Source of the DNA: Anaerohalosphaera lusitana
Lineage (GTDB): Bacteria > Planctomycetota > Phycisphaerae > Sedimentisphaerales > Anaerohalosphaeraceae
DNA length: 64,000 bases
Direction: 5' to 3'
Assembly: GCF_002007645.1 (NCBI RefSeq)
Contig: NZ_CP019791.1
Location: 496,001 to 560,000 of the forward strand
The notes beneath the pieces were generated by a model. The model was not told the DNA's origin, made no database searches, and was given only the letters and a program-made list of their open reading frames with translations. This document shows positions 1-64,000 of this stretch, piece after piece. The translations under genes were made by a program, and so were the position numbers. Each line of letters begins with the position of its first letter. Positions within the stretch are counted from its first letter, which is position 1.

Positions 1-563
1 TCGCCGAGGTCGCAGAGAAAATCGTGCCTTGCCGCGGGATCCAGCCCAACGCAAGGCTCATCCAGCACCAGCAGTTTCGGCTCGTTCACAAGCGCCCGCG
101 AGATAAGTACCCGCTGACGTTCGCCCTGGCTCAATGTCGCAAATTTCCTTTCGGCCAGATGCGCAACGTTTACAGCTTCCAACGTCCTGCGACCGCGAAC
201 AGTCTCAGCTTCCGTGAACTGCCGATACAATCCGAAGGACGCATCGATCCCGGACATCGCGATTTCCAAAGGCGTGTCTAAAGTCGGCACACGGTCACCC
301 ATCGACGAGCTTACATAGCCGACCGATTTTCGCAGTTCGCGGATCGCGCAGTCGCCGAACTTCTCGCCGAATACCGTCACGCTGCCAGTCGTCGGCCATG
401 CGTAGCCCAGAACTATATTCAGCAGCGTCGTCTTGCCCGCACCGTTACCGCCGAGCAGCGCCCAGTTTCGGCCCGGCTCGATGCGCCACGAAACGTCGGA
501 AAGTATAACGCTGTCTTTCCTGCGGAATGTCACACTGTCAATATCTATGATCGGCAAAGCCAT
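1..563 (-). CDS. ABC transporter ATP-binding protein (partial)
   Basis: This is the N-terminal 187 codons of an ATP-binding cassette protein; the rest lies beyond the left edge. Reading from an ATG at 563, the translation begins MALPIIDIDSV. It shows a Walker A motif (GGNGAGKTT, about residues 38-46), the ABC signature LSQGERQ and Walker B (LLVLDEP). The D-loop-like region is the last part present. There is no membrane domain in the visible part, so it must pair with a separate permease or, as in ModF/YbbA-like proteins, act without one. The substrate cannot be told. It runs in the same direction as purC but a terminator-like hairpin lies between them. Confidence 0.9.
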   Translation of the reverse strand, partial: MALPIIDIDSVTFRRKDSVILSDVSWRIEPGRNWALLGGNGAGKTTLLNIVLGYAWPTTGSVTVFGEKFGDCAIRELRKSVGYVSSSMGDRVPTLDTPLEIAMSGIDASFGLYRQFTEAETVRGRRTLEAVNVAHLAERKFATLSQGERQRVLISRALVNEPKLLVLDEPCVGLDPAARHDFLCDLG

Positions 564-632
564 TTGCAACCTATCCGTTAGAGTTCACGCCCAAAGGTGT
601 CACTATACCAGAAACACGAACGGGCGTTCCAC

Positions 633-664
633 AAAAAAACGAAGGGCACCCAAAATGGATGCCC
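633..664 (-). terminator. Intrinsic terminator after purC
   Basis: On the minus strand a GGGCA/TGCCC stem (644-648 with 660-664, extended by two inner pairs across one mismatch) is followed a few bases later by a run of seven T (complement of 633-639). It lies 44 bases past the purC stop codon and fits a Rho-independent terminator. Confidence 0.65.
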
Positions 665-707
665 TCCGGATAATACCATACTAAATTTTGCAAACCAGAA
701 CTACAGG

Positions 708-1601
708 CTACTTCTGAAATTCCTGGCCGGTCAGTTTTTCGTATGCTTCGATGTACTTGGCCGAGGTCTTTTCGATGATGTCCGTCGGCAGCTCGATGCC
801 GGGCCCGTCCTTGTCGAAATCGGTCTCTTCGAGATAGTTACGAACGAACTGCTTGTCGAACGATTCCTGGTTCTTGCCCGGCTCGTACTTATCCGCAGGC
901 CAGAATCGTGACGAATCAGGCGTGAATACTTCATCGATCAGGATGATCTTGCCGTCGATCAGGCCGAACTCGAATTTCGTGTCCGCAAGGATGATACCCT
1001 TGGACTCGGCATAATCTCTGGCCTTTTTGAAGATCGCCAGGCTTGTGTCTCGTACAAAGTTGGCCTTGTCTTCGCCGATGATATCGACAGCCTTATCGAA
1101 CGAGATGTTCTCGTCATGCAGACCCTGCTCAGCCTTGGTTGAAGGCGTGAAGATCGGTTCGGGCAGCTTGTCACACTGTTTGAGTCCCGCCGGCAGCTCG
1201 ATGCCGCATACCGTCCGGCTCTTCTGGTATTCCTTCCAGCCGGAACCAGCCAGATAACCACGAACGATGCACTCGACGGGCAGAACCTCGGTCTTTTTGA
1301 CCATCATCGACCTGCCGCGAAGCTGGTCGGGGTAGTTGCAGAACGGAGCGGGGAAATCTTCGACGTCCATCGACACAACGTGGTTGTCGATAGTATCCGA
1401 AAGAAAGTCGAACCAGAACTTCGATATCTGTGTAAGCACCTGTCCTTTATATGGTATGCCGGTTTTGAGCACAACGTCGAATGCGCTGAGCCTGTCCGAG
1501 GCGACAAAGATCAGATGATCGCCCGCATCATAGATGTCGCGGACCTTGCCGTGCTTTACCGGTACGCCAGGGATGTCGGTCTGTAAAATTACATTGGCCA
1601 T
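708..1601 (-). CDS. purC: Phosphoribosylaminoimidazole-succinocarboxamide synthase (SAICAR synthetase)
   Basis: PurC joins CAIR and aspartate with ATP to make SAICAR in cytosolic de novo purine synthesis. The 297-residue protein has the family's N-terminal VKHGKVRDIY block, the central VECIVRGYLAGSGWKEY block and the LILIDEVFTPDSSRFW block that carries nucleotide and metal contacts. Its length matches the longer, yeast ADE1-like form rather than the roughly 240-residue E. coli form. The start is an ATG at 1601 with GGGAGAAAAT just upstream. It is divergent from the neighbouring sulfatase and has no other purine gene beside it. Confidence 0.96.
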   Translation of the reverse strand: MANVILQTDIPGVPVKHGKVRDIYDAGDHLIFVASDRLSAFDVVLKTGIPYKGQVLTQISKFWFDFLSDTIDNHVVSMDVEDFPAPFCNYPDQLRGRSMMVKKTEVLPVECIVRGYLAGSGWKEYQKSRTVCGIELPAGLKQCDKLPEPIFTPSTKAEQGLHDENISFDKAVDIIGEDKANFVRDTSLAIFKKARDYAESKGIILADTKFEFGLIDGKIILIDEVFTPDSSRFWPADKYEPGKNQESFDKQFVRNYLEETDFDKDGPGIELPTDIIEKTSAKYIEAYEKLTGQEFQK

Positions 1602-1743
1602 GATTTTCTCCCTATTACTAGTGTTTTGGTTAGGTATCGAATCGGCATACTAAGTAAAACCCGCATGCAGGTCAATGCTTTATTGGGCATTTTAGCGGAT
1701 ACGAACCCTGTGCCTTCCGGACAGCGAATCTTCAAAGGACCAT

Positions 1744-1772
1744 TTGAATAATCGAACCCATTATGCTAAAAT
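1744..1772 (+). promoter_or_regulatory. Probable sigma70-type promoter of the sulfatase gene
   Basis: TTGAAT (1744-1749), a 17-base spacer and TAAAAT (1767-1772) match the housekeeping consensus at ten of twelve positions. The element ends 38 bases before the sulfatase ATG at 1811. Confidence 0.5.
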
Positions 1773-1810
1773 TCAGCTCGCATATCTGTTATTAATTGTG
1801 GGAATGTTCT

Positions 1811-3298
1811 ATGAACAGACGTGAATTCATCAGGCTCGCTGGCGGCAGTGTAGCAGCTCTAGGCTTTGCAGGCTGCGCAGCAACTTCAACCAGCCGTAAG
1901 TCCGGCAAAGGTTCCGGTTCCAAACAGCCAAATCTCGTATTCGTCTTTCCCGACCAGATGCGGGGCCAGGCACTTGGATTCCTGGATGAAGATCCGGTTA
2001 TCACTCCCAACCTCGACAAATTCGCTAGCGAAAGCCTGGTCCTGCCCCAGGCGGTGAGTAATTATCCGGTCTGCAGCCCATATCGCGGCATGCTGATGAC
2101 CGGTAAGTATCCGCATTCAAACGGCGTACTGAGCAACTGCAATTCCAACGGCTCGCTGTACGGCTACGAGCTCAACAAGGACGATCGCTGCTGGTCGGAC
2201 GTCCTCAAGGACAAGGGCTACAGTCTCGGCTACATCGGCAAGTGGCACCTTGATGCTCCATACGTGCCGTACGTACATTGCGCCAACAACAGCCGCAAGT
2301 TCGCGTGGAACGAGTGGTGCTCGCCCGAACGCCGGCACGGCTTCGACTACTGGTACGCATACGGCACATACGATTACCACAATCGGCCTCTGTACTGGTC
2401 AACCGACGCGGGCCGAAACGAGTTCCATTACGTCGACCAGTGGGGTCCTGAGCACGAAGCGGACAAAGCCATATCCTTCATTCGGAATGACGACGGCAAA
2501 TACCGCGATCCGGACAAACCTTTCGCGATGGTCGTGTCTATGAACCCGCCGCACACGCCTTACCACCTCGTGCCGGAAAAATACAAGAAAATGTACGCCG
2601 ACAAGACGGACGAGCAGCTTGTGAACCGACCAAACGTTCCGCCTGCCGACGAACGCTGGGGCAAATATTATCGCAAGAACGTCCGCAACTATTTCGCACA
2701 GGTCACCGGTGTCGACGATCAGTTCGGCAGGATCCTCAAAGAGCTCAAGGCACAGGGACTGGACGAGAACACGATCGTAGTCTTTACGTCGGATCACGGC
2801 AACTGTCTGGGTTGTCACAGCCACTCTACAAAGAACGTCCACTGGGAAGAATCCATGCGCGTGCCTTTCATCGTCCGCTGGCCAGGCAAGATCAAGCCGC
2901 GTCATGATGACCTGCTGATCTCATCGCCAGACATCTACCCGACGCTGCTGGAGATGATGGGCCGTAAGCGGGACATACCGCAAGACGTCGAAGGCACCAG
3001 CCGAGCGGACGTCTTCCTCACCGGGCAAGGTGAACGACCCGACGCTCAATTGTACATATGGATACCGTACGGTCAGCCAGCATACGGCCGTCGCGGAGTC
3101 AGAACACACCGATACACGCTGGAGCTGACAAAGAAAAAGGGCGAAGGTATCACCAAAACCATCCTGCACGACAACAAAGCCGACCCCTATCAGCTCAAGA
3201 ACATCGCCGACGAAAAGCCCGAAGTGGTCACTCAGCTCACCGAAAAACTTAATGCGATACTCGCAAGAAACAGTGACCCCTGGCTGCAGGCCGGCTGA
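1811..3298 (+). CDS. Tat-exported lipoprotein sulfatase
   Basis: A 495-residue member of the alkaline-phosphatase/sulfatase superfamily. The N-terminus MNRREFIRL with a hydrophobic stretch and lipobox FAGC (Cys22) suggests Tat export and lipidation. The catalytic motif is C88-S-P-Y-R, in which Cys88 would be converted to formylglycine. Metal ligands are visible in FPDQ near residue 47 and in TSDHGN in the C-terminal half. The ATG at 1811 is chosen over an upstream TTG at 1796 because it begins exactly at the twin-arginine signal and has GGGAA before it. The substrate is probably a sulfated polysaccharide, but it cannot be named. It stands alone, apart from the three-sulfatase group at 45.5-50.1 kb. 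Confidence 0.92.
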   Translation: MNRREFIRLAGGSVAALGFAGCAATSTSRKSGKGSGSKQPNLVFVFPDQMRGQALGFLDEDPVITPNLDKFASESLVLPQAVSNYPVCSPYRGMLMTGKYPHSNGVLSNCNSNGSLYGYELNKDDRCWSDVLKDKGYSLGYIGKWHLDAPYVPYVHCANNSRKFAWNEWCSPERRHGFDYWYAYGTYDYHNRPLYWSTDAGRNEFHYVDQWGPEHEADKAISFIRNDDGKYRDPDKPFAMVVSMNPPHTPYHLVPEKYKKMYADKTDEQLVNRPNVPPADERWGKYYRKNVRNYFAQVTGVDDQFGRILKELKAQGLDENTIVVFTSDHGNCLGCHSHSTKNVHWEESMRVPFIVRWPGKIKPRHDDLLISSPDIYPTLLEMMGRKRDIPQDVEGTSRADVFLTGQGERPDAQLYIWIPYGQPAYGRRGVRTHRYTLELTKKKGEGITKTILHDNKADPYQLKNIADEKPEVVTQLTEKLNAILARNSDPWLQAG

Positions 3299-3356
3299 TC
3301 GCCTGAATAAGATGTAACTTTTTTGCCGTCAGCGACTTCTATTTTGCTTGCGCACC

Positions 3357-3365
3357 TGCTATAAT
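3357..3365 (+). promoter_or_regulatory. Extended -10 promoter candidate of der
   Basis: TGC directly precedes a perfect TATAAT (3360-3365), giving the extended -10 form TGnTATAAT. No good -35 box is seen, which is usual for this class. It lies 43 bases before the der start codon. Confidence 0.45.
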
Positions 3366-3408
3366 TGCGCGATTAACGACACTATCCTAAGCTATCTAGA
3401 GGCATAAA

Positions 3409-4716
3409 GTGGCATTACCAGTAGTTACAATCGTAGGCAGGCCCAACGTGGGCAAGAGCAGTCTGCTGAACTCACTGGCGGGTGAGATGATCAGTATCGT
3501 CGAATCGACAGCGGGCGTTACGCGCGACCGCGTATCTACCCTGGTCGAGCTCAACGGCAGATACGTCGAGCTGGTCGACACCGGCGGATACGGCATCGTA
3601 GACGAAGGCGAGCTGACCAGACATGTCGAGGAGCAGATCAACAACGCGGTCGCAATGGCGGACGTCGTGCTGTTCGTGGTCGATATCCGCGACGGCATCA
3701 TGCCGCTCGATCAGGACATCGCGCAGATGCTCCGCAAGCATGATCTCGACGTCATTCTCGTCGCCAACAAGGCCGACAGCCCTAAGCAGCTCGGCAGCGC
3801 TGGCGAGTTCCAACGTCTAGGCTTCGGCGAAGCAATTCCGATCTCCGCAACCAATTTCGTAAACCGCGCAGAGCTGCTCGAAAAAGTATCAGACAATCTC
3901 TCGCACATGCCGGTTGAGCTGCCCAAGCGCGAACGCGTCCGCATCGCCGTCGTCGGCAAGCGTAATGCGGGCAAAAGCACGTTCATAAATTCCGTCGTGG
4001 GCGAGACCCGAGTCATTGCTTCCGACATCCCCGGCACCACCCGCGACGCGGTCGACGTGATCTTCGATTACAAGGGCGAGAAATTCTGCCTTATCGACAC
4101 CGCGGGCGTTCGCAAGAAACGCAAGATGTCCAACAGCATCGAATATTACAGCTACACCCGCGCCGCTCGCAGCATCAAGCGGGCCGACGTGGTGCTGTTC
4201 ATGGTCGACTCGACTCTGCCTCTGTCCCAGCCGGACAAGAAGCTTGCCGCCATGATCAACGAAGAATACAAAGCCTGCATTCTTGTCATCAACAAATGGG
4301 ACCTCGCCAACGATGCGGCCGATCCGGACGACTACCTGGACTATGTCGACAAGATGCTGCCCGGCATGCGCCACTGCCCCATCGCTTTCACCACCGCGAC
4401 GACCGGCGAAAATCTCGAAAACGTTCTGCACCTGACGACAGAAGTCTTCCAGCAGGCCTCGACCGAGGTCCCCACGCCAAAGCTCAACAAAGCGATCGAA
4501 ACGATATCCGAGGCCCGCATCGGCGGTTCTAAACGCGGCATCCCGAAGATATATTACGCTACGCAGGTCGCGGTCCGGCCCGTCTCGCTGCTGCTGTTCG
4601 TAAACGACCCGGGTCTGTTCAACAATACGTTCAAGCGGTTTGCGATAAACAAACTTCGCGAGATGCTCGACCTCGAAGAGGTGCCCATAAGACTGATGTT
4701 CCGCCGAAGACATTAA
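3409..4716 (+). CDS. der: Ribosome-associated double-domain GTPase Der (EngA)
   Basis: Der helps mature the 50S ribosomal subunit. The 435-residue protein has two tandem GTPase domains: the first P-loop is GRPNVGKSS near residues 9-17 and the second GKRNAGKST near 182-190. Each is followed by DTxG and a NKxD motif (NKAD, NKWD). A C-terminal KH-like domain ends the protein (about 350-435). The start is a GTG at 3409, which puts the first P-loop in its normal place (ALPVVTIVGRPN). Length and order are typical. It stands alone between a sulfatase and cstA. Confidence 0.97.
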   Translation: MALPVVTIVGRPNVGKSSLLNSLAGEMISIVESTAGVTRDRVSTLVELNGRYVELVDTGGYGIVDEGELTRHVEEQINNAVAMADVVLFVVDIRDGIMPLDQDIAQMLRKHDLDVILVANKADSPKQLGSAGEFQRLGFGEAIPISATNFVNRAELLEKVSDNLSHMPVELPKRERVRIAVVGKRNAGKSTFINSVVGETRVIASDIPGTTRDAVDVIFDYKGEKFCLIDTAGVRKKRKMSNSIEYYSYTRAARSIKRADVVLFMVDSTLPLSQPDKKLAAMINEEYKACILVINKWDLANDAADPDDYLDYVDKMLPGMRHCPIAFTTATTGENLENVLHLTTEVFQQASTEVPTPKLNKAIETISEARIGGSKRGIPKIYYATQVAVRPVSLLLFVNDPGLFNNTFKRFAINKLREMLDLEEVPIRLMFRRRH

Positions 4717-4736
4717 GATATTCACCGGATGCACCG

Positions 4737-4791
4737 AGCCTGTCACCTGACAGAAATTAAGTGCTCATTTTTATACAGTGTCTGACAGGCT
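4737..4791. repeat. Inverted repeat between der and cstA
   Basis: AGCCTGTCA (4737-4745) is repeated in inverted form as TGACAGGCT (4783-4791), nine perfect pairs around 37 bases. A shorter dyad, TGTCA-CC-TGACA, overlaps the left arm (4741-4752), so two alternative stems are possible. There is no T-run, so it is not a classic terminator; it may be a regulator site or leader structure of cstA. Confidence 0.4.
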
Positions 4792-4841
4792 GTTATAGCG
4801 ACCTCGTATAAATCATTTTCCATTATTACGGAGAATGCAAA

Positions 4842-6596
4842 ATGGAAACGCTGCTGTTAATGCTTATCTGCGGGGCCGGTTATCTGCTGGCCTACAACAC
4901 CTACGGCCGATTCCTCGCTCGCAAAATATTCAAACTCAACGCGGACCGCAAGGCTCCCTCCGTCGAACTGGCCGACGGCACGGACTACGTCCCCACCCGC
5001 CGAGGCATCATCTTCGGCCATCACTACACCAGCATCGCCGGTACCGGGCCTATCGTGGGACCGGCTATCGGCATCATCTGGGGCTGGCTTCCCGCACTGC
5101 TCTGGGTCACGCTCGGCTGTATCTTCATGGGCGCGGTGCATGACTTCGGCTCGCTGGTCGTCTCCATGCGAAACGAGGGCAAGAGCATCTCCGAAGTCGC
5201 AGCCAAATACATCAACAAACGCGTCCGCCTTATTTTCTTCACGGTCGTTTTTCTCACCCTGCTGATCGTCATCGCCATCTTCGGCGTCGTCATCGCTGCT
5301 GTCTTCACGCGTTTCCCAAGCGCGGTCATCCCCGTCTGGCTGCAGATCCCGATCGCGATGGCACTGGGCTTCGCGATCTACCGAAAAAATCTTAAAGTCT
5401 TCCTGTCCACCGCTGTTGCCGTCGTGCTGATGTATGCCTGTATCTGGCTCGGCAGCATTAACGAAGTCGTCATAACCAAACCCATCCTCGGCATACCCTC
5501 GACCGGAGTGTGGGTCATCATCCTGCTGATATATGCATGGATCGCATCGACTCTGCCGGTCACGGTCCTGCTCCAGCCGCGGGACTACATAAACGCCTGG
5601 CAGCTCTTCATCGCGATGGCGCTGCTGATCGGCGGCGTTTTCTTCTCCACCTTTTCCACCGACGGCCTGCCCATAGTCGCCCCGGCGATAAATACAAACC
5701 TGCCCGCCGACACACCCTCTATCTGGCCCTTCATGTTCGTCATCATCGCATGCGGCGCGATCAGCGGCTTCCACAGTCTCGTCGCTTCCGGCACCAGTCC
5801 CAAGCAGGTCGCCAAAGAACCCGACAGCCTGTTCGTCGGCTACGGCTCGATGCTGCTTGAAGGAGCACTTGCGGTGCTGGTCATTATCTGCATCGCCGCA
5901 GGCGTGGGCATGGCTCTGCCGCTCGAAGACGGCACCATACTCAGCGGCCAGTCGGCATGGCAGCACTTCTACTCGTCCTGGATCGGCGCAAAGGGTCTCG
6001 GCGATAAGCTCGCACCCGTCGTCCGCGGCGCAGCGAACATGATGACCAGCATAGGCCTGCCAGAAACGGTCGGCATCACGCTGATGGGAGTTTTTATCGC
6101 ATCTTTCGCCGGCACGACTCTCGATACCGCGGTCCGTCTGCAGCGATATATTACCGCAGAGCTTGCAACGGATATGAAGATCCCCGGCCTTGCGAATAAA
6201 TGGATCGCCACGACGTTCGCGGTACTGACCGCTGCGGCCCTTGCGTTCGCGACCGGTGCGGACGGCACAGGAGCGATGGTCCTATGGCCGCTTTTCGGCA
6301 CCGCAAATCAACTGCTCGCGGTCCTCGCTCTGTTCGTGGTCACGATGTACCTGCGTAAAAAGGGCGGTAAGAAATGGCTCGTCACGGGCCTGCCCTGTGC
6401 CGCAATGCTAATAGTCACAGGCTGGGCAATGGTCCTCAACGAACTGTCGTTTATTGAAAGCAAAAACTGGCTGCTTGTGGCGATCGGCGGATTGATACTG
6501 GCGCTGGCGGCGTGGATGACAGTTGAGACTGTTATCGCATTCGTGAAAGGCTCACCTACTGCTGCTGATTCTGCTCGCCGACAGGAAGTAGCCTGA
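4842..6596 (+). CDS. cstA: CstA-family pyruvate/peptide transporter
   Basis: A 584-residue polytopic inner-membrane protein of the CstA (carbon starvation protein A) family. In E. coli members of this family take up peptides or pyruvate. The diagnostic N-terminal block with GIIFGHHYTSIAGTGPIVGP follows the first membrane helix, and the rest is a series of about fifteen hydrophobic segments. At 584 residues it is shorter than the roughly 700-residue E. coli CstA, as is common in other phyla. The ATG at 4842 has CGGAGAAT as ribosome-binding site. Its 3' end overlaps the convergent cdaR gene by 41 bases. No two-component regulator for it is seen nearby. Confidence 0.92.
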   Translation: METLLLMLICGAGYLLAYNTYGRFLARKIFKLNADRKAPSVELADGTDYVPTRRGIIFGHHYTSIAGTGPIVGPAIGIIWGWLPALLWVTLGCIFMGAVHDFGSLVVSMRNEGKSISEVAAKYINKRVRLIFFTVVFLTLLIVIAIFGVVIAAVFTRFPSAVIPVWLQIPIAMALGFAIYRKNLKVFLSTAVAVVLMYACIWLGSINEVVITKPILGIPSTGVWVIILLIYAWIASTLPVTVLLQPRDYINAWQLFIAMALLIGGVFFSTFSTDGLPIVAPAINTNLPADTPSIWPFMFVIIACGAISGFHSLVASGTSPKQVAKEPDSLFVGYGSMLLEGALAVLVIICIAAGVGMALPLEDGTILSGQSAWQHFYSSWIGAKGLGDKLAPVVRGAANMMTSIGLPETVGITLMGVFIASFAGTTLDTAVRLQRYITAELATDMKIPGLANKWIATTFAVLTAAALAFATGADGTGAMVLWPLFGTANQLLAVLALFVVTMYLRKKGGKKWLVTGLPCAAMLIVTGWAMVLNELSFIESKNWLLVAIGGLILALAAWMTVETVIAFVKGSPTAADSARRQEVA

Positions 6597-7581
6597 ACTC
6601 GGCCGTGCGCGGACTGCCGGTCAGTTTGATCTCGCCTTTTTCAAGAAACTCATGCGGGAAGTTGTAAATAACCTCGCGAGTCACTTTTTCCTGTTCCGCA
6701 TCATTCTCGTAAACAGGGATGACTATCTGATACGGCATATTCTCATAGACCGCCCATGCCTCATCCGTCGCTTGAAATCTCGTCGTGCTCACAACCTCAT
6801 TAGCATTGATAAGCTCAACTTCGTACCGACCTTCCATCTGATCACCCATTAGAAACCCAACACGCAGATAGGGCAAAAGCTTATTCTCTAACGTGTCCGC
6901 AGTCGGCGGAAGCTTGATCTGTACTGCCGCTGCCTGTCTGAATTCGTTGGGCGATATCTCGACTATCGGCTGCGCGGTTATGTAACCCTTGCGTGCTTTC
7001 TCTATCTGATCGGGCGTCAGTGTAACCCTTGCTTTGAGCGAATCTGTTGTGCTCTGAGGCCTTACGTATGTTTCAACGAATGAGGGCTTGATGTCCTCAT
7101 GCTCTAGCGGCAAACCATTCTCGTCAAGCACCTGTACCGTCAACTGCTTTTGCACAAGCTGCTCGACTTCAACTTCCACGGTATCGATGCTCACGGATTC
7201 AACCGTAAGTCCCAGTACCTCAATTTTCGCACTATTCTTGACAAACTGCAGGACGTCAAGGACGTATCTGCCTGGCGAATCCTTACGTTCAGTTTTTGCG
7301 TTGAACACGAAATCGAGCTTTTCCTCGCCCGTCAGCACCTTACGCTCGAGCTCCGAAATACCTGATGCAGGCCCCTTAACGGTTATCTCAAAATCGATCG
7401 GTGACTCCCTGTCAACGAATTCGACCAGCAGCGCCGAATCCGGCGACTGGTAAATGCTCAGTGTTGCCGGCTGTGTCGTCGTGTCCTCCAGCGCGTTGTA
7501 GGCCCAGGCCCATATAAGAACGGTCAAAAAGATCACCAGGAGTAGCTTTTTGAGCTGTGATGTAACTTGTATCTTGTTCAT
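6556..7581 (-). CDS. cdaR: YbbR-domain membrane protein, likely CdaA regulator CdaR
   Basis: The 341-residue protein has one N-terminal membrane helix (about 10-30) followed by an extracytoplasmic part built of beta-rich repeats of the YbbR type. In Firmicutes the gene next to cdaA encodes CdaR, which has the same layout and modulates c-di-AMP synthesis. Here it follows cdaA with a one-base gap (TGA-T-ATG), so the two are surely co-transcribed. The tail is Gln-rich (GEQNQQQ). The function as CdaA regulator rests on this gene order and architecture and on the sequence's general resemblance, not on a specific motif. Confidence 0.8.
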   Translation of the reverse strand: MNKIQVTSQLKKLLLVIFLTVLIWAWAYNALEDTTTQPATLSIYQSPDSALLVEFVDRESPIDFEITVKGPASGISELERKVLTGEEKLDFVFNAKTERKDSPGRYVLDVLQFVKNSAKIEVLGLTVESVSIDTVEVEVEQLVQKQLTVQVLDENGLPLEHEDIKPSFVETYVRPQSTTDSLKARVTLTPDQIEKARKGYITAQPIVEISPNEFRQAAAVQIKLPPTADTLENKLLPYLRVGFLMGDQMEGRYEVELINANEVVSTTRFQATDEAWAVYENMPYQIVIPVYENDAEQEKVTREVIYNFPHEFLEKGEIKLTGSPRTAEFRLLPVGEQNQQQ

Positions 7582-7582
7582 A

Positions 7583-8443
7583 TCAGCTCTCCCTGCCCGA
7601 TCCTTCGGATGTACTCTTGTTCACTTCCTGCATCTTCTCGACAATGGGTGTGGTCTCAACCACAGCAGTGGTAAGATGCCGTCTCAGTTGTGCCTCTGAA
7701 ATGTTCCTTACCAGGTGCCCGTTTATCGCAAGCGAAACTATGCCTGTCTCTTCGCTGACAACTATCACGATCGCGTCCGTACTCGTGCTTATGCCCATTG
7801 CCGCCCTGTGCCTGGAACCGATCTGTTTACCGCTCAGACTGGCCGACTCTTCGGCTAGCGGCAACTGTACTCTCGCAGCAATGATCCTGTCTCCCCGGAT
7901 CACGACCGCCATGTCATGCAGCGCGGTCCCCGGATAAAAAATCGTTCTGAGAAGATCCGCGCTTACTTTGCTGTCCACTCGAACGCCTGTCTCGACGAAC
8001 TCGCCGAGTCCGACTTGCTGTTCGATAACCAGCAGGGCGCCTGTTCGTGTCGAAGCAAGCTGAGAGACTGCTTTGATTATTTCTTCTACACTGCGGGTAA
8101 GCTGCTGCGGGGAACTGGAAAGAAAACTCGCCTGTCCGATGCGAATAAGCGCGCGCCGGATCTCCGGCTGAAATGCTATCGCTATGATAAGAATTGCAAG
8201 AAGTGCTACACCGTTGTAAAGGTAGGCAACCCGTTCGAGATCGAAACGCTCGACGACAACCTTAAGAACGAACGCCCCTATTACAAGAACGAACAAAACG
8301 CCGCGAAATAAGCGCTCACCTCGAGTGCCTTCAAGAAAGCTGACAGCCCAATACACCACTATGCCTATGAGCAGCAGCTCCAGGAGCACTACAAGGCGTT
8401 CTTGCAGAGAAATCTGGTATAAGTACTCCAGGATCGCGTCCAA
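7583..8443 (-). CDS. cdaA: Diadenylate cyclase (CdaA/DacA type) with altered DGA motif
   Basis: CdaA condenses two ATP to c-di-AMP at the membrane. The 286-residue protein has three N-terminal membrane helices (about 18-36, 45-62, 73-93) and a DAC domain (about 110-270). The RHR motif is intact (R211-H212-R213, followed by AAMGIS), and SEETG is present. The other signature, normally LHDGA, reads L-H-D177-M178-A179, so the metal-binding Asp is kept but the Gly is Met. The start is TTG at 8443 with GGTGGAG eight bases upstream; no ATG fits. It lies between a small lipoprotein gene and cdaR in one minus-strand unit. Confidence 0.9.
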   Translation of the reverse strand: MDAILEYLYQISLQERLVVLLELLLIGIVVYWAVSFLEGTRGERLFRGVLFVLVIGAFVLKVVVERFDLERVAYLYNGVALLAILIIAIAFQPEIRRALIRIGQASFLSSSPQQLTRSVEEIIKAVSQLASTRTGALLVIEQQVGLGEFVETGVRVDSKVSADLLRTIFYPGTALHDMAVVIRGDRIIAARVQLPLAEESASLSGKQIGSRHRAAMGISTSTDAIVIVVSEETGIVSLAINGHLVRNISEAQLRRHLTTAVVETTPIVEKMQEVNKSTSEGSGRES

Positions 8444-8522
8444 TGGTTACACTCCACCAGGCCTTTGCTTCGCGTGCCCGGGCGCTCTAACGTTGCTTTT
8501 CGTTCTCGTTTCGCTGTTGAGA

Positions 8523-8747
8523 CTAACGGACAAGCATGGGTGTCAATGTGCTTGGCTTGTCCATCATGAATATCAGATCCAGATCATGACCGATCTGATT
8601 GGTGTTGATACGCAAAATTCTCTCGTATCTTCTGGAAGCTTCCGCTCTGGTTTCTCCCAGATTGGAACAACCTGTCACATTAACAAGAACTACACAAAGC
8701 AGCATGCTCAGCAAAACAGCCTTGCATATTTTCATTGTCTTCCTCAT
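8523..8747 (-). CDS. Small lipoprotein of unknown function
   Basis: A 74-residue protein with a clear type II signal peptide: MRKTMKICK, a hydrophobic core, and lipobox VTGC with Cys27 as the lipidated residue. The mature part of only 48 residues contains RYERILRINTNQIGHDLDL and ends MLVR. I do not recognise a family. It is the first gene before cdaA (80-base gap) on the same strand and may share its transcript. The signal peptide, which is unlikely by chance, is the main reason to call it a gene. Confidence 0.7.
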   Translation of the reverse strand: MRKTMKICKAVLLSMLLCVVLVNVTGCSNLGETRAEASRRYERILRINTNQIGHDLDLIFMMDKPSTLTPMLVR

Positions 8748-8876
8748 TTGCTTACCCCACTGATTTAAGGGTCTTAATACTGTTTTTCAAGCGCACAATT
8801 CCTGCGCTTATACTATTCTAGCCTCTCTTGCATCAATGTCAATCCCAAAATAGGCTCTGCCGCTCGGCTATCGCGA

Positions 8877-8892
8877 CCGGTGTTGACACCGG
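8877..8892. promoter_or_regulatory. Perfect dyad between the cdaA unit and the WYL regulator
   Basis: CCGGTGT-TG-ACACCGG forms seven perfect pairs around a two-base centre. It sits in the divergent intergenic region, 92 bases before the WYL-regulator start and 130 bases before the lipoprotein start, where a dimeric regulator would bind. A link to the WYL protein is inference. Confidence 0.45.
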
Positions 8893-8983
8893 ACCGACCA
8901 AACCTATAATCATACGACCTTGAACTGCATGAGTTGTATACCCGAAACTTCCTGCTTAACCTGTTTTGTACATGGAACCAGAC

Positions 8984-9961
8984 ATGAAGCTTGCTCGCAT
9001 AACCAGGATCGTCCAGATACTGACCTATCTCCAGTCAGGCCAGAAATACTCCGTCGACCAGCTCGCCGATCTGATGGGCGTCAGCCGCCGCACGATCTTC
9101 CGCGACCTGAACCAGCTCGAAGCTATCGGCATCCCGTTCCGTTTCGACAGCGAAGTCCACGGCTACACACTCGATCCCGAATTTTTCCTGCCCTCGATCG
9201 ATCTGAACCTGCAGGAGGCACTAAGCCTGCTAATGCTCGTCCAGAAGGGGCGATCCCACCTGCCGCTGCCGTTCAAAAATTCCGCACTGCTGGCGGGCAT
9301 CAAGATCGAGAACAACCTGCCTGCCGAGATAAAAAGCTACTGCAACTCTTCACTCGAAAATATCTCGATACGGCCGCATAACCATGCGCCAATGGATCAG
9401 CTCGACAGTGTATTTGCAGCCATCCAGAGGGCGATAAAGGCTAAAAGAAAGCTGAAAATGGCGTATTTCTCGCTTTACGACGGCGGCGATATAGAACTCG
9501 AATTCAGTCCGTATCACATATTCTACAACCATCGTGCCTGGTACGTCGTAGGCTATTCCAGCATCCACGACGAGACCCGCACTTTCAAACTGAACAGGAT
9601 AAAACAGCTCTCAGTATTGAAAAAGCGGTTCATCGATGGCGATAAATTTGATATTGCTGAATATTTCGGCCGGGCCTGGTCTATGATTCGCGAAGGTAAA
9701 GTGTATAATGTCACACTGCGTTTCAGTCCGCGAGTGGCTCGCAACGTCTCCGAGGTCCGCTGGCACGTCACCCAGCAGCACAGTTTCAACGAGGACGGCA
9801 GCCTGACTGCGAACTTCCGCGTGGACGGCCTGAACGAGATAAAATGGTGGATTCTCGGCTACGGCGACCAGGTCGAGGTCATAAAACCGGCCAAACTGAG
9901 AAAAGAAGTAGCCCGCGCAGGTGCAAAAATCGCCAAGCTCAACAGCGACCCGAAATCCTAA
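8984..9961 (+). CDS. HTH-WYL transcriptional regulator
   Basis: A 325-residue regulator with an N-terminal winged helix-turn-helix (about 5-60; the recognition helix lies in SVDQLADLMGVSRRTIFRDL) and a WYL domain in the middle, recognisable by HRAWYVVGYS near residues 183-192. A C-terminal WCX-like extension follows. WYL domains bind nucleotides or nucleic acids and regulate varied targets, often stress or DNA-damage genes. The ATG at 8984 has GGAA six bases upstream; an in-frame ATG at 8972 and TTG at 8966 are possible. It faces away from the cdaA unit, with a dyad in between, and is followed closely by the ABC-F gene (21-base gap). Confidence 0.88.
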   Translation: MKLARITRIVQILTYLQSGQKYSVDQLADLMGVSRRTIFRDLNQLEAIGIPFRFDSEVHGYTLDPEFFLPSIDLNLQEALSLLMLVQKGRSHLPLPFKNSALLAGIKIENNLPAEIKSYCNSSLENISIRPHNHAPMDQLDSVFAAIQRAIKAKRKLKMAYFSLYDGGDIELEFSPYHIFYNHRAWYVVGYSSIHDETRTFKLNRIKQLSVLKKRFIDGDKFDIAEYFGRAWSMIREGKVYNVTLRFSPRVARNVSEVRWHVTQQHSFNEDGSLTANFRVDGLNEIKWWILGYGDQVEVIKPAKLRKEVARAGAKIAKLNSDPKS

Positions 9962-9982
9962 AACCTTTTTAAGCAACAGCTT

Positions 9983-11947
9983 ATGCCCATAATAAAACTG
10001 ACCGACATTCATAAGTCTTTTGACCGAAACCCGCTGTTTTACGGGCTCAAGGCGCAGTTTTATCCGGGCGAAAAGGTCGGCCTGGTCGGTCCCAACGGCT
10101 GCGGCAAGACCACGCTGTTCAAAATGATCCTCTCCGAAGTCGACCCCGATGTAGGCGAAGTATCCGTCCGAAAGGGGCTGAAAATCGGCTATCTGCCCCA
10201 GGAACCCATCTTCTGCGGCGACAATACCGTCCTGCAGGAGATGCACGCAGGCCTTGCGGATCTGTTCAAGACCCAGAAAAAGATCGAGACGCTCGCCTCC
10301 CGCCTGGGTGAACTATCAGGCGACGAACTTGAAGAGGCGATGGCAGAATACGACCGCCTGAGTCATCTTTTCGAACGCAACGGCGGCTACACATACGAGG
10401 CCCGCATAAGGTCCATCCTACACGGCGTGGGACTCGAAGAGCCGCTTTACAATGCCAAAACCTCGACTCTCAGCGGCGGTCAGCTATCCCGGCTGGGTCT
10501 TGCGAAGGTACTGCTCAGCGAAACGGACATGCTTCTGCTAGACGAACCCACCAACCATCTCGACCTGCAGGCCACCGTCTGGCTTGAAAAATACCTCCGC
10601 AGCTACAACGGCGGCGCCATCATCATAAGCCATGACCGCTATCTGCTCGATAAGGTCACCGAAAAGATCGCCGAGGTCGATCAGGGCAAGTGCACGATCT
10701 GGCGCGGAAACTACAGCCAGTTTGTCGAAAACCGCCGGCTCGAACGAGATCAGCAGCAAAAACAGTATGAATCCCGCGTCAAGATGATCGAACAGACACG
10801 CGATTTCATCGCCCGCAACAAGAATCAGGAAGGCATGCGGGGCACCGCCCGAGGCAGGGCCAAACGCCTGGAAAGAATGCTCGACAGCGACCCGGATTTC
10901 CTGAGCAAGCCCACTGAAAAGAAAACCATGAAGCTCTCTTTCGCCGATGCGACAAGCCAGAGCTCACTCGTCCTCCGCTGTGAGGGCGTCTGTAAGTCCT
11001 TTGGGGACATATGTTTATTCAAGCATATGACCTTTGACCTTCTAGCAGGCGACAGGCTGGGCGTGACCGGACCCAACGGCACCGGAAAAAGCACGTTCCT
11101 CAAACTCGCCCTCGGCCGGGAAAAGTCTACCGACGGCCGGATCCGCATGGGAAAATTCCTCACTGTCGGCTACCTCGACCAGCAGGGCCAGGAACTCAAT
11201 CAGAACACCAACGTACTTGACGAGGCCCGCTCAGCAAAACCAGAACTGAGCACCGAAGTAGTCCGCGGCAAGCTCGGCGCGTTCCTTTTCACAGGCGACG
11301 ACGTCTTTAAGCAGGTATCAGAGCTCAGCGGGGGCCAGCAGAACCGCCTGATGCTCTTTAAGGTTATGCTCGCAGAACCGGATGTGCTCGTGCTCGACGA
11401 GCCGACCAACCACCTCGACATCGACAGCAAAGAGGTACTGGAAAATGCACTTCGCGATTACAACGGCACGATAATCGTGGTCAGTCACGACCGATACTTC
11501 ATCGACCGCGTTGTGGACAAACTGCTGGTTATCGGAGCTAACGACTTGGGAGAAAAGGAGTTAGGCAATTATGAGCTCGTGGAAGGCGAGGGCCCGCTCT
11601 ACAGCAAATATGCCGAGCAGGTGGAAAAAAGACAGGCGGAAGCGCTGGCAAAGGCACGGGCAAAGGATGACTCAGGCTCGAAAAAGGCCCGCAGATCCGG
11701 GTCCGCCACCAGTAAACCCAAGCCGAAAACACCACCGGAACTGCGAAAGTTCAACAAATACAGCGTCGAAGAACTTGAAGATTTCATCCTGGAAATGGAA
11801 GAAAACATAGAGAAACTGCAAGAAAAGTTCGGAAATGAGGACCTTTATAAGGACCCCTCCGCCGTCACGGACCTGCACGCAGAGGTGGACAAACACAAAG
11901 AGGAACTGGATATCCTCTATAAAGCTTACGAGTTCAGGACGGGCTGA
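9983..11947 (+). CDS. ABC-F family ATPase (Uup/EttA-like)
   Basis: A 654-residue soluble protein with two ABC domains and no membrane part, as in ABC-F translation factors that act on the ribosome. The first domain has GPNGCGKTT (about 37-45), LSGGQLSR and LLLDEPTNHLDL; the second has GPNGTGKST, LSGGQQNR and LVLDEPTNHLDI. The linker between the two follows the first Walker B and contains the charged stretch around RDFIARNKNQ. A C-terminal extension rich in Lys/Glu (about 550-650) looks like the coiled coil of Uup. Which subgroup it belongs to cannot be fixed by eye. It ends at the edge of the probable replication origin. Confidence 0.93.
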   Translation: MPIIKLTDIHKSFDRNPLFYGLKAQFYPGEKVGLVGPNGCGKTTLFKMILSEVDPDVGEVSVRKGLKIGYLPQEPIFCGDNTVLQEMHAGLADLFKTQKKIETLASRLGELSGDELEEAMAEYDRLSHLFERNGGYTYEARIRSILHGVGLEEPLYNAKTSTLSGGQLSRLGLAKVLLSETDMLLLDEPTNHLDLQATVWLEKYLRSYNGGAIIISHDRYLLDKVTEKIAEVDQGKCTIWRGNYSQFVENRRLERDQQQKQYESRVKMIEQTRDFIARNKNQEGMRGTARGRAKRLERMLDSDPDFLSKPTEKKTMKLSFADATSQSSLVLRCEGVCKSFGDICLFKHMTFDLLAGDRLGVTGPNGTGKSTFLKLALGREKSTDGRIRMGKFLTVGYLDQQGQELNQNTNVLDEARSAKPELSTEVVRGKLGAFLFTGDDVFKQVSELSGGQQNRLMLFKVMLAEPDVLVLDEPTNHLDIDSKEVLENALRDYNGTIIVVSHDRYFIDRVVDKLLVIGANDLGEKELGNYELVEGEGPLYSKYAEQVEKRQAEALAKARAKDDSGSKKARRSGSATSKPKPKTPPELRKFNKYSVEELEDFILEMEENIEKLQEKFGNEDLYKDPSAVTDLHAEVDKHKEELDILYKAYEFRTG

Positions 11948-12572
11948 CAGTACTGATAACGGTCCAAAATTTTGCCTATCTTAACAGCTTCGGCCGACAG
12001 TGGCTGTTATGCAACCTGTGGATAACCTGTAACTTCTGCTGTGACGCATGTGAGCCGCTCCTGTTAACAAACCGCCTTATCAGCATTGGTAACAAAGGTG
12101 CTGTGAATCTAACAGAGTTGCCATCAGCCAACCTAACAAGTTATCCACAGCCGTAAAGGCCTCTAAATATGCACCTAAGATCAGGTCGTCACACAATTTG
12201 CGGCTACAGCCCGTCAAACCTGTAACAAAGTAACTGCCCATATGAATACTAATACAAATTTCTTTAATAACTTATTATCTTATTCATCTACCGTAAGTAC
12301 CTGTGTGATTTTCGCCCTTACCAGTATTGATAACCGTGATCAGGACGTATAAAAACCATTTCGGTTCAGGGGCTGCCAAACTCTCATGGATCGACTGTTC
12401 GGTAATCTTACCGAGGCTCATTTGACGGCCCACAGCAGGGTACTAGAAAAATACTCCAAAGCAGCGAAAAAACTAGCCAAAGCAGCGGTTTTCGGGTAGA
12501 TTGTACGCCCGAAAGTGTACTTATTTGGAACAGTCAAAACGATATGGATTTTTCTCCAATGGTGAGGACGCT
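11948..12572. other. oriC: Probable chromosomal replication origin (oriC) upstream of dnaN
   Basis: This 625-base stretch has no gene. It holds two perfect DnaA boxes: TGTGGATAA at 12017-12025 (minus orientation) and TTATCCACA at 12141-12149 (plus). Around them the pentamer TAACA occurs six times on the plus strand (starts 11982, 12065, 12090, 12110, 12134, 12223), the middle four spaced 20-25 bases. AACCTGTAAC is repeated at 12024 and 12217. An AT-rich block at about 12241-12293 could be the unwinding element. A dyad lies at 12399-12414. It precedes dnaN-dciA-gyrB, a classic origin neighbourhood, though dnaA is not here. Confidence 0.7.
12399..12414. promoter_or_regulatory. Perfect dyad upstream of dnaN
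   Basis: TCGGTAA-TC-TTACCGA gives seven perfect pairs around two bases, 158 bases before the dnaN start and inside the origin-like region. It could be an operator or an origin-binding protein site; no known regulator consensus is matched with confidence. Confidence 0.4.
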
Positions 12573-13676
12573 ATGAAGGTAAAGTTTAACAGAGCTGCAT
12601 TGCAGGAAGCTTTGGGCCTGGTCACAAGCGTTGTGCCCAGCCGAACACCGAAACCGATCCTCCAGTGCGTACAGATCAAGACCGAAGTCGACGCGGTAAC
12701 GGTTTGCGCTACCGATCTGGAAGTTGGCATAAATTACCAGGTAACCCAGGTAGAGATCGAGGAGCAGGGCGAGATAGTTGTGCCCGCCGACAAACTCTCA
12801 TCGATCGTTCGAGAAAGTGTCGACGAAGTGATCGCCATCGAAGAATCCGAGGCGACCGTCGAGATCAAGGGCGCAGACAGCCACTTTACCATTTACGGCC
12901 ACGATGCTGACCAGTACCCGAGCGTACCCGGTTTCGAGGGCGACGCCCACTTCACCATCAGTCTCGGCAAGCTCCAGGAAGGCATCGAGCTGACCGTCTT
13001 CGCGGCAGCAAAAGAGAGCACCCGCTACGCTCTTAACGGCATACTCTGGGAAGTCGAAGGCAAAAAGCTCACACTCGTTGCGACTGACGGCAGGCGTCTG
13101 GCAAGATGTGCGGTCAATCTCGACACCGTCGAAAAAGACAGCATCCCGGACGGCCGGATCATAGTGCCCGCCAAGACGATGAACCTGCTAGACCGCGTAG
13201 GCGGAAGCGCCGATACGAAGGTCTCTGTGCGGTTCGTCGACAATCAGATCGTCATATCCTGCGGCCAGGTCATCATCAGCTCGAACCTGGTCGAGGGCAA
13301 CTTCCCGAAATACGAAGACATTATCCCCAAGGATTACACAAACAGCATAGGCCTGAACACCGACGCCGCCCTGAGCGCGGTGCGGCGTGCGGCTCTTCTG
13401 AGCAATGAAGACAGCAAGGGCATCAAGCTCGCTTTGTCTGACAACAAAATGACGTTCTCCAGCCGGGCTCCGGAAACAGGCGATGCCCAGGTAGAAATGA
13501 CGATCGACTACAGCGGGGGGGAAATGGAAATTGGTTTCAACCCAGCTTTCCTTATCGACGTATTGAAGGTTATAAAGGCGGATGACTTCAAGCTTGAGCT
13601 GGGCGATTCGGAAAGACCCGGCGTGATCAGGTCAGGCGATCAGTTCCTGTACATAGTTATGCCCGTAAACCTGTAA
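12573..13676 (+). CDS. dnaN: DNA polymerase III beta subunit (sliding clamp)
   Basis: DnaN forms the dimeric ring that holds the replicative polymerase on DNA. The 367-residue protein starts MKVKFNRAALQEAL, as usual for the family, and contains three similar clamp domains (about 1-120, 125-245, 246-367), including KESTRYALNGILWE and the C-terminal YIVMPVNL, close to the conserved MPMRL ending. The ATG at 12573 with GGTGAGG five bases upstream is preferred over a TTG at 12501 that would add 24 residues without family support. It is followed by dciA after 15 bases and then gyrB, forming a replication operon next to the probable origin. Confidence 0.97.
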   Translation: MKVKFNRAALQEALGLVTSVVPSRTPKPILQCVQIKTEVDAVTVCATDLEVGINYQVTQVEIEEQGEIVVPADKLSSIVRESVDEVIAIEESEATVEIKGADSHFTIYGHDADQYPSVPGFEGDAHFTISLGKLQEGIELTVFAAAKESTRYALNGILWEVEGKKLTLVATDGRRLARCAVNLDTVEKDSIPDGRIIVPAKTMNLLDRVGGSADTKVSVRFVDNQIVISCGQVIISSNLVEGNFPKYEDIIPKDYTNSIGLNTDAALSAVRRAALLSNEDSKGIKLALSDNKMTFSSRAPETGDAQVEMTIDYSGGEMEIGFNPAFLIDVLKVIKADDFKLELGDSERPGVIRSGDQFLYIVMPVNL

Positions 13677-13691
13677 GTTGAGGATATTACT

Positions 13692-16525
<2,834 letters not shown>

Positions 16526-16775
16526 CCGGTCGGACCGGTCATGAAATAAAAGGTACTGCGAACTTGCAAAATTGAGATTGTCCGGGCAAAATGGCCTGAG
16601 CAATAAAAGGATTTATACAGAAAATTCGCACAGCACGCCGATATTGCAGAACAGGGCGGTTTTTTGCCCACGTGCTTGAGCCGTTTTTACGTTGCAAAGC
16701 TGCTGAAAGTATTAGCGGCCCGTGACGTTGGAGACGGTTTGTGAAAATATTAACGATGCTCGAAAGGATACAACG

Positions 16776-17498
16776 ATGGCGAATGCGTCAAAACTTACGG
16801 GACTCATTCTGACAGCCGTTTTCCTGGTCGCCGGCTGTGATATGTTCGGCGGTGCACAAAAAGATAAGGAAGAACCCGTTGTCATCAGCAGTGAACAAAG
16901 AAAAACCGAGCTGCTCGAAAAGATCGAAAAGGACTACGACAATGCGGAACTGCATTATGAGCTAGGCAAGATCTATCAGGCCGACGGGCTCTGGCAGAAG
17001 GCTGAAACGCAGTTCAGCCGGGCGATAGGCTTCGATCCCGTTCATCGCAAGGCAGAGGCGGCACTGGTCAAGACGCTCACGCTTGCTGGTGAAGAGGACA
17101 GAGCGGCCCCGCTGGCGAAGAATTATCTCAGCCAGGCCCAGTACTCACCCGAAGCATCGCTGAGGCTCGGCAGGGCATTCCAGCAGGAAGGTTTAAACGA
17201 TTACGCCATCACGGCTTACAAACAGGCACTCGACCTGGCGCCTAATTCTGCCGGCCTGAATAAGCAGATCGGCTATTATTATCTCGCACAGGGTGACAAG
17301 GTCCGCGCGGAAGAGTATCTTCGCCGCAGCTTCCAGCTCAACCCCAACCAGCCCGAAGTCGCAGGGGAACTTGGCCGAATGGGTGTAATAGTGCAGGTGC
17401 CCAAAGAAAAGAAGACCTCCGGCAGTCAGCTCGACAAGCTTATTGACAAACTGTTCGGCGGCGGGGACGAAGAGCAGGGCCAGCAAACTGAGCAGTAA
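16776..17498 (+). CDS. TPR-repeat lipoprotein
   Basis: A 240-residue protein with a type II signal peptide (lipobox LVAGC, Cys21) and at least four tetratricopeptide repeats between about residues 50 and 205 (for example YELGKIYQADGLWQKAETQF and IGYYYLAQGDKVRAEEYL). The C-terminal tail is rich in Gly, Glu and Gln. It should be anchored in a membrane on the periplasmic side and act as a protein-binding scaffold; partners are unknown. The ATG at 16776 with GAAAGGATA upstream is preferred over an upstream TTG at 16722. A terminator-like hairpin follows, so it is probably a single-gene unit. Confidence 0.88.
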   Translation: MANASKLTGLILTAVFLVAGCDMFGGAQKDKEEPVVISSEQRKTELLEKIEKDYDNAELHYELGKIYQADGLWQKAETQFSRAIGFDPVHRKAEAALVKTLTLAGEEDRAAPLAKNYLSQAQYSPEASLRLGRAFQQEGLNDYAITAYKQALDLAPNSAGLNKQIGYYYLAQGDKVRAEEYLRRSFQLNPNQPEVAGELGRMGVIVQVPKEKKTSGSQLDKLIDKLFGGGDEEQGQQTEQ

Positions 17499-17535
17499 GA
17501 AATCTCCTTCGCAGGGGATGGCATGTTAAATAAGT

Positions 17536-17567
17536 AAGGCTCGCGGCATCGGTCGCGGGCCTTGTTT
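17536..17567 (+). terminator. Intrinsic terminator after TPR lipoprotein gene
   Basis: AAGGC (17536-17540) and inner CGCG pair with CGCG and GCCTT (17559-17563), followed by GTTT. It lies 38 bases after the TPR gene's stop. The T-run is short, so termination may be partial. Confidence 0.55.
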
Positions 17568-17587
17568 CATTCAGGAAGGTCCAAATT

Positions 17588-18097
17588 ATGCCGTCTTACG
17601 AAAGAATAATTGAGAGTCTGACCAGTCTTCTTCAGCCTTATGTGCCCGGCATCACATCCGAGCAGGTTTCACAATTGCTGCTTGTCCTGCTCATCGGCGG
17701 TGTGGTGCTGATAATAACAGCTATTGTGGTGCAAATACTCTATCTTCTAACACTTGCAAAGGCCCTCAAAAAGTGCAGCCCGGCAAATCGTGAGATGCCG
17801 CCGGGACTGGTCTGGCTAGAACTGATCCCTGTTTTCAACCTGATATGGCGGTTTTTCAACGTGATCAACGTATCCGATTCGCTCGGCCGCGAATTCAGAT
17901 CCCGTAATATGAATGAAGAAGCCTCTCCCGCCAGAACCAGCGGAATGCTTTACAGCATATTCTCCTGCGGCGGTGTGATACCGTTGATAGGCTCGTTCTT
18001 AGTGCTGATACTGGCTCCGATCTTCTGGATGATATACTGGGTGCGGATCCGCAAGTACTCCAAAAAACTCGACCCGCCTCCACTGCCCGGACAATGA
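17588..18097 (+). CDS. Membrane protein of unknown family
   Basis: A 169-residue protein with about three hydrophobic segments: residues 29-57, a weaker one near 80-92 around LELIPVFNLIWRFFNV, and 128-158 with GVIPLIGSFLVLILAPIFWMIYWVRI. Between the first two lies a Cys/Lys-rich loop (KALKKCSPANREMPPG). The tail PPPLPGQ is proline-rich. The pattern recalls DUF4328/DUF4234-type small membrane proteins, but I cannot assign a family. The ATG at 17588 is preceded by AGGAAGGT. It sits between two terminator-like hairpins and so is likely transcribed by itself. Confidence 0.75.
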   Translation: MPSYERIIESLTSLLQPYVPGITSEQVSQLLLVLLIGGVVLIITAIVVQILYLLTLAKALKKCSPANREMPPGLVWLELIPVFNLIWRFFNVINVSDSLGREFRSRNMNEEASPARTSGMLYSIFSCGGVIPLIGSFLVLILAPIFWMIYWVRIRKYSKKLDPPPLPGQ

Positions 18098-18244
18098 AAC
18101 GGCTGTAAGTCCCCTGGCTGTAATAGTTTAATTGCATATCTGTAAGCTGTACCCGCGATGGGCCGCTATTTTACGGTTTTTTATAGCATACCACCCCCTT
18201 TGGCCGATAAAATACTGATAACCAGTGCAGAAAAACGGTCTCAG

Positions 18245-18268
18245 AGACGCTAATATGCGTCTTTTTTG
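18245..18268 (+). terminator. Intrinsic terminator before ftsK
   Basis: AGACGC (18245-18250), loop TAATAT, GCGTCT (18257-18262) and a run of T form a textbook Rho-independent terminator. It probably ends the transcript of the 17588-18097 gene and lies just before ftsK. Confidence 0.75.
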
Positions 18269-18292
18269 TTTTACGAAGGGGTTTTATCGGAA

Positions 18293-20797
18293 GTGAAAGC
18301 TGCAAGTCTCTACAAAGTAGCCATCGAAGGTATTCTGCTGGCGGTCTGTATATTTTTGTTCTTCAGCTGCCTCAGTTTCAATATTGCTGATCCGCCCAGC
18401 ACGTATGTCTGGCCCAATAATGTGGACGTCGCAAACTGGTGCGGCCCGATTGGCGCGTTCTTCGCCTACTACCTTATCTATTATATAGGTCCCGGTTCTC
18501 TGCTGCTTTTTGCCGTTGCGGGCTGGATGCTGACGGTGAACCTGTCCGGCACGAAGATCAGCCAGTTGTTCCTACGCGCGATCGGCCTTGCTCTGTTGAT
18601 AATCGCAGCATCGGCAACGGTCCATCTGATCGATCCGTATTCCCGCCAGGGTGTGCCCGCGCTTGGCAACGGCTTGCCCATCGGCAATGGCGGTATCATC
18701 GGCGTGTCGATCGGCCACTTCCTGCAGGAAAATGTCGCCGCCCTCGGTACGTTCATAATCATGGCGTCGGCCTGGCTCGTTGGAGCGATACTGCTGGCCG
18801 ACAGCCTGGTACTAGCGATAGTCAAGGGCATCGGTATGTTCGTCGCGAAGACGTTCGGCATCATGGTGCCCGCTGTCTCTGCCGCAAAAGAAAGATCGTC
18901 CTCGTTCGGAACGAGCTTTCAGCATAAAAGCCTCAAGCGAAAGAAACGTTTCAGTTTTGGCAGAAAACACAGCGGACCAGAGGTCAACGAAGAAGACGAT
19001 CACGAAATGGAATCGACCATTATCGCCCAGCGCAACAAACAGCGTGAGCTTGAGTTCCCCGAAGATGACCAGCAGGGCGAGTCTGAGGAAACACCGCAGG
19101 AAGCTGGTGAACAAACCGAACAGTCGTCAGATGAACAGAGCAAGGAAAAGCCCGCTCTCAAGATCAAACGCCGCAAGCCGAAAAAGCAGCAGCCCTACGT
19201 TCAAAAATCCTACGAGGATTACAGCTTTCCGCCGCTTGATCTGCTTGAAGAACCGATCCGCGGATTCGAGTCGGTGCTGACCAAAATGGTAGAAGAAAAA
19301 GCCGAAGTGCTCGAAGCGATCCTGGCGGAATTCGGTATTGACGCAACCGTCGTTAACGCAGAACCGGGTCCGGCGATCACCATGTACGAACTGCAGCTTG
19401 CACCGGGCGTGAAGGTAAGCCAGATCTCCGGCCTGTCGAACGATATGGCCCGTGCACTGGGTGCAGGCTCGGTCCGCGTGGTTGCACCGCTGCCCGGCAA
19501 ACACACCGTAGGCGTGGAAGCACCCAACAGCAAACGCGAAATAGTTCGCCTCAAGGAGTTGATGGAGCGTGCCGGCAGCAAACCCGACAAAATGAATATC
19601 CCGGTCTTTCTGGGCAAGACCTCCTCGGGTACTGCTCTGATTTCGGACCTGTCATCTATGCCGCACTGTTTGATCGCCGGTACCACAGGCTCGGGTAAGA
19701 GTGTGTGCATCAACACGATCATTTCATCGATCCTGCTTACCCGGCGGCCCGACGAAGTCAAGATGATTTTGGTCGACCCGAAGATGGTCGAAATGTCGCA
19801 GTTCGAGAACATCCCGCACCTGATGTGTCCGACCGTCACCGAGATGAAACGGGCAGAGCAGATACTCGAATGGGCCGTCACGAAAATGGACGAACGCTAC
19901 GAGATACTCCGCGAAGCGAAGGTGCGAAATGTCGCGTCATACAATATGCTGGATCAGGAAGAACTGATCGAACGCTTCAACCCGCAGACGCCGGAAGAAG
20001 AAGCGAAGATTCCCAAGAAGCTGCCCTATATTGTGATCGTCATCGACGAGCTCGCGGATCTTATGATGACGTCGGCAAAAGAAGTCGAGTCCTACATCGT
20101 GCGTATCGCACAGAAAAGCCGTGCCGTCGGCATCCACCTGGTCATCGCGACCCAGCGTCCCCAGGCAACCGTCGTTACCGGCCTTATCAAAGCCAACATG
20201 CCCTGCCGTATCTCGTTCCGCGTTGCGGGCAGGATGGACAGCCGTATCATCCTCGACACCAACGGCGGCGAAACGCTGCTCGGCCAGGGCGACATGCTCT
20301 TCCTGAAACCGGGCACAAGTGAGCTCGTCCGCTCGCAAGGCGCGTTTATGGATGACGCAGAGATCCGCCGGATCGTTAAGTACCTCAAGGATGTTGCTGA
20401 GCCGCAGTTCCATCCCGAACTTATGCAACTCGGCCGCGTCGATCTTTCCGAAGCGCCGCAGGACGAACTGTTCGATGAAGGCGTCAAGGTCGTGCTCGAA
20501 ACCAAACGCGGCAGTGTATCCCTGCTTCAGCGTCGACTCGGCATTGGTTATGCACGTGCAAGCCGCATGATCGAAATGATGGCCTCGATGGGAATCCTCG
20601 GTGAGTACAAAGGCAGCCAGGCCCGCGAAGTCACCATGACCGTCGACGAATACGAAAATCTCAAGAACGAGTACATCCAGGATGAGGTTAAAAGCTACGA
20701 CGATCTGACCGCCGAGATGCAGGACGAAGACGACAGCGACGATGACGACTACGAAGAAGAATATCTCGAAGCGACCTCCTATGACGATGATGAATAG
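18293..20797 (+). CDS. ftsK: FtsK/SpoIIIE DNA translocase
   Basis: FtsK pumps DNA at the division septum during chromosome segregation. The 834-residue protein has four to five N-terminal membrane helices (about 5-180), a charged linker rich in Glu, Gln and Lys (about 200-320), the RecA-like motor with Walker A GTTGSGKSV (about 463-471) and VIDELADLMM, and a C-terminal winged-helix gamma domain (LGIGYARASRMIEMM). After it comes an unusual, very acidic tail of about 40 residues (DEDDSDDDDYEEEY). A GTG at 18293 is chosen: an upstream TTG at 18266 falls inside the T-run of a terminator. Confidence 0.95.
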   Translation: MKAASLYKVAIEGILLAVCIFLFFSCLSFNIADPPSTYVWPNNVDVANWCGPIGAFFAYYLIYYIGPGSLLLFAVAGWMLTVNLSGTKISQLFLRAIGLALLIIAASATVHLIDPYSRQGVPALGNGLPIGNGGIIGVSIGHFLQENVAALGTFIIMASAWLVGAILLADSLVLAIVKGIGMFVAKTFGIMVPAVSAAKERSSSFGTSFQHKSLKRKKRFSFGRKHSGPEVNEEDDHEMESTIIAQRNKQRELEFPEDDQQGESEETPQEAGEQTEQSSDEQSKEKPALKIKRRKPKKQQPYVQKSYEDYSFPPLDLLEEPIRGFESVLTKMVEEKAEVLEAILAEFGIDATVVNAEPGPAITMYELQLAPGVKVSQISGLSNDMARALGAGSVRVVAPLPGKHTVGVEAPNSKREIVRLKELMERAGSKPDKMNIPVFLGKTSSGTALISDLSSMPHCLIAGTTGSGKSVCINTIISSILLTRRPDEVKMILVDPKMVEMSQFENIPHLMCPTVTEMKRAEQILEWAVTKMDERYEILREAKVRNVASYNMLDQEELIERFNPQTPEEEAKIPKKLPYIVIVIDELADLMMTSAKEVESYIVRIAQKSRAVGIHLVIATQRPQATVVTGLIKANMPCRISFRVAGRMDSRIILDTNGGETLLGQGDMLFLKPGTSELVRSQGAFMDDAEIRRIVKYLKDVAEPQFHPELMQLGRVDLSEAPQDELFDEGVKVVLETKRGSVSLLQRRLGIGYARASRMIEMMASMGILGEYKGSQAREVTMTVDEYENLKNEYIQDEVKSYDDLTAEMQDEDDSDDDDYEEEYLEATSYDDDE

Positions 20798-20830
20798 AAA
20801 TCGCCGTAATTTCAGCACCAGCAGGATGGT

Positions 20831-21775
20831 ATGTTCACGAATCGCGAAATAGTAACCGTAGGCATTTCACCATGCTGGGACATAACCTGCCGCGTTAAGG
20901 GCATCGACTGGGGCAGTCATGAAACGATCGATGCCCAGTATTCCGTGCCCGCAGGCAAGGCACTCAACGTATCCCGCGCGCTCGCACAGCTTGACATCCC
21001 AAGCACCGCGACCGGCTTATGGGGCAGTGACGATTATCAGCAGATGCTGTCGACCATCGCCCAGCTCAGTGAAAACATCACACCTGACTTCGTCGCGGTT
21101 CCCGGCTCGACGCGGCGCAACATCACAATCGCCGACACTTTCAACCAGCGGGAGATGCATCTGCGCAGTCCCTCTACACTTGCGAACCCCGAGTCGCTTG
21201 ACCGGCTCGAACAAAAACTTCTTTCGCTCGCTAGCGAAAACAAGCTGTTCGTATTTGCCGGCTCACTACCCACCGGGGAACTTCTCGAGCGAATTGCAAC
21301 CATCATCGAAAAACTGCACCAGGCAAAAGCCGCCGTAGCACTCGACACGTCCGGCCCGGCCCTGCGTACGCTTGTCGAAGCAGGTCACGTCAGCATCATA
21401 AAACCGAACATCGAAGAGCTCAGCGAACTCACCGGCGCCCAGCTTTCCGACGATCCTCATCAATTGATCGCATCCACAAAACCGCTGCTGGAGGAAGTGG
21501 ACATTGTTCTGCTCAGCCGTGGTGCCGGCGGCGCAATCGCGATTACTCGTGAAGGCAGTGTTTCAGGGGCATTCCGCGGCAAGGCCCAGCCGGTAACCCA
21601 CACCGTCGGTTGCGGCGACTATCTCCTTGCGGGCTTTCTCACGGGCCTGACCCAGGTCGGCGAAAGCGGCTTCGCACTGCAGCGTGGCCTGCTGACCGCC
21701 ACTGCCAGAGCCTTCGGCGTCAAGCCCACCGACCTCTCTCTGGCAAATCAGATCGAGCTCAAAGTGGTCAAATAA
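20831..21775 (+). CDS. PfkB-family sugar kinase, 1-phosphofructokinase-like
   Basis: The 314-residue protein belongs to the PfkB/ribokinase superfamily and by layout to the 1-phosphofructokinase/tagatose-6-phosphate kinase (FruK/LacC) group: PAGKALNVSRAL is the first signature and HTVGCGDYLLAGF the second, with Asp263 as the catalytic base. SIIKPNIEEL is a further match to this group. It would phosphorylate a sugar phosphate with ATP in the cytosol; the exact substrate cannot be read from sequence. It follows ftsK after 33 bases and may be read from the same transcript. There is no PTS gene nearby. Confidence 0.85.
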   Translation: MFTNREIVTVGISPCWDITCRVKGIDWGSHETIDAQYSVPAGKALNVSRALAQLDIPSTATGLWGSDDYQQMLSTIAQLSENITPDFVAVPGSTRRNITIADTFNQREMHLRSPSTLANPESLDRLEQKLLSLASENKLFVFAGSLPTGELLERIATIIEKLHQAKAAVALDTSGPALRTLVEAGHVSIIKPNIEELSELTGAQLSDDPHQLIASTKPLLEEVDIVLLSRGAGGAIAITREGSVSGAFRGKAQPVTHTVGCGDYLLAGFLTGLTQVGESGFALQRGLLTATARAFGVKPTDLSLANQIELKVVK

Positions 21776-21882
21776 GAGATTGCTCGTATTTCGACTAAGC
21801 AAAACCGACCCAGTACTTCTGACAATTGCGAACATCCCTATTATTTTGGCGGTATTTTTCTAAAATTCTGCAACTGGGTGGA

Positions 21883-21905
21883 TTTATAACCGTCAAAGTT
21901 ATAAA
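21883..21905. promoter_or_regulatory. Dyad upstream of the double-thioredoxin gene
   Basis: TTTATAAC (21883-21890) and GTTATAAA (21898-21905) form eight perfect pairs around seven bases, 82 bases before the start codon at 21987. The size and spacing suit a dimeric repressor or activator; each arm also contains a TATAAC, which resembles a -10 box. Confidence 0.4.
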
Positions 21906-21986
21906 CTTGAGTTAAACCAGCCTTCGATCCCCAGCTTCAGAATCGAATTTACGCAAAATATCTTTTGTTTACAGGAAGAAAAAGAG

Positions 21987-23912
21987 ATGAAATTATTCGC
22001 CAGAAACCTTCTGTTATTGACGATCTCAGCCTTAATGACCTCATCTGTGATCGGTGCCGATCTGCCCGACCAGTGGTACAAGGATTTCGCCAAAGCCAAA
22101 CAGACCGCAAAACAGGAAGACAAGCCGATCCTGGCCGTATTTTCCGCAGCATGGTGCGGACCCTGTCAGGCCATGGTAAAATCGGTCTATCCTAAAGACA
22201 ATGTAAAGCAATATCTGAATGATTGGGTTCCCGTCTACATCGATGAGGCTGATTATCCGCAGGTCGTCAGAAAATTCAACGTCCGCGCTTTCCCCACATT
22301 CGTCTTGCTTAATTCCCAAGGTGCCGAGGCAGGTCGATTTGTCGGCGGTGCCCAGGATGGTGAGGGTTTCATAAAGCGGATCGAAGACGCCTCAGCCATG
22401 CAGGAAAAGATGGCGGAGATAGAAAAGAAGCTCGCCGAAAACCCCGGTGATATCCAGACCCTTCTCGAAAAAGCGGAGCTTACTTCGTCTGTTGACCGCA
22501 ACGGTGCTGTCGAGATCTACGAAAAAGCATATAGAATTGACTCGGATAAGTTCATGGAGCTGGCCGACCCGCAGGTCGCAAGCTATATCAAAAACCGCGT
22601 CGAATTCGAGCAGCAGATCAAACGTGCCAACGCTATGGTCGAAAAGAATCCCGAAAATGCCCGACCTTACATAAAGCGTGCAAACATATATTTGGGCGAC
22701 AGTTTCACAAAGGACCTTTCATATAATCCCGCCACGTTGCCGAAGGCCCTTGCGGATTTGCAAAAGGCTCTCGAGCTTGGCCCGAAAAATACCGAACAGG
22801 TCGAAGAGACCGTTACGTTCCTCACCGCGTGGCAGGATCAGGAAAACGCGGACGACAAGCTCGCAGAATTTGTGGAAAAATATCCGGACAGTGCACACAC
22901 GCCATTCGCCCAGTACCGTCTATATGCTTCAGCGATGGAAAGCGAGAATGCCGACAAGGCTGTAAAGCACCTTGAGCAGGCGGCCAAGACCGCTCCAGAC
23001 GGCAGGTTCGCCGACTGGCTCAACGCTCGTCTGGCAGAAATGAACGCTGAACAGGAAGTCGAAAAGCTCAATATTGAAGCTCCCAAACTCAGTGTCGCTG
23101 AATACATAAAAGGTGAACCGGTCACGATGACCGAGGGCAATGTCTACGTCATCGAGTTCTGGGCCACATGGTGTCCCCCCTGCAGAGCGAGCATTCCGCA
23201 CCTGACGGAACTGCAGGAAAAATACGAAAACGCTACGATCATAGGCATCTCCAACGAAGGCGCAGACAAGGTCAAGCCTTTCGTGGAAGAAAAGGGCGAC
23301 GAGATGGCCTATACTGTCGCAGTTGACGACGACCGTTCGATGAGCAAGGCATATATGGATACCTACGGTGTCCGCGGCATCCCGCATGCCTTCATTGTTG
23401 ACCAGCAGGGTAAGATCGTCTGGCACGGGCATCCGCTTGACGGACTCGATGAGGTCCTGCCACAGGTCATCGACGGCAACTTCGATCAGTTGGCATATTT
23501 AAAAGAAAAGAAGCTCGAACAGGCTCAGAGCGAAAAACTGCTTGCCGCTTATAAAGGCTACTTCCAGAACATAAAGGACAATCCGGAAAAGGCAGAAGAG
23601 CAGGCGCAATATGTACTTGAAAATACCGAAGACGACGCGAACATGCTAAACGCTCTGGCGTGGCGTATACTTACGAACGTCCCCGAAGAAAAAAGGGACA
23701 TCAATCTGGCACTAGAGGCCGCGAAAAAGGCTCTGGAGATCGACCCCAACGCACAGATCTATGACACTTACGCGCTGGCATGCTTCCAGGCCGGGCAGAT
23801 CGAAGAAGCCATTGCCAACCAGAGCAAGGCAGTCAGCATGACCGAAGAAAAAGAGTGGAAGGACAAGCTCCAGGCCACGCTCGAAAAGTACAAAGCCGCG
23901 GCAACGCAGTAG
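21987..23912 (+). CDS. Exported protein with two thioredoxin domains and TPR-like repeats
   Basis: The 641-residue protein has a signal peptide (MKLFARNLLLL to about residue 23, cleavage near VIGA-DLP). A first thioredoxin domain (about 30-135) has the active site W56-C57-G-P-C60. A helical, TPR-like part follows (about 150-345). A second TlpA/ResA-like domain (about 360-500) has W395-C396-P-P-C399, and a final TPR region ends the protein. Both CxxC pairs are intact, so it probably reduces or relays disulfides outside the cytoplasm, with the TPRs holding partners. The ATG at 21987 has GAAAAAGAG upstream. It lies alone, between a dyad and a terminator. Confidence 0.88.
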   Translation: MKLFARNLLLLTISALMTSSVIGADLPDQWYKDFAKAKQTAKQEDKPILAVFSAAWCGPCQAMVKSVYPKDNVKQYLNDWVPVYIDEADYPQVVRKFNVRAFPTFVLLNSQGAEAGRFVGGAQDGEGFIKRIEDASAMQEKMAEIEKKLAENPGDIQTLLEKAELTSSVDRNGAVEIYEKAYRIDSDKFMELADPQVASYIKNRVEFEQQIKRANAMVEKNPENARPYIKRANIYLGDSFTKDLSYNPATLPKALADLQKALELGPKNTEQVEETVTFLTAWQDQENADDKLAEFVEKYPDSAHTPFAQYRLYASAMESENADKAVKHLEQAAKTAPDGRFADWLNARLAEMNAEQEVEKLNIEAPKLSVAEYIKGEPVTMTEGNVYVIEFWATWCPPCRASIPHLTELQEKYENATIIGISNEGADKVKPFVEEKGDEMAYTVAVDDDRSMSKAYMDTYGVRGIPHAFIVDQQGKIVWHGHPLDGLDEVLPQVIDGNFDQLAYLKEKKLEQAQSEKLLAAYKGYFQNIKDNPEKAEEQAQYVLENTEDDANMLNALAWRILTNVPEEKRDINLALEAAKKALEIDPNAQIYDTYALACFQAGQIEEAIANQSKAVSMTEEKEWKDKLQATLEKYKAAATQ

Positions 23913-24003
23913 GGTATTGAATGGTTTAGAAGTTGTCTGCCAACTGGTGCGGACAATTTTAATCTTTCAGTTACTGAAGAGAAACTCTTTCTGGAAATCA
24001 TAG

Positions 24004-24040
24004 CCCGCAGTCGATACAATCCGGCTGTGGGTTTTTCTTT
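24004..24040 (+). terminator. Intrinsic terminator after the double-thioredoxin gene
   Basis: CCCGCAG (24004-24010) pairs with CTGTGGG (24025-24031, one G-T pair), followed by TTTTTCTTTT. It is 92 bases past the stop at 23912. Confidence 0.75.
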
Positions 24041-24067
24041 TGTTATTTTTCAAGGAGAGTTGTGAAC

Positions 24068-26599
24068 ATGAAGAAGATGTGGCTGTTGTTAATTGTGTGT
24101 GCGATTTGCTGTGTGAATTTCTCAATCGCTTTCGCCGAGATCGCGATAATCCCCAAACCCGTCAAAGTCGTAGAGCAGTCCGGCAGTTTCACGCTTAATG
24201 CTCAAACAAAACTTCTGACCAGCGAACCAAGTATAGCTGAACGCTGCCGAACAATGTTCACACTCGCGACCGGCTTCGCGTTTCCCGTCGCGGACACAAG
24301 GCCGGCCTCAAACTATATCGCCCTGACCATCGATCCGTCACTGGATGATCTGAGCGAAGAGGCATATCGCCTGACGGTCGATACTGACTCGGTCGCCATT
24401 CGTGCGAATCATACTCGTGGCCTTTATTACGGCCTGCAGACCCTGCGACAACTCCTGCCTGTCGAGATATACAGCGACACCAAAGTCGCCGCGGTCGACT
24501 GGAAAATTCCCGCTGTGCGTATCGAAGACGAGCCCCGCTTCCAGTGGCGCGGCATGATGCTCGACTGCTCACGCCAGTTCTTCCCCGCCGAGTTCGTCAA
24601 GGACTACATAGACTGGCTCGCTGTTCACAAGATCAACCTCTTCCACTGGCACCTGACCGATGATGACGGTTGGCGCATCGAGATCAAGCAGTATCCAAAA
24701 CTTACCGAGCTTGGCGCATGGCGCGGCGAAGACGAGGTTCTGCCTCCTTCACGCGGCAGCGGTGCTGAACGCTACGGAGGATTCTATACACACGAACAGA
24801 TCCGCGAAATCGTTGCTTATGCAGCCGAGAGAAACATCCGCATCATGCCCGAGATCGACGTCCCGGGCCACGGCAGGGCGGCGACAGCGTCTTATCCCGA
24901 GATTCTATGTGAAGGCGTCGGCGATACCAAAAGCGTGCAGGGCATATCGAAAAACGTCTGGTGCGCAGGCCGTGAAGAAAACTTCGAAATGCTCGATGCC
25001 ATCATTGCCGAAACCGCCGAGCTGTTTCCCTTCGAATACATTCACATCGGCGGCGATGAGGTCAACCAGAAAGCCTGGGCAAACTGCTCCCGCTGCAAAA
25101 AACTCATGCAGCAAAAAGGGTTCCAGAACACCGCCCAGATACAGAACTACTTCATCAAGCGGATGGAAAAGATCGTTCGCAATCACGGTAAGAACATGAT
25201 CGGATGGAACGAAATACTCCATGGCGGAAAGCTCGAACAGGATACTGCGATCATGTCCTGGATCGGTACAGGTCCGGGCATTCACGCAGCGAAGCTCGGC
25301 CATCCTGTGATCATGGCGCCGGGCCCGTATATGTATTTCGACATGAAGCAGGCACCCGGCGAACGCGGCCACTGGTGGGCGGGCATCGTCACCACTGAAA
25401 AGTCCTACTCGTTCGATCCGTTTGATTTCGACCTGCCCGAAGACAAAGTCAAAAATATCTTCGGCGTCCAGGCATGCCTCTGGTCCGAGTATCTAAATGA
25501 ACCGCCGCATTACGCAGAGCATCAATCCTACCCGCGCATCTGCGCACTGTCAGAGGTCGGCTGGACACCGCAGAAGCTTCGCGAATACGAAGACTTCAAC
25601 ACACGGCTCGGCAAGCACCTGCCGCGTCTGGGCAAGCTCGGCATTCACTACCGAGTGCCGCAACCCACCGCTGTCATTGACAAGGGTGTGGTAACCATAC
25701 AACCGCCGTTCGAAGATACCCAGGTCCGCTATACCACCAACGGAACCGAACCGACGGAATACTCTAAGCTCTACACCGGGCCATTTGAATGCGCGGACCC
25801 GGACAAACTTCGCTGCAGAACTTACATGGGTGACAATGCAAGCGGCGTAAAGAAAGGCGCCGAACGTGCAGACGCCGCGAAATGGAAACCGTCAATGCTT
25901 TCAGCGCAATTCAAGCCTGTCGACTTTGATATCACCGACACGATCAACAAGGGCGGCGTATGGTATGCGACGTTCGACTACACCAGCGGCGCACACAAAC
26001 TCGTTATCCGTTCAGTTGAGCTGCTTTGCGACGGCAAGACCATCGCCAGAGACGAACACCAGGGCGAAACAGGAACCCGCGACGCGAACAACAAGTACCG
26101 CCTGCCGGTCGACAGCTATGACCCGGAGGCTAAATACGTACTCCGTGCGGATATCCGGGCCGACGGCGGAACGAACTCACACGGAGGTATCGTCATCGAA
26201 CGTTCGCCATACCTCGAACCCGCTGCCGCGGTCACGACGTCCATGAACGCGTACGGCAGCAACACCCCCGAAAACGCCGTCGACTACAACCGCGGCACAT
26301 ACTTCTGGACAAACCATCCGCCCAGGAAGGGCGACCTCTTCACGTTTACCTTCGACGAACCGGTAACCGCTGACCAGCTCGAGGTTCGCACCGGCATGCC
26401 CAGCCAGGCAAACCGCGATATCCTCACCGACGGTATCGTTGAGATTTCTTCCGACGGCAAGACTTTCACCGAAGCGGGCGGTTTCGAAATGGGCACCGCA
26501 AAGGTCGAACTGACCCAAAAGCTCAAGGCCGTACGCATCCGCGTCACAGCCGACTCACCTGAAAGCTGGCTCATCATTCAGGACATTGTCCTTAAATGA
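24068..26599 (+). CDS. Secreted beta-N-acetylhexosaminidase, GH20
   Basis: The 843-residue protein would cut terminal N-acetylglucosamine or N-acetylgalactosamine from glycans. A signal peptide (about 1-24) precedes an N-terminal GH20b domain (about 25-145) and the catalytic barrel (about 150-490). The substrate-assisted catalytic pair is D330-E331 in HIGGDEVNQ. The ending AVRIRVTADSPESWLIIQDIVLK and the preceding beta-rich part fit a discoidin (F5/8C) carbohydrate-binding domain; a chitobiase C-terminal-like module lies between (RYTTNGTEPT). The ATG at 24068 follows AAGGAGA; a GTG at 24062 is possible. It is flanked by terminators, hence monocistronic. With the sulfatases it points to use of sulfated aminoglycans. 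Confidence 0.93.
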   Translation: MKKMWLLLIVCAICCVNFSIAFAEIAIIPKPVKVVEQSGSFTLNAQTKLLTSEPSIAERCRTMFTLATGFAFPVADTRPASNYIALTIDPSLDDLSEEAYRLTVDTDSVAIRANHTRGLYYGLQTLRQLLPVEIYSDTKVAAVDWKIPAVRIEDEPRFQWRGMMLDCSRQFFPAEFVKDYIDWLAVHKINLFHWHLTDDDGWRIEIKQYPKLTELGAWRGEDEVLPPSRGSGAERYGGFYTHEQIREIVAYAAERNIRIMPEIDVPGHGRAATASYPEILCEGVGDTKSVQGISKNVWCAGREENFEMLDAIIAETAELFPFEYIHIGGDEVNQKAWANCSRCKKLMQQKGFQNTAQIQNYFIKRMEKIVRNHGKNMIGWNEILHGGKLEQDTAIMSWIGTGPGIHAAKLGHPVIMAPGPYMYFDMKQAPGERGHWWAGIVTTEKSYSFDPFDFDLPEDKVKNIFGVQACLWSEYLNEPPHYAEHQSYPRICALSEVGWTPQKLREYEDFNTRLGKHLPRLGKLGIHYRVPQPTAVIDKGVVTIQPPFEDTQVRYTTNGTEPTEYSKLYTGPFECADPDKLRCRTYMGDNASGVKKGAERADAAKWKPSMLSAQFKPVDFDITDTINKGGVWYATFDYTSGAHKLVIRSVELLCDGKTIARDEHQGETGTRDANNKYRLPVDSYDPEAKYVLRADIRADGGTNSHGGIVIERSPYLEPAAAVTTSMNAYGSNTPENAVDYNRGTYFWTNHPPRKGDLFTFTFDEPVTADQLEVRTGMPSQANRDILTDGIVEISSDGKTFTEAGGFEMGTAKVELTQKLKAVRIRVTADSPESWLIIQDIVLK

Positions 26600-26624
26600 T
26601 CCAGCCCGCATAATCATGATATCA

Positions 26625-26655
26625 AGGGATCGCATGAATTGTGCGGTCCCTTTTC
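26625..26655 (+). terminator. Intrinsic terminator after the GH20 gene
   Basis: AGGGATCGCA (26625-26634) pairs with TGCGGTCCCT (26642-26651; one G-T pair), followed by TTTT. It lies 25 bases past the stop codon. Confidence 0.75.
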
Positions 26656-26781
26656 TATTTACCTGATGGCACCGTTTTTTTACAGCCTTTACATCCATGC
26701 GCCGACACTATAACATAGTTGAATTCTCCGGCCTGAAAAAGTTGGACGGATTATTTATCACAAACGCAGCCAGGACATACT

Positions 26782-27258
26782 ATGGATATGAATTTTGACA
26801 TGCAGGAACTGATCGGTCTTCTGATGGCCTTTACGCTCGGAGGTCTGATCGGCATCGAACGTGAGATAAACGGCAAGCCCGCCGGCCTGCGAACCAATAT
26901 AATCATCTGCGTCGGAGCAGCGGCGTTCACAGTGCTCGGCCGTCACTTTGCCGGCGAAGCAACAGAAGAAGTGCCCGAAGCGTTTGCGCGGCTCGCGGCA
27001 GGAATCATCACCGGTGTTGGTTTTCTCGGCGGCGGCGTGCTCATCCGCGAAGGAAGCACCGTTCATGGCCTGACCACTGCTGCGAGCATATGGCTCGTCA
27101 CCAGCATCGGCATCGCCTGCGGCATCGGTTCCTACGCACTTGCGATCACTGTAACGCTGCTCGCACTGGTCGTTCTGCTCGGTCTCTCACCTGTCGCCCA
27201 CCGTATCCGCGATGTCAAGGACGAAGAACACCGTCGCGATTCCCGGGGTGAAGAATAG
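26782..27258 (+). CDS. MgtC/SapB-family membrane protein
   Basis: The 158-residue protein shows the MgtC/SapB signature: four to five hydrophobic helices, GGLIGIEREINGKPAGLRTNI near the N-terminus and GVGFLGGGVLIREGSTVHGLTTAASIW in the middle. MgtC in Salmonella acts on the F1Fo ATP synthase and in Mg2+ or acid stress; most homologues are less well known. It lacks the C-terminal soluble domain of MgtC proper and resembles the short SapB/YhiD form. The ATG at 26782 has CAGGA upstream. A TPR-like gene follows after seven bases. Confidence 0.9.
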   Translation: MDMNFDMQELIGLLMAFTLGGLIGIEREINGKPAGLRTNIIICVGAAAFTVLGRHFAGEATEEVPEAFARLAAGIITGVGFLGGGVLIREGSTVHGLTTAASIWLVTSIGIACGIGSYALAITVTLLALVVLLGLSPVAHRIRDVKDEEHRRDSRGEE

Positions 27259-27265
27259 AAACGCA

Positions 27266-28051
27266 ATGATAGATTTCATCCGCCATCTACTCGCTGTTCC
27301 CCTCCAGATGCTCGTCTTCGCCGCGAGGATATTGCCGATCCACAGGCTGCCTCTGCTCAAGGCAATCTGGGATCTCACCGCCGATCCGCAATGGGGCGCA
27401 CGTCTGATCAAAGAAACGGCTTTCGTGAAATCCCTCGCGGACGCACGCCGGCTCACCGACCGTCTGCTCTCGCAGAAAAATGACGGCCGACTCTACCTCG
27501 CCATAGGCCAGCTCGAACTCGATCCAGGCGGCGATCCCGTCGCTGCCTACAACTGGATACATCGCGCCCGCCAGACGGATTGCACAAATCAGGAATGGCT
27601 GCTCTATCTCGAACTGATCCTCTCCCGCCATCTGCCCCAGTGCGACCCAGGCGACATCGCCGACCGAATTCTCGCCCGCAATGACCTGCCGATGCACTAC
27701 ACCGCGACCGCACTCTCGATAAAGGCACAGCTCGCGATTAGCAATAATGATTTCGACCGTGCCGACCGCATTCTCGACCGCATGCTGGAGGTGCAGGACG
27801 ATGCGAACGTTCATTTTCTCAAGTGGGTCTGTGCACAGGCTCGAAATGACGAACAAAAAGCCGAATACCACCGCCGCAGATTCGCCAAACAGACTTCCGC
27901 CGACCAGTACTTTCTGACGCTCGCCCACGGCTGGCTCAGGCTGCACAACGAGCCGAACGCCCGCGAATGTCTAAGCTTTGCACAGCAAAAAGGTGTAACG
28001 CGCGAACAAATCGAAAAATTTGACGCACAATTAGTAAAACTGTTGGACTGA
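27266..28051 (+). CDS. TPR-like helical protein of unknown function
   Basis: A 261-residue protein with no recognised family. Residues 5-22 (FIRHLLAVPLQMLVFAARIL) could be one membrane helix or amphipathic segment; the rest looks like helical repeats of TPR type (for example RADRILDRMLEVQDDANVHF and YFLTLAHGWLRLHNEPNARE). It may be a scaffold. The ATG at 27266 is seven bases after the mgtC-like gene's stop and GGGGTGAAG serves both positions. In-frame upstream starts lie within the previous gene and are less likely. The M50 gene follows after 26 bases, so the three probably form an operon. Confidence 0.75.
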   Translation: MIDFIRHLLAVPLQMLVFAARILPIHRLPLLKAIWDLTADPQWGARLIKETAFVKSLADARRLTDRLLSQKNDGRLYLAIGQLELDPGGDPVAAYNWIHRARQTDCTNQEWLLYLELILSRHLPQCDPGDIADRILARNDLPMHYTATALSIKAQLAISNNDFDRADRILDRMLEVQDDANVHFLKWVCAQARNDEQKAEYHRRRFAKQTSADQYFLTLAHGWLRLHNEPNARECLSFAQQKGVTREQIEKFDAQLVKLLD

Positions 28052-28077
28052 CCGACATATTTTCCAAGGATCAGATC

Positions 28078-28674
28078 GTGAATTTCGACTTGAACTTCTT
28101 ACTTTCTCTTTTGCCCGGACTCGTGGTGGGGCTGACCATACACGAAGCCTCGCACGCGCTCTCCGCAAAGTGGCTGGGCGACAGGACCGCCGAAAAAATG
28201 GGGCGAATAAGCCTCAACCCCCTCGACCATTTTTCCCCGACAGGATTTCTGGCATTTTTCCTGCTCGGTTTCGGCTGGGGAAAGCCCGTTATAGTAAATC
28301 TGTATAACTTCAAGAAACCCCGCTTCCACTACCTGCTGACCTCGCTCGCAGGCCCGGCCTCGAACCTCCTGGTAGCTTGTATCTCTCTGGCTCTGCTGTA
28401 CTTACATCCTACCGGCATGTTGCGCAATGCCCTTAAATCCATCTTCTTGATCAACTGCCTGCTCGCGACGTTTAACCTCCTGCCGATACCCCCGCTCGAC
28501 GGCAGCAAGATCTGGCCCTGCCTGATACCGGGCATGAAACCGGCCTTCTCAGGCAAAACAAATCTCATCTGGGTCGGTGTGGTCATAATAGGCCTCTACA
28601 GCGGCGCGGTCGACAGAATCATAACCCCCGTTCTCACCTTCGTGCACAGTCTCATCCCCGCACTTCCCGGTTAG
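28078..28674 (+). CDS. Small M50-family site-2 metalloprotease
   Basis: The 198-residue membrane protein belongs to the M50 (site-2 protease) family. Zinc ligands are in H22-E23-A-S-H26 in the first helix; the third ligand is the Asp of NLLPIPPLDGSKIW near residue 141. About five membrane segments are seen. There is no PDZ or CBS domain, which makes it a minimal form like the short YwhC/Rip-like group. Such enzymes cut membrane-bound substrates such as anti-sigma factors; no candidate is adjacent. The GTG at 28078 has AAGGA upstream. The 3' end overlaps the convergent 28671-29318 gene by four bases. Confidence 0.88.
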   Translation: MNFDLNFLLSLLPGLVVGLTIHEASHALSAKWLGDRTAEKMGRISLNPLDHFSPTGFLAFFLLGFGWGKPVIVNLYNFKKPRFHYLLTSLAGPASNLLVACISLALLYLHPTGMLRNALKSIFLINCLLATFNLLPIPPLDGSKIWPCLIPGMKPAFSGKTNLIWVGVVIIGLYSGAVDRIITPVLTFVHSLIPALPG

Positions 28675-29318
28675 GCCGCAATTTTCTGAAAGCTTTTGGT
28701 GTTTTTCCCGGAAATAATATAAGTCGTAAAACCCGCAAGTACAAACATCAGAACATCAGATACGCCGAATATAAACCCGGCTTTTTCAGGATAGAAGGCG
28801 AATTCTCCGACGTCTTCCATGATTTTTTCCTTGGCTGTTTCTCTCAAAGACTGCTTCTCTTTAGCATCGATCGAGTCCCAATACCCCTTCGCTTCCTCCC
28901 AGATTCCCACAGGAAAATTGCCTTTGTCCCACCATCTTTGGTTATTCACCACTGCAGGCCACTGTACTTTTTTGCCCTGCCTTTCGAGATCATCTGCCAA
29001 AATATGTGCGATGTAAGCGACCATCAATTCATCATGTTCGATGTTTTCAGAAGTATCGGCAGTCGTTTTTCGTGTGAATTCCATGTTTTCAGCAGTTGTT
29101 TCAATGAATTTGCCCAGCAAAATGGCACTAGATGCTATCACTATAGCCAAGAAAACCTTTGATTTGTTCCCCTCTGAGCCGGAAGCAAAGCAGATACCCA
29201 CCGAAGCACTTACCGCCCAGGCAAATACCCCGGCTTTGATCCCTGTTAGGTAAGCAATGATTCCCCAAATGAGACAAATTAGCAGACCTGCGATGACACA
29301 ATTCACCAAGCGTTTCAC
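28671..29318 (-). CDS. Membrane protein of unknown family
   Basis: A 215-residue protein with two or three N-terminal helices (about 8-26, 31-46 and 54-70), a soluble middle part rich in Glu, Lys and Trp (VNNQRWWDKGNFPVGIWEEAKGYWDSI) and one helix near the C-terminus (about 185-203). I recognise no family. The start is GTG at 29318 with GAGGAG eight bases upstream, a good ribosome-binding site. It is the only minus-strand gene in a long plus-strand stretch, and its base composition looks somewhat more AT-rich than its neighbours, so it may have been acquired separately. Confidence 0.75.
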   Translation of the reverse strand: MKRLVNCVIAGLLICLIWGIIAYLTGIKAGVFAWAVSASVGICFASGSEGNKSKVFLAIVIASSAILLGKFIETTAENMEFTRKTTADTSENIEHDELMVAYIAHILADDLERQGKKVQWPAVVNNQRWWDKGNFPVGIWEEAKGYWDSIDAKEKQSLRETAKEKIMEDVGEFAFYPEKAGFIFGVSDVLMFVLAGFTTYIISGKNTKSFQKIAA

Positions 29319-29863
29319 TGGTATCTCCTCTTGGATATTTAATCATAAGTTTTTGTGTCATCCTCCAGTTAAAAACTATAAACCGTGGAGCTAAAATCAA
29401 CTATAGACTCTGTTTTTAAAGATAATCCGGTGATACTACGGTAATAAGTGTATGATAATGTCGTTATCGATAGGGAAGTCCTCATCATTCAATAATGAAC
29501 CAGTTTTAATCAGTCTTTTCCCGGTTTTAAGCTTTCCTGCCTAAGTTTTTACCCGCTTTTTGGCACTTTTCTCACGCCCGGGCGAGTTTTTATCTTGAAT
29601 TTTGCCCGCCAAACTGTAAACTGCCGCTTTGAATTTGTCCTGTCGCACGGGGTAGTTATGCTCAATGCGTGGGGCTGACAGCTATCGCGGCATGGTCAGC
29701 TCAAGCCTCCGACAGGATCCGATCGGTTCGTTCGACGAACCCCGCGAGCGCAGAATATGCATCTACGCCCACAAGCGGTAATACTTGGCAAAAAGTACGT
29801 CAAACAGCGACAGACCCCATTATCAGGCCTGAAATCGCGGTTTGCATGAATGTGAATAAACGT
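29319..29863. other. Gene-free stretch with RNA-like structure
   Basis: 545 bases between the minus-strand membrane protein and tRNA-Gln. The left part (29319-29600) is AT-rich and holds only promoter-like sequence. The right part holds a nested stem structure (29638-29717) and a hairpin GGTTCGT-TCG-ACGAACC at 29725-29741. I see no convincing coding region here. Confidence 0.6.
29638..29717 (+). ncRNA. Possible structured RNA upstream of tRNA-Gln
   Basis: TCCTGTCG (29638-29645) pairs perfectly with CGACAGGA (29710-29717), closing an 80-base unit. Inside it GCTGAC (29674-29679) pairs with GTCAGC (29695-29700), extended outward by one G-T and one G-C pair; a small ATGC/GCGT stem lies at 29658-29670. 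The result would be a three-way junction. It lacks the T-arm and D-arm sequences of a tRNA and does not match SRP RNA. The strand is assumed from its neighbours. Compensatory changes in relatives are needed to confirm it. Confidence 0.35.
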
Positions 29864-29935
29864 TACCCGGTGGTGTAATCGGCAACACTCGAGGTTTTGA
29901 TCCTCGCATTCCAGGTTCAAGTCCTGGCCGGGTAG
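29864..29935 (+). tRNA. tRNA-Gln (anticodon TTG)
   Basis: A 72-base cloverleaf. Acceptor stem TACCCGG (29864-29870) pairs with CCGGGTA (29928-29934), with G as discriminator. The anticodon arm CGAGG-TTTTGAT-CCTCG places TTG at positions 34-36, reading CAA. The T-arm is CCAGG-TTCAAGT-CCTGG. CCA is not encoded. The initial T is typical of glutamine tRNAs. It lies 104 bases before glmU. Confidence 0.95.
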
Positions 29936-30039
29936 CTTCTTGATGTGGATTATTACGCTGGCAAGTGCTTTCAGGAGAGAGCAGGTTTTGGCTGGGCCGG
30001 CATGCTCATAGTTTAAGAGCACAGGTGGAGATTATATTT

Positions 30040-31254
30040 ATGGCACAAAAAGTTGCGATTATTATGGCTGCCGGGCAGAGTACCCGGATGAATACGAAGC
30101 TTCCGAAGGTTCTTCATGAAGTTTGCGGACGTCCTATGCTCTCATACGTTCTCGATGCCTGCCGTCAGGCCGGTGTTGATCGTATCATTATAGTTGTCGG
30201 TTACGGCAAGGAGCAGATCATTGATCGTTTCGGCGACCAGGCGGACATCACTTTCGTCGAACAGAAAGAGCAGAAAGGAACCGGCCATGCCGTCATGTGC
30301 TGTCGTGATGAGCTCGAACGTTTCAAGGGTCAGACCCTCATACTGTGCGGCGATGCACCTCTGATCCGCAGCGAAACGCTCAAAACGCTCATCGAAAAGC
30401 ATGAGCAGGAGAAATCAGCTGCGACTCTCGCGACCACCATACTCGATAATCCTGCAGGCTACGGCCGAATCGTCCGCGACAGCTACGGCAATATTCAGGG
30501 AATCGTCGAACATAACGACTGCACAGATCAGCAGCTCCAGATCAAGGAAGTAAACCCGGGCTATTTCTGCTTCGAAACGCCGGTCCTGCTGGACGCTCTC
30601 AAAGAGATCAAGCCCAACAACGTCAAAAACGAATATTATCTCACAGATGCCCTGCATATTACGATCGCAACCGGCGGCAAAGTCACAGCGGTAACAGCGG
30701 TAGCACCAGAGGACGCGATGGGCGTCAACAACCGTCGCCAGCTCTCACAGGCCAGCAAGATCATGCAGGAACGTATTCAGGACAAGCTCATGGACGCCGG
30801 CGTAACGATCGTCGACCCGCCCAATACCTGGATCGATGTTCGTGCCCAGATCGGCCAGGATACTGTCATCGAGCCTTTCACCTACATACACGGCCAGGTC
30901 AGTATAGGCACTAATTGCCGTATCGGCCCGTTCGCCTTTCTCAGGAACGGCACGCAGATCGGCGATGACGTAGTGCTGGGCGTTTTCACCGAGATCAAAA
31001 ATACCAGGCTCGCCGACGGCGTTCGCGCACGACATCACAGCTACCTCGGTGACGCAGAGATCGAAGCCAATTCCGATATCGGCGCGGGGGCACTGACCGC
31101 AAACTTTGACGGCCAGAAGATACAGAAGACTAAGATCGGTCCGAATACGTTCGTAGGACCGGGGGCCGTGCTGGTTGCGCCGATCGAGATAGGCCCTGAT
31201 TCGCACCTTGAGCCGGGCAAAGTTGTAACACAGAAGGATCTGAAAAAAGGATAG
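30040..31254 (+). CDS. glmU: UDP-GlcNAc pyrophosphorylase/GlcN-1-P acetyltransferase (GlmU), short form
   Basis: GlmU makes UDP-GlcNAc for peptidoglycan and lipid A. The N-terminal uridyltransferase domain (about 1-230) has MAAGQSTRMNTKLPKVLHEV. The C-terminal left-handed beta-helix domain keeps the acetyltransferase block RARHHSYLGDAEI with the catalytic His, and NFDG in place of NYDG. At 404 residues it is about 50 shorter than E. coli GlmU and lacks the C-terminal tail after GKVVTQKDL. The ATG at 30040 with AGGTGGAG upstream is preferred over a longer frame from 29965 that would overlap the region just after tRNA-Gln. It leads the long plus-strand run with prs next. Confidence 0.92.
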   Translation: MAQKVAIIMAAGQSTRMNTKLPKVLHEVCGRPMLSYVLDACRQAGVDRIIIVVGYGKEQIIDRFGDQADITFVEQKEQKGTGHAVMCCRDELERFKGQTLILCGDAPLIRSETLKTLIEKHEQEKSAATLATTILDNPAGYGRIVRDSYGNIQGIVEHNDCTDQQLQIKEVNPGYFCFETPVLLDALKEIKPNNVKNEYYLTDALHITIATGGKVTAVTAVAPEDAMGVNNRRQLSQASKIMQERIQDKLMDAGVTIVDPPNTWIDVRAQIGQDTVIEPFTYIHGQVSIGTNCRIGPFAFLRNGTQIGDDVVLGVFTEIKNTRLADGVRARHHSYLGDAEIEANSDIGAGALTANFDGQKIQKTKIGPNTFVGPGAVLVAPIEIGPDSHLEPGKVVTQKDLKKG

Positions 31255-31269
31255 TGAAGGGCAGTGAAC

Positions 31270-32217
31270 GTGAATAACGAAATTAAAATTTTTGGCGGCA
31301 GCTCAAATCCAGAGCTAACAAAAGCCATTTGTAAATATCTTGACCTCGATCAGGGCAAGGCGAAGATAGCACCTTTCCCGGACGGCGAATCGTTTATCAA
31401 GATCGAAGACGATGTCCGCGGCAGGGACTGTTTTGTTATACAATCCACCTGTGCACCCGTCGACGGCAATCTGATGGAGCTGCTGATCTTCCTGGACTGT
31501 CTCAAGCGCGCAAGCGCAAGACGCGTTACCGCAGTTGTCCCGTATTTCGGCTACGCACGCCAGGACAGAAAAGACGAAGGCAGGGTGCCCATTACTGCCA
31601 AACTCGTCGCAAACATAATATCGACCGCAGGCGCTGACCGCGTACTCTCGATCGACCTGCATGCACAGCAGATGCAGGGATTTTTCGACATCCCGGTCGA
31701 TCATCTCATGGCAGAACCGGTGCTGGTCAAATACTTCAAAGAGAAAGAGCTCAAGGACCTGACCATAGTATCGCCCGATGTGGGCAACATGAAAACCGCT
31801 GCACGCTACGCACGCGAACTTGGCGGCGACCTGGCGATCATACACAAAAAACGCATCAACGGTAAAGAGATCGAAGCCGAAGAGATTATAGGTTCTGTCG
31901 AAGGCCGAAATGTTCTCATGTGCGACGATATGATCTCGACTGCCGGCACTATGTGCGGAGCGGCCAAGCTTGTACGCGAAAGAGGTGCAAAGAATATTAT
32001 CGCTGGTGCAACCCACGGCGTTTTTGCAGGTCCCGCAGTTGAAAGGATCAATGCTGCTCCTTTCGACGAGGTCATCGTTACCGACACGATACCTCTCAGC
32101 GATGATGTCAAGAAGATCAAAAACCTCAAGGTTCTGACGGTTTCGAAAATGCTCGGTGAAGCTATCAAGAGGATACACTGTAACGAATCGATAAGCTGCA
32201 TGTTCAAAGGCGAATAG
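31270..32217 (+). CDS. prs: Ribose-phosphate pyrophosphokinase
   Basis: Prs makes PRPP from ribose-5-phosphate and ATP for nucleotide, His and Trp synthesis. The 315-residue protein has IKIFGGSSNPELT at the start, PYFGYARQDRK, the VLSIDLHAQQMQGFFDIPVDH block and the PRPP-binding loop MCDDMISTAGTMCGAA. Length and motifs are those of class I enzymes. A GTG at 31270 is favoured because GAAGGG lies eight bases upstream; a GTG at 31264 would be too close. It follows glmU after 15 bases, the same glmU-prs pair found in many bacteria, so UDP-GlcNAc and PRPP supply share a transcript. Confidence 0.96.
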   Translation: MNNEIKIFGGSSNPELTKAICKYLDLDQGKAKIAPFPDGESFIKIEDDVRGRDCFVIQSTCAPVDGNLMELLIFLDCLKRASARRVTAVVPYFGYARQDRKDEGRVPITAKLVANIISTAGADRVLSIDLHAQQMQGFFDIPVDHLMAEPVLVKYFKEKELKDLTIVSPDVGNMKTAARYARELGGDLAIIHKKRINGKEIEAEEIIGSVEGRNVLMCDDMISTAGTMCGAAKLVRERGAKNIIAGATHGVFAGPAVERINAAPFDEVIVTDTIPLSDDVKKIKNLKVLTVSKMLGEAIKRIHCNESISCMFKGE

Positions 32218-32279
32218 CGGCTCAACAAGAATATAAGGTTGTAAGCAAAAGGCTTGCAGTAATAATTAGTGAGGAAATT

Positions 32280-32933
32280 ATGGCAAAAAGACTTGTTCTA
32301 AAAGGGCAAACACGAACGGAAACCGGCTCGAAGCAGGCCAAAAGACTCCGCGATCAGGGTCTTGTGCCCGCCATCGCGTACGGCCACAAAGAAGAACCGA
32401 TCTCGATCAAGCTCAACTGTCATGACCTGACCGAGGCACTGCACCATGGTCACCGTCTGATGGACATCGAGGTTGACGGAAAGCTCGAAACTGTGATCGT
32501 AAAGGATCTGCAGTATGACCACCTCGGTAAAGGGATCATCCACGCGGACCTGATGCGTGTAGACGCCTCCGAAAAGGTCAACGTCACAGTTGCTATCGAG
32601 GCCAAAGGCACCGCGAAGGGTACTCTCGAAGAAGGCGGCATGCTCCAGATCGTCGCCGACACCATCGACATCAACTGCCCGGCAGAAGACATCCCCGAGG
32701 TTATTTACTACAACGTTGAAGATCTCGAGATCGGCGATGCCTTCCACGCAAACGAACTGCCTCTTCCCGAGGGCGCAGAGCTTGTCAGCGAGCCTGAAAC
32801 TACTCTTGCAAGCTGCATCATGACAAGGGTTGAGGAAGAAGAGGAAGAGGAAGAAATGGTTCCGGGCGAAATACCGACCGAGCCTGAAGTTATTACCGAA
32901 CGTCCTGCAGAGGAAGAAACTGAAGAAGGTTGA
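32280..32933 (+). CDS. rplY: 50S ribosomal protein L25 (Ctc type)
   Basis: The 217-residue protein has the L25 5S-rRNA-binding domain (about 1-95; AKRLRDQGLVPAIAYG and LMDIEVDGKLETVIVKDLQYD) and the C-terminal beta domain of the Ctc form (about 100-185, VNVTVAIEAKGTAKG and INCPAEDIPE). An acidic tail follows (VEEEEEEEEMVPG and PAEEETEEG). The ATG at 32280 has GTGAGG upstream. The glmU-prs-rplY-pth order is widely conserved. The pth reading frame can be opened from a TTG overlapping its stop, showing close packing. Confidence 0.95.
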   Translation: MAKRLVLKGQTRTETGSKQAKRLRDQGLVPAIAYGHKEEPISIKLNCHDLTEALHHGHRLMDIEVDGKLETVIVKDLQYDHLGKGIIHADLMRVDASEKVNVTVAIEAKGTAKGTLEEGGMLQIVADTIDINCPAEDIPEVIYYNVEDLEIGDAFHANELPLPEGAELVSEPETTLASCIMTRVEEEEEEEEMVPGEIPTEPEVITERPAEEETEEG

Positions 32934-32998
32934 TCAGAGCTCTTTTAAAAAAGCTTTTCGCTCCGTCGCAAGATCGGCAGCATGACACGGAACACGAT

Positions 32999-33574
32999 AT
33001 GGCAGATATTCGCATGATAGTCGGACTGGGAAACCCCGGTTCAAAATATCGCGGCACCCGCCACAATGTCGGTTTCGATGTCATCGATATGCTGGCTCAG
33101 CGTTTGGCGGTCGACGTCAAACAGAAAAAGTTCGGCGCACTGCTCGGCGAAAGCTTTTATGAAGGTAAAAAGTTAATACTCGTAAAACCCCAGCAATTCA
33201 TGAACCGCTCCGGCCAGGTAGTTGCAACCGCTGCGGGATTTTACAAGCTGCCCCTGGAGAACCTGATCGTCATAACCGACGATCTTGCCCTCGAGCCCGG
33301 CGTCGTCAGGCTCAGGCCCAAAGGTTCGGCAGGCGGACACAACGGACTGGCGGACATTATCCGCAAGCTCCACAGCCAGGAATTTCCCCGGCTGCGTGTC
33401 GGCATCGGGCAAAGCGAAGTTATCGAAACGGTATCCTACGTACTGGGCAAACCAGCCCCCGAACAAAAGGAGCCGCTCGAAAAGGCGAAAAAAGATGCCC
33501 TCGCCGCGACCCTCTGCTGGGTGGACGAAGGCATCAGCAACGCCATGAATAAATTTAATGTAAAACAAAATTAG
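32999..33574 (+). CDS. pth: Peptidyl-tRNA hydrolase
   Basis: Pth frees tRNA from peptidyl-tRNA that drops off ribosomes. The 191-residue protein has VGLGNPGSKYRGTRHNVGFDVID with catalytic His22, QQFMNRSGQVV and the DDLALEPG-to-SAGGHNGL block. The ATG at 32999 gives the family's normal length; a TTG at 32930 overlapping the rplY stop would add 23 residues (IRALLKKLFAPSQ), so the start is not certain. It is followed by rpsF after 39 bases. Confidence 0.93.
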   Translation: MADIRMIVGLGNPGSKYRGTRHNVGFDVIDMLAQRLAVDVKQKKFGALLGESFYEGKKLILVKPQQFMNRSGQVVATAAGFYKLPLENLIVITDDLALEPGVVRLRPKGSAGGHNGLADIIRKLHSQEFPRLRVGIGQSEVIETVSYVLGKPAPEQKEPLEKAKKDALAATLCWVDEGISNAMNKFNVKQN

Positions 33575-33613
33575 AATTGAAACTCAATCACTCTCTATAA
33601 CAGGAGGTACAAG

Positions 33614-34093
33614 TTGGCTACCGATAAAAAAAGACTCTACGAAGGGATGTTCCTGGTCGATTCGGCACTGGCTGCCGCTGACTGGAACGCTGCCATCGGC
33701 GCTGTGGAAAGAGTACTCTCAAGGGCCGAAGCGGATGTAGTTTCCCTCAAGAAGTGGGACGAGCGAAAGCTGACCTATGCCATTAAAGGCAAGGTCAGAG
33801 GTACTTACATCCTGACTTACTTTAAGTGTGATCCCGAAAAGCTCTCTCCGATGGAACGCGACGTTCAGCTTTCCGAAGAGATAATCCGGGCGCTTTTCCT
33901 TAAGACAGACAAGATGAGCGACGAAGACATCAACCAGTTGACTCCGCTGGAACAGGCCGAGAAGGAAGAGGCCGAAGCTCAGAAGGCCAAAGAAGAAGCC
34001 ATGGCTAAAGCTACTGCAGTCGAAGAAGAACCCGCAGCAGAAGGTTCTGAAGGATCGGCAGATACCGCCCAAACAGAAGAAAAAGCGGAGTAG
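33614..34093 (+). CDS. rpsF: 30S ribosomal protein S6
   Basis: The 159-residue protein has the S6 ferredoxin-like fold in residues 8-105 (YEGMFLVDSALA, LKKWDERKLTYAIKGKVRGTYILTYFKC). A C-terminal extension of about 45 residues is rich in Glu, Ala and Lys (KEEAEAQKAKEEAMAKA and EEEPAAEG). The start is TTG at 33614 behind a strong GGAGG. S6 pairs with S18, encoded two genes on. It opens the rpsF-ssb-rpsR-rplI-dnaB block, an order kept across many phyla. Confidence 0.95.
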   Translation: MATDKKRLYEGMFLVDSALAAADWNAAIGAVERVLSRAEADVVSLKKWDERKLTYAIKGKVRGTYILTYFKCDPEKLSPMERDVQLSEEIIRALFLKTDKMSDEDINQLTPLEQAEKEEAEAQKAKEEAMAKATAVEEEPAAEGSEGSADTAQTEEKAE

Positions 34094-34138
34094 CTTAACA
34101 GGCTCTAACTCTCAAAAACCTCTAAAAGGGAGAGTGGA

Positions 34139-34606
34139 ATGGCAAGTTATAACAAAGTAATACTGATGGGAAATCTCACCAGGGACCCCCAACTGTCTTA
34201 TCTGCCCAGCCAGACGCCGGTCTGCGAGTTCTCTATCGCGACCAACCGACGTTTCAAAAGGCAGGACGGCAGCCAGGGCGAAGAGGCCTGCTTTACCGAT
34301 TGTCAGATTTTCGGCAAACGAGCGGAAGTGATAAACAAATACTTCCAGAAGGGCAGCCCCATTTTCGTCGAAGGACGTCTCAAGCTCGATACCTGGCAGG
34401 CTCAGGACGGCTCGAAACGCTCCAGGCTCAGGGTTTTCGTCGAAAACTTCGAGTTTGTAGGCGGCGGCAGTGGCGGCGGCGGCTCGCGAGGCGGCAACCA
34501 GTCCCAGGGACAGCCCCAACAGTATAACAACAATCAGCAGTTTAACCAGGGCCCGCAGGACACAGGGGAACCGTTCAATCCTATGGATGACGATATTCCC
34601 TTCTAG
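34139..34606 (+). CDS. ssb: Single-stranded DNA-binding protein
   Basis: SSB coats single-stranded DNA and recruits repair and replication proteins. The 155-residue protein has the OB fold (about 1-108: YNKVILMGNLTRDPQL, EFSIATNRRF, FVEGRLKLDTWQ), a flexible Gly/Gln/Asn-rich linker (about 112-145) and the canonical C-terminal tip MDDDIPF. The ATG at 34139 follows AAAGGGAGAG. It lies between rpsF and rpsR as in many bacteria. Confidence 0.96.
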   Translation: MASYNKVILMGNLTRDPQLSYLPSQTPVCEFSIATNRRFKRQDGSQGEEACFTDCQIFGKRAEVINKYFQKGSPIFVEGRLKLDTWQAQDGSKRSRLRVFVENFEFVGGGSGGGGSRGGNQSQGQPQQYNNNQQFNQGPQDTGEPFNPMDDDIPF

Positions 34607-34615
34607 GCCCAAACA

Positions 34616-34624
34616 TGGTATAAT
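34616..34624 (+). promoter_or_regulatory. Extended -10 promoter candidate before rpsR
   Basis: TGG immediately precedes a perfect TATAAT (34619-34624), giving TGnTATAAT in the 58-base gap between ssb and rpsR, 41 bases before the rpsR ATG. The -35 region is poor. It may give a second, internal transcript for rpsR-rplI-dnaB. Confidence 0.4.
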
Positions 34625-34664
34625 AAAAATCAATCGTAAGTAAACGAATGTAGAGGTCTGCTAT

Positions 34665-34910
34665 ATGGCAAAGAGAAGAAAGAAAAGAAAGTTCGCAACC
34701 GGACTGCGCGAGCAAAGCCAATGTCGGTTCTGCAGGGAAAAAAAGAACTACATCGACTATAAGGACATCGACACCTTGCAAAAGCTGCTCACAAACCGCG
34801 GGAAAATTTTCTCTCGCAAACGCAGCGGCAATTGTGCAAAATGTCAGAGAAGGGTAAAACGAGCCATCAAACGCGCAAGATTCATGGCTCTGCTGCCTTA
34901 CGCTACATGA
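34665..34910 (+). CDS. rpsR: 30S ribosomal protein S18
   Basis: The 81-residue protein matches S18: [26 protein letters not shown] in two parts and [18 protein letters not shown] at the end. It is a C+ (zinc-type) form, with Cys pairs CRFC near the start and CAKC later, so zinc binding is expected. The ATG at 34665 follows GTAGAGG. S18 binds S6 on the 30S platform. Confidence 0.95.
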
Positions 34911-34991
34911 TCGCGACCCGATCGTGATGCGTCTAATAGTTAACTAACATATTTCTGTTAAATATACGCCTGAACAAGGTGGAGATATATC

Positions 34992-35504
34992 ATGAAGATT
35001 CTACTCACGCAAGACGTTGAAAATCTCGGCTACCTGGGTGACGTGGTCGATGTAAAGGATGGTTACGCCAGAAACTACCTTCTGCCATACGGCATCGCGA
35101 CCGTACCCACAGAAGGCAACATCAAGTCTCTGGCTGACGAAAAAGCAAAACGCGCTGAAGAACGTCGCCTCGTTCGCGAACAGCTCGAACGTGCAGCCGA
35201 AAAGGTCGAAGGCGCAGAAGCCGTCATCGCTTCAAAGGCAAACGAGCAGGGCCACCTCTTTGGTTCTGTTACAGAACGCGACATTGCTGAGAACCTCAGA
35301 GAACAGGGCTACGAGATCGCTGACGATATGATTAAGATCGATCATCACCTCAAGGAAGTCGGCGGACACGATGTCGAGGTAAAACTCGCTGCGGATCTCA
35401 GCGCACAGATCAAAGTTACCGTCATTTCGCTTGAACAGGCTGAAGAAGCGGCAAACGCTCCAGCCGAAGAAGCCGAAACTGAAGAAGCGGAGACCGAGGA
35501 ATAA
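34992..35504 (+). CDS. rplI: 50S ribosomal protein L9
   Basis: The 170-residue protein begins MKILLTQDVENLGYLGDVV, with the L9 signature continuing through the YARNYLLPYGIA segment. A long central helix (about 45-80) joins it to the C-terminal rRNA-binding domain (GHLFGSVTERDIAENL). A Glu/Ala-rich tail (EEAETEEAETEE) of about 20 residues is added. The ATG at 34992 has AAGGTGGAG upstream. Its stop is two bases before dnaB. Confidence 0.96.
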   Translation: MKILLTQDVENLGYLGDVVDVKDGYARNYLLPYGIATVPTEGNIKSLADEKAKRAEERRLVREQLERAAEKVEGAEAVIASKANEQGHLFGSVTERDIAENLREQGYEIADDMIKIDHHLKEVGGHDVEVKLAADLSAQIKVTVISLEQAEEAANAPAEEAETEEAETEE

Positions 35505-35506
35505 GT

Positions 35507-36868
35507 ATGGCCGAAACGTCTGTGGGCCAAAATACATACATGGGCAAAAGGATGCCCGAATCACTCGAAGCCGAGGCGGCAGTGCTCGGCTCGATGGTTA
35601 TTGATTCCGCCTGTATCGGGCAGGTCGTGCAGACGGTTACAGCCGAAAATTTCTATCACCCACAGCACCAACCGATCTATGAGGCCCTTGCCGCACTCTA
35701 TGAGCGGGGAGGGCAGATCGACCTTGTTCTGCTTCGTGACGAGCTCAAGAAAAAGAACAAGCTCGAAGAGATCGGCGGCGTCGACTATCTTGTCAAAGTC
35801 GCCGAGTCGGTACCAAGCGCAGCCAACTTCGAATACTATGCCGAGATCGTCCACGAAAAGGCTCTCCTTCGCCAGCTTATACACGCCAGCAAGGAGATCA
35901 TGGACAAGGCCTTCGAAGAGGGTGAAGTTGCCGAAAAGCTCAACTATGCTGAAAAGCGCGTCTTCGAAGTAACCGAAAAACGCATGACCGGCGCAGCACT
36001 TCCCATGAAGAACCTGCTCGCCGAAGCTTTCGAGCTCATAGAGGCCCGCGAAGGTCAGCGCATCACCGGCCTGCCCACAGGGTATTGGGAACTCGACGAC
36101 TTGCTCTGCGGCATGCAGCACGGCGAAATGAGCATCATCGCGGCCCGACCTAGTATGGGTAAGACCAGTTTTGCGATGAATGTTGCCGAGCACATTGCAG
36201 CCGACAATAACACACCGCTGGTGATGTTCTCGCTCGAAATGGGCAAACATCAGCTCGTCGAGCGTATGCTTTGCGGCCGTGCCCGCGTCGATGCCCAGAA
36301 GGTCCGCCGCGGCACACTCAGCACCGAAGAAACAGCTATACTGACCGAAACCGCAAGCGAGCTTTTCGAAGCGCCGATCTTCATCGACGATACGCCGGGC
36401 CTTACCCCGCTGGAAATGCTCGGCAAGTGCCGTCGCCTCAAGGCACAGCACGATATACAGGCCGTCTTCATCGACTATCTGCAGCTAATGAGTCTGGGCG
36501 GCCGTGTCGAATCACGCCAACAGGAAGTAAGTACTATCTCGCGTCAGCTCAAATCGCTCGCCCGCGAATTGGACGTACCCGTTGTCGTTCTCAGTCAGCT
36601 CAACCGTGCCGCCGAGGGCCGTGACGGCCACCGTCCGCGCATGAGCGATCTGCGTGACAGTGGAAGTATCGAACAGGACGCCGACGTTATCATGCTGCTG
36701 CACCGCGAGGATTACTATCACCGAGGCGATCCCGAATGGGAAGAGAATAACACTGCCGAGATCATTGTCGCCAAGCAGCGTAACGGCCCAACCGACACCG
36801 TCAAACTCACATTTAACGGCCAGTACACGCGTTTCGACAACCAGTCTCACGCAGACGAACCTTTTTAG
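35507..36868 (+). CDS. dnaB: Replicative DNA helicase DnaB
   Basis: DnaB unwinds DNA at the replication fork. The 453-residue protein has the N-terminal helical domain (PESLEAEAAVLGSMV, about 15-120), a linker helix and the RecA-like motor: Walker A ARPSMGKTSFA (about 211-221), Walker B-like VFIDYLQLM, and the C-terminal RMSDLRDSGSIEQDADVI and VAKQRNGPTDTV. No intein is present. The ATG at 35507 lies two bases after the rplI stop. It is the partner expected for the DciA-like protein near the origin. Confidence 0.96.
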   Translation: MAETSVGQNTYMGKRMPESLEAEAAVLGSMVIDSACIGQVVQTVTAENFYHPQHQPIYEALAALYERGGQIDLVLLRDELKKKNKLEEIGGVDYLVKVAESVPSAANFEYYAEIVHEKALLRQLIHASKEIMDKAFEEGEVAEKLNYAEKRVFEVTEKRMTGAALPMKNLLAEAFELIEAREGQRITGLPTGYWELDDLLCGMQHGEMSIIAARPSMGKTSFAMNVAEHIAADNNTPLVMFSLEMGKHQLVERMLCGRARVDAQKVRRGTLSTEETAILTETASELFEAPIFIDDTPGLTPLEMLGKCRRLKAQHDIQAVFIDYLQLMSLGGRVESRQQEVSTISRQLKSLARELDVPVVVLSQLNRAAEGRDGHRPRMSDLRDSGSIEQDADVIMLLHREDYYHRGDPEWEENNTAEIIVAKQRNGPTDTVKLTFNGQYTRFDNQSHADEPF

Positions 36869-36876
36869 GAGCCACG

Positions 36877-39228
36877 ATGACTTTTCGGAAAGAGGATTTC
36901 ACCAGAGCCGGACTACTCCTTTTGGCCATGATGGTTTTTGCGTATCCCGCATTTGCCGCCGAACAGGAAGACGTTAATCTGCAGGGCAAAAGGATTGCCG
37001 CAATAAAGATCGAGGGCAATGTAACGCTCACACGCGCCCAGGTTCTTGCAAAAGTCCGCGCACGCGCAGGCGAAACATTCGATCGTTCCACCGCTGCCGA
37101 AGACGCACGTCGTATCGCTGAAGTTGACGGCGTCGAATACTCCTACTACAACGCATCACCGCAGGACGGCCAGGTGCTACTAACCTATGTGGTAGTTGAA
37201 AAGAACCTCGTCCGCGCACTCGAGTTCCCCGGCAGCGACAAGATCAGTGAAAACCGTCTCTCCGCCGAGCTCGCCTTCAAGCAGGGCGATTACCTCGACC
37301 TCTTCCTCGTGAACAACGGCAGGCAAGCCATCGAGGATCTTTACCATAAACGCGGCTACGTCTTCACCGAGATTACCGTAGACCGTGAGAAACTCGAAGT
37401 CGGCCAGGTCTTCTACAAGATCGAAGAGGGACCCCGTGTAAAGGTCAAAGAAGTCAATTTTGTGGGCAACGAAGCACTGACGGACAAAGAGCTGGACAAG
37501 GGCATAAAAACCAGAACCCGCGCCCTGATGCTCTGGCCCGTCTATTATAAGGAAGACGTTGCAGAAGAAGACGTCGCAAAACTGACCGCCGCATATCAGG
37601 ACCGCGGCTACCTCGATGTCCAGGTCACCAAGTCTGTAGAGTTTTCCGAGAACAGAAAAAAAGCCTACGTCACATTCACTATAGACGAAGGCCCCAAATA
37701 CACCGTCGGCGAGGTCAGCATCACCGGCAATGAATACTTCACCGATGCGGAACTGCAGACCGAGAACCTCAAGCTCATGCCGGGCCAGTCATACAGCGAA
37801 GAACGAAGCGATTTCGACGCGAGGAAAATACAGTACCACTACCGCGAGATAGGCTTCATCAACGCAACCGTTGATCAGAAGCGTTCATTCGGTGACGGCG
37901 GCACGGTCGATGTCGAGTTCCAGGTCACCGAGGGCGATCGTTTCCGCATAGGCAAGGTGAACATCTCAGGCAATGAAGCGGTCAAAGGCAAAGTGATCCG
38001 CCGCATTCTCGACGAAGAAGAATTCACACCAGGCAAATGGTACGACGCGGACGCCGCACGCGGCAACGGCCAGGGGCAGCTCGAAAACACAGTCAAACGG
38101 CTCGCCTTGACAGAATCGACCTTCATCCAGCCGACGGGCGACGCTGCCGACCATCGCGACGCTAATGTAAATGTCGTCGAATCCCGTACCGGCTCTATCA
38201 TGTTTGGTGCAGGCGTAGCGTCCAACACGGGCCTCATCGGTCAGGTCACACTCGATCAGCGAAATTTTGACCTGTTCGACTATCCGGACAGCTTCAGCGA
38301 ATTTATTACCGGCCAGGCATTCAAAGGCGCGGGTCAGCGTTTCAAGGCCTCCTTCCTGCCCGGTACCGAAGAAAGCTCCTTCTCCGTGACCTTCACGGAA
38401 CCTTACCTTTACGATAAACCCCTGGCGCTCGATTTTGCGGCCAGCGGATTTACCCGTGTGCAGGAAGCCTATGACGAAAACCGCCTTAAGGGTTACATCG
38501 GCCTCGAAAAACGCTACGCCGACGACTGGCGCAGAGGCATAGCTTTCCGTGTCGAGAACATCAGCGTCGACGACCTCGAACCCGATGCACCGGTAGAGAT
38601 ACGCGATGTCAAGGGTGACAACGGCCTGCTGGGCGTAAAGGCGTTCATCCGCAAAGACACCACGGACAATCGCTTCCTGCCAACCAGCGGTTACCACTTC
38701 GACGCAGGCTATGAGCAGGTCGGCGGTGACCACAACTTCGGTATCGTAAGTGCGACACAGCGTTGGTACAAGACTCTCCACGAGGATCTCGCCGAAAGAA
38801 AAACCGTTCTCGAAACAAAGATCAAGGCCGGCGCCATTGTCGGCGACGCACCTCCTTTCGAACGTTTCTACGCAGGCGGTACAGGTTCGCTTCGCGGTTT
38901 CGAATACCGAGGCGTCAGCCCCCGCGGCCTGCAGACAAACGTAGCGAACCCCGAATACGAGGACCCGATCGGAAGTGACTGGCTCCTTATCGGTTCCGCT
39001 GAAGTCGCGGTCCCTCTTACCTCGGACGTGTTCTCCTGGCTATTCTTTGTCGACACCGGCGCAGTCGAAACCGGAGGCGTGCGTGCCTCGGTCGGTACCG
39101 GTCTGCAGATCCTGCTTCCACAGTGGTTCGGCCCGGTCCCGATGCGTTTTGAACTGGCCGCACCGTTGGCAAAAGACGAAACCGACGATACACAGGCCTT
39201 CAGCTTCTCCGTCGGAGCACTCTTCTAA
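36877..39228 (+). CDS. bamA: Outer-membrane assembly factor BamA (Omp85)
   Basis: BamA inserts beta-barrel proteins into the outer membrane. The 783-residue protein has a signal peptide (about 1-28, cleaved after AFAA), five POTRA domains (about 32-420; for example GNVTLTRAQVLAKVRARAGE and GNEYFTDAELQTENLKLMPG) and a C-terminal barrel (about 440-783) with the FYAGGTGSLRGFEYRGVSPR segment containing the conserved RGF-type motif of lid loop 6. The last residue is Phe (FSVGALF), the usual barrel signal. The ATG at 36877 is nine bases after dnaB. With ompH and the lpx genes it forms the envelope block. Confidence 0.95.
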   Translation: MTFRKEDFTRAGLLLLAMMVFAYPAFAAEQEDVNLQGKRIAAIKIEGNVTLTRAQVLAKVRARAGETFDRSTAAEDARRIAEVDGVEYSYYNASPQDGQVLLTYVVVEKNLVRALEFPGSDKISENRLSAELAFKQGDYLDLFLVNNGRQAIEDLYHKRGYVFTEITVDREKLEVGQVFYKIEEGPRVKVKEVNFVGNEALTDKELDKGIKTRTRALMLWPVYYKEDVAEEDVAKLTAAYQDRGYLDVQVTKSVEFSENRKKAYVTFTIDEGPKYTVGEVSITGNEYFTDAELQTENLKLMPGQSYSEERSDFDARKIQYHYREIGFINATVDQKRSFGDGGTVDVEFQVTEGDRFRIGKVNISGNEAVKGKVIRRILDEEEFTPGKWYDADAARGNGQGQLENTVKRLALTESTFIQPTGDAADHRDANVNVVESRTGSIMFGAGVASNTGLIGQVTLDQRNFDLFDYPDSFSEFITGQAFKGAGQRFKASFLPGTEESSFSVTFTEPYLYDKPLALDFAASGFTRVQEAYDENRLKGYIGLEKRYADDWRRGIAFRVENISVDDLEPDAPVEIRDVKGDNGLLGVKAFIRKDTTDNRFLPTSGYHFDAGYEQVGGDHNFGIVSATQRWYKTLHEDLAERKTVLETKIKAGAIVGDAPPFERFYAGGTGSLRGFEYRGVSPRGLQTNVANPEYEDPIGSDWLLIGSAEVAVPLTSDVFSWLFFVDTGAVETGGVRASVGTGLQILLPQWFGPVPMRFELAAPLAKDETDDTQAFSFSVGALF

Positions 39229-39245
39229 AAACGGCCCAATTACTG

Positions 39246-39275
39246 TGTACAATCTGCACCCCAAGCCTGTATAAT
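39246..39275 (+). promoter_or_regulatory. Promoter candidate of the ompH-lpx genes
   Basis: TGTACA (39246-39251), an 18-base spacer and a perfect TATAAT (39270-39275) lie in the 124-base gap between bamA and ompH, 77 bases before the ompH ATG. It would let ompH-lpxD-lpxC/fabZ be read separately from bamA. Confidence 0.45.
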
Positions 39276-39352
39276 GGCCCCGATCAGTTAAAGCTTTGAA
39301 ATCACTTTGCACGAATTGAAAATGGAATTTTACCGCAAGAAGGAGCAAGACC

Positions 39353-39946
39353 ATGAAATCAACTAAACTCGTTTCGCTCGTAGTGATCGCCGCGGTCGCC
39401 ATAACTGTAACTGGTTTCCAGGCCGGATTCGCCGAAGCCAAAAAGAAATTTGAACCTGCAAAAATCGGCATCGTCAGCGTCAGAACGGTTCTCGACGAAA
39501 GCAAGAGCAACGAACAGTGGGAACAGAAGATAAATCAGCAGTCCAAAGAGGTCACCGAAGAACTCAAACGCCTCCAGGCCGAAGCTGAATCACTCAAACA
39601 GCAGACACTGGCTCTCAAGCCCGGCACCGAAGACTATGCCGAAAAGAAACGCCAGTTCGCCGAGAAGCAGGCCATCCTCAAGGCAAAAGACAATTATTAC
39701 CAGGAAGAGTTCGGCAACATGCAAAAAGAATGGGCCGAAGAGTTCTACCAGGAGATCCTAGAAGCCGTGCAGCAGGCCGCTGAAAACAACAATCTCGATA
39801 TTGTACTTGCTCGTGAAGATGTGGATCTGCCCGCACCAAGTGCACGCGAACTCATGCTGACCATCAAAACAACCAAGGTGCTTTACAACAGCGACCACCT
39901 CGATATAACCGACCAGGTGCTCGCTATCGTCGATGCAGGCAAATAG
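39353..39946 (+). CDS. OmpH/Skp-family periplasmic chaperone
   Basis: The 197-residue protein has a signal peptide (about 1-29, cleavage near GFAEA) and the Skp/OmpH pattern: a short N-terminal strand (KIGIVSVRTVLDES), two long charged helices forming tentacles (about 55-130) and a C-terminal strand region with TTKVLYNSDHLDITDQVL. Skp holds unfolded outer-membrane proteins for the Bam complex. The family's usual place between bamA and lpxD is kept. The ATG at 39353 has AAGGAG upstream. Confidence 0.92.
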   Translation: MKSTKLVSLVVIAAVAITVTGFQAGFAEAKKKFEPAKIGIVSVRTVLDESKSNEQWEQKINQQSKEVTEELKRLQAEAESLKQQTLALKPGTEDYAEKKRQFAEKQAILKAKDNYYQEEFGNMQKEWAEEFYQEILEAVQQAAENNNLDIVLAREDVDLPAPSARELMLTIKTTKVLYNSDHLDITDQVLAIVDAGK

Positions 39947-39964
39947 TTCGGGGATACCCATATC

Positions 39965-41005
39965 ATGCAGTCAACGACGATCTCGATATCGGAATTGGCC
40001 GAAAAGCTCAATGCAAGGCTTATCGGCGAAGGCACTCTGGACGTAGGTAAAGTCAACACCCTCGATGCTGCAGGCCCTACTGACGTGACCTTCCTCACCG
40101 CTGAGAAATTCGCAGAAAAGGCGCTCAGTACCAAAGCTGCTGCAATCATAACAGCAGCCGAGCTCAAAACCTCTGCGCCCGCCCAGCTTATCGTCGACGA
40201 ACCCCAGGCGGCGCTGATAAAGGCTTTGTACATTTTTGCACCAAGGCTTGAAGTAACTCCGGGCGTCCACAAAACAGCGGTCATTGACGATTCCGCTCAA
40301 CTGGGCGACAATGTTTCCATAGGCCCAAATGCTGTAATCGGCAAAAATGTCGTCATAGGCGAAAATACTATCATAGGCCCGGGCTGCACCATCGAAGAAG
40401 GTACAGCCATCGGCTCCAACTCTCGTCTCGGCCCAAGTGTTACGATCTATCACAGCTGCAAAATCGGCGATAACTGCACCATAAAGGCCAATTCCACCAT
40501 CGGTGGCACCGGTTACGGCTATTACTTCCTGGATGGACAGCACCGCCTCGTCCCGCATAACGGATCGGTCGTCATCGAAGACTGCGTCGATATCGGTTCG
40601 AACACATGTATTGACAGAGCGAAATTTGGCAATACCATAGTAGGAGCAGGTACGAAAATAGATAATATGGTTCAGATTGCCCATAATTGCGAGATTGGAC
40701 GCTGCTGCCTCATCGCCGGCTGCACTGGAATCGCCGGTTCCGTAAAGATCCGTGATGGAGCGGTACTGGGAGGCCAGACAGGGGTTGTTGACAATGTCAC
40801 GATCGGCCCCGGTGCGATGCTAGGTGCAAAGACGATGGCGATATCCGATCTCGAAGGCGGAAAAAGCTATTTCGGCAGTCCTGCCGAAGATGCAAGGGCG
40901 TCCTTGAAACAGACAGCGGCCGTCAAAAAGCTGCCCGAGATTATCAAGCAGTTTAAAAAACTGGCGAAACGAGTCGATAAGCTTGAAAGCTCAAAAGACA
41001 ATTAA
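39965..41005 (+). CDS. lpxD: UDP-3-O-acylglucosamine N-acyltransferase
   Basis: LpxD adds the second, N-linked acyl chain in lipid A synthesis. The 346-residue protein has a uridine-binding N-terminal domain (about 1-105) and a long left-handed beta-helix with hexapeptide repeats (GPNAVIGKNVVIGENTIIGP). The catalytic His is His240 in IAHNCEIG. A C-terminal helix ends it (KQFKKLAKRVDKLESS). The ATG at 39965 follows GGGGATACCC; it is 18 bases after ompH. Its end overlaps the start of lpxC-fabZ by 23 bases. Confidence 0.94.
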   Translation: MQSTTISISELAEKLNARLIGEGTLDVGKVNTLDAAGPTDVTFLTAEKFAEKALSTKAAAIITAAELKTSAPAQLIVDEPQAALIKALYIFAPRLEVTPGVHKTAVIDDSAQLGDNVSIGPNAVIGKNVVIGENTIIGPGCTIEEGTAIGSNSRLGPSVTIYHSCKIGDNCTIKANSTIGGTGYGYYFLDGQHRLVPHNGSVVIEDCVDIGSNTCIDRAKFGNTIVGAGTKIDNMVQIAHNCEIGRCCLIAGCTGIAGSVKIRDGAVLGGQTGVVDNVTIGPGAMLGAKTMAISDLEGGKSYFGSPAEDARASLKQTAAVKKLPEIIKQFKKLAKRVDKLESSKDN

Positions 41006-42293
41006 AAGCGAAATAAAGCTCTCCGGCAAAGGGCTCTTCAGCGGAAAAGACGTAAAACTCGTCTTCAAGCCCGCCGAACCCGATACCGGCATTGTCTTCG
41101 TGCGCACAGATTTCGAGCAGCCTATTAAGGTCCCTGTCGCCGCTGCCAACATCACCGAGGTACAGCGCCGTTCGGCACTTAAAAAAGGCCCCGCTACGAT
41201 CGAGACCCCCGAACACTGTCTTGCTGCCATAAACGCAATGGGCATCGACAACATAACCATCGAGATCGACTCCGTGGAACTACCCGGCTTCGACGGCAGC
41301 AGCGATGAATTCTACAAGACCCTGCGAAAAGTTGGCGTAGAGGATCAGCCCGAGGCCCCGTCACGCGAATTCGTCATAAAAGAACCTGTCAGCGTCATCG
41401 ACGGCGACACCTCCATCCACGCCGTCCCGTCCGAAGAGCCCGGCCTGAGCATCACATACGATCTCGACTATACACAGCACACCGGCATCGGCCGCCAGCT
41501 CTATAGCTGCAATCTCAACACCGACCACTTCGAACGCGAACTCGCCAACGCCCGCACCTTCTGTCTTGAAGCCGAAGCGAGACAGATGCAGGCCCACGGC
41601 ATCGGAACGCATCTCACGCCCAAAGACATACTCGTGATAAACTCCGACGGCCCGATCAAAAACAACTACCGCTATCCAAACGAATGCGTCCGCCACAAGA
41701 TCGTCGACCTGATTGGCGACCTCGCCTTCGTGGGCAGACCGGTCTCCGGACGCATCGTAGCATACAAGTCCGGCCACGCAGTAAACCAGAAGCTCGCCAA
41801 AAAGCTCGCAAAACTCGCACGCGAAACCGAAAAGGCCGCAGCTTCCGAACGTGCCGTACTCAATATTCGAAAGATCCAGCGGATCCTTCCGCATCGCTAT
41901 CCCTTCCTGCTCGTCGACAAAGTCATCGACATCGAAGGCGACAGCAAAATAACCGGAATAAAAAACGTAACCATAAACGAGCAGTTCTTCCAGGGCCATT
42001 TCCCCGGAACACCCGTCATGCCCGGCGTACTCATCGTTGAGGCACTCGCACAGGTCTCCGGCCTGCTGTTCGCACAGAAACTCGAGCATACCGGTAAACT
42101 CGCCGTCCTGCTGACAATGGACGCCGTCAAGATCCGAAAGTCCGTAGTCCCGGGCGACCAGCTCATACTCTGTGCACAGGCAAACCGTGTCCGCGGCAGA
42201 AGCGCAAAATGTGACTGCGTCGCAAAAGTCGGCGACGAAGTGGTCGCAGAAGCCGTGCTCAAGTTTATGCTCGTCGACGAAGATATAATGTAA
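40983..42293 (+). CDS. LpxC-FabZ fusion: deacetylase plus hydroxyacyl-ACP dehydratase
   Basis: The 436-residue protein joins two enzymes. Residues 1-285 are LpxC, the zinc deacetylase of the committed step in lipid A synthesis: TPEHCLAAINAMGIDN, RHKIVDLIGDL with His and Asp metal/catalytic residues, and SGHAVNQKLAKKL. Residues 295-436 are FabZ, which dehydrates 3-hydroxyacyl-ACP: LPHRYPFLLVDKV with the catalytic His, and GTPVMPGVLIVEALAQ with the Glu. Such fusions are known in Bacteroidota and in some other diderms. The start is TTG at 40983, inside lpxD; no ATG fits. Both active sites look complete. Coupling balances fatty acid and lipid A output. Confidence 0.95.
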   Translation: MKAQKTIKSEIKLSGKGLFSGKDVKLVFKPAEPDTGIVFVRTDFEQPIKVPVAAANITEVQRRSALKKGPATIETPEHCLAAINAMGIDNITIEIDSVELPGFDGSSDEFYKTLRKVGVEDQPEAPSREFVIKEPVSVIDGDTSIHAVPSEEPGLSITYDLDYTQHTGIGRQLYSCNLNTDHFERELANARTFCLEAEARQMQAHGIGTHLTPKDILVINSDGPIKNNYRYPNECVRHKIVDLIGDLAFVGRPVSGRIVAYKSGHAVNQKLAKKLAKLARETEKAAASERAVLNIRKIQRILPHRYPFLLVDKVIDIEGDSKITGIKNVTINEQFFQGHFPGTPVMPGVLIVEALAQVSGLLFAQKLEHTGKLAVLLTMDAVKIRKSVVPGDQLILCAQANRVRGRSAKCDCVAKVGDEVVAEAVLKFMLVDEDIM

Positions 42294-42359
42294 TTCACGT
42301 AAACGAAATAACTACAGTTTCATGGCATTGATTCATTAAACGGAGGTCAATTCAGTCTT

Positions 42360-43169
42360 ATGGGTAATAACATACACCCAACTGCAGTCATAGAAGATTC
42401 CGCCAGGCTTGGCGACAACGTAACCGTCGGCCCCAACTGCTACATCGACAAAGACGCCGTCATCGGTGACAACACCGTCATGGATGCGAACGTCATCATT
42501 GGAAAAAGCGTCAAGCTCGGCTCCGGCAACACTCTCTTCGCAAACAGTGTCGTCGGCAGGCCTCCCCAACTTCTCGGCTGGACCGAGGAACAGAAAGTAG
42601 GTCAGCTCGAGATCGGTGACAACAACACTATCCGAGAAAACGTCACCATCCATCCCAGCATGCACCCCGGCGAACTGACGAAGATCGGCTCCGACAACCT
42701 CATCATGGTCGGCGTGCACATCGGACACGACTGCATCCTCGAAGACAAGATCGTCGTCAGCAACTACACGCAGATCAGCGGCCACTGCAAAGTCGAAACA
42801 GGCGTCTGGCTCAGCGGCATAGTCGCCGTACACCAGTTCGTCACCCTCGGCAAATGGTGCTACGCAGCAGGTCTCTCGGGCATCAACCACGACATCCCGC
42901 CTTTCGTCATCGTCTCCGGCCACTACCCCAATGAGGTCCGCTCCATCAACAAACGCGGCCTCAAACGCGCAGGCTACGACGACCAGACAAAAGAAAGCAT
43001 CATGGGCGCCTTCAAGAAGATCTACAAGTCAAACGGCATCTTCATCGACCGTGTAAAAGAACTCGCCAAGGAATCCGACCTGGACCCGAACGTCCGCTAC
43101 ATGGTCGAGTTCATTATCCGCAGCCAGGAGCACCGCTTCGGCCGCTATCTCGAATCGTTCAGAGGCTAA
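42360..43169 (+). CDS. lpxA: UDP-GlcNAc acyltransferase LpxA
   Basis: LpxA transfers the first acyl chain onto UDP-GlcNAc (or the 3-amino analogue). The 269-residue protein has hexapeptide repeats (SARLGDNVTVGPNCYIDKD in the first turns) and the catalytic His123 in VHIGHDCILED. The C-terminal helical part has NKRGLKRAGYDDQTKES. Length is close to the 262 residues of E. coli. The ATG at 42360 follows GGAGG. With lpxD and lpxC upstream it completes the early Raetz pathway here; lpxB, lpxH/I and lpxK are not in the window. Confidence 0.95.
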   Translation: MGNNIHPTAVIEDSARLGDNVTVGPNCYIDKDAVIGDNTVMDANVIIGKSVKLGSGNTLFANSVVGRPPQLLGWTEEQKVGQLEIGDNNTIRENVTIHPSMHPGELTKIGSDNLIMVGVHIGHDCILEDKIVVSNYTQISGHCKVETGVWLSGIVAVHQFVTLGKWCYAAGLSGINHDIPPFVIVSGHYPNEVRSINKRGLKRAGYDDQTKESIMGAFKKIYKSNGIFIDRVKELAKESDLDPNVRYMVEFIIRSQEHRFGRYLESFRG

Positions 43170-43188
43170 TTTCGTACAAGGATCAAAA

Positions 43189-44190
43189 ATGACTAAACTC
43201 CGTACAGCCGTGGTAGGCGCCGGCAAAATGGGCGGCATTCACGCAAAGGTCTACGATAATCTCGACAACGCAGAACTCGTCGCCGTCGTCGACACCGACA
43301 AGGAACGCGCCGACAAACTCGCCGCTCAGTACGGCTGCCCGGCCTTTACCGACCCCGCAGCCATCATCGGCAAAGTCGACGCGGTCACCATCTCTGCGCC
43401 CACGATCTACCACCGCGACCTTGCAAAGCTCTACCTCGAGAACAAGATCCCCGTGCTCATCGAAAAACCCCTCGCCGCCAGCGTCGAAGAAGGCCGCGAG
43501 ATCGTCGAGCTCGCAAAACAGAACAACGTCATCGTCGCAGTAGGCCACTCCGAACGCTGCAACCCCGTCGCGCAGGCAATGAAACGCCTCGACATCGATG
43601 CAAAGTTCATCGAGGCAAACCGCATCAGCCCATATCCCTTCCGCTCCACCGACATCGGCGTTGTGCTAGACGTGATGATCCACGACATCGATATCATCCT
43701 CTCGCTCGCAAACAGCAAGCTCAAGTCCGTCCAGGCCGTCGGTGTAAACGTCATCGCCGACCACGAGGACATCTGCAACGCACGCCTGCTCTTCGAGAAC
43801 GGCTGCGTCGCGAATATCACCGCCTCGCGTCTCGCCCTCAAGACCGAACGCAAGGTCCGCGTCTTTTCGCGCCAGGCCTACCTCAGCCTCGACTACTTCA
43901 AGAAGGAAGGCATCGTAATCCAGACCGACCCCAACGTCGACGTAGTCGAATGGATCAAAAAGAATCAGGCCGACGACTTCGACTTTTCCGACGTCAACTG
44001 GCCCGACCTTCTGCACATCGAACAGCTTGAGATCGACAGCCGCGAACCCCTCCGTGTTGAACAGGAATCGTTCCTAAAAGCCATCGCCGACGACTCAGCC
44101 TCACCAGAAGTCTCAGGCGAAGAGGGCCTCGCTGCAATTGAATGCGCCCACAGCATCCTCGACGCAATAAAACAACACAAGTGGGACTAA
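43189..44190 (+). CDS. Gfo/Idh/MocA-family dehydrogenase beside lpxA
   Basis: The 333-residue NAD(P)-dependent oxidoreductase has an N-terminal Rossmann fold (VVGAGKMGGIHAKVY), the family's EKPLA motif (E92-K93-P; the Lys is usually catalytic) and a C-terminal alpha/beta domain. It follows lpxA by 19 bases on the same strand. In Acidithiobacillus and Leptospira, GnnA, from the same superfamily, oxidises UDP-GlcNAc so that GnnB can add a 3-amino group for amide-linked lipid A. This gene could be GnnA, but no aminotransferase GnnB lies next to it, so the role is an inference. A general sugar dehydrogenase is the alternative. Confidence 0.87.
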   Translation: MTKLRTAVVGAGKMGGIHAKVYDNLDNAELVAVVDTDKERADKLAAQYGCPAFTDPAAIIGKVDAVTISAPTIYHRDLAKLYLENKIPVLIEKPLAASVEEGREIVELAKQNNVIVAVGHSERCNPVAQAMKRLDIDAKFIEANRISPYPFRSTDIGVVLDVMIHDIDIILSLANSKLKSVQAVGVNVIADHEDICNARLLFENGCVANITASRLALKTERKVRVFSRQAYLSLDYFKKEGIVIQTDPNVDVVEWIKKNQADDFDFSDVNWPDLLHIEQLEIDSREPLRVEQESFLKAIADDSASPEVSGEEGLAAIECAHSILDAIKQHKWD

Positions 44191-44242
44191 AAAACAAATG
44201 ACAGGGCGGTCCGTATACATCCGCCCGAAAGAAGTAAAAAAC

Positions 44243-44278
44243 AAAAGCCGCGACTCCCAAAAGAGCTGCGGCTTTCCT
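44243..44278 (+). terminator. Terminator-like hairpin after the dehydrogenase gene
   Basis: AAAGCCGC (44243-44250) pairs perfectly with GCGGCTTT (44267-44274); an inner CTC/GAG adds three pairs. Only three T follow the stem, so termination may be weak. It separates the lpx block from the small membrane protein. Confidence 0.5.
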
Positions 44279-44308
44279 GAGATCAGGAGAAAAAAGAAGG
44301 AGTCCATA

Positions 44309-44770
44309 ATGACCCAAAATAAAAAGCTTCCGCTCTCCTTAAGAATTGTCGCTGCTCTCTTTATCTTGACAGGCATCTCGGGGATTCTCGAAATGATTAT
44401 CGGCCTCTTCCAGGATGAATTCATTTTAAACATTGGTGGCATACTTGCGCTTTTAACCGGCTTGGGTTTATTAAAGCTCAGCTCGGGTTGGCGTTCCTTT
44501 GCACTTTTTGTTCTGTGGTTCTACATGATAGGAATCCCGGCCATGCTTGTATTCTGTGCAATTAGTGATAACGATAAAATGCAAATTTTCAACAAAGAGA
44601 TCGTAAACCCTCCTCTGTTGTATGATCTAGCCTTTATGGTTCCCCTCTTCTTAATTGTCCTCTGGATGTACCACATCCTTACCCGACCCAATGTTCGCAA
44701 ACTCTTCATTCCCTCTGAGCAAACCACCAAACTGCAGTCGGACCCTACTCTTTTCGACGGATTATCCTAA
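44309..44770 (+). CDS. Small membrane protein of unknown family
   Basis: A 153-residue protein with four hydrophobic segments: about residues 11-31 (RIVAALFILTGISGILEMII), 39-53, 59-79 and 101-123. A short soluble tail follows. I cannot assign a family, though such four-helix proteins are common. The ATG at 44309 is preceded by AGAAGGAG, an excellent ribosome-binding site; longer frames from 44198 would read through the hairpin. It is convergent with the endonuclease V gene. Confidence 0.75.
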   Translation: MTQNKKLPLSLRIVAALFILTGISGILEMIIGLFQDEFILNIGGILALLTGLGLLKLSSGWRSFALFVLWFYMIGIPAMLVFCAISDNDKMQIFNKEIVNPPLLYDLAFMVPLFLIVLWMYHILTRPNVRKLFIPSEQTTKLQSDPTLFDGLS

Positions 44771-44857
44771 CGGCAAAAACGCGAGCAGCATCTAAGCTGC
44801 GAGTGACTGCGTCCATTACTAAACAGTCATCACAAAAACGCAAACGCTTACCACCCC

Positions 44858-45526
44858 TCAAATCCGGGGTTTCATTTTTGTCACGAGCTGGTGTGCGATG
44901 CGGGTGGGTTCGGGCAGTTTGTATTTTGTCGTGCATTGCAGGACTATTCGGATCGCGTCTTGGCGTGTGCATTTGTGGCCTGGGGAGACGTATACGGGTT
45001 TGACCCGTGTTCGCGTGCGAAGTACTGCGCCGATCTTTTCATTATCATCCCACAGCCAGGCATAGTCACCTTTTTCCGGTCCGGGTTCGTCATGCTCACC
45101 GGTGAGTCTGCTCTTGGCGCAGCCGATGGTGGGCCGATCGAAGAATAGGCCGAGATGGCTTGCGAGCCCCATGCGGCGGGGATGTGCGGTGCCTTGTCCG
45201 TCGATGATGAAGACGCTGGGCACGTGTTTAAGTTTCATCGCGGCGGCTATGCACGCGGGGCCTTCGCGAAAGCTGAGGTAGCCCGGGACATAGGGCATCT
45301 GCACGGGACGCACGGCTTCGGCTGTCTCGACGATCTCGAAATCCGGCCAGCGCATGACGACGATCACCGCGCCGATACGCGAGCCGTCTTTGCTGAACGC
45401 GCAGTCCAGACCAGCCACCAGTTTGGGCTTTTTATCGAACGAAGTGAACCGCAACTTGCCGGCAAGCTCTTCCTGCAGCGCCCGAGCCTGCTTATAGTCC
45501 AGATCCCAGCCGTGCAGATTCTTCAC
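44858..45526 (-). CDS. nfi: Endonuclease V
   Basis: EndoV nicks DNA or RNA next to deaminated purines (inosine). The 222-residue protein shows family blocks in order: VAGLDCAFSKDG with a metal-binding Asp, PYVPGYLSFREGPA, DGQGTAHPRRMGLASHLG and VKPVYVSPGHK. Length agrees with E. coli Nfi (223). A GTG at 45526 two bases after the sulfatase stop is chosen; an in-frame GTG at 45550 would overlap the sulfatase. It is the last gene of the minus-strand sulfatase unit, which is an unexpected place for a repair enzyme. Confidence 0.92.
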   Translation of the reverse strand: MKNLHGWDLDYKQARALQEELAGKLRFTSFDKKPKLVAGLDCAFSKDGSRIGAVIVVMRWPDFEIVETAEAVRPVQMPYVPGYLSFREGPACIAAAMKLKHVPSVFIIDGQGTAHPRRMGLASHLGLFFDRPTIGCAKSRLTGEHDEPGPEKGDYAWLWDDNEKIGAVLRTRTRVKPVYVSPGHKCTRQDAIRIVLQCTTKYKLPEPTRIAHQLVTKMKPRI

Positions 45527-45528
45527 TC

Positions 45529-47019
45529 TCAAAGCATCTTCTCCCGCCACCAGGCGACGCGCTGGGCAGGGCTCGGGTCCTCACCAAGCCCGCGGTTCTT
45601 CATGATCTTTGCATACCGCTTCTCGAAGAAGTTTTGCCAGTACTTTCGTGTCTGGGCATCCTCGGGCGTCTGGCCCTTGTCTTCCGTTTCCTCAATCCAC
45701 TTATCCAGCACACCCCGCAGTTCCGCCAGTTTGTCGGCATACTTCGCATCGCCCGCCAGGTTGTTGATCTCCCAGGGATCGCTTTGGAGGTCGTAAAGTT
45801 CTTCTTTTGGCCGAACGTCCGCCATGAAGGGCTTCTGCGCATCGGTCAGCTTGCCCTGCTGTTTCCACAACTGCAGCAGTGAAAGCGCAGGATACGCCTG
45901 CATCTTGTAGCAGTTCATCTGTGTATAAGGCCGATCGGGGTAGAAGTTGCGAATGTACTTAAACCGTTTCGTTCGGACGCACCGTATGCGGTCGGTGGTC
46001 TCGTCGCATCGGTCGCGGGCAGCGAATATGTACTCTCGGTCGGTCTCACCGTTGCCGAGGAAATCGACACCTTGCAGATAATCCGGTGTGTCGATGCCGC
46101 ATGCGGCCAGTGATGTCGGTACAAAGTCTATCTGACTGACGAGGTCGTCCCGCACGGTCCCGGGGGCGATTTTGTCAGGCCAACGAACGACGAGGGGAAC
46201 TCGTATTCCGCCTTCGTAGAGCCACTGTTTGGCGCGTAGATGTGCACGGCCGTGATCGCCGAAATAGAAGACGACCGTGTTGTCCGCCAGCCCGTCGGCT
46301 TCGAGCCGGTCGAGAACCTCGCCGATCATTCCGTCCAGTACCTGCACGGACTCCAGGTAGTCCGCCCAGTCCCGCCGTGTCAGCGGATCGTCCGGATAAT
46401 AAGGCGGCAGCTTAACGTCGTCCGCATCGATTGGCCGATCCTTGTCACGCTTGAACTTTCGATGCGTCAAAAACAGGTTCACCTGCCCATAGAACGGCTG
46501 ACCATTTTTGCGATCCCGCCAGTCCGTTCCGTCGAACGCATTGCCGTCAAGCTTGAAGTTATAGTCCAGCTTGCCCGGCTTTTTCCAGTTCAGGCCGTTG
46601 CTGTTGAACGTGTAATATCCAGCGTCGCGGAACATGTCCGAAACATGCTTGACCGGCTCGGGCAGCTTGTATCCGTCCCGGCGATGGCTGCGATGATGAT
46701 GTGCACCGATCGTGGTCTGGTACATGCCCGTGTTGAATGCTGACCGAGTAGGCGAACACACCGGACACGCAGCGAACGCATTCGTGAACATCGCGCCTTC
46801 GCTAGCCAGTCTATCCACGTTCGGTGTTTTGACAAGCTTTTCGCCATAGCATGCGAAATCCGGCGAGGTATCTTCCGAGACTATCCACAGAACGTTAGGG
46901 CGTTGGTCTTTGCTCTTGTTTTCCGCAGCAGATTTTTTCTCGGCCCTCACATCTGCCGCATTGACGGTCAGGCCTGCAGTTACAATTCCTGCTGTCCTCA
47001 GAAAATCTCGCCTGTTCAT
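45529..47019 (-). CDS. Tat-exported sulfatase (C-S-P-T-R type)
   Basis: The 496-residue protein begins MNRRDFLRTAGIV, a twin-arginine signal, with cleavage probably near ADVRA. The sulfatase motif is C88-S-P-T-R92. Metal ligands are in WIVSEDTS (about 46-53) and YFGDHGRAH. Cys88 must become formylglycine, needing an FGE or anSME enzyme that is not in this window. It resembles N-sulphoglucosamine sulphohydrolase-type or heparan-type sulfatases in the SEDTSPDF start, but the substrate cannot be fixed. It is the third gene of the minus-strand unit and its stop lies next to the endonuclease V start. Confidence 0.93.
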   Translation of the reverse strand: MNRRDFLRTAGIVTAGLTVNAADVRAEKKSAAENKSKDQRPNVLWIVSEDTSPDFACYGEKLVKTPNVDRLASEGAMFTNAFAACPVCSPTRSAFNTGMYQTTIGAHHHRSHRRDGYKLPEPVKHVSDMFRDAGYYTFNSNGLNWKKPGKLDYNFKLDGNAFDGTDWRDRKNGQPFYGQVNLFLTHRKFKRDKDRPIDADDVKLPPYYPDDPLTRRDWADYLESVQVLDGMIGEVLDRLEADGLADNTVVFYFGDHGRAHLRAKQWLYEGGIRVPLVVRWPDKIAPGTVRDDLVSQIDFVPTSLAACGIDTPDYLQGVDFLGNGETDREYIFAARDRCDETTDRIRCVRTKRFKYIRNFYPDRPYTQMNCYKMQAYPALSLLQLWKQQGKLTDAQKPFMADVRPKEELYDLQSDPWEINNLAGDAKYADKLAELRGVLDKWIEETEDKGQTPEDAQTRKYWQNFFEKRYAKIMKNRGLGEDPSPAQRVAWWREKML

Positions 47020-47124
47020 TTTTGATCACCTTTCATAAATAAAGACCGGCTCGACGCTTTCGCAGCACCTGAGCCGGCCAACTCATTCAATGATTCAATT
47101 TTACAAAATCATGAAACATCAATC

Positions 47125-48570
47125 TCACTCGCCCTTAAACAATTTAAATTTCTCTGAAGGCGTGTGAGCCTTTTCCATGATCTCTTTCATCTTTGCGACT
47201 ATTTCGAGGTGCTGGTCCGCAACGTTGTTCTGTTCGCCGATGTCTTTGTTAAGGTTGTAGAGCTCTATGGGAGCTTCGGGGTTTTTCTTGACGTTCAGCC
47301 GAACGGCTTTCCACTTGCCCATGCGGACGGCCTGTCTACCGCCCCAGACGGGGAACTCCCAGTAAAGATATTCGTGCTTTTTCTGCGGTTTGCCTATGAG
47401 CTCGGGCACGAAGCTTAAACCGTCGATATTAGGAGGTGCGTCGACGCCTGCAAGCTGGGCACAGGTCGGCAGTATGTCCCAGAATGCGCTTATGTGATCG
47501 CTGACACTGCCCGCCTCGATCTTGCCGGGCCAGCGGGCGATCATCGGCACGCGGATTCCGCCTTCGTAGAGGTCCCGCTTGATGCCGCGGAACGGGCCGT
47601 TGCTGTCGAAGAAGCGCCAGTCGTTGCCGCCCTCGGTGTGGGCACCGTTGTCGCTGCTGAACATCACGATGGTGTCGTCATCGATGTCAAGCTCTTTGAG
47701 CAGGGCCATGAGCCTTCCGACGTCACTGTCCATGCGGGTGACCATCGCGGCATATGCGGCGCGGGGCTGTTCCTGTCTGCCGTAGCCGTGCTTTGAGCCT
47801 TTGTAGACTTTTTCGGACCAGCCCTTGTCCTCGTATTGTTCGAGCGAATCCTCGGGCACCGCAAGCTCGGCATGCGGGATGGTAAACGGTACGAACATGA
47901 AGAACGGTTCGTCCTTGTGCTCTTTCACGAATTCGAGGGATTTTTCGGCGATCAGGTCGTGGCTGTACTGCTGTTTGCTGTCACCCTTGTTGCCCTCCAG
48001 GATCACTTTTTTGTCGTTGTGCCACAAGTGGTCGGGGTAAAAGTGGTGCGCCTCGCGCTGGCAGTTGTAGCCGAAGAATTCGTCGAAGCCCTGGTTTATC
48101 GGGTCGCCTTCGCTGCCGGGATAGCCGAGGCCCCACTTGCCGAATGCGCCTGTCGTGTAGCCGGCTCGTTTCATGACTTCGGCGACGGTCACCTTTTCGG
48201 CGGGCAGGGGCATCTGTCCTTCGGGCTGGACTTCCCAGTTGCCGCGAATGTAACAATGGCCCGTATGTCTGCCGGTCATCAGTGAACACCGAGAGGGGGC
48301 ACAAACGGTCGAACCGGAATAATGGTCGGTGAACTTCATGCCCTCGGCAGCGAGCCGGTCGATGTTGGGCGTCTTTATTTTTTCCTGTCCGTAGCAACCC
48401 AGGTCGCCGATGCCGAGATCGTCGGCGAGGATGTATATGATGTTCGGCTTGCGTCCGCCTTTGCCGCCGATCTTCGCGGTCTCGGCCATGCAGCCTGAAA
48501 GTCCGCCTGTTATGACACCCGCGGCGCCAACGCCGACAGCCTTTAGAAAATCCCTTCTGCTGAATCCCAT
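47125..48570 (-). CDS. Tat-exported lipoprotein arylsulfatase-type sulfatase
   Basis: The 481-residue protein has a Tat-like N-terminus (MGFSRRDFLKAVGVG) ending in lipobox LSGC (Cys27), so it is probably lipidated. The motif C90-A-P-S-R94 followed by CSLMTGRH is the formylglycine site. ADDLGIGDLGCYG supplies metal ligands, with FSSDNGAH in the C-terminal half. It fits the S1 sulfatase family, arylsulfatase A-like. The ATG at 48570 fits the Tat motif; an upstream start at 48639 would lie in the previous gene. Its gene starts 22 bases after the sulfatase upstream of it. Confidence 0.93.
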   Translation of the reverse strand: MGFSRRDFLKAVGVGAAGVITGGLSGCMAETAKIGGKGGRKPNIIYILADDLGIGDLGCYGQEKIKTPNIDRLAAEGMKFTDHYSGSTVCAPSRCSLMTGRHTGHCYIRGNWEVQPEGQMPLPAEKVTVAEVMKRAGYTTGAFGKWGLGYPGSEGDPINQGFDEFFGYNCQREAHHFYPDHLWHNDKKVILEGNKGDSKQQYSHDLIAEKSLEFVKEHKDEPFFMFVPFTIPHAELAVPEDSLEQYEDKGWSEKVYKGSKHGYGRQEQPRAAYAAMVTRMDSDVGRLMALLKELDIDDDTIVMFSSDNGAHTEGGNDWRFFDSNGPFRGIKRDLYEGGIRVPMIARWPGKIEAGSVSDHISAFWDILPTCAQLAGVDAPPNIDGLSFVPELIGKPQKKHEYLYWEFPVWGGRQAVRMGKWKAVRLNVKKNPEAPIELYNLNKDIGEQNNVADQHLEIVAKMKEIMEKAHTPSEKFKLFKGE

Positions 48571-48592
48571 TTTGAACTCTCCACAAACATTA

Positions 48593-50071
48593 TTAACGCT
48601 GTTTAGCCCGCGCCTTGAGCTGATTGTCCTTGTGATCAAACTTTTCTTTGTCGAATCGCGGGTTCTTCTCGGTTGGTATCGGCGCGTCGACCTCGGCCTG
48701 CCATTTCTTCAAAATGCCGTGCAGTTCCTTCGCCTTCTCCGGCATCTTCCTGGCAAGGTCGTTCGTCTCACCGATATCTTCCTTAAGATTATACAGCTCA
48801 ACATGCCCGTCATCAAAGAATTCTATCAGTTTCCAGTCACCCACACGTACAGCACCGCCCGGAACGGTCCGCCAGACTCCCTGGGAAGGCTTGTATCCTC
48901 CCAGGTATGCCGGGAAATGCCAGAATACGGCCTTGCGTTCCAGCATTTTGCCGCCTTCGAGCAGTTTGACGATGCTTTCGCCATCCAGAACATGGCCAGC
49001 CGGCTTCTTCGCTCCGCATGCCTCCAGCAGCGTTGGATAAAAGTCCGTACCGATCACCGGTACATCGCAATTACTTCCCGCCTTGACCTTCCCCGGCCAT
49101 TTCACTATCAGCGGTTCGCGTATTCCGCCTTCGTAAAGCATTCCCTTCGACCCCCGCAACGGCGAATTGTCCGTAACCCCGCCGTGACCGCCGTTGTCCG
49201 AGAAGAAGACCACGATTGTTTCGTCCTCGATCCCCAGCTCAGCCAGCTTATCCATAATTCGGCCGACACCCTTGTCGGTACTCTCCACCATCGCTGCATA
49301 TGTCGAATTGTTCTGTCCGCCGTCAGGCTCTTTATTTTTATACTTCTCGATCATCTGTTTTTTGGCCTGCAGCGGGGTATGCACGGCATAGTGCGGCAGG
49401 TACAGGAAGAACGGCCTGTCCTTGTTCGTCTCGATAAACTTCAGTGCCTCATCCGTCAGGCGATCCGTCAGATACTCGCCCCTGGGGCCGTCCTCCAGCT
49501 CGGGATTGCGGTATGGGCTGAAATAGCTCTTGGGATGGCCGGCCTGAAAACCGCCCACGTTCAGATCGAAGCCCTGTGCCACGGGGCCGGCCTGGGGGTC
49601 ATTGCCGAGATGCCACTTGCCCATGCTGGCGGAGACATATCCGGCGGGCTTTAGTGCCTCGGCTAGCGTAGGTATTGCCGGGTCGAGTACACGTTTTGTT
49701 GGGGTTGGGACGATCTTTCTGTAGATCGACTTGCCCCTTGCAGACGGCGCCACCGTATAAACGCCGTGTCTTGGGGAGTACTGTCCGGACATGAGGCACG
49801 CCCTGCTCGGTGCGCAATTTGGAGCGTTAGCATAGGCATCCGTGAACACCATCCCCTCGCTCGCAAGTCTGTCGATGTTAGGCGTTTCGTAGTATTTGCT
49901 GCCCATAAAGCCGACATCACGCCACCCCATATCGTCTATCAGGATGAACACAACGTTCGGCTTCCTATTCTTAGACTTTTCGTCGGCCCCTAAAACCTGA
50001 CTTCGAACCCCGCTGCTCGCCAGAACTGCCGCAAAACCTGCTTTCTTGAGAAACGAACGCCTGTTCAACAT
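48593..50071 (-). CDS. Tat-exported sulfatase (C-A-P-S-R type)
   Basis: The 492-residue protein starts MLNRRSFLKKAGF, with the textbook Tat motif RRxFLK, and is probably cleaved near VLGA-DEK. The catalytic site is C86-A-P-S-R90 and metal ligands include IDDMGWRDVG and FSDNGGHGG. It belongs to the S1 sulfatases. An in-frame upstream extension to 50194 would place the Tat signal internally, so ATG 50071 is chosen. It is the first gene of the three-sulfatase unit. The three proteins are clearly distinct in their signal regions and substrate pockets, so they probably act on different sulfate positions. Confidence 0.93.
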   Translation of the reverse strand: MLNRRSFLKKAGFAAVLASSGVRSQVLGADEKSKNRKPNVVFILIDDMGWRDVGFMGSKYYETPNIDRLASEGMVFTDAYANAPNCAPSRACLMSGQYSPRHGVYTVAPSARGKSIYRKIVPTPTKRVLDPAIPTLAEALKPAGYVSASMGKWHLGNDPQAGPVAQGFDLNVGGFQAGHPKSYFSPYRNPELEDGPRGEYLTDRLTDEALKFIETNKDRPFFLYLPHYAVHTPLQAKKQMIEKYKNKEPDGGQNNSTYAAMVESTDKGVGRIMDKLAELGIEDETIVVFFSDNGGHGGVTDNSPLRGSKGMLYEGGIREPLIVKWPGKVKAGSNCDVPVIGTDFYPTLLEACGAKKPAGHVLDGESIVKLLEGGKMLERKAVFWHFPAYLGGYKPSQGVWRTVPGGAVRVGDWKLIEFFDDGHVELYNLKEDIGETNDLARKMPEKAKELHGILKKWQAEVDAPIPTEKNPRFDKEKFDHKDNQLKARAKQR

Positions 50072-50505
50072 TATTAAGCCCTTCAAAATAGAACCAGTAT
50101 TTGAAAAATCGCTATTGACCAGATCCGCTTGAGACGATGAACACCGCGAGATCCCATGCCCAGCAACCTTCCCGCTAACCCGGCCCGGATACACCTCAGG
50201 CTATAAAGATATGACACAAATTGCCCTGAATTAGTGCATTTTTTCGCATTTTAACATAACTTTCCCTGTCTTTCCATTCCGGCCATTACCTGACCTGGCT
50301 CTGATCGCCAAAAACACTCTGTAAATTGCCTGCTCCGTATGTTACAATACTCAATTAGCTTGCAGCCATCGGGCGCTGGAGCACAACAGCTATCAGCTTT
50401 CGAATCGGCCCGGCACAGGCCCGCTTTTGGATGAACAAAACCTTGGCCCTATGCGTTGAAAAAGTGTTGTAAATATCGATTCAGAGGGGCATTTATAAGT
50501 AAAAG
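50072..50505. other. Divergent intergenic region between sulfatase unit and uvrA
   Basis: 434 bases without a gene. A TACAAT at 50343-50348 could be a -10 box for uvrA, but no good -35 box is found. I find no LexA-type site (neither CTGT-N8-ACAG nor GAAC-N4-GTTC) and no strong promoter for the sulfatase unit. Confidence 0.5.
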
Positions 50506-53367
50506 GTGCATATAACCGTGGAAAAAGCGATCACTATAACAAGAGCCAGCGAGCACAATCTCAAGAACATCGACATAACCATACCGCGTGATAAACTCGT
50601 CGTGGTGACCGGCATCAGCGGATCGGGTAAAAGTTCACTGGCGTTCGACACCATTTATGCGGAGGGTCAGCGGAAATATGTCGAGTCGCTGTCAGCTTAT
50701 GCCCGTCAGTTCCTCGAACAGATGCAGAAGCCGCACGTGGAGCAGATCGAGGGACTGCCGCCGACAATCGCGATCGAACAGCGATCGGCAAGCTCGAATC
50801 CCCGTTCGACGGTTGCTACGACGACCGAGATATATGACTACTGCCGACTGCTGTATGCCCGGATAGGCCAGCCACACTGCTGGATCTGCGGCAAGCCGAT
50901 CACCTCGCAGCACTCAACTCAGATCGTGGACTCAATACTCGAACACCCCGAACGTACTAAGGTGCAAGTCTGCGCCCCTATCATTCGAGGCCAAAAGGGT
51001 GAACATAAAGACGTGTTTACGCGCATCCAGCGAGAGGGGTTCGTGCGTGTGCGAGTGGACGGCCATATCTACGATATCAAGGATACGCCCAAGCTCGCAA
51101 AGACAAAGAAGCACGATATCGCCGCGGTGGTCGACCGAATCATTATCAAAGACGGGATTCGTGTCCGGCTGGCGGACTCTATCGAAACTGCTCTCAAGAT
51201 GGGGGACGGAGTGGTTATCGCGATGGTACAGGAACCGGCTGAAAACAAATCCAACGGCGGCTCGGGCGATTGGCAGGATATCACATATTCCGAAAAATTC
51301 GCGTGCAACGATCATCCCGAGGCATCGCTTGCGGAGCTGTCGCCGCGTCTGTTCAGCTTCAACAGCCCGTACGGAGCGTGCCCTGACTGCGACGGGTTGG
51401 GCACGGTGCTGGAGTTCGACCCGGACCTGATCGTACCGGACAAAAGTGTTGCGCTGGAGCATGGCGCTATCGATGCCTGGCGAAAAGGCGGCAAGCGAAT
51501 GAACATCTATTACAACCGCCTGATCAACCGCTTCTGCCGTAATTTCGATATCGATAAATCCGAGCCGTACGAAGAGATTCCCGCGCGTATTCAGAAGATA
51601 CTGCTCAACGGTACGACGGCGGCTGACGAACGCAAGTACGGCTATTCGTTCGAAGGTGTGATACCGAATTTGACAAGGCGGTGGGAAAACACAACCAGCG
51701 AATATGTCAAGGCGCGGCTGCATACGTATCTCAGTGAACAGCCGTGCCAGTCCTGCAACGGTGCGCGTCTGCGGCCGGAGGCGATCGCTGTTACCATCGC
51801 GGGCAAAAGCATCCGCGAAGTGACGAGCATGACGATCGAAGACGGTGCGGAGTTCTTTGACGGGCTCGAACTGGATGCTGAGCAGGAGATGATAGCCGCT
51901 CAGCCGTTGAAAGAGATCCGGGCTCGCCTGGGCTTTATGCTGGGTGTGGGTCTGGGGTATCTAACGCTCGACCGGGCGAGCAGGACATTGTCAGGCGGGG
52001 AGGCACAGCGTATACGCCTGGCGACGCAGGTCGGCTCGGGTCTGGTGGGTTGCTGCTATGTACTGGACGAACCGACGATCGGTCTGCACCGCCGAGACAA
52101 TGACCGGCTGCTGGCGATTTTGCAGAAGCTTCGGGACATTGGGAACACCGTGCTGGTAGTTGAACACGATGACGAAATTATTGAAGCGGCCGACCATATA
52201 ATCGACATCGGTCCGGCGGCTGGGGCGCATGGCGGAGAACTGGTCGTGGCAGGTACACTCGAGGAAGTGAAGGCATGCTCCCGCTCGCTTACGGGTCGAT
52301 ATCTCTCGGGCAAGAGCCGTATCGAGATACCCGAACAGCGGCGCAAGTACAGCCTTCGAAATGCGCTCGAAGTTAAAAAGGCGTCCGAGAACAATCTGAA
52401 GAACATCGACGTCAAGTTTCCAGTCAGTGTCCTTACATGTGTTACGGGCGTATCCGGTTCGGGTAAATCAACGCTGGTCACGGAGATCCTGCTTAAGGGT
52501 CTCAAGCGGCGGCTGCATGGATCGCATGACAAGCCCGGTGCGCACAAACGTATTCTCGGCACGTCGCATATCGATAAGGTCATCGAGATCGACCAGTCGC
52601 CGATCGGCAGGACGCCGCGATCCAACCCCGCGACTTACACGGGTGTGTTCGATCTGATACGCCAGCTCTTCGCGAAGACGCGTGAAGCGAAGATACGGGG
52701 CTACAAGCCGGGCCGATTCAGTTTCAATGTCAAAGGCGGTCGATGCGAACACTGCCAGGGTCAGGGCACGAAAAAGATCGAGATGCATTTTCTGCCAGAT
52801 GTTTACGTTACGTGTCAGCAGTGCAAAGGGACGCGATACAATCCCGAGACACTGCAGGTCACGTACAAGGGCAAGAACATTGCCGACGTGCTGGAGATGC
52901 GCATCGACGAAGCCAAACACTTCTTCGAAAACTTCCCCAAGGTCACGCGTCTGCTCAAGGCGCTGTGCGATGTCGGGCTGGGGTATATGACGCTGGGTCA
53001 GCCTTCGACGACCATGTCGGGCGGTGAGGCTCAGCGCGTGAAACTGGCGTCCGAACTCGGTCGACCGGGCACGGGTCATACGCTTTATCTGCTCGATGAG
53101 CCGACAACCGGACTGCACTTTGCGGACATTCATAACCTGATGAACGTTCTCCGCCGGCTGTGCGATCTGGGCAACACCGTCATCGTGATCGAGCATAATC
53201 TGGACGTCATTAAGATGGCTGATTACATCATCGACCTCGGCCCCGAAGGCGGCGAAGCAGGTGGTGAGGTCATCGCTTCGGGTTCACCGGAGGAACTCAC
53301 AAAATTTGAAGACAGCTACACTGCGAAATACCTCGAAGAAAAACTTCTTGCAGAGGGCAAGCTCTGA
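50506..53367 (+). CDS. uvrA: Excinuclease ABC subunit A
   Basis: UvrA recognises DNA damage in nucleotide excision repair. The 953-residue protein has two ABC domains: Walker A GISGSGKSSLAF (about 36-47) and GVSGSGKSTLV (about 647-657), with LSGGEAQRIRLA and MSGGEAQRVKLA signatures. The zinc modules are visible as CPDC and CQSC/CEHC-type Cys pairs. VEHDDEIIEAADH and IEHNLDVIKMADY complete the H-loops. The GTG at 50506 has only a distant GAGGGG; a GTG at 50518 (VEKAITI) would have AAAAGG closer, so the start is uncertain by four codons. No uvrB is nearby and there is no visible SOS box. Confidence 0.96.
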   Translation: MHITVEKAITITRASEHNLKNIDITIPRDKLVVVTGISGSGKSSLAFDTIYAEGQRKYVESLSAYARQFLEQMQKPHVEQIEGLPPTIAIEQRSASSNPRSTVATTTEIYDYCRLLYARIGQPHCWICGKPITSQHSTQIVDSILEHPERTKVQVCAPIIRGQKGEHKDVFTRIQREGFVRVRVDGHIYDIKDTPKLAKTKKHDIAAVVDRIIIKDGIRVRLADSIETALKMGDGVVIAMVQEPAENKSNGGSGDWQDITYSEKFACNDHPEASLAELSPRLFSFNSPYGACPDCDGLGTVLEFDPDLIVPDKSVALEHGAIDAWRKGGKRMNIYYNRLINRFCRNFDIDKSEPYEEIPARIQKILLNGTTAADERKYGYSFEGVIPNLTRRWENTTSEYVKARLHTYLSEQPCQSCNGARLRPEAIAVTIAGKSIREVTSMTIEDGAEFFDGLELDAEQEMIAAQPLKEIRARLGFMLGVGLGYLTLDRASRTLSGGEAQRIRLATQVGSGLVGCCYVLDEPTIGLHRRDNDRLLAILQKLRDIGNTVLVVEHDDEIIEAADHIIDIGPAAGAHGGELVVAGTLEEVKACSRSLTGRYLSGKSRIEIPEQRRKYSLRNALEVKKASENNLKNIDVKFPVSVLTCVTGVSGSGKSTLVTEILLKGLKRRLHGSHDKPGAHKRILGTSHIDKVIEIDQSPIGRTPRSNPATYTGVFDLIRQLFAKTREAKIRGYKPGRFSFNVKGGRCEHCQGQGTKKIEMHFLPDVYVTCQQCKGTRYNPETLQVTYKGKNIADVLEMRIDEAKHFFENFPKVTRLLKALCDVGLGYMTLGQPSTTMSGGEAQRVKLASELGRPGTGHTLYLLDEPTTGLHFADIHNLMNVLRRLCDLGNTVIVIEHNLDVIKMADYIIDLGPEGGEAGGEVIASGSPEELTKFEDSYTAKYLEEKLLAEGKL

Positions 53368-53410
53368 TAAGTTTCGAGATATTCGGTTTGGACAAGGAGT
53401 GTGCACCGGT

Positions 53411-54475
53411 ATGAATTTTAAGACTCTCGAATGGCAAGGCGGAATTGATGGGACGCTCGAACTGCTCGATCAGCGAAAACTGCCCGCCGTTACCGAAATG
53501 CTCCAGATCAAAACCATACCTCAGCTCTACGAAGCCATCAAAACCCTCGCGGTGCGCGGGGCACCGGCTATCGGTGTCGCAGCCGCTTACGGCCTGGGGC
53601 TCGCGCTGCAGGATACTGACCAGTCGGTCGGTTTGCGTGCGGCGTTGGCTCACCTGGACAGTGCAGCGGCCGAACTTGCGCGGTCACGCCCGACAGCGGT
53701 GAATCTGACCTGGGCACTGAAGCGGGTTCAAAAGTGCGCCCGCGTTTTCATAGAAGACAATCCATCCGCCTCGGTCACCGACTTCCGCGAAGATGTCCTC
53801 GACCAGGCCCACACAATATGTCGCGAGGATCAGAAGATGTGCCGTGAGATAGGGCTCAACGGTCAAAAGCTGATCACGCCCGGTTCGGCCATCATCACCC
53901 ACTGCAACGCCGGAGCACTCGCCACAGCCGGTCAGGGCACCGCCCTCTCACCCCTTTACGAAGCGCACGCAGCAGGCACACCATTCACCGTTTACGTTGA
54001 CGAAACCCGTCCACTGCTTCAGGGCGCACGGTTGACGGCATGGGAGCTGAATCAGCAGAATATCCCCGTAACGCTGATCTGCGATAATATGGCTGCCTCG
54101 CTGATGGCCGAGGGCAAAATAACCGCTGTGATTACCGGCGCAGACCGCATCGCAGCCAACGGCGACACCGCAAACAAGATAGGCACCCTCAATCTAGCCC
54201 TGCTTGCGTACCACTTCGGCATACCATTCTACATTGCCGCTCCGTCCAGCACCTTTGATATTGACACCCCTATGGGCGAAAAAATAGTGATCGAGCAGCG
54301 CGATCCGGCCGAAGTAAAATGTATACTTGACCGCGCTGTCTCGCCGGCTACAATCTGTGCATATAATCCGGCTTTCGATCTGACTCCAGCAAAGTATATT
54401 ACCGCTATGATCACAGAAAAAGGCATAATTGAAAAACCGAACAAATCCACGATAGCCGAACACCTCGCGCAATAA
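53411..54475 (+). CDS. mtnA: Methylthioribose-1-phosphate isomerase
   Basis: MtnA isomerises 5-methylthioribose-1-phosphate in methionine salvage. The 354-residue protein belongs to the eIF2B-alpha/MtnA family: VRGAPAIGVAAAYG, ITHCNAGALATAGQGTAL with catalytic Cys165, and TGADRIAANGDTANKIGT with Asp245. The ATG at 53411 follows AAGGAG at 53395-53400. It starts 44 bases after uvrA and ends 13 bases before the flavoprotein gene. No other mtn gene is here, which is common, as the pathway genes are often scattered. Confidence 0.94.
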   Translation: MNFKTLEWQGGIDGTLELLDQRKLPAVTEMLQIKTIPQLYEAIKTLAVRGAPAIGVAAAYGLGLALQDTDQSVGLRAALAHLDSAAAELARSRPTAVNLTWALKRVQKCARVFIEDNPSASVTDFREDVLDQAHTICREDQKMCREIGLNGQKLITPGSAIITHCNAGALATAGQGTALSPLYEAHAAGTPFTVYVDETRPLLQGARLTAWELNQQNIPVTLICDNMAASLMAEGKITAVITGADRIAANGDTANKIGTLNLALLAYHFGIPFYIAAPSSTFDIDTPMGEKIVIEQRDPAEVKCILDRAVSPATICAYNPAFDLTPAKYITAMITEKGIIEKPNKSTIAEHLAQ

Positions 54476-54488
54476 TGGGAGCCCCACC

Positions 54489-55901
54489 ATGTCTCAAATT
54501 TCAGTCGTCATCCTCGGTGCAGGTCCAGCGGGGCTATCAGCCGGCTATGAACTCGCAAAAAAGGGCGTCGCAGTAAATATCGTTGAAAAAGACAGCATCG
54601 TCGGGGGCATCAGCCGAACCGTCGAGCACAACGGGTTTCGATTTGACATTGGCGGCCATCGCTTTTTCACTAAGATGGACCGTGTAAACAAGCTCTGGGA
54701 CGAGATTCTCGGGGACGAGTTTCTCACGCGTCCACGCATCAGCCGGATTTATTACAATCATAAGTTTTTCGACTACCCGCTGAAAATTTCCAACACATTC
54801 AAGAATCTCGGCCCGATAAAGAGTTTCGAATTTTTCCTCTCATATCTTGGCAGCAAAATACAACCATACCCCCGTGAGGATAATCTCGAGCAGTGGGTCT
54901 CCAACCGCTTCGGCCGAAAGCTCTACCGCGCCTTCTTCAAGACATACACAGAAAAAGTGTGGAATATCCCGTGCGATCAGATCGAAGCCGAATGGGCCGC
55001 CCAGCGGATCAAGGGCCTTTCCTTCAGTTCCGCCGTCCGTGCAGCACTGCTTGGCAACAGCAATGGCAAAATAAAATCCCTCATTGACGAATTCAAGTAC
55101 CCCCGTCTAGGGCCCGGTCAGATGTACGAAACCATGGCTGAAAAGATACGCGAAATTGGCGGTAAGATGATCATGAACACCCGCGTTACGAAACTAACCA
55201 AAACCGACAATACCCTCGCATCTGTCGAAGTCACCGATTCCGACGGGACAACCCAAACCCTCACAGCCGACCACATCCTCTCCAGCATCCCACTAACCGA
55301 ACTTGTCCAGATCATCGATGATTCCGTGCCGGACCATGTTTGCCGGGCCGCCGAAAAGCTCTCCTATCGTTCGCTGCTCACTATCAATTTGATGATGAAC
55401 CGTCCCGAGAGTTTCCCCGACACCTGGATCTATATTCACTCCCCAAAAGTAAAGGTCGGCCGTGTACAGTGCTTCAAGAACTGGTCGCCGCACATGGTGC
55501 CCGACTCTGACCAGTCCTCGCTTGGCCTGGAATACTTCTGCACAGAAGGCGACTCGCTTTGGAACGCAGCCGACGCAGATCTGGTCGAACTCGGCAAAAA
55601 CGAGATCGCCCAGCTCGAACTTGCCGATCCCACAACCGTCTTCGATGCATTCGTCATCCGCACTCCCAAGACCTATCCCGTATACATGGCCAACTATCGC
55701 GAACACCTCGCCGCCATAAAAGACTACGTCACACCCATCACCAACCTGCAGTGCATAGGCCGAAACGGTATGTTCAAATACAACAACATGGACCACTCAA
55801 TTCTCACCGGCCTGCTCGCCGCTGACAATATCCTCGGTGCGGACAACGATCTCTGGACAGTAAATACCGAAACAGCTTATCACGAGCAAACGGAGAATTA
55901 A
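54489..55901 (+). CDS. FAD-dependent amine oxidase/UGM-like flavoprotein
   Basis: The 470-residue protein begins SVVILGAGPAGLSAGYELAKKG, the FAD-binding GxGxxG fold, followed by VEKDSIVGGISRTVEH and a GGHRFFTK segment. The middle and end match NAD(P)/FAD-dependent oxidoreductases annotated as protoporphyrinogen-oxidase-like or UDP-galactopyranose mutase-like. The region FDIGGHRFFT and the C-terminal NLQCIGRNGMFKYNNMDHSI are typical of the latter group. It would act on a sugar nucleotide or desaturate a substrate; this cannot be settled here. A GT-C-like membrane protein follows (98-base gap), so it may serve surface polysaccharide synthesis. Confidence 0.83.
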   Translation: MSQISVVILGAGPAGLSAGYELAKKGVAVNIVEKDSIVGGISRTVEHNGFRFDIGGHRFFTKMDRVNKLWDEILGDEFLTRPRISRIYYNHKFFDYPLKISNTFKNLGPIKSFEFFLSYLGSKIQPYPREDNLEQWVSNRFGRKLYRAFFKTYTEKVWNIPCDQIEAEWAAQRIKGLSFSSAVRAALLGNSNGKIKSLIDEFKYPRLGPGQMYETMAEKIREIGGKMIMNTRVTKLTKTDNTLASVEVTDSDGTTQTLTADHILSSIPLTELVQIIDDSVPDHVCRAAEKLSYRSLLTINLMMNRPESFPDTWIYIHSPKVKVGRVQCFKNWSPHMVPDSDQSSLGLEYFCTEGDSLWNAADADLVELGKNEIAQLELADPTTVFDAFVIRTPKTYPVYMANYREHLAAIKDYVTPITNLQCIGRNGMFKYNNMDHSILTGLLAADNILGADNDLWTVNTETAYHEQTEN

Positions 55902-55998
55902 TTTTAATTTTTCCTTGAAATGCTTTAGTCATTCTGGTAACCTTCCGTCCTCGATATATTGAAGTAAGTTATCGTGCAAAAGCGCCAGGGACGCTTTG

Positions 55999-57804
55999 AT
56001 GGGAGTAAATTCACGTAAAAAGCTCGGGAGAAATTGCGCGCAGTCCGCGCCTGCGAATACCGGCCCGCTGTCGGTGTCGCCCGATCTGCGCAGCCGTCGC
56101 GAACTTTTTGGTAAGATCACGCTTGCGTCCCTGACAGTTTTTGCCGCGACCCTTGCTGTTCTCTACTTCGGCTATCAACCTGTTCCCAATTCCGACTTTC
56201 CGGCTTTTATTTCGACCGCGGAAAATATCCTTTCATTGGAGGCGCCGAGCTTCAAACGTACGCCGGGCCTGGGTATCGCACAGATATTGCTTTCGAACTT
56301 TATGCCCGGTCCGCATCCGCAGCTCACTGCGGGCTGGATGCTCAACACGCTGCTATACATCGCGACCGCACCGCTGCTCTATCTTGTCGGTCGGCGGGTG
56401 ATCGGGCGTGCTGCGCCGCTGCTGGTGATCCTCGTGCTAATCAACCCCTGGAGCCTTTACATGCTCACCCAGCCGATCGTTGAGACGAGCCTTGTCTTTT
56501 TCCTTGTGCTGACGTTCTTTCTTATTCTAAAGCCATCGCGATGGACATACCTTACGGCTGCAATAGCATCGATGTTTCGTTATGAAGCCGCGGTGCTGAT
56601 ATTTATAATGCTTGCTGTGGATCTCGTTCGGAACAAGCAGCTCCGCGAGCGGTTTTGGGCAGTCGCTTTCGCGGGTCTGGCTTCATTGCCGATGATCGTT
56701 TGGCTGTTGGCGATGTTCGTCATCCGGCCGGGGAATTCTTCGCTCGCAGAAAACACATACTTTGACGGTTACCTTGCTGCGGGTACCAGCTTCGCCACAT
56801 TTGCCGACTACATCTGGCAGACCGCTGCCGCTCCGCTGTTTATGGGTACGAGCGGGCCGGCCTGTGCTAGCATTACTGTTGTTTCAAAGATTGTCCTCGC
56901 GACCTCGCTGTTTGGGGCTCTGACGTTTGCCGTGTACCGTAAGAACTGGCGGACACTCGCGCTTGCCGCGTTTCTGATCGTGTACTATTTTCTGCACGCA
57001 AGCCGAAGCTTTACGGTCGATCGCTACGCGGTCCCCGTCCTCTGGCTCACCCTCCTGCTCGCCTTCAAAGGCGCCGCCGACACCGTCACCACCCTGAAAC
57101 AACGCTTAACCATCCCCGCCGTCATCCCCGTCGCGCTGCTGATACTCACCTCGATCGTATGCACAATGTGGGCTTTGACCTTGCTGCGGCGTCTTCCGTC
57201 CTGGCCGTGCTTCACCGCGATATCCGCCTGGACATCGGCGATCACTGCTATTGTTGCAGTCGGTCTCGCCATCACCCGCATTGCTCTTACCCGTTGCCGT
57301 ATCCTTGCGCATGTTGCTGTCCTGACGGTGCTTGCTGTGGTCATCGTGTCCAATCAGATCGCGCTGTGCACTGTGCTCGGCGACGGCAAGACCGATTACG
57401 AATTCAAGCTCCTTGCCGACTGGTACCGCGAAAAAGCTCCGCAAAACGCAAAACTCGCCACCACCATGCCCCACCTCCTCGCGATCTTCGCTCCCGATTC
57501 CGAGCAGGACTTCGTCCCCACCCGCCGCATCCCAGGTGATATCCTCAATGAATTTACACAAAACGCCCTCCGCCGCGGTATTACCTACGTCGCCTGGGAC
57601 TCACGCATGGGCCTGTACCCGGGGGACAAATACTATCAGCGCTGGAACATGCAGAAAATCGCCCCGCTGAAAGTTGCGCGTGACCGGGCCTCGTACGAGT
57701 TCATAACGCAACTGAAGACCGATGCCCACAATTACATAAACATCTTCAGACTAACAGCAGACGAAAACACGAACCAAAACGCTCAAACCGCAAGGACCGA
57801 ATAG
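55999..57804 (+). CDS. Polytopic membrane protein, GT-C glycosyltransferase-like
   Basis: The 601-residue protein has about eleven hydrophobic helices in residues 40-470 and a soluble C-terminal domain (about 475-600). The first outside loop holds PNSDFPAFISTAENIL with an acidic residue in the position used by GT-C lipid-linked sugar transferases (PMT/ArnT group). PIVETSLVFFLVLTF and a second loop with charged residues fit. The C-terminal part (ADWYREKAPQNAKLATTMP) resembles other planctomycete membrane glycosyltransferases. It is named from architecture only. The ATG at 55999 has AGGGA upstream. Confidence 0.7.
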   Translation: MGVNSRKKLGRNCAQSAPANTGPLSVSPDLRSRRELFGKITLASLTVFAATLAVLYFGYQPVPNSDFPAFISTAENILSLEAPSFKRTPGLGIAQILLSNFMPGPHPQLTAGWMLNTLLYIATAPLLYLVGRRVIGRAAPLLVILVLINPWSLYMLTQPIVETSLVFFLVLTFFLILKPSRWTYLTAAIASMFRYEAAVLIFIMLAVDLVRNKQLRERFWAVAFAGLASLPMIVWLLAMFVIRPGNSSLAENTYFDGYLAAGTSFATFADYIWQTAAAPLFMGTSGPACASITVVSKIVLATSLFGALTFAVYRKNWRTLALAAFLIVYYFLHASRSFTVDRYAVPVLWLTLLLAFKGAADTVTTLKQRLTIPAVIPVALLILTSIVCTMWALTLLRRLPSWPCFTAISAWTSAITAIVAVGLAITRIALTRCRILAHVAVLTVLAVVIVSNQIALCTVLGDGKTDYEFKLLADWYREKAPQNAKLATTMPHLLAIFAPDSEQDFVPTRRIPGDILNEFTQNALRRGITYVAWDSRMGLYPGDKYYQRWNMQKIAPLKVARDRASYEFITQLKTDAHNYINIFRLTADENTNQNAQTARTE

Positions 57805-57822
57805 CCAGCGGATCGTCCGCCA

Positions 57823-58605
57823 TTAATCCTCTTCCCTGACTCGCCAATCACATACACTGTCATCCCATTCCAGCACAACCACGTCGATCCCCTGTGGATT
57901 AGGTTCGACCCTGGACCCACGCAGCTCGCGCCATGCGACAACATTGGGACCCGCCTGCATAATGTAATCGTCATCTGTAACGATAAACTTGTCTTCACGA
58001 TTGGAAACAATATATCCCCAGTCCATGAACGCATTGCCCCACTCAAGTCGCAAACATGCTAAATCCTTGGCCTGCATGAATATGGCTTGATTAAGATCCA
58101 TATCTGCGGGCTCAAAGTATTCCTGCTGTACAAGATACACCCATTTTTCCTCCGCAGGCAGCTCATTACGTTTTTCATCAATCCAGGCAACCAGCTCCGC
58201 CGCCTCTAAATTCTGCTCCGCCCCGTCAACCAGCCCCCGTATCACTGGGCTCGGATGCCGTACCGGCAAGAACCATCCGCCAGCCGGACTGATAAAAATA
58301 ACCGCGCCAACAAGCAGCGCACTCAAAGCTGTCAAAACACGCTTGCCGCCCCGCTCAACGCCGCCGAGAAACATCATGATCAATTGAAAAAGCAGAAAAA
58401 TCAGCCCGATGCCGAGCCAGACCATAACCACGTACATCCAGCCAAAATAGAAAAACCCCCCGTACCAGTTGTCCAGCTCAGCCACATTCTTTGCCATTAG
58501 ATAACCGCTGTGCGGCCAGATCCACCAAAGCACGATACAGACCACCCCCATAAGCAATGCAAACACACCCACGCTCCAAATTGCCACCTTCATATCCCTG
58601 CTCAT
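57823..58605 (-). CDS. Membrane protein of unknown family (tandem paralogue A)
   Basis: The 260-residue protein has three N-terminal helices (about 8-29, 50-79, 89-108) and a soluble C-terminal half. It shares clear similarity with the next gene (58607-59275): PVIRGLVDGAEQNLEAAELV against PLIGGLERAAEEKLEVESIC, and RLEWGNAFMDWGYIV against KLTWGGPLLHYGYII. I know no family for either. The ATG at 58605 lies one base past the other gene's stop, so both are translated together. The C-terminal extension (DVVVLEWDDSVCDWRVREED) is only in this copy. Confidence 0.8.
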   Translation of the reverse strand: MSRDMKVAIWSVGVFALLMGVVCIVLWWIWPHSGYLMAKNVAELDNWYGGFFYFGWMYVVMVWLGIGLIFLLFQLIMMFLGGVERGGKRVLTALSALLVGAVIFISPAGGWFLPVRHPSPVIRGLVDGAEQNLEAAELVAWIDEKRNELPAEEKWVYLVQQEYFEPADMDLNQAIFMQAKDLACLRLEWGNAFMDWGYIVSNREDKFIVTDDDYIMQAGPNVVAWRELRGSRVEPNPQGIDVVVLEWDDSVCDWRVREED

Positions 58606-58606
58606 A

Positions 58607-59275
58607 TCAATCCGTCCAGATAATCACATTATCATTAACGACAACCCAACGTTCGTAATCTTTCGCTCCGTCAATTTCGCTCAAATTCTCGCCTATGATG
58701 TAACCATAGTGCAGCAGCGGCCCGCCCCATGTAAGCTTTACTTGCACGCTGCCTCCCTCGAATTTGTCAAGGAAGACATGCGCCGGGTTGAGCTTCCCAA
58801 TAAATTTTGGTCTCTCTCCCTGATTTACAATATGCCTTCGTGCCTCAAGTGCCTCAGCCTCCTTTTCCATCCAGTCGCAGATGCTTTCAACCTCCAGTTT
58901 TTCCTCCGCTGCTCTCTCCAGCCCGCCAATCAGAGGCGTTACTCCGGGCGGAAACACAAGCCACGCACCAGCCGCAATTATCCCTAGAATCACAAATCCG
59001 CAAGCCGAACCCGCCGCTTGCCAATCTTTTTTAAATGCCTTCCTAATTGCCCTGGCCATTTGAGTGATAAAAAAATGCAAGCCTACAATAGGCAAAATCA
59101 ACAGGCCCACCAAAACAGACCCCGCCCACATGAAGTATTCTTGACTTAGCTCACACCCGGCAAGATACATAAACACCCAGTTCATAACCGGCAGCCCAAA
59201 CCCAAGCACCACAAACACCATCAACTCCCAAATGTCTTTTCGCCGTTGTTTCGACATACCGGCAAATAGCTTCAT
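58607..59275 (-). CDS. Membrane protein of unknown family (tandem paralogue B)
   Basis: The 222-residue protein has three hydrophobic segments (about 17-40, 50-70, 88-110) and a soluble C-terminal half like that of paralogue A, to which it is clearly related in the GGLERAAEEKLEVESICDWM and WGGPLLHYGYIIGENLSE regions. It is the first gene of the pair. The ATG at 59275 begins MKLFAGMSKQRRKD; no strong ribosome-binding site is seen. No function can be inferred. The soluble half may be on either side of the membrane. Confidence 0.8.
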   Translation of the reverse strand: MKLFAGMSKQRRKDIWELMVFVVLGFGLPVMNWVFMYLAGCELSQEYFMWAGSVLVGLLILPIVGLHFFITQMARAIRKAFKKDWQAAGSACGFVILGIIAAGAWLVFPPGVTPLIGGLERAAEEKLEVESICDWMEKEAEALEARRHIVNQGERPKFIGKLNPAHVFLDKFEGGSVQVKLTWGGPLLHYGYIIGENLSEIDGAKDYERWVVVNDNVIIWTD

Positions 59276-59393
59276 ATCTGTCCTCAGCCCAAAAACCAGA
59301 TGTTCCGTATAAATGCCTGCAACATGCTAATCACTATAAAGAAAATTCATAAAAATTCCAATCATTTATGTCAGCAGTCTGCCCTGGCGCAAC

Positions 59394-59429
59394 AAAAAAA
59401 GCGGCGATTTCAAAAAAAACCGCCGCTTT
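59394..59429 (-). terminator. Intrinsic terminator after the NifU-type gene
   Basis: AAAGCGGCG (59398-59406) pairs with CGCCGCTTT (59421-59429); read on the minus strand it is followed by a run of T (complement of 59394-59400). It lies 33 bases past the stop of the 59462-59719 gene. Confidence 0.75.
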
Positions 59430-59461
59430 GTTATTTATGTAAGTCTATGTCAGGCCGTAGG

Positions 59462-59719
59462 TTATTGTACGGCTACTACTTCTTTCACCTCGGGTACGCG
59501 TTCTTTGAGGAGGCGTTCTACGCCCATTTTCAGGGTCATTGCGGCACCTGGGCAACCGCGGCAGGCGCCCTGCAGCCGTACTTTTACGGTGTTGTCTTCG
59601 TCAATGCCAACCAGCTCGATGTCCCCGCCGTCGTTCTGCAACATGGGCCTGACCTGCTCGATCACTTCGCTTACCTTTGCGTCAAAACTTTTCTCTCCGC
59701 ATCCACAATTATCGCACAT
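59462..59719 (-). CDS. NifU C-terminal-domain iron-sulfur protein
   Basis: The 85-residue protein is a stand-alone Nfu/NifU C-terminal domain: MLQNDGGDIELVGID, and the CxxC pair C53-R-G-C56 in GACRGCPGAAMTLKMGVE. It would carry or deliver an Fe-S cluster. The N-terminal tail has three more Cys (MCDNCGCGEK), which is unusual for an Nfu domain and might bind metal. The ATG at 59719 has GAGGGAGC upstream. No Isc or Suf gene lies nearby. Confidence 0.93.
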   Translation of the reverse strand: MCDNCGCGEKSFDAKVSEVIEQVRPMLQNDGGDIELVGIDEDNTVKVRLQGACRGCPGAAMTLKMGVERLLKERVPEVKEVVAVQ

Positions 59720-59991
59720 GAGATAGCTCCCTCAATAAAATTCGTAACATCATATCGTAAACACTACATTATACCCCCATCCGGTGTTCACACAATACCC
59801 TTATTTGGTGTATCCGCAAAACTTTTCTTACCAATCATATAGATAAATCCTCTGAATCCAACCCGAAGCGGTAAAAATGCGAGCTGCGCCAAAGGTGGTG
59901 TGAAGGCCTGGTACAAAAAGACGCGACATAGCTAAAAACCGAAATATTATTCTCTTTTTTCTTCAGCGAGAGCAATATAATGGCCGAATCA

Positions 59992-60020
59992 TTGACAAAG
60001 CAACACGAACAAGCTATCAT
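59992..60020 (+). promoter_or_regulatory. Sigma70-type promoter of the ilvBNC operon
   Basis: A perfect TTGACA (59992-59997), a 17-base spacer and TATCAT (60015-60020, four of six) make the best housekeeping promoter match in the window. Transcription would start near 60027, leaving a leader of about 200 bases before the ilvB ATG. Confidence 0.65.
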
Positions 60021-60130
60021 TAGGCACTTATACGACATTTACAGCATGATCATACACCACAATGAAGATGCCTGAAAAGTTTGTCGTTACGGCATTCTGG
60101 CGGGTTTATTACCCCCACTGCTTTGTCGAT

Positions 60131-60143
60131 CCGGACGGTCCGG
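60131..60143 (+). promoter_or_regulatory. GC-rich dyad in the ilv leader
   Basis: CCGGAC-G-GTCCGG, six perfect pairs around one base, 83 bases before the ilvB ATG. It could be part of an attenuator hairpin or a protein-binding site; it has no T-run. Confidence 0.3.
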
Positions 60144-60226
60144 CCCGATAAAAACGTGGGAATAGCCCGGACAAGCCAGCATGACCGGAATAACATAGCT
60201 GTTTTATAGCATTAGGAGAAAGAAAA

Positions 60227-61957
60227 ATGTCTAACAACCCATCTCCGGGTGCGTCCGCGCCCAAACCCATCCGTAAACCCGGATCCCAGATCATAGTCGA
60301 CACGCTCATCGAGCAGGGTGTTGACACGATGTTCGGGTACCTCGGCGGCGTGGTCCTGCCGATCTTCGACAAGATCTACGATTCGCCGATCAACTTCGTC
60401 ATCCCGCGACACGAGCAGGGCGGCTGTCACATGGCTGACGCTTATGCCCGCGCAACGGGCAAACCCGGAGTCATAATTGCAACTTCGGGCCCAGGTGCGA
60501 CAAACCTTATTACGGGTTTGGCGACCGCGATGATGGACTCGGTACCGCTTATCGCCCTGACGGGCCAGGTTCGAACCGATCTGATCGGCAACGACGCGTT
60601 CCAGGAAGCCGACATCACCGGCATCACCAGGCCGATCACAAAACATAACGTCATATTAAAGGACACAAAGGACGTCGCCCAGACACTTCGCGAGGCGTTC
60701 CATATCGCCACTACCGGCCGGCCGGGCCCTGTTCTGATCGACATACCGGTTGACGTTGCGATGGGCGAAGCGGAAGTTACGCCGCCGGAAAAGATCAAGC
60801 TGCCGGGCTATAAGATCCGCCATCGCGGCCACTCGCGACAGGTAACGACCGCTGCGAACGCTATCAACAATTCTCTGAGGCCCGTACTCTACGTTGGCGG
60901 CGGAGTCATCGCGTCGGGCGCGTTCGACGAGCTGCGAATGCTGGCTGAAAAGGCACACATCCCGGTAACGACGACGCTGCTCGGGCTGGGAGCATGGGAT
61001 CAGACGAAAGAAGGCTCGCTCGACATGCTCGGCATGCACGGTGCTGCTTATGCGAATTATGCGGTTCAGGATGCCGATCTGCTCATCGCGGTCGGTGCAC
61101 GCTTCGAGGACCGGGTAACAGGCAAGCTCAAAACTTTTGCCACGAATGCGACAACCATACATATCGATATTGACCCGTCGAGCATCTCCAAGAATGTTCG
61201 CGTCGACATCCCCGTTGTAGGCGACGCCAAGCAGACGCTTAGCGAACTCGCCCGCCAGGTCGAATACCGCGAACGCAAAGAGTGGTTCGACAAGATCGCT
61301 GAATGGAAGGAAAAGTTCCCGCTTTTCTATGACCGTAATGCGGACACGATCAAGCCGCAATACGTGATTGAAGAGCTTTACAACCAGACGAAGGACAGTG
61401 AAGCCACCATCGTAACCGGCGTTGGTCAGCACCAGATGTGGGCCGCTCAGTTCTACAAGTACTCGCGACCCCGCCAGCTCATCACGTCCGGGGGACTCGG
61501 CACTATGGGCTTTGGTCTGCCCGCGGCTATCGGCGCACAGGTCGCACGGCCAGGCAAACTGGTCATCGACATCGACGGTGACAGCTCGTTTAACATGACC
61601 TTGCAGGAACTGGCGACCGCGGTTCAGTACGAGCTGCCGGTCAAGGTCGTACTGCTCAACAACGGTTACATGGGCATGGTTCGCCAGTGGCAGGAACTGT
61701 TCTACAATAAGCGTTATTCCTGCAGCTATCTGACGAATCCGAACTTTGCGAAGCTCGCACAGGCTTTCGGAGCGGCGGGCATAACTGTCGAAGACAAATC
61801 GGCCGTACCGGGCGCGATCGAACAGATGCTCAAAGAAACAAAACCTTGCGTTGTGGACTTCCGTGTCGAGCCGGAAGAAAACGTCTGGCCTATGGTGCCG
61901 GCCGGAAAGAGTCTGCATGAAATGGACGGTCTCGACATTTTCGAAAGCATGGCATAA
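60227..61957 (+). CDS. ilvB: Acetolactate synthase large subunit
   Basis: IlvB makes acetolactate or acetohydroxybutyrate, the first common step to Val, Leu and Ile. The 576-residue thiamin-dependent enzyme has GGVVLPIFDKIY and HEQGGCHMADAYARATGKPG with the catalytic Glu, the GPGATNLITGLA block, and the ThDP motif DGDSSFNMTLQELATAVQ ending in NN. The first residues (SNNPSPGASAPKP) form a short extra tail. The ATG at 60227 has AGGAGAAAG upstream. It leads ilvB-ilvN-ilvC with gaps of 25 and 33 bases, so they surely form one operon. Confidence 0.96.
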   Translation: MSNNPSPGASAPKPIRKPGSQIIVDTLIEQGVDTMFGYLGGVVLPIFDKIYDSPINFVIPRHEQGGCHMADAYARATGKPGVIIATSGPGATNLITGLATAMMDSVPLIALTGQVRTDLIGNDAFQEADITGITRPITKHNVILKDTKDVAQTLREAFHIATTGRPGPVLIDIPVDVAMGEAEVTPPEKIKLPGYKIRHRGHSRQVTTAANAINNSLRPVLYVGGGVIASGAFDELRMLAEKAHIPVTTTLLGLGAWDQTKEGSLDMLGMHGAAYANYAVQDADLLIAVGARFEDRVTGKLKTFATNATTIHIDIDPSSISKNVRVDIPVVGDAKQTLSELARQVEYRERKEWFDKIAEWKEKFPLFYDRNADTIKPQYVIEELYNQTKDSEATIVTGVGQHQMWAAQFYKYSRPRQLITSGGLGTMGFGLPAAIGAQVARPGKLVIDIDGDSSFNMTLQELATAVQYELPVKVVLLNNGYMGMVRQWQELFYNKRYSCSYLTNPNFAKLAQAFGAAGITVEDKSAVPGAIEQMLKETKPCVVDFRVEPEENVWPMVPAGKSLHEMDGLDIFESMA

Positions 61958-61982
61958 ACTACAACGCAAAGGAGATATCCCA

Positions 61983-62477
61983 ATGAAACATATACTTAGT
62001 GCACTAGTACAAAACGAACCAGGCGTTCTCGCACACGTTTCCGGCATGTTTGCAGCAAGGGCGTTCAATATTGACTCGCTCGCTGTCGGCCGAACGGATG
62101 ACCCGAAACTGAGCCGAATGACCATCGTTGTCGTCGGCGATGACCGCATGGTAGAACAGGTCCGCAAGCAACTTGCGAAGATCGTCTCAGTAGTGAAGGT
62201 CCAGGACTTCGCAGGCAAGGATACCGTTGCACGCGATCTGATGCTGCTGTCGGTAGCGGCGCCTGCGGAAAAACGGCCTGAGATTTTCGCCCTCATCGAG
62301 ATGTTCAACGCAAAAGTTGTAGACATTGGACCAAAATTTGTTATGGTAGAGGTTTCTGGTCCCGAAGCTAAGATCGAGGCTTTCATCGAAGCATGCAAAC
62401 CATACGGCGTCAAAAATGTTGCTCGTACCGGTACCATCGCAATGCCGAGACAGCCGCGATCGAATTCTCAGGAATAA
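61983..62477 (+). CDS. ilvN: Acetolactate synthase small (regulatory) subunit
   Basis: The 164-residue protein begins MKHILSALVQNEPGVLAHVSG, an ACT domain (about 1-75) that binds Val for feedback control, followed by the ALS_ss C-terminal domain (about 80-160). SRMTIVVVGDD and VARDLMLLSVAAP are family blocks. The ATG at 61983 follows AAAGGAGA. It is the partner of IlvB, restoring full activity and valine inhibition. Confidence 0.95.
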   Translation: MKHILSALVQNEPGVLAHVSGMFAARAFNIDSLAVGRTDDPKLSRMTIVVVGDDRMVEQVRKQLAKIVSVVKVQDFAGKDTVARDLMLLSVAAPAEKRPEIFALIEMFNAKVVDIGPKFVMVEVSGPEAKIEAFIEACKPYGVKNVARTGTIAMPRQPRSNSQE

Positions 62478-62510
62478 CTCAGACAATCTTTGAAAAGGAG
62501 TAGCACTGAA

Positions 62511-63512
62511 ATGGCAAACATATACTACGAAAACGAAGCACCTATCGATGCGCTTAAAGGCAAGAAGGTCGCCGTCATCGGCTACGGCTCACAGGGCCAC
62601 GGCCATTCGCAGAATCTGCGTGACAGCGGCATCGACGTAGCAGTCGCCGAACTCGAAGGCACGGACAATTTCAACCTCGCCAAAGAGCACGGCTTTAACC
62701 CGACCGACATCAAGACAGCTATCGACGGCGCGGCGCTGATAATCATTACGCTGCCCGATGAGGTCCAGGCGAAGGTTTACAATTCGGACATCGCTCCGAA
62801 CCTCCAGCCCGGTCAGACACTTGGTTTCTGTCATGGCTTTAACATCATCTTCGGCTACATCCAGCCGCCTGAGAATACCAACGTTGTAATGATCGCCCCG
62901 AAGGGTCCGGGCCACCTCGTTCGTGCTGAGTACGAAAAAGGCGGCGGCGTACCTTGTCTGATCGCTGTCGAACAGGACGCGACAGGCGATGCAAAAGACG
63001 TGGCTCTGGCATGGGCGAACGGCATCGGCGGTGCTCGCGCGGGCATCATCGAGACCACCTTCAAGGAAGAGACCGAAACCGATCTGTTCGGCGAACAGGT
63101 TGTTCTCTGCGGCGGCCTGACCGCTCTGATCAAGGCGGGTTTTGAAACTCTCGTTGATGCAGGCTATCAGCCCGAGATCGCATATTTCGAATGCCTCCAT
63201 GAAGTCAAGCTCATCGTCGACCTGATGTATCAGGGCGGTCTGAGCTACATGCGGTACTCGATTTCGAACACTGCTGAGTATGGCGATCTGTCACGCGGGT
63301 CACGGATCATAACGGATGAAACCAAGGCCGAGATGAAGAAGATCCTCTCGGAGATCCAGACTGGCGAATTTGCAAAGGAATGGGTCGCAGAGTACCAGGG
63401 CGGCATGAAGAAGTTCAACGAGCTTTACGAAAAGGACTACACTTCGAAGCTCGAGACCGTCGGCAGAAAGCTTCGCTCCATGATGAAGTGGATCGACGCT
63501 AAGGAAGTATAA
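62511..63512 (+). CDS. ilvC: Ketol-acid reductoisomerase, class I, with altered cofactor loop
   Basis: IlvC converts acetolactate to dihydroxyisovalerate. The 333-residue class I enzyme has the Rossmann [13 protein letters not shown], the catalytic [19 protein letters not shown], and [16 protein letters not shown] with the two-metal Asp and Glu residues. The loop that usually binds the NADPH phosphate (LR-x-x-S-x-S) reads A-E-L-E-G-T-D-N, lacking the Arg and both Ser; it may favour NADH. The ATG at 62511 has AAGGAG upstream; an in-frame start at 62490 is less likely. A terminator follows. Confidence 0.95.
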
Positions 63513-63527
63513 GGTACAGTACTACAA

Positions 63528-63559
63528 AGGCCCGGCATGATCTTGTCGGGCCTCTTTTA
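63528..63559 (+). terminator. Intrinsic terminator of the ilvBNC operon
   Basis: AGGCCCG (63528-63534) pairs with CGGGCCT (63547-63553), followed by CTTTT. It is 16 bases past the ilvC stop. Confidence 0.75.
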
Positions 63560-63592
63560 ATCTGCTCAAACTGTTTTTAGGAAGGGGCCCAA

Positions 63593-64000
63593 ATGAGGTC
63601 GATAAGTTTGATCCTGATCGCCGTCACCTGCACCGTAATGCTTGCAGGCTGTCAGAACATCGAAAAAGAAAATCAGATTTTCAGCCGGTACTACATGACC
63701 GAACTCAAAACCAGCACCTCGGCTGATGTCCTTCCAATGATCGCCCAGGACCGCGAGCTCACCAGCCAGAGCGAATCCGTCATCGTTGCCTGGGACCAGA
63801 AGAAGAACCACGACCGCATCTGGTTCAACATGGTCGCATTTGATGAAGACGAACTTACCGCTGTACGCAAGTACGCATTCAACACCAACGAAACACCACA
63901 GGGCATCTACGATCTATTCCCCACTCAGAACATTCGCTTCGATGCGAGCATGGTTCTCTCTGAAGACGTACTGGGCGAACCGTACAACACCGAAGATGCC
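63593..64000 (+). CDS. Lipoprotein of unknown family (partial)
   Basis: The first 136 codons of a lipoprotein that runs off the right edge. The start MRSISLILIAVTCTVMLAGC has a lipobox LAGC (Cys20). The rest (QNIEKENQIFSRYYMTEL, then VIVAWDQKKNHDRIWFNMVAFDEDE) shows no family I know. The ATG at 63593 has GGAAGGGG upstream, a strong ribosome-binding site. It lies after the ilvC terminator, so it is probably a separate transcript. Confidence 0.8.
   Translation, partial: MRSISLILIAVTCTVMLAGCQNIEKENQIFSRYYMTELKTSTSADVLPMIAQDRELTSQSESVIVAWDQKKNHDRIWFNMVAFDEDELTAVRKYAFNTNETPQGIYDLFPTQNIRFDASMVLSEDVLGEPYNTEDA

Follow-up and report, generated by a model that had tools for sequence, protein, structure and literature searches.

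In excerpts from one account of E. coli oriC, strong DnaA boxes head two opposed arrays of weak sites lying 2–3 bp apart, with 2 bp between weak sites and 3 bp between R4 and C1 (PMC6727663). For B. subtilis, the portion of PMC8287927 available gives a rule for the basal unwinding system by which the DnaA-trios have, no more than 16 bp away, a box carrying two mismatches or fewer, and excerpts from PMC6669920 describe a distal box that works with helical phasing, probably via a loop, and a face-of-helix rule shown by mutagenesis. Among the top-ranked literature matches listed, none is a paper on an origin in the planctomycete order considered here, most subscription journals being outside the coverage.

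The window, the whole 64-kb stretch of DNA analysed here, comprises bases 496,001–560,000 of a genome consisting of one contig of 4,250,973 bp (4.25 Mb). On the evidence of its sequence and that of its relatives, the gap before dnaN is very probably the chromosomal origin, oriC. Its elements and the genes that follow are listed in window coordinates.

12005..12051, minus strand: left DnaA array, with TGT half-sites at 12005, 12017 (head box), 12028, 12040 and 12049
12017-12025, minus strand: perfect DnaA box, TTATCCACA on that strand; extended form 12017-12032
12052..12111, no strand: centre between the arrays, containing TAACA 12065 and 12090 and a two-mismatch box at 12077-12085
12110..12149, plus strand: right DnaA array, with ACA half-sites at 12112, 12136 and 12147 (head box) and a degenerate one (TCA) at 12124
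12141-12149, plus strand: perfect DnaA box, inside the extended DnaA box TAACAAGTTATCCACA (12134-12149)
12167..12198, plus strand: spacer from right array to melting region, a possible bend site judging from relatives
12223..12227, plus strand: third TNACA half-site, +82 from the right box, at the melting-region edge
12241..12290, no strand: predicted DNA unwinding element, lowest in stability of all 50-mers in the 64-kb window
12246..12254, minus strand: three DnaA-trio-like triplets, picked out by eye (ATA CTA ATA on the plus strand)
12466..12503, plus strand: conserved block before dnaN, from an alignment of 44 upstream regions; perhaps a promoter, though this is unsure
12573..13676, plus strand: dnaN, sliding clamp (Pfam)
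13692..14078, plus strand: dciA, helicase operator (Pfam PF05258)
14036..16525, plus strand: gyrB, open reading frame as listed (Pfam and the list of open reading frames)

The gene order at the site is thus dnaN (start 12573), dciA, gyrB. An earlier note on this DNA had described two perfect, opposed DnaA boxes, six same-strand copies of TAACA, a repeated sequence, an AT-rich block and a dyad, all of which are present. The boxes (12017–12025, minus strand, and 12141–12149, plus strand) are 124 bp apart from start to start, and both fall within the dyad, a 26-nt inverted repeat (12016–12041 and 12125–12150) that is 77% complementary. The repeated sequence is AACCTGTAAC, found at 12024 and 12217. 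Plus-strand TAACA copies start at 11982, 12065, 12090, 12110, 12134 and 12223, the four from 12065 to 12134 following one another in steps of 25, 20 and 24 immediately left of the plus-strand box; two extra copies on the opposite strand, at 12005 and 12062, were absent from the earlier note. None of 5000 dinucleotide shuffles made from the gap contained two perfect boxes, and at least six TAACA occurred at a frequency of 0.0014. Since this 5-mer was picked after looking, and any 5-mer reaches six copies within 250 bp at a frequency of 0.058, the TAACA count alone is marginal; the box pair, unlike that count, is statistically solid.

Other scans of the region gave little. A sigma-70 scan of 11900–12620 found no promoter-like site, a terminator scan found one terminator-like site, near chance, and Rfam returned nothing up to E 1 in 11700–12700. 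The stretch from the melting region towards dnaN (12330–12487) is missing from most relatives in the alignment and includes a 20-bp direct repeat, 80% alike, at 12447 and 12468.

Within the genome the pair stands alone. Perfect TTATCCACA boxes number 23, and the sole pair less than 5 kb apart is the one in this gap; TNACANNTTATCCACA occurs without mismatch exactly twice, both times at the gap's two boxes, with one mismatch at two further places, and with two mismatches at 51 places in the whole genome. The cluster of DnaA boxes is unusual within its genome, as is looked for in an oriC.

For comparison, DNA upstream of dnaN was taken from members of the family and order and from named contigs, the named relatives (found via dnaN) being for the most part MAGs with the labels Anaerohalosphaeraceae, Sedimentisphaerales, Phycisphaerae or Planctomycetota, which places the host among the planctomycetes of this group. 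From 111 loci (L063–L173), 78 were kept after dropping those with less than 400 bp upstream or an identical last 300 bp, as well as L125 and L126; L127 (Clostridiales) was also removed from the counts, leaving 77, with its 10 shuffles remaining among the 780. An inverted pair of extended boxes was scored over 26 positions, with a threshold of 21. Scores of at least 21/26 were reached in 59 of the 77 upstream regions as against 0 of 780 shuffles (best shuffle 20), so that the search of related genomes suggested by the earlier note did recover the paired elements upstream of dnaN. From box start to box start, the spacing in these 59 regions is 121–125 bp in 45 and 111–114 bp in 11, with single regions at 116, 177 and 209 bp; the two classes differ by about one helical turn. 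The pair is below score in the other 18 regions of the 77, among them those of the closed genomes G041, G046 and G050.

Because the extended score itself includes TNACA, the regions were rescored on the nine-base boxes alone. This gave a unique best pair of at least 15/18 in 47 of 77, of which 38 are at 110–126 bp and nine are scattered; on each side, 35 of these 38 have an ACA 11 bp further in. Analyses of half-sites, TNACA and trios, tree and melting used only the 57 rows with a pair at 110–126 bp, and since these were chosen for having the pair, their figures describe the conserved form rather than all relatives. On a quick dnaN tree of the 57 rows (11 of them partial), spacing class requires three changes, two forced by well-supported branches. 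Judging from these sequences, the head-to-head distance seems able to change only by whole turns of the helix, as would be expected if two filaments had to meet, or form a loop, on one particular face.

Smaller sites follow the boxes inward at regular intervals. Relative to the right box, ACA is found at −5 (53 of 57 relatives), −17 (31) and −29 (9), and relative to the left box at −5 (53), −17 (32) and −26 (32), with another outside it at +18 (28); the background is about 2%, and the −5 position belonged to the selection score. The inward steps are 11, 12 and 12 bp in the right arm and 11, 12 and 9 bp in the left, and being mostly 11–12 bp they place the half-sites on about one face of the helix. 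All five enriched offsets of the left arm are present in the window (−12, 0, 11, 23, 32), as are +6, −5 and −29 of the right arm, where the −17 site reads TCA. Beyond the right box, a TNACA starting at +60 to +120 is found in 56 of 57 relatives, compared with 5 of 55 in a control stretch, and 39 start at +79 to +82.

The earlier note had taken the TAACA copies for a possible second, lineage-specific initiator site. Their conservation is uneven. The copy at 12134 has an ACA at the same place in 53 of 57 relatives, that at 12223 is the third conserved TNACA, and that at 12110 has a register shared with 9 of 57, while those at 11982, 12065 and 12090 have no conserved register among the 57. As an independent array, TAACA was rejected on the any-5-mer frequency of 0.058 and on four of its six copies being without strong register. 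In G266 (L278, ~1500–1625), which is a planctomycete but from another class, the phased positions are occupied, as judged by eye, by DnaA boxes that are complete or nearly so; because these full or near-full boxes keep the same 11–12 bp steps, TNACA can be understood as a degenerate DnaA half-box. TNACA, and TAACA with it, reads best as a degenerate DnaA half-site and not as another initiator's array, which fits better than the second-site claim, unsupported in the form given.

The AT-rich block, at 12241–12290, has the character of an unwinding element, and a survey of 1.53 Mb sampled from the genome contained one equally unstable stretch elsewhere. Counted from the start of the right box, it begins at +100; among the 57 relatives, the onset of the least stable 50-mer falls between +85 and +135 in 48 and between +94 and +99 in 37. 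In the melting regions of the same 57 rows CTA occurs 96 times vs 33 for TAG, and runs of at least three [ACT]TA are present in 26 of 57, compared with 14 on the antisense strand and 2 in the stretch outside the left box. These figures are suggestive of DnaA-trios, the triplets being only moderately strand-specific. In the window, 12246–12254 holds, by eye, at least three consecutive trios with a middle A, the form given by the rule in the portion of PMC8287927 available. Between the right array and the melting region, WAANNNNTT is present at +20 to +65 in 48 of 57 relatives vs 3 of 57 in a control stretch, and is not in the window. A bend site may lie in this interval; the genome has one protein of the HU/IHF family.

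Set against E. coli oriC as it appears in those excerpts, the gap is alike in having inverted strong boxes that head weak arrays, in steps of 11–12 bp, with the exceptions that one left-arm step is 9 bp and one right-arm site is degenerate. It differs in having no strong central box like R2, the best being 12077–12085 with two mismatches; in a melting region about 100 bp from the nearest head, where that of E. coli is immediately beside R1; in a head spacing that falls into two classes one turn apart; and in weak sites cut down to TNACA or ACA. With the B. subtilis basal unwinding system, as far as the available portion of PMC8287927 describes it, it shares trio-like triplets bordering the melting region. 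Unlike that system, the hallmark of the window's order is the opposed pair, and within 16 bp of the window's triplets there is no box with at most two mismatches (none of four), only the TAACA at 12223. Among experimental results in the sources excerpted, the distal-box phasing of B. subtilis (PMC6669920) comes closest to the two spacing classes. G266 has the same two opposed arrays in 11–12 bp steps directly upstream of dnaN, with a pattern spacing of 112; the window's order differs in having TNACA where G266 has complete or near-complete TTATCCACA boxes.

The pair was also sought INDEPENDENCE FROM dnaN, with a pattern for the pair alone that requires exact bases and is blind to dnaN. It matched 31 of 161 order genomes, at one place each, and its reversed control matched none; since exact bases are needed, the lack of a match in the remaining 130 does not mean that the structure is absent. 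In the phylum it matched 8 of 392 genomes: seven are among the 10 sampled from the order, and the eighth, G266, is the one match among 382 others. Spacings were 112–113 in 11 loci, 115 in one and 122–126 in 19, with none of the 31 at 116–121, though the pattern allowed it. Among 31 pattern loci (30 from the order plus G266), dnaN is present at 25, and six are without dnaN in the stretch examined. In the closed genome G046 the pair is at 1.927 Mb (L275, C1:1,926,862) and dnaN at 1.134 Mb, 0.79 Mb apart, and in closed G041 the pair (L274, C1:3,159,887) is 13.6 kb from dnaN, so that origin and dnaN have apparently become separated in these genomes. The pair's neighbours are ThiF-family genes in G046 and DNA cytosine-methylase genes in G041. 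In closed G050 the pair was found neither by upstream scoring nor by the dnaN-blind pattern.

GC skew was compared in two genomes. In G046, covered by 20 samples amounting to one eighth of the genome, the cumulative minimum falls in samples centred at 1.93–2.08 Mb; a half split gives 0.051 at the pair and 0.022 at dnaN, with a best of 0.056 at 2.12–2.24 Mb, and over a 20-kb stretch the skew reaches its lowest point at 1,925,618, which is 1.2 kb away from the pair. This skew, from one thinly sampled genome, is the best discriminator between an origin and dnaN regulation. In the window's own genome (60 samples) a half split placed at 508 kb gives 0.109, on a par with the best (525–575 kb), with a permutation p of 0.003 when samples are treated as independent. 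The profile is blocky, with a plateau at 300–575 kb, and when fitted freely the switch comes out near 435 kb; its sign often flips between neighbouring 20-kb samples, as in an inversion-shuffled genome. No clear switch of the kind the earlier note had proposed to look for is seen elsewhere, though a local cumulative minimum at 424,624 is 83 kb from the gap. Own-genome skew is supportive but blunt, favouring the neighbourhood and not the exact place. The contig start was rejected as the origin, its split being weaker (0.060 vs 0.109) and its nearest perfect DnaA box more than 80 kb off. No dif site was found; a consensus pattern gave one exact match, at 2,556,463, which looks coding by eye and was left unused.

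An oriC next to dnaA is common, though not universal. Neither of the two dnaA genes is at the origin proposed here, one lying at 470 kb and the other at the contig start; dnaN adjoins instead. The canonical DnaA (C1:470363–471682, L001) has the motif GGRDHTTV and no Pfam DnaA_N match, and its gene is more than 35 kb from the nearest perfect DnaA box. The second (C1:1–1407, L002) has GGKNHATV and a DnaA_N domain. If the contig is circular, a two-mismatch extended DnaA box (C1:4,250,662–4,250,677) precedes the second dnaA by some 300 bp, perhaps for autoregulation. By identity, both types are found in 32 of 39 family genomes, and at least part of the second in 58 of 59 order genomes. Among 55 frames in 54 second-DnaA loci the motif is KNHATV in 51, KHHATV in one and GGRDHSTV in one, with no match in two; similar divergent frames occur in the class members G449, G236 and G162. 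In E. coli DnaA the contact residues given in the part of PMC7561715 available are R399, P423, D433, H434, T435 and H439, and in a register drawn by eye positions 433, 435 and 439 are occupied in the second DnaA by N, A and L. The two dnaA types are adjacent in G001 (C17:31757–34532, L214) and apparently also in G002 (C116). All four single-contig genomes of the order sample (G000, G041, G046, G050) start at the second dnaA and not at the proposed origin, so a zero point based on dnaA would mislead.

The sites might instead be a DnaA-regulated dnaN promoter or a DnaA-titrating site. This would suit the position of dnaN directly downstream, its presence at 25 of the 31 loci found with the dnaN-blind pattern and the conserved block that precedes it, but six of those loci are without dnaN in the stretch examined, the G046 pair is 0.79 Mb from dnaN with the sampled skew minimum beside the pair, and neither a promoter nor a titration site needs a stretch of such low stability at a constant distance, all of which makes it quite improbable. 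Still harder to credit is a former origin, with the active one elsewhere, for instance near 424 kb. The local cumulative minimum at 424,624 and the half-split plateau of 300–575 kb would agree with it; against it, the box pair, the five left-arm positions without exception and the melting region are all preserved, the genome has no other perfect-box pair within 5 kb, the split at the contig start is the weaker one, and inversions would give just such a blocky skew. That the gap is an origin, as the earlier note had thought probable, is strongly supported by the unique box pair, the conserved geometry, the conserved place of melting and the G046 skew taken together.

A different question is which protein reads the weak sites. 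The phased TNACA half-sites could be read by the second, KNHATV-type DnaA rather than the canonical one, which would make two initiators. Both types are in most family genomes (32 of 39) and at least part of the second in nearly all of the order (58 of 59); its recognition motif is changed yet conserved (KNHATV in 51 of 55), at base-contact residues as given in that part of PMC7561715; and G266, with complete boxes at the phased places, has no KNHATV frame in the one frame read. However, three genomes with no second DnaA detected, incomplete assemblies all (G022, G005, G033), keep TNACA or near-TNACA (L067, L085, L080, respectively), and canonical DnaA on weak sites explains the same facts, so this reading appears unlikely. 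The same doubt attaches to its fuller form, an order-wide two-initiator origin in which canonical DnaA would sit on the TTATCCACA heads and second DnaA on TNACA, the mixed filaments meeting across a centre that evolves in whole turns.

With the gap as an origin and TNACA as DnaA half-sites, initiation might run as follows. DnaA would settle first on the two TTATCCACA heads, and ATP-DnaA would then be recruited along the phased weak sites, giving two filaments that grow towards each other, with the TAACA repeats serving mainly as their half-sites. The spacer would bend, perhaps with the genome's one HU/IHF-family protein, and DnaA would move onto one strand of 12241–12290 and keep it open. Helicase loading would come next, and DciA is encoded just after dnaN.

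For a planctomycete order, this amounts to an origin proposal with exact coordinates for its elements, built on a pair that a sequence pattern can pick out with no reference to dnaA or dnaN. Spacings in two classes one helical turn apart, with about three changes between them on the tree, are natural evidence for the face-of-helix rule, and conservation of the second DnaA poses directly the question of one initiator or two.
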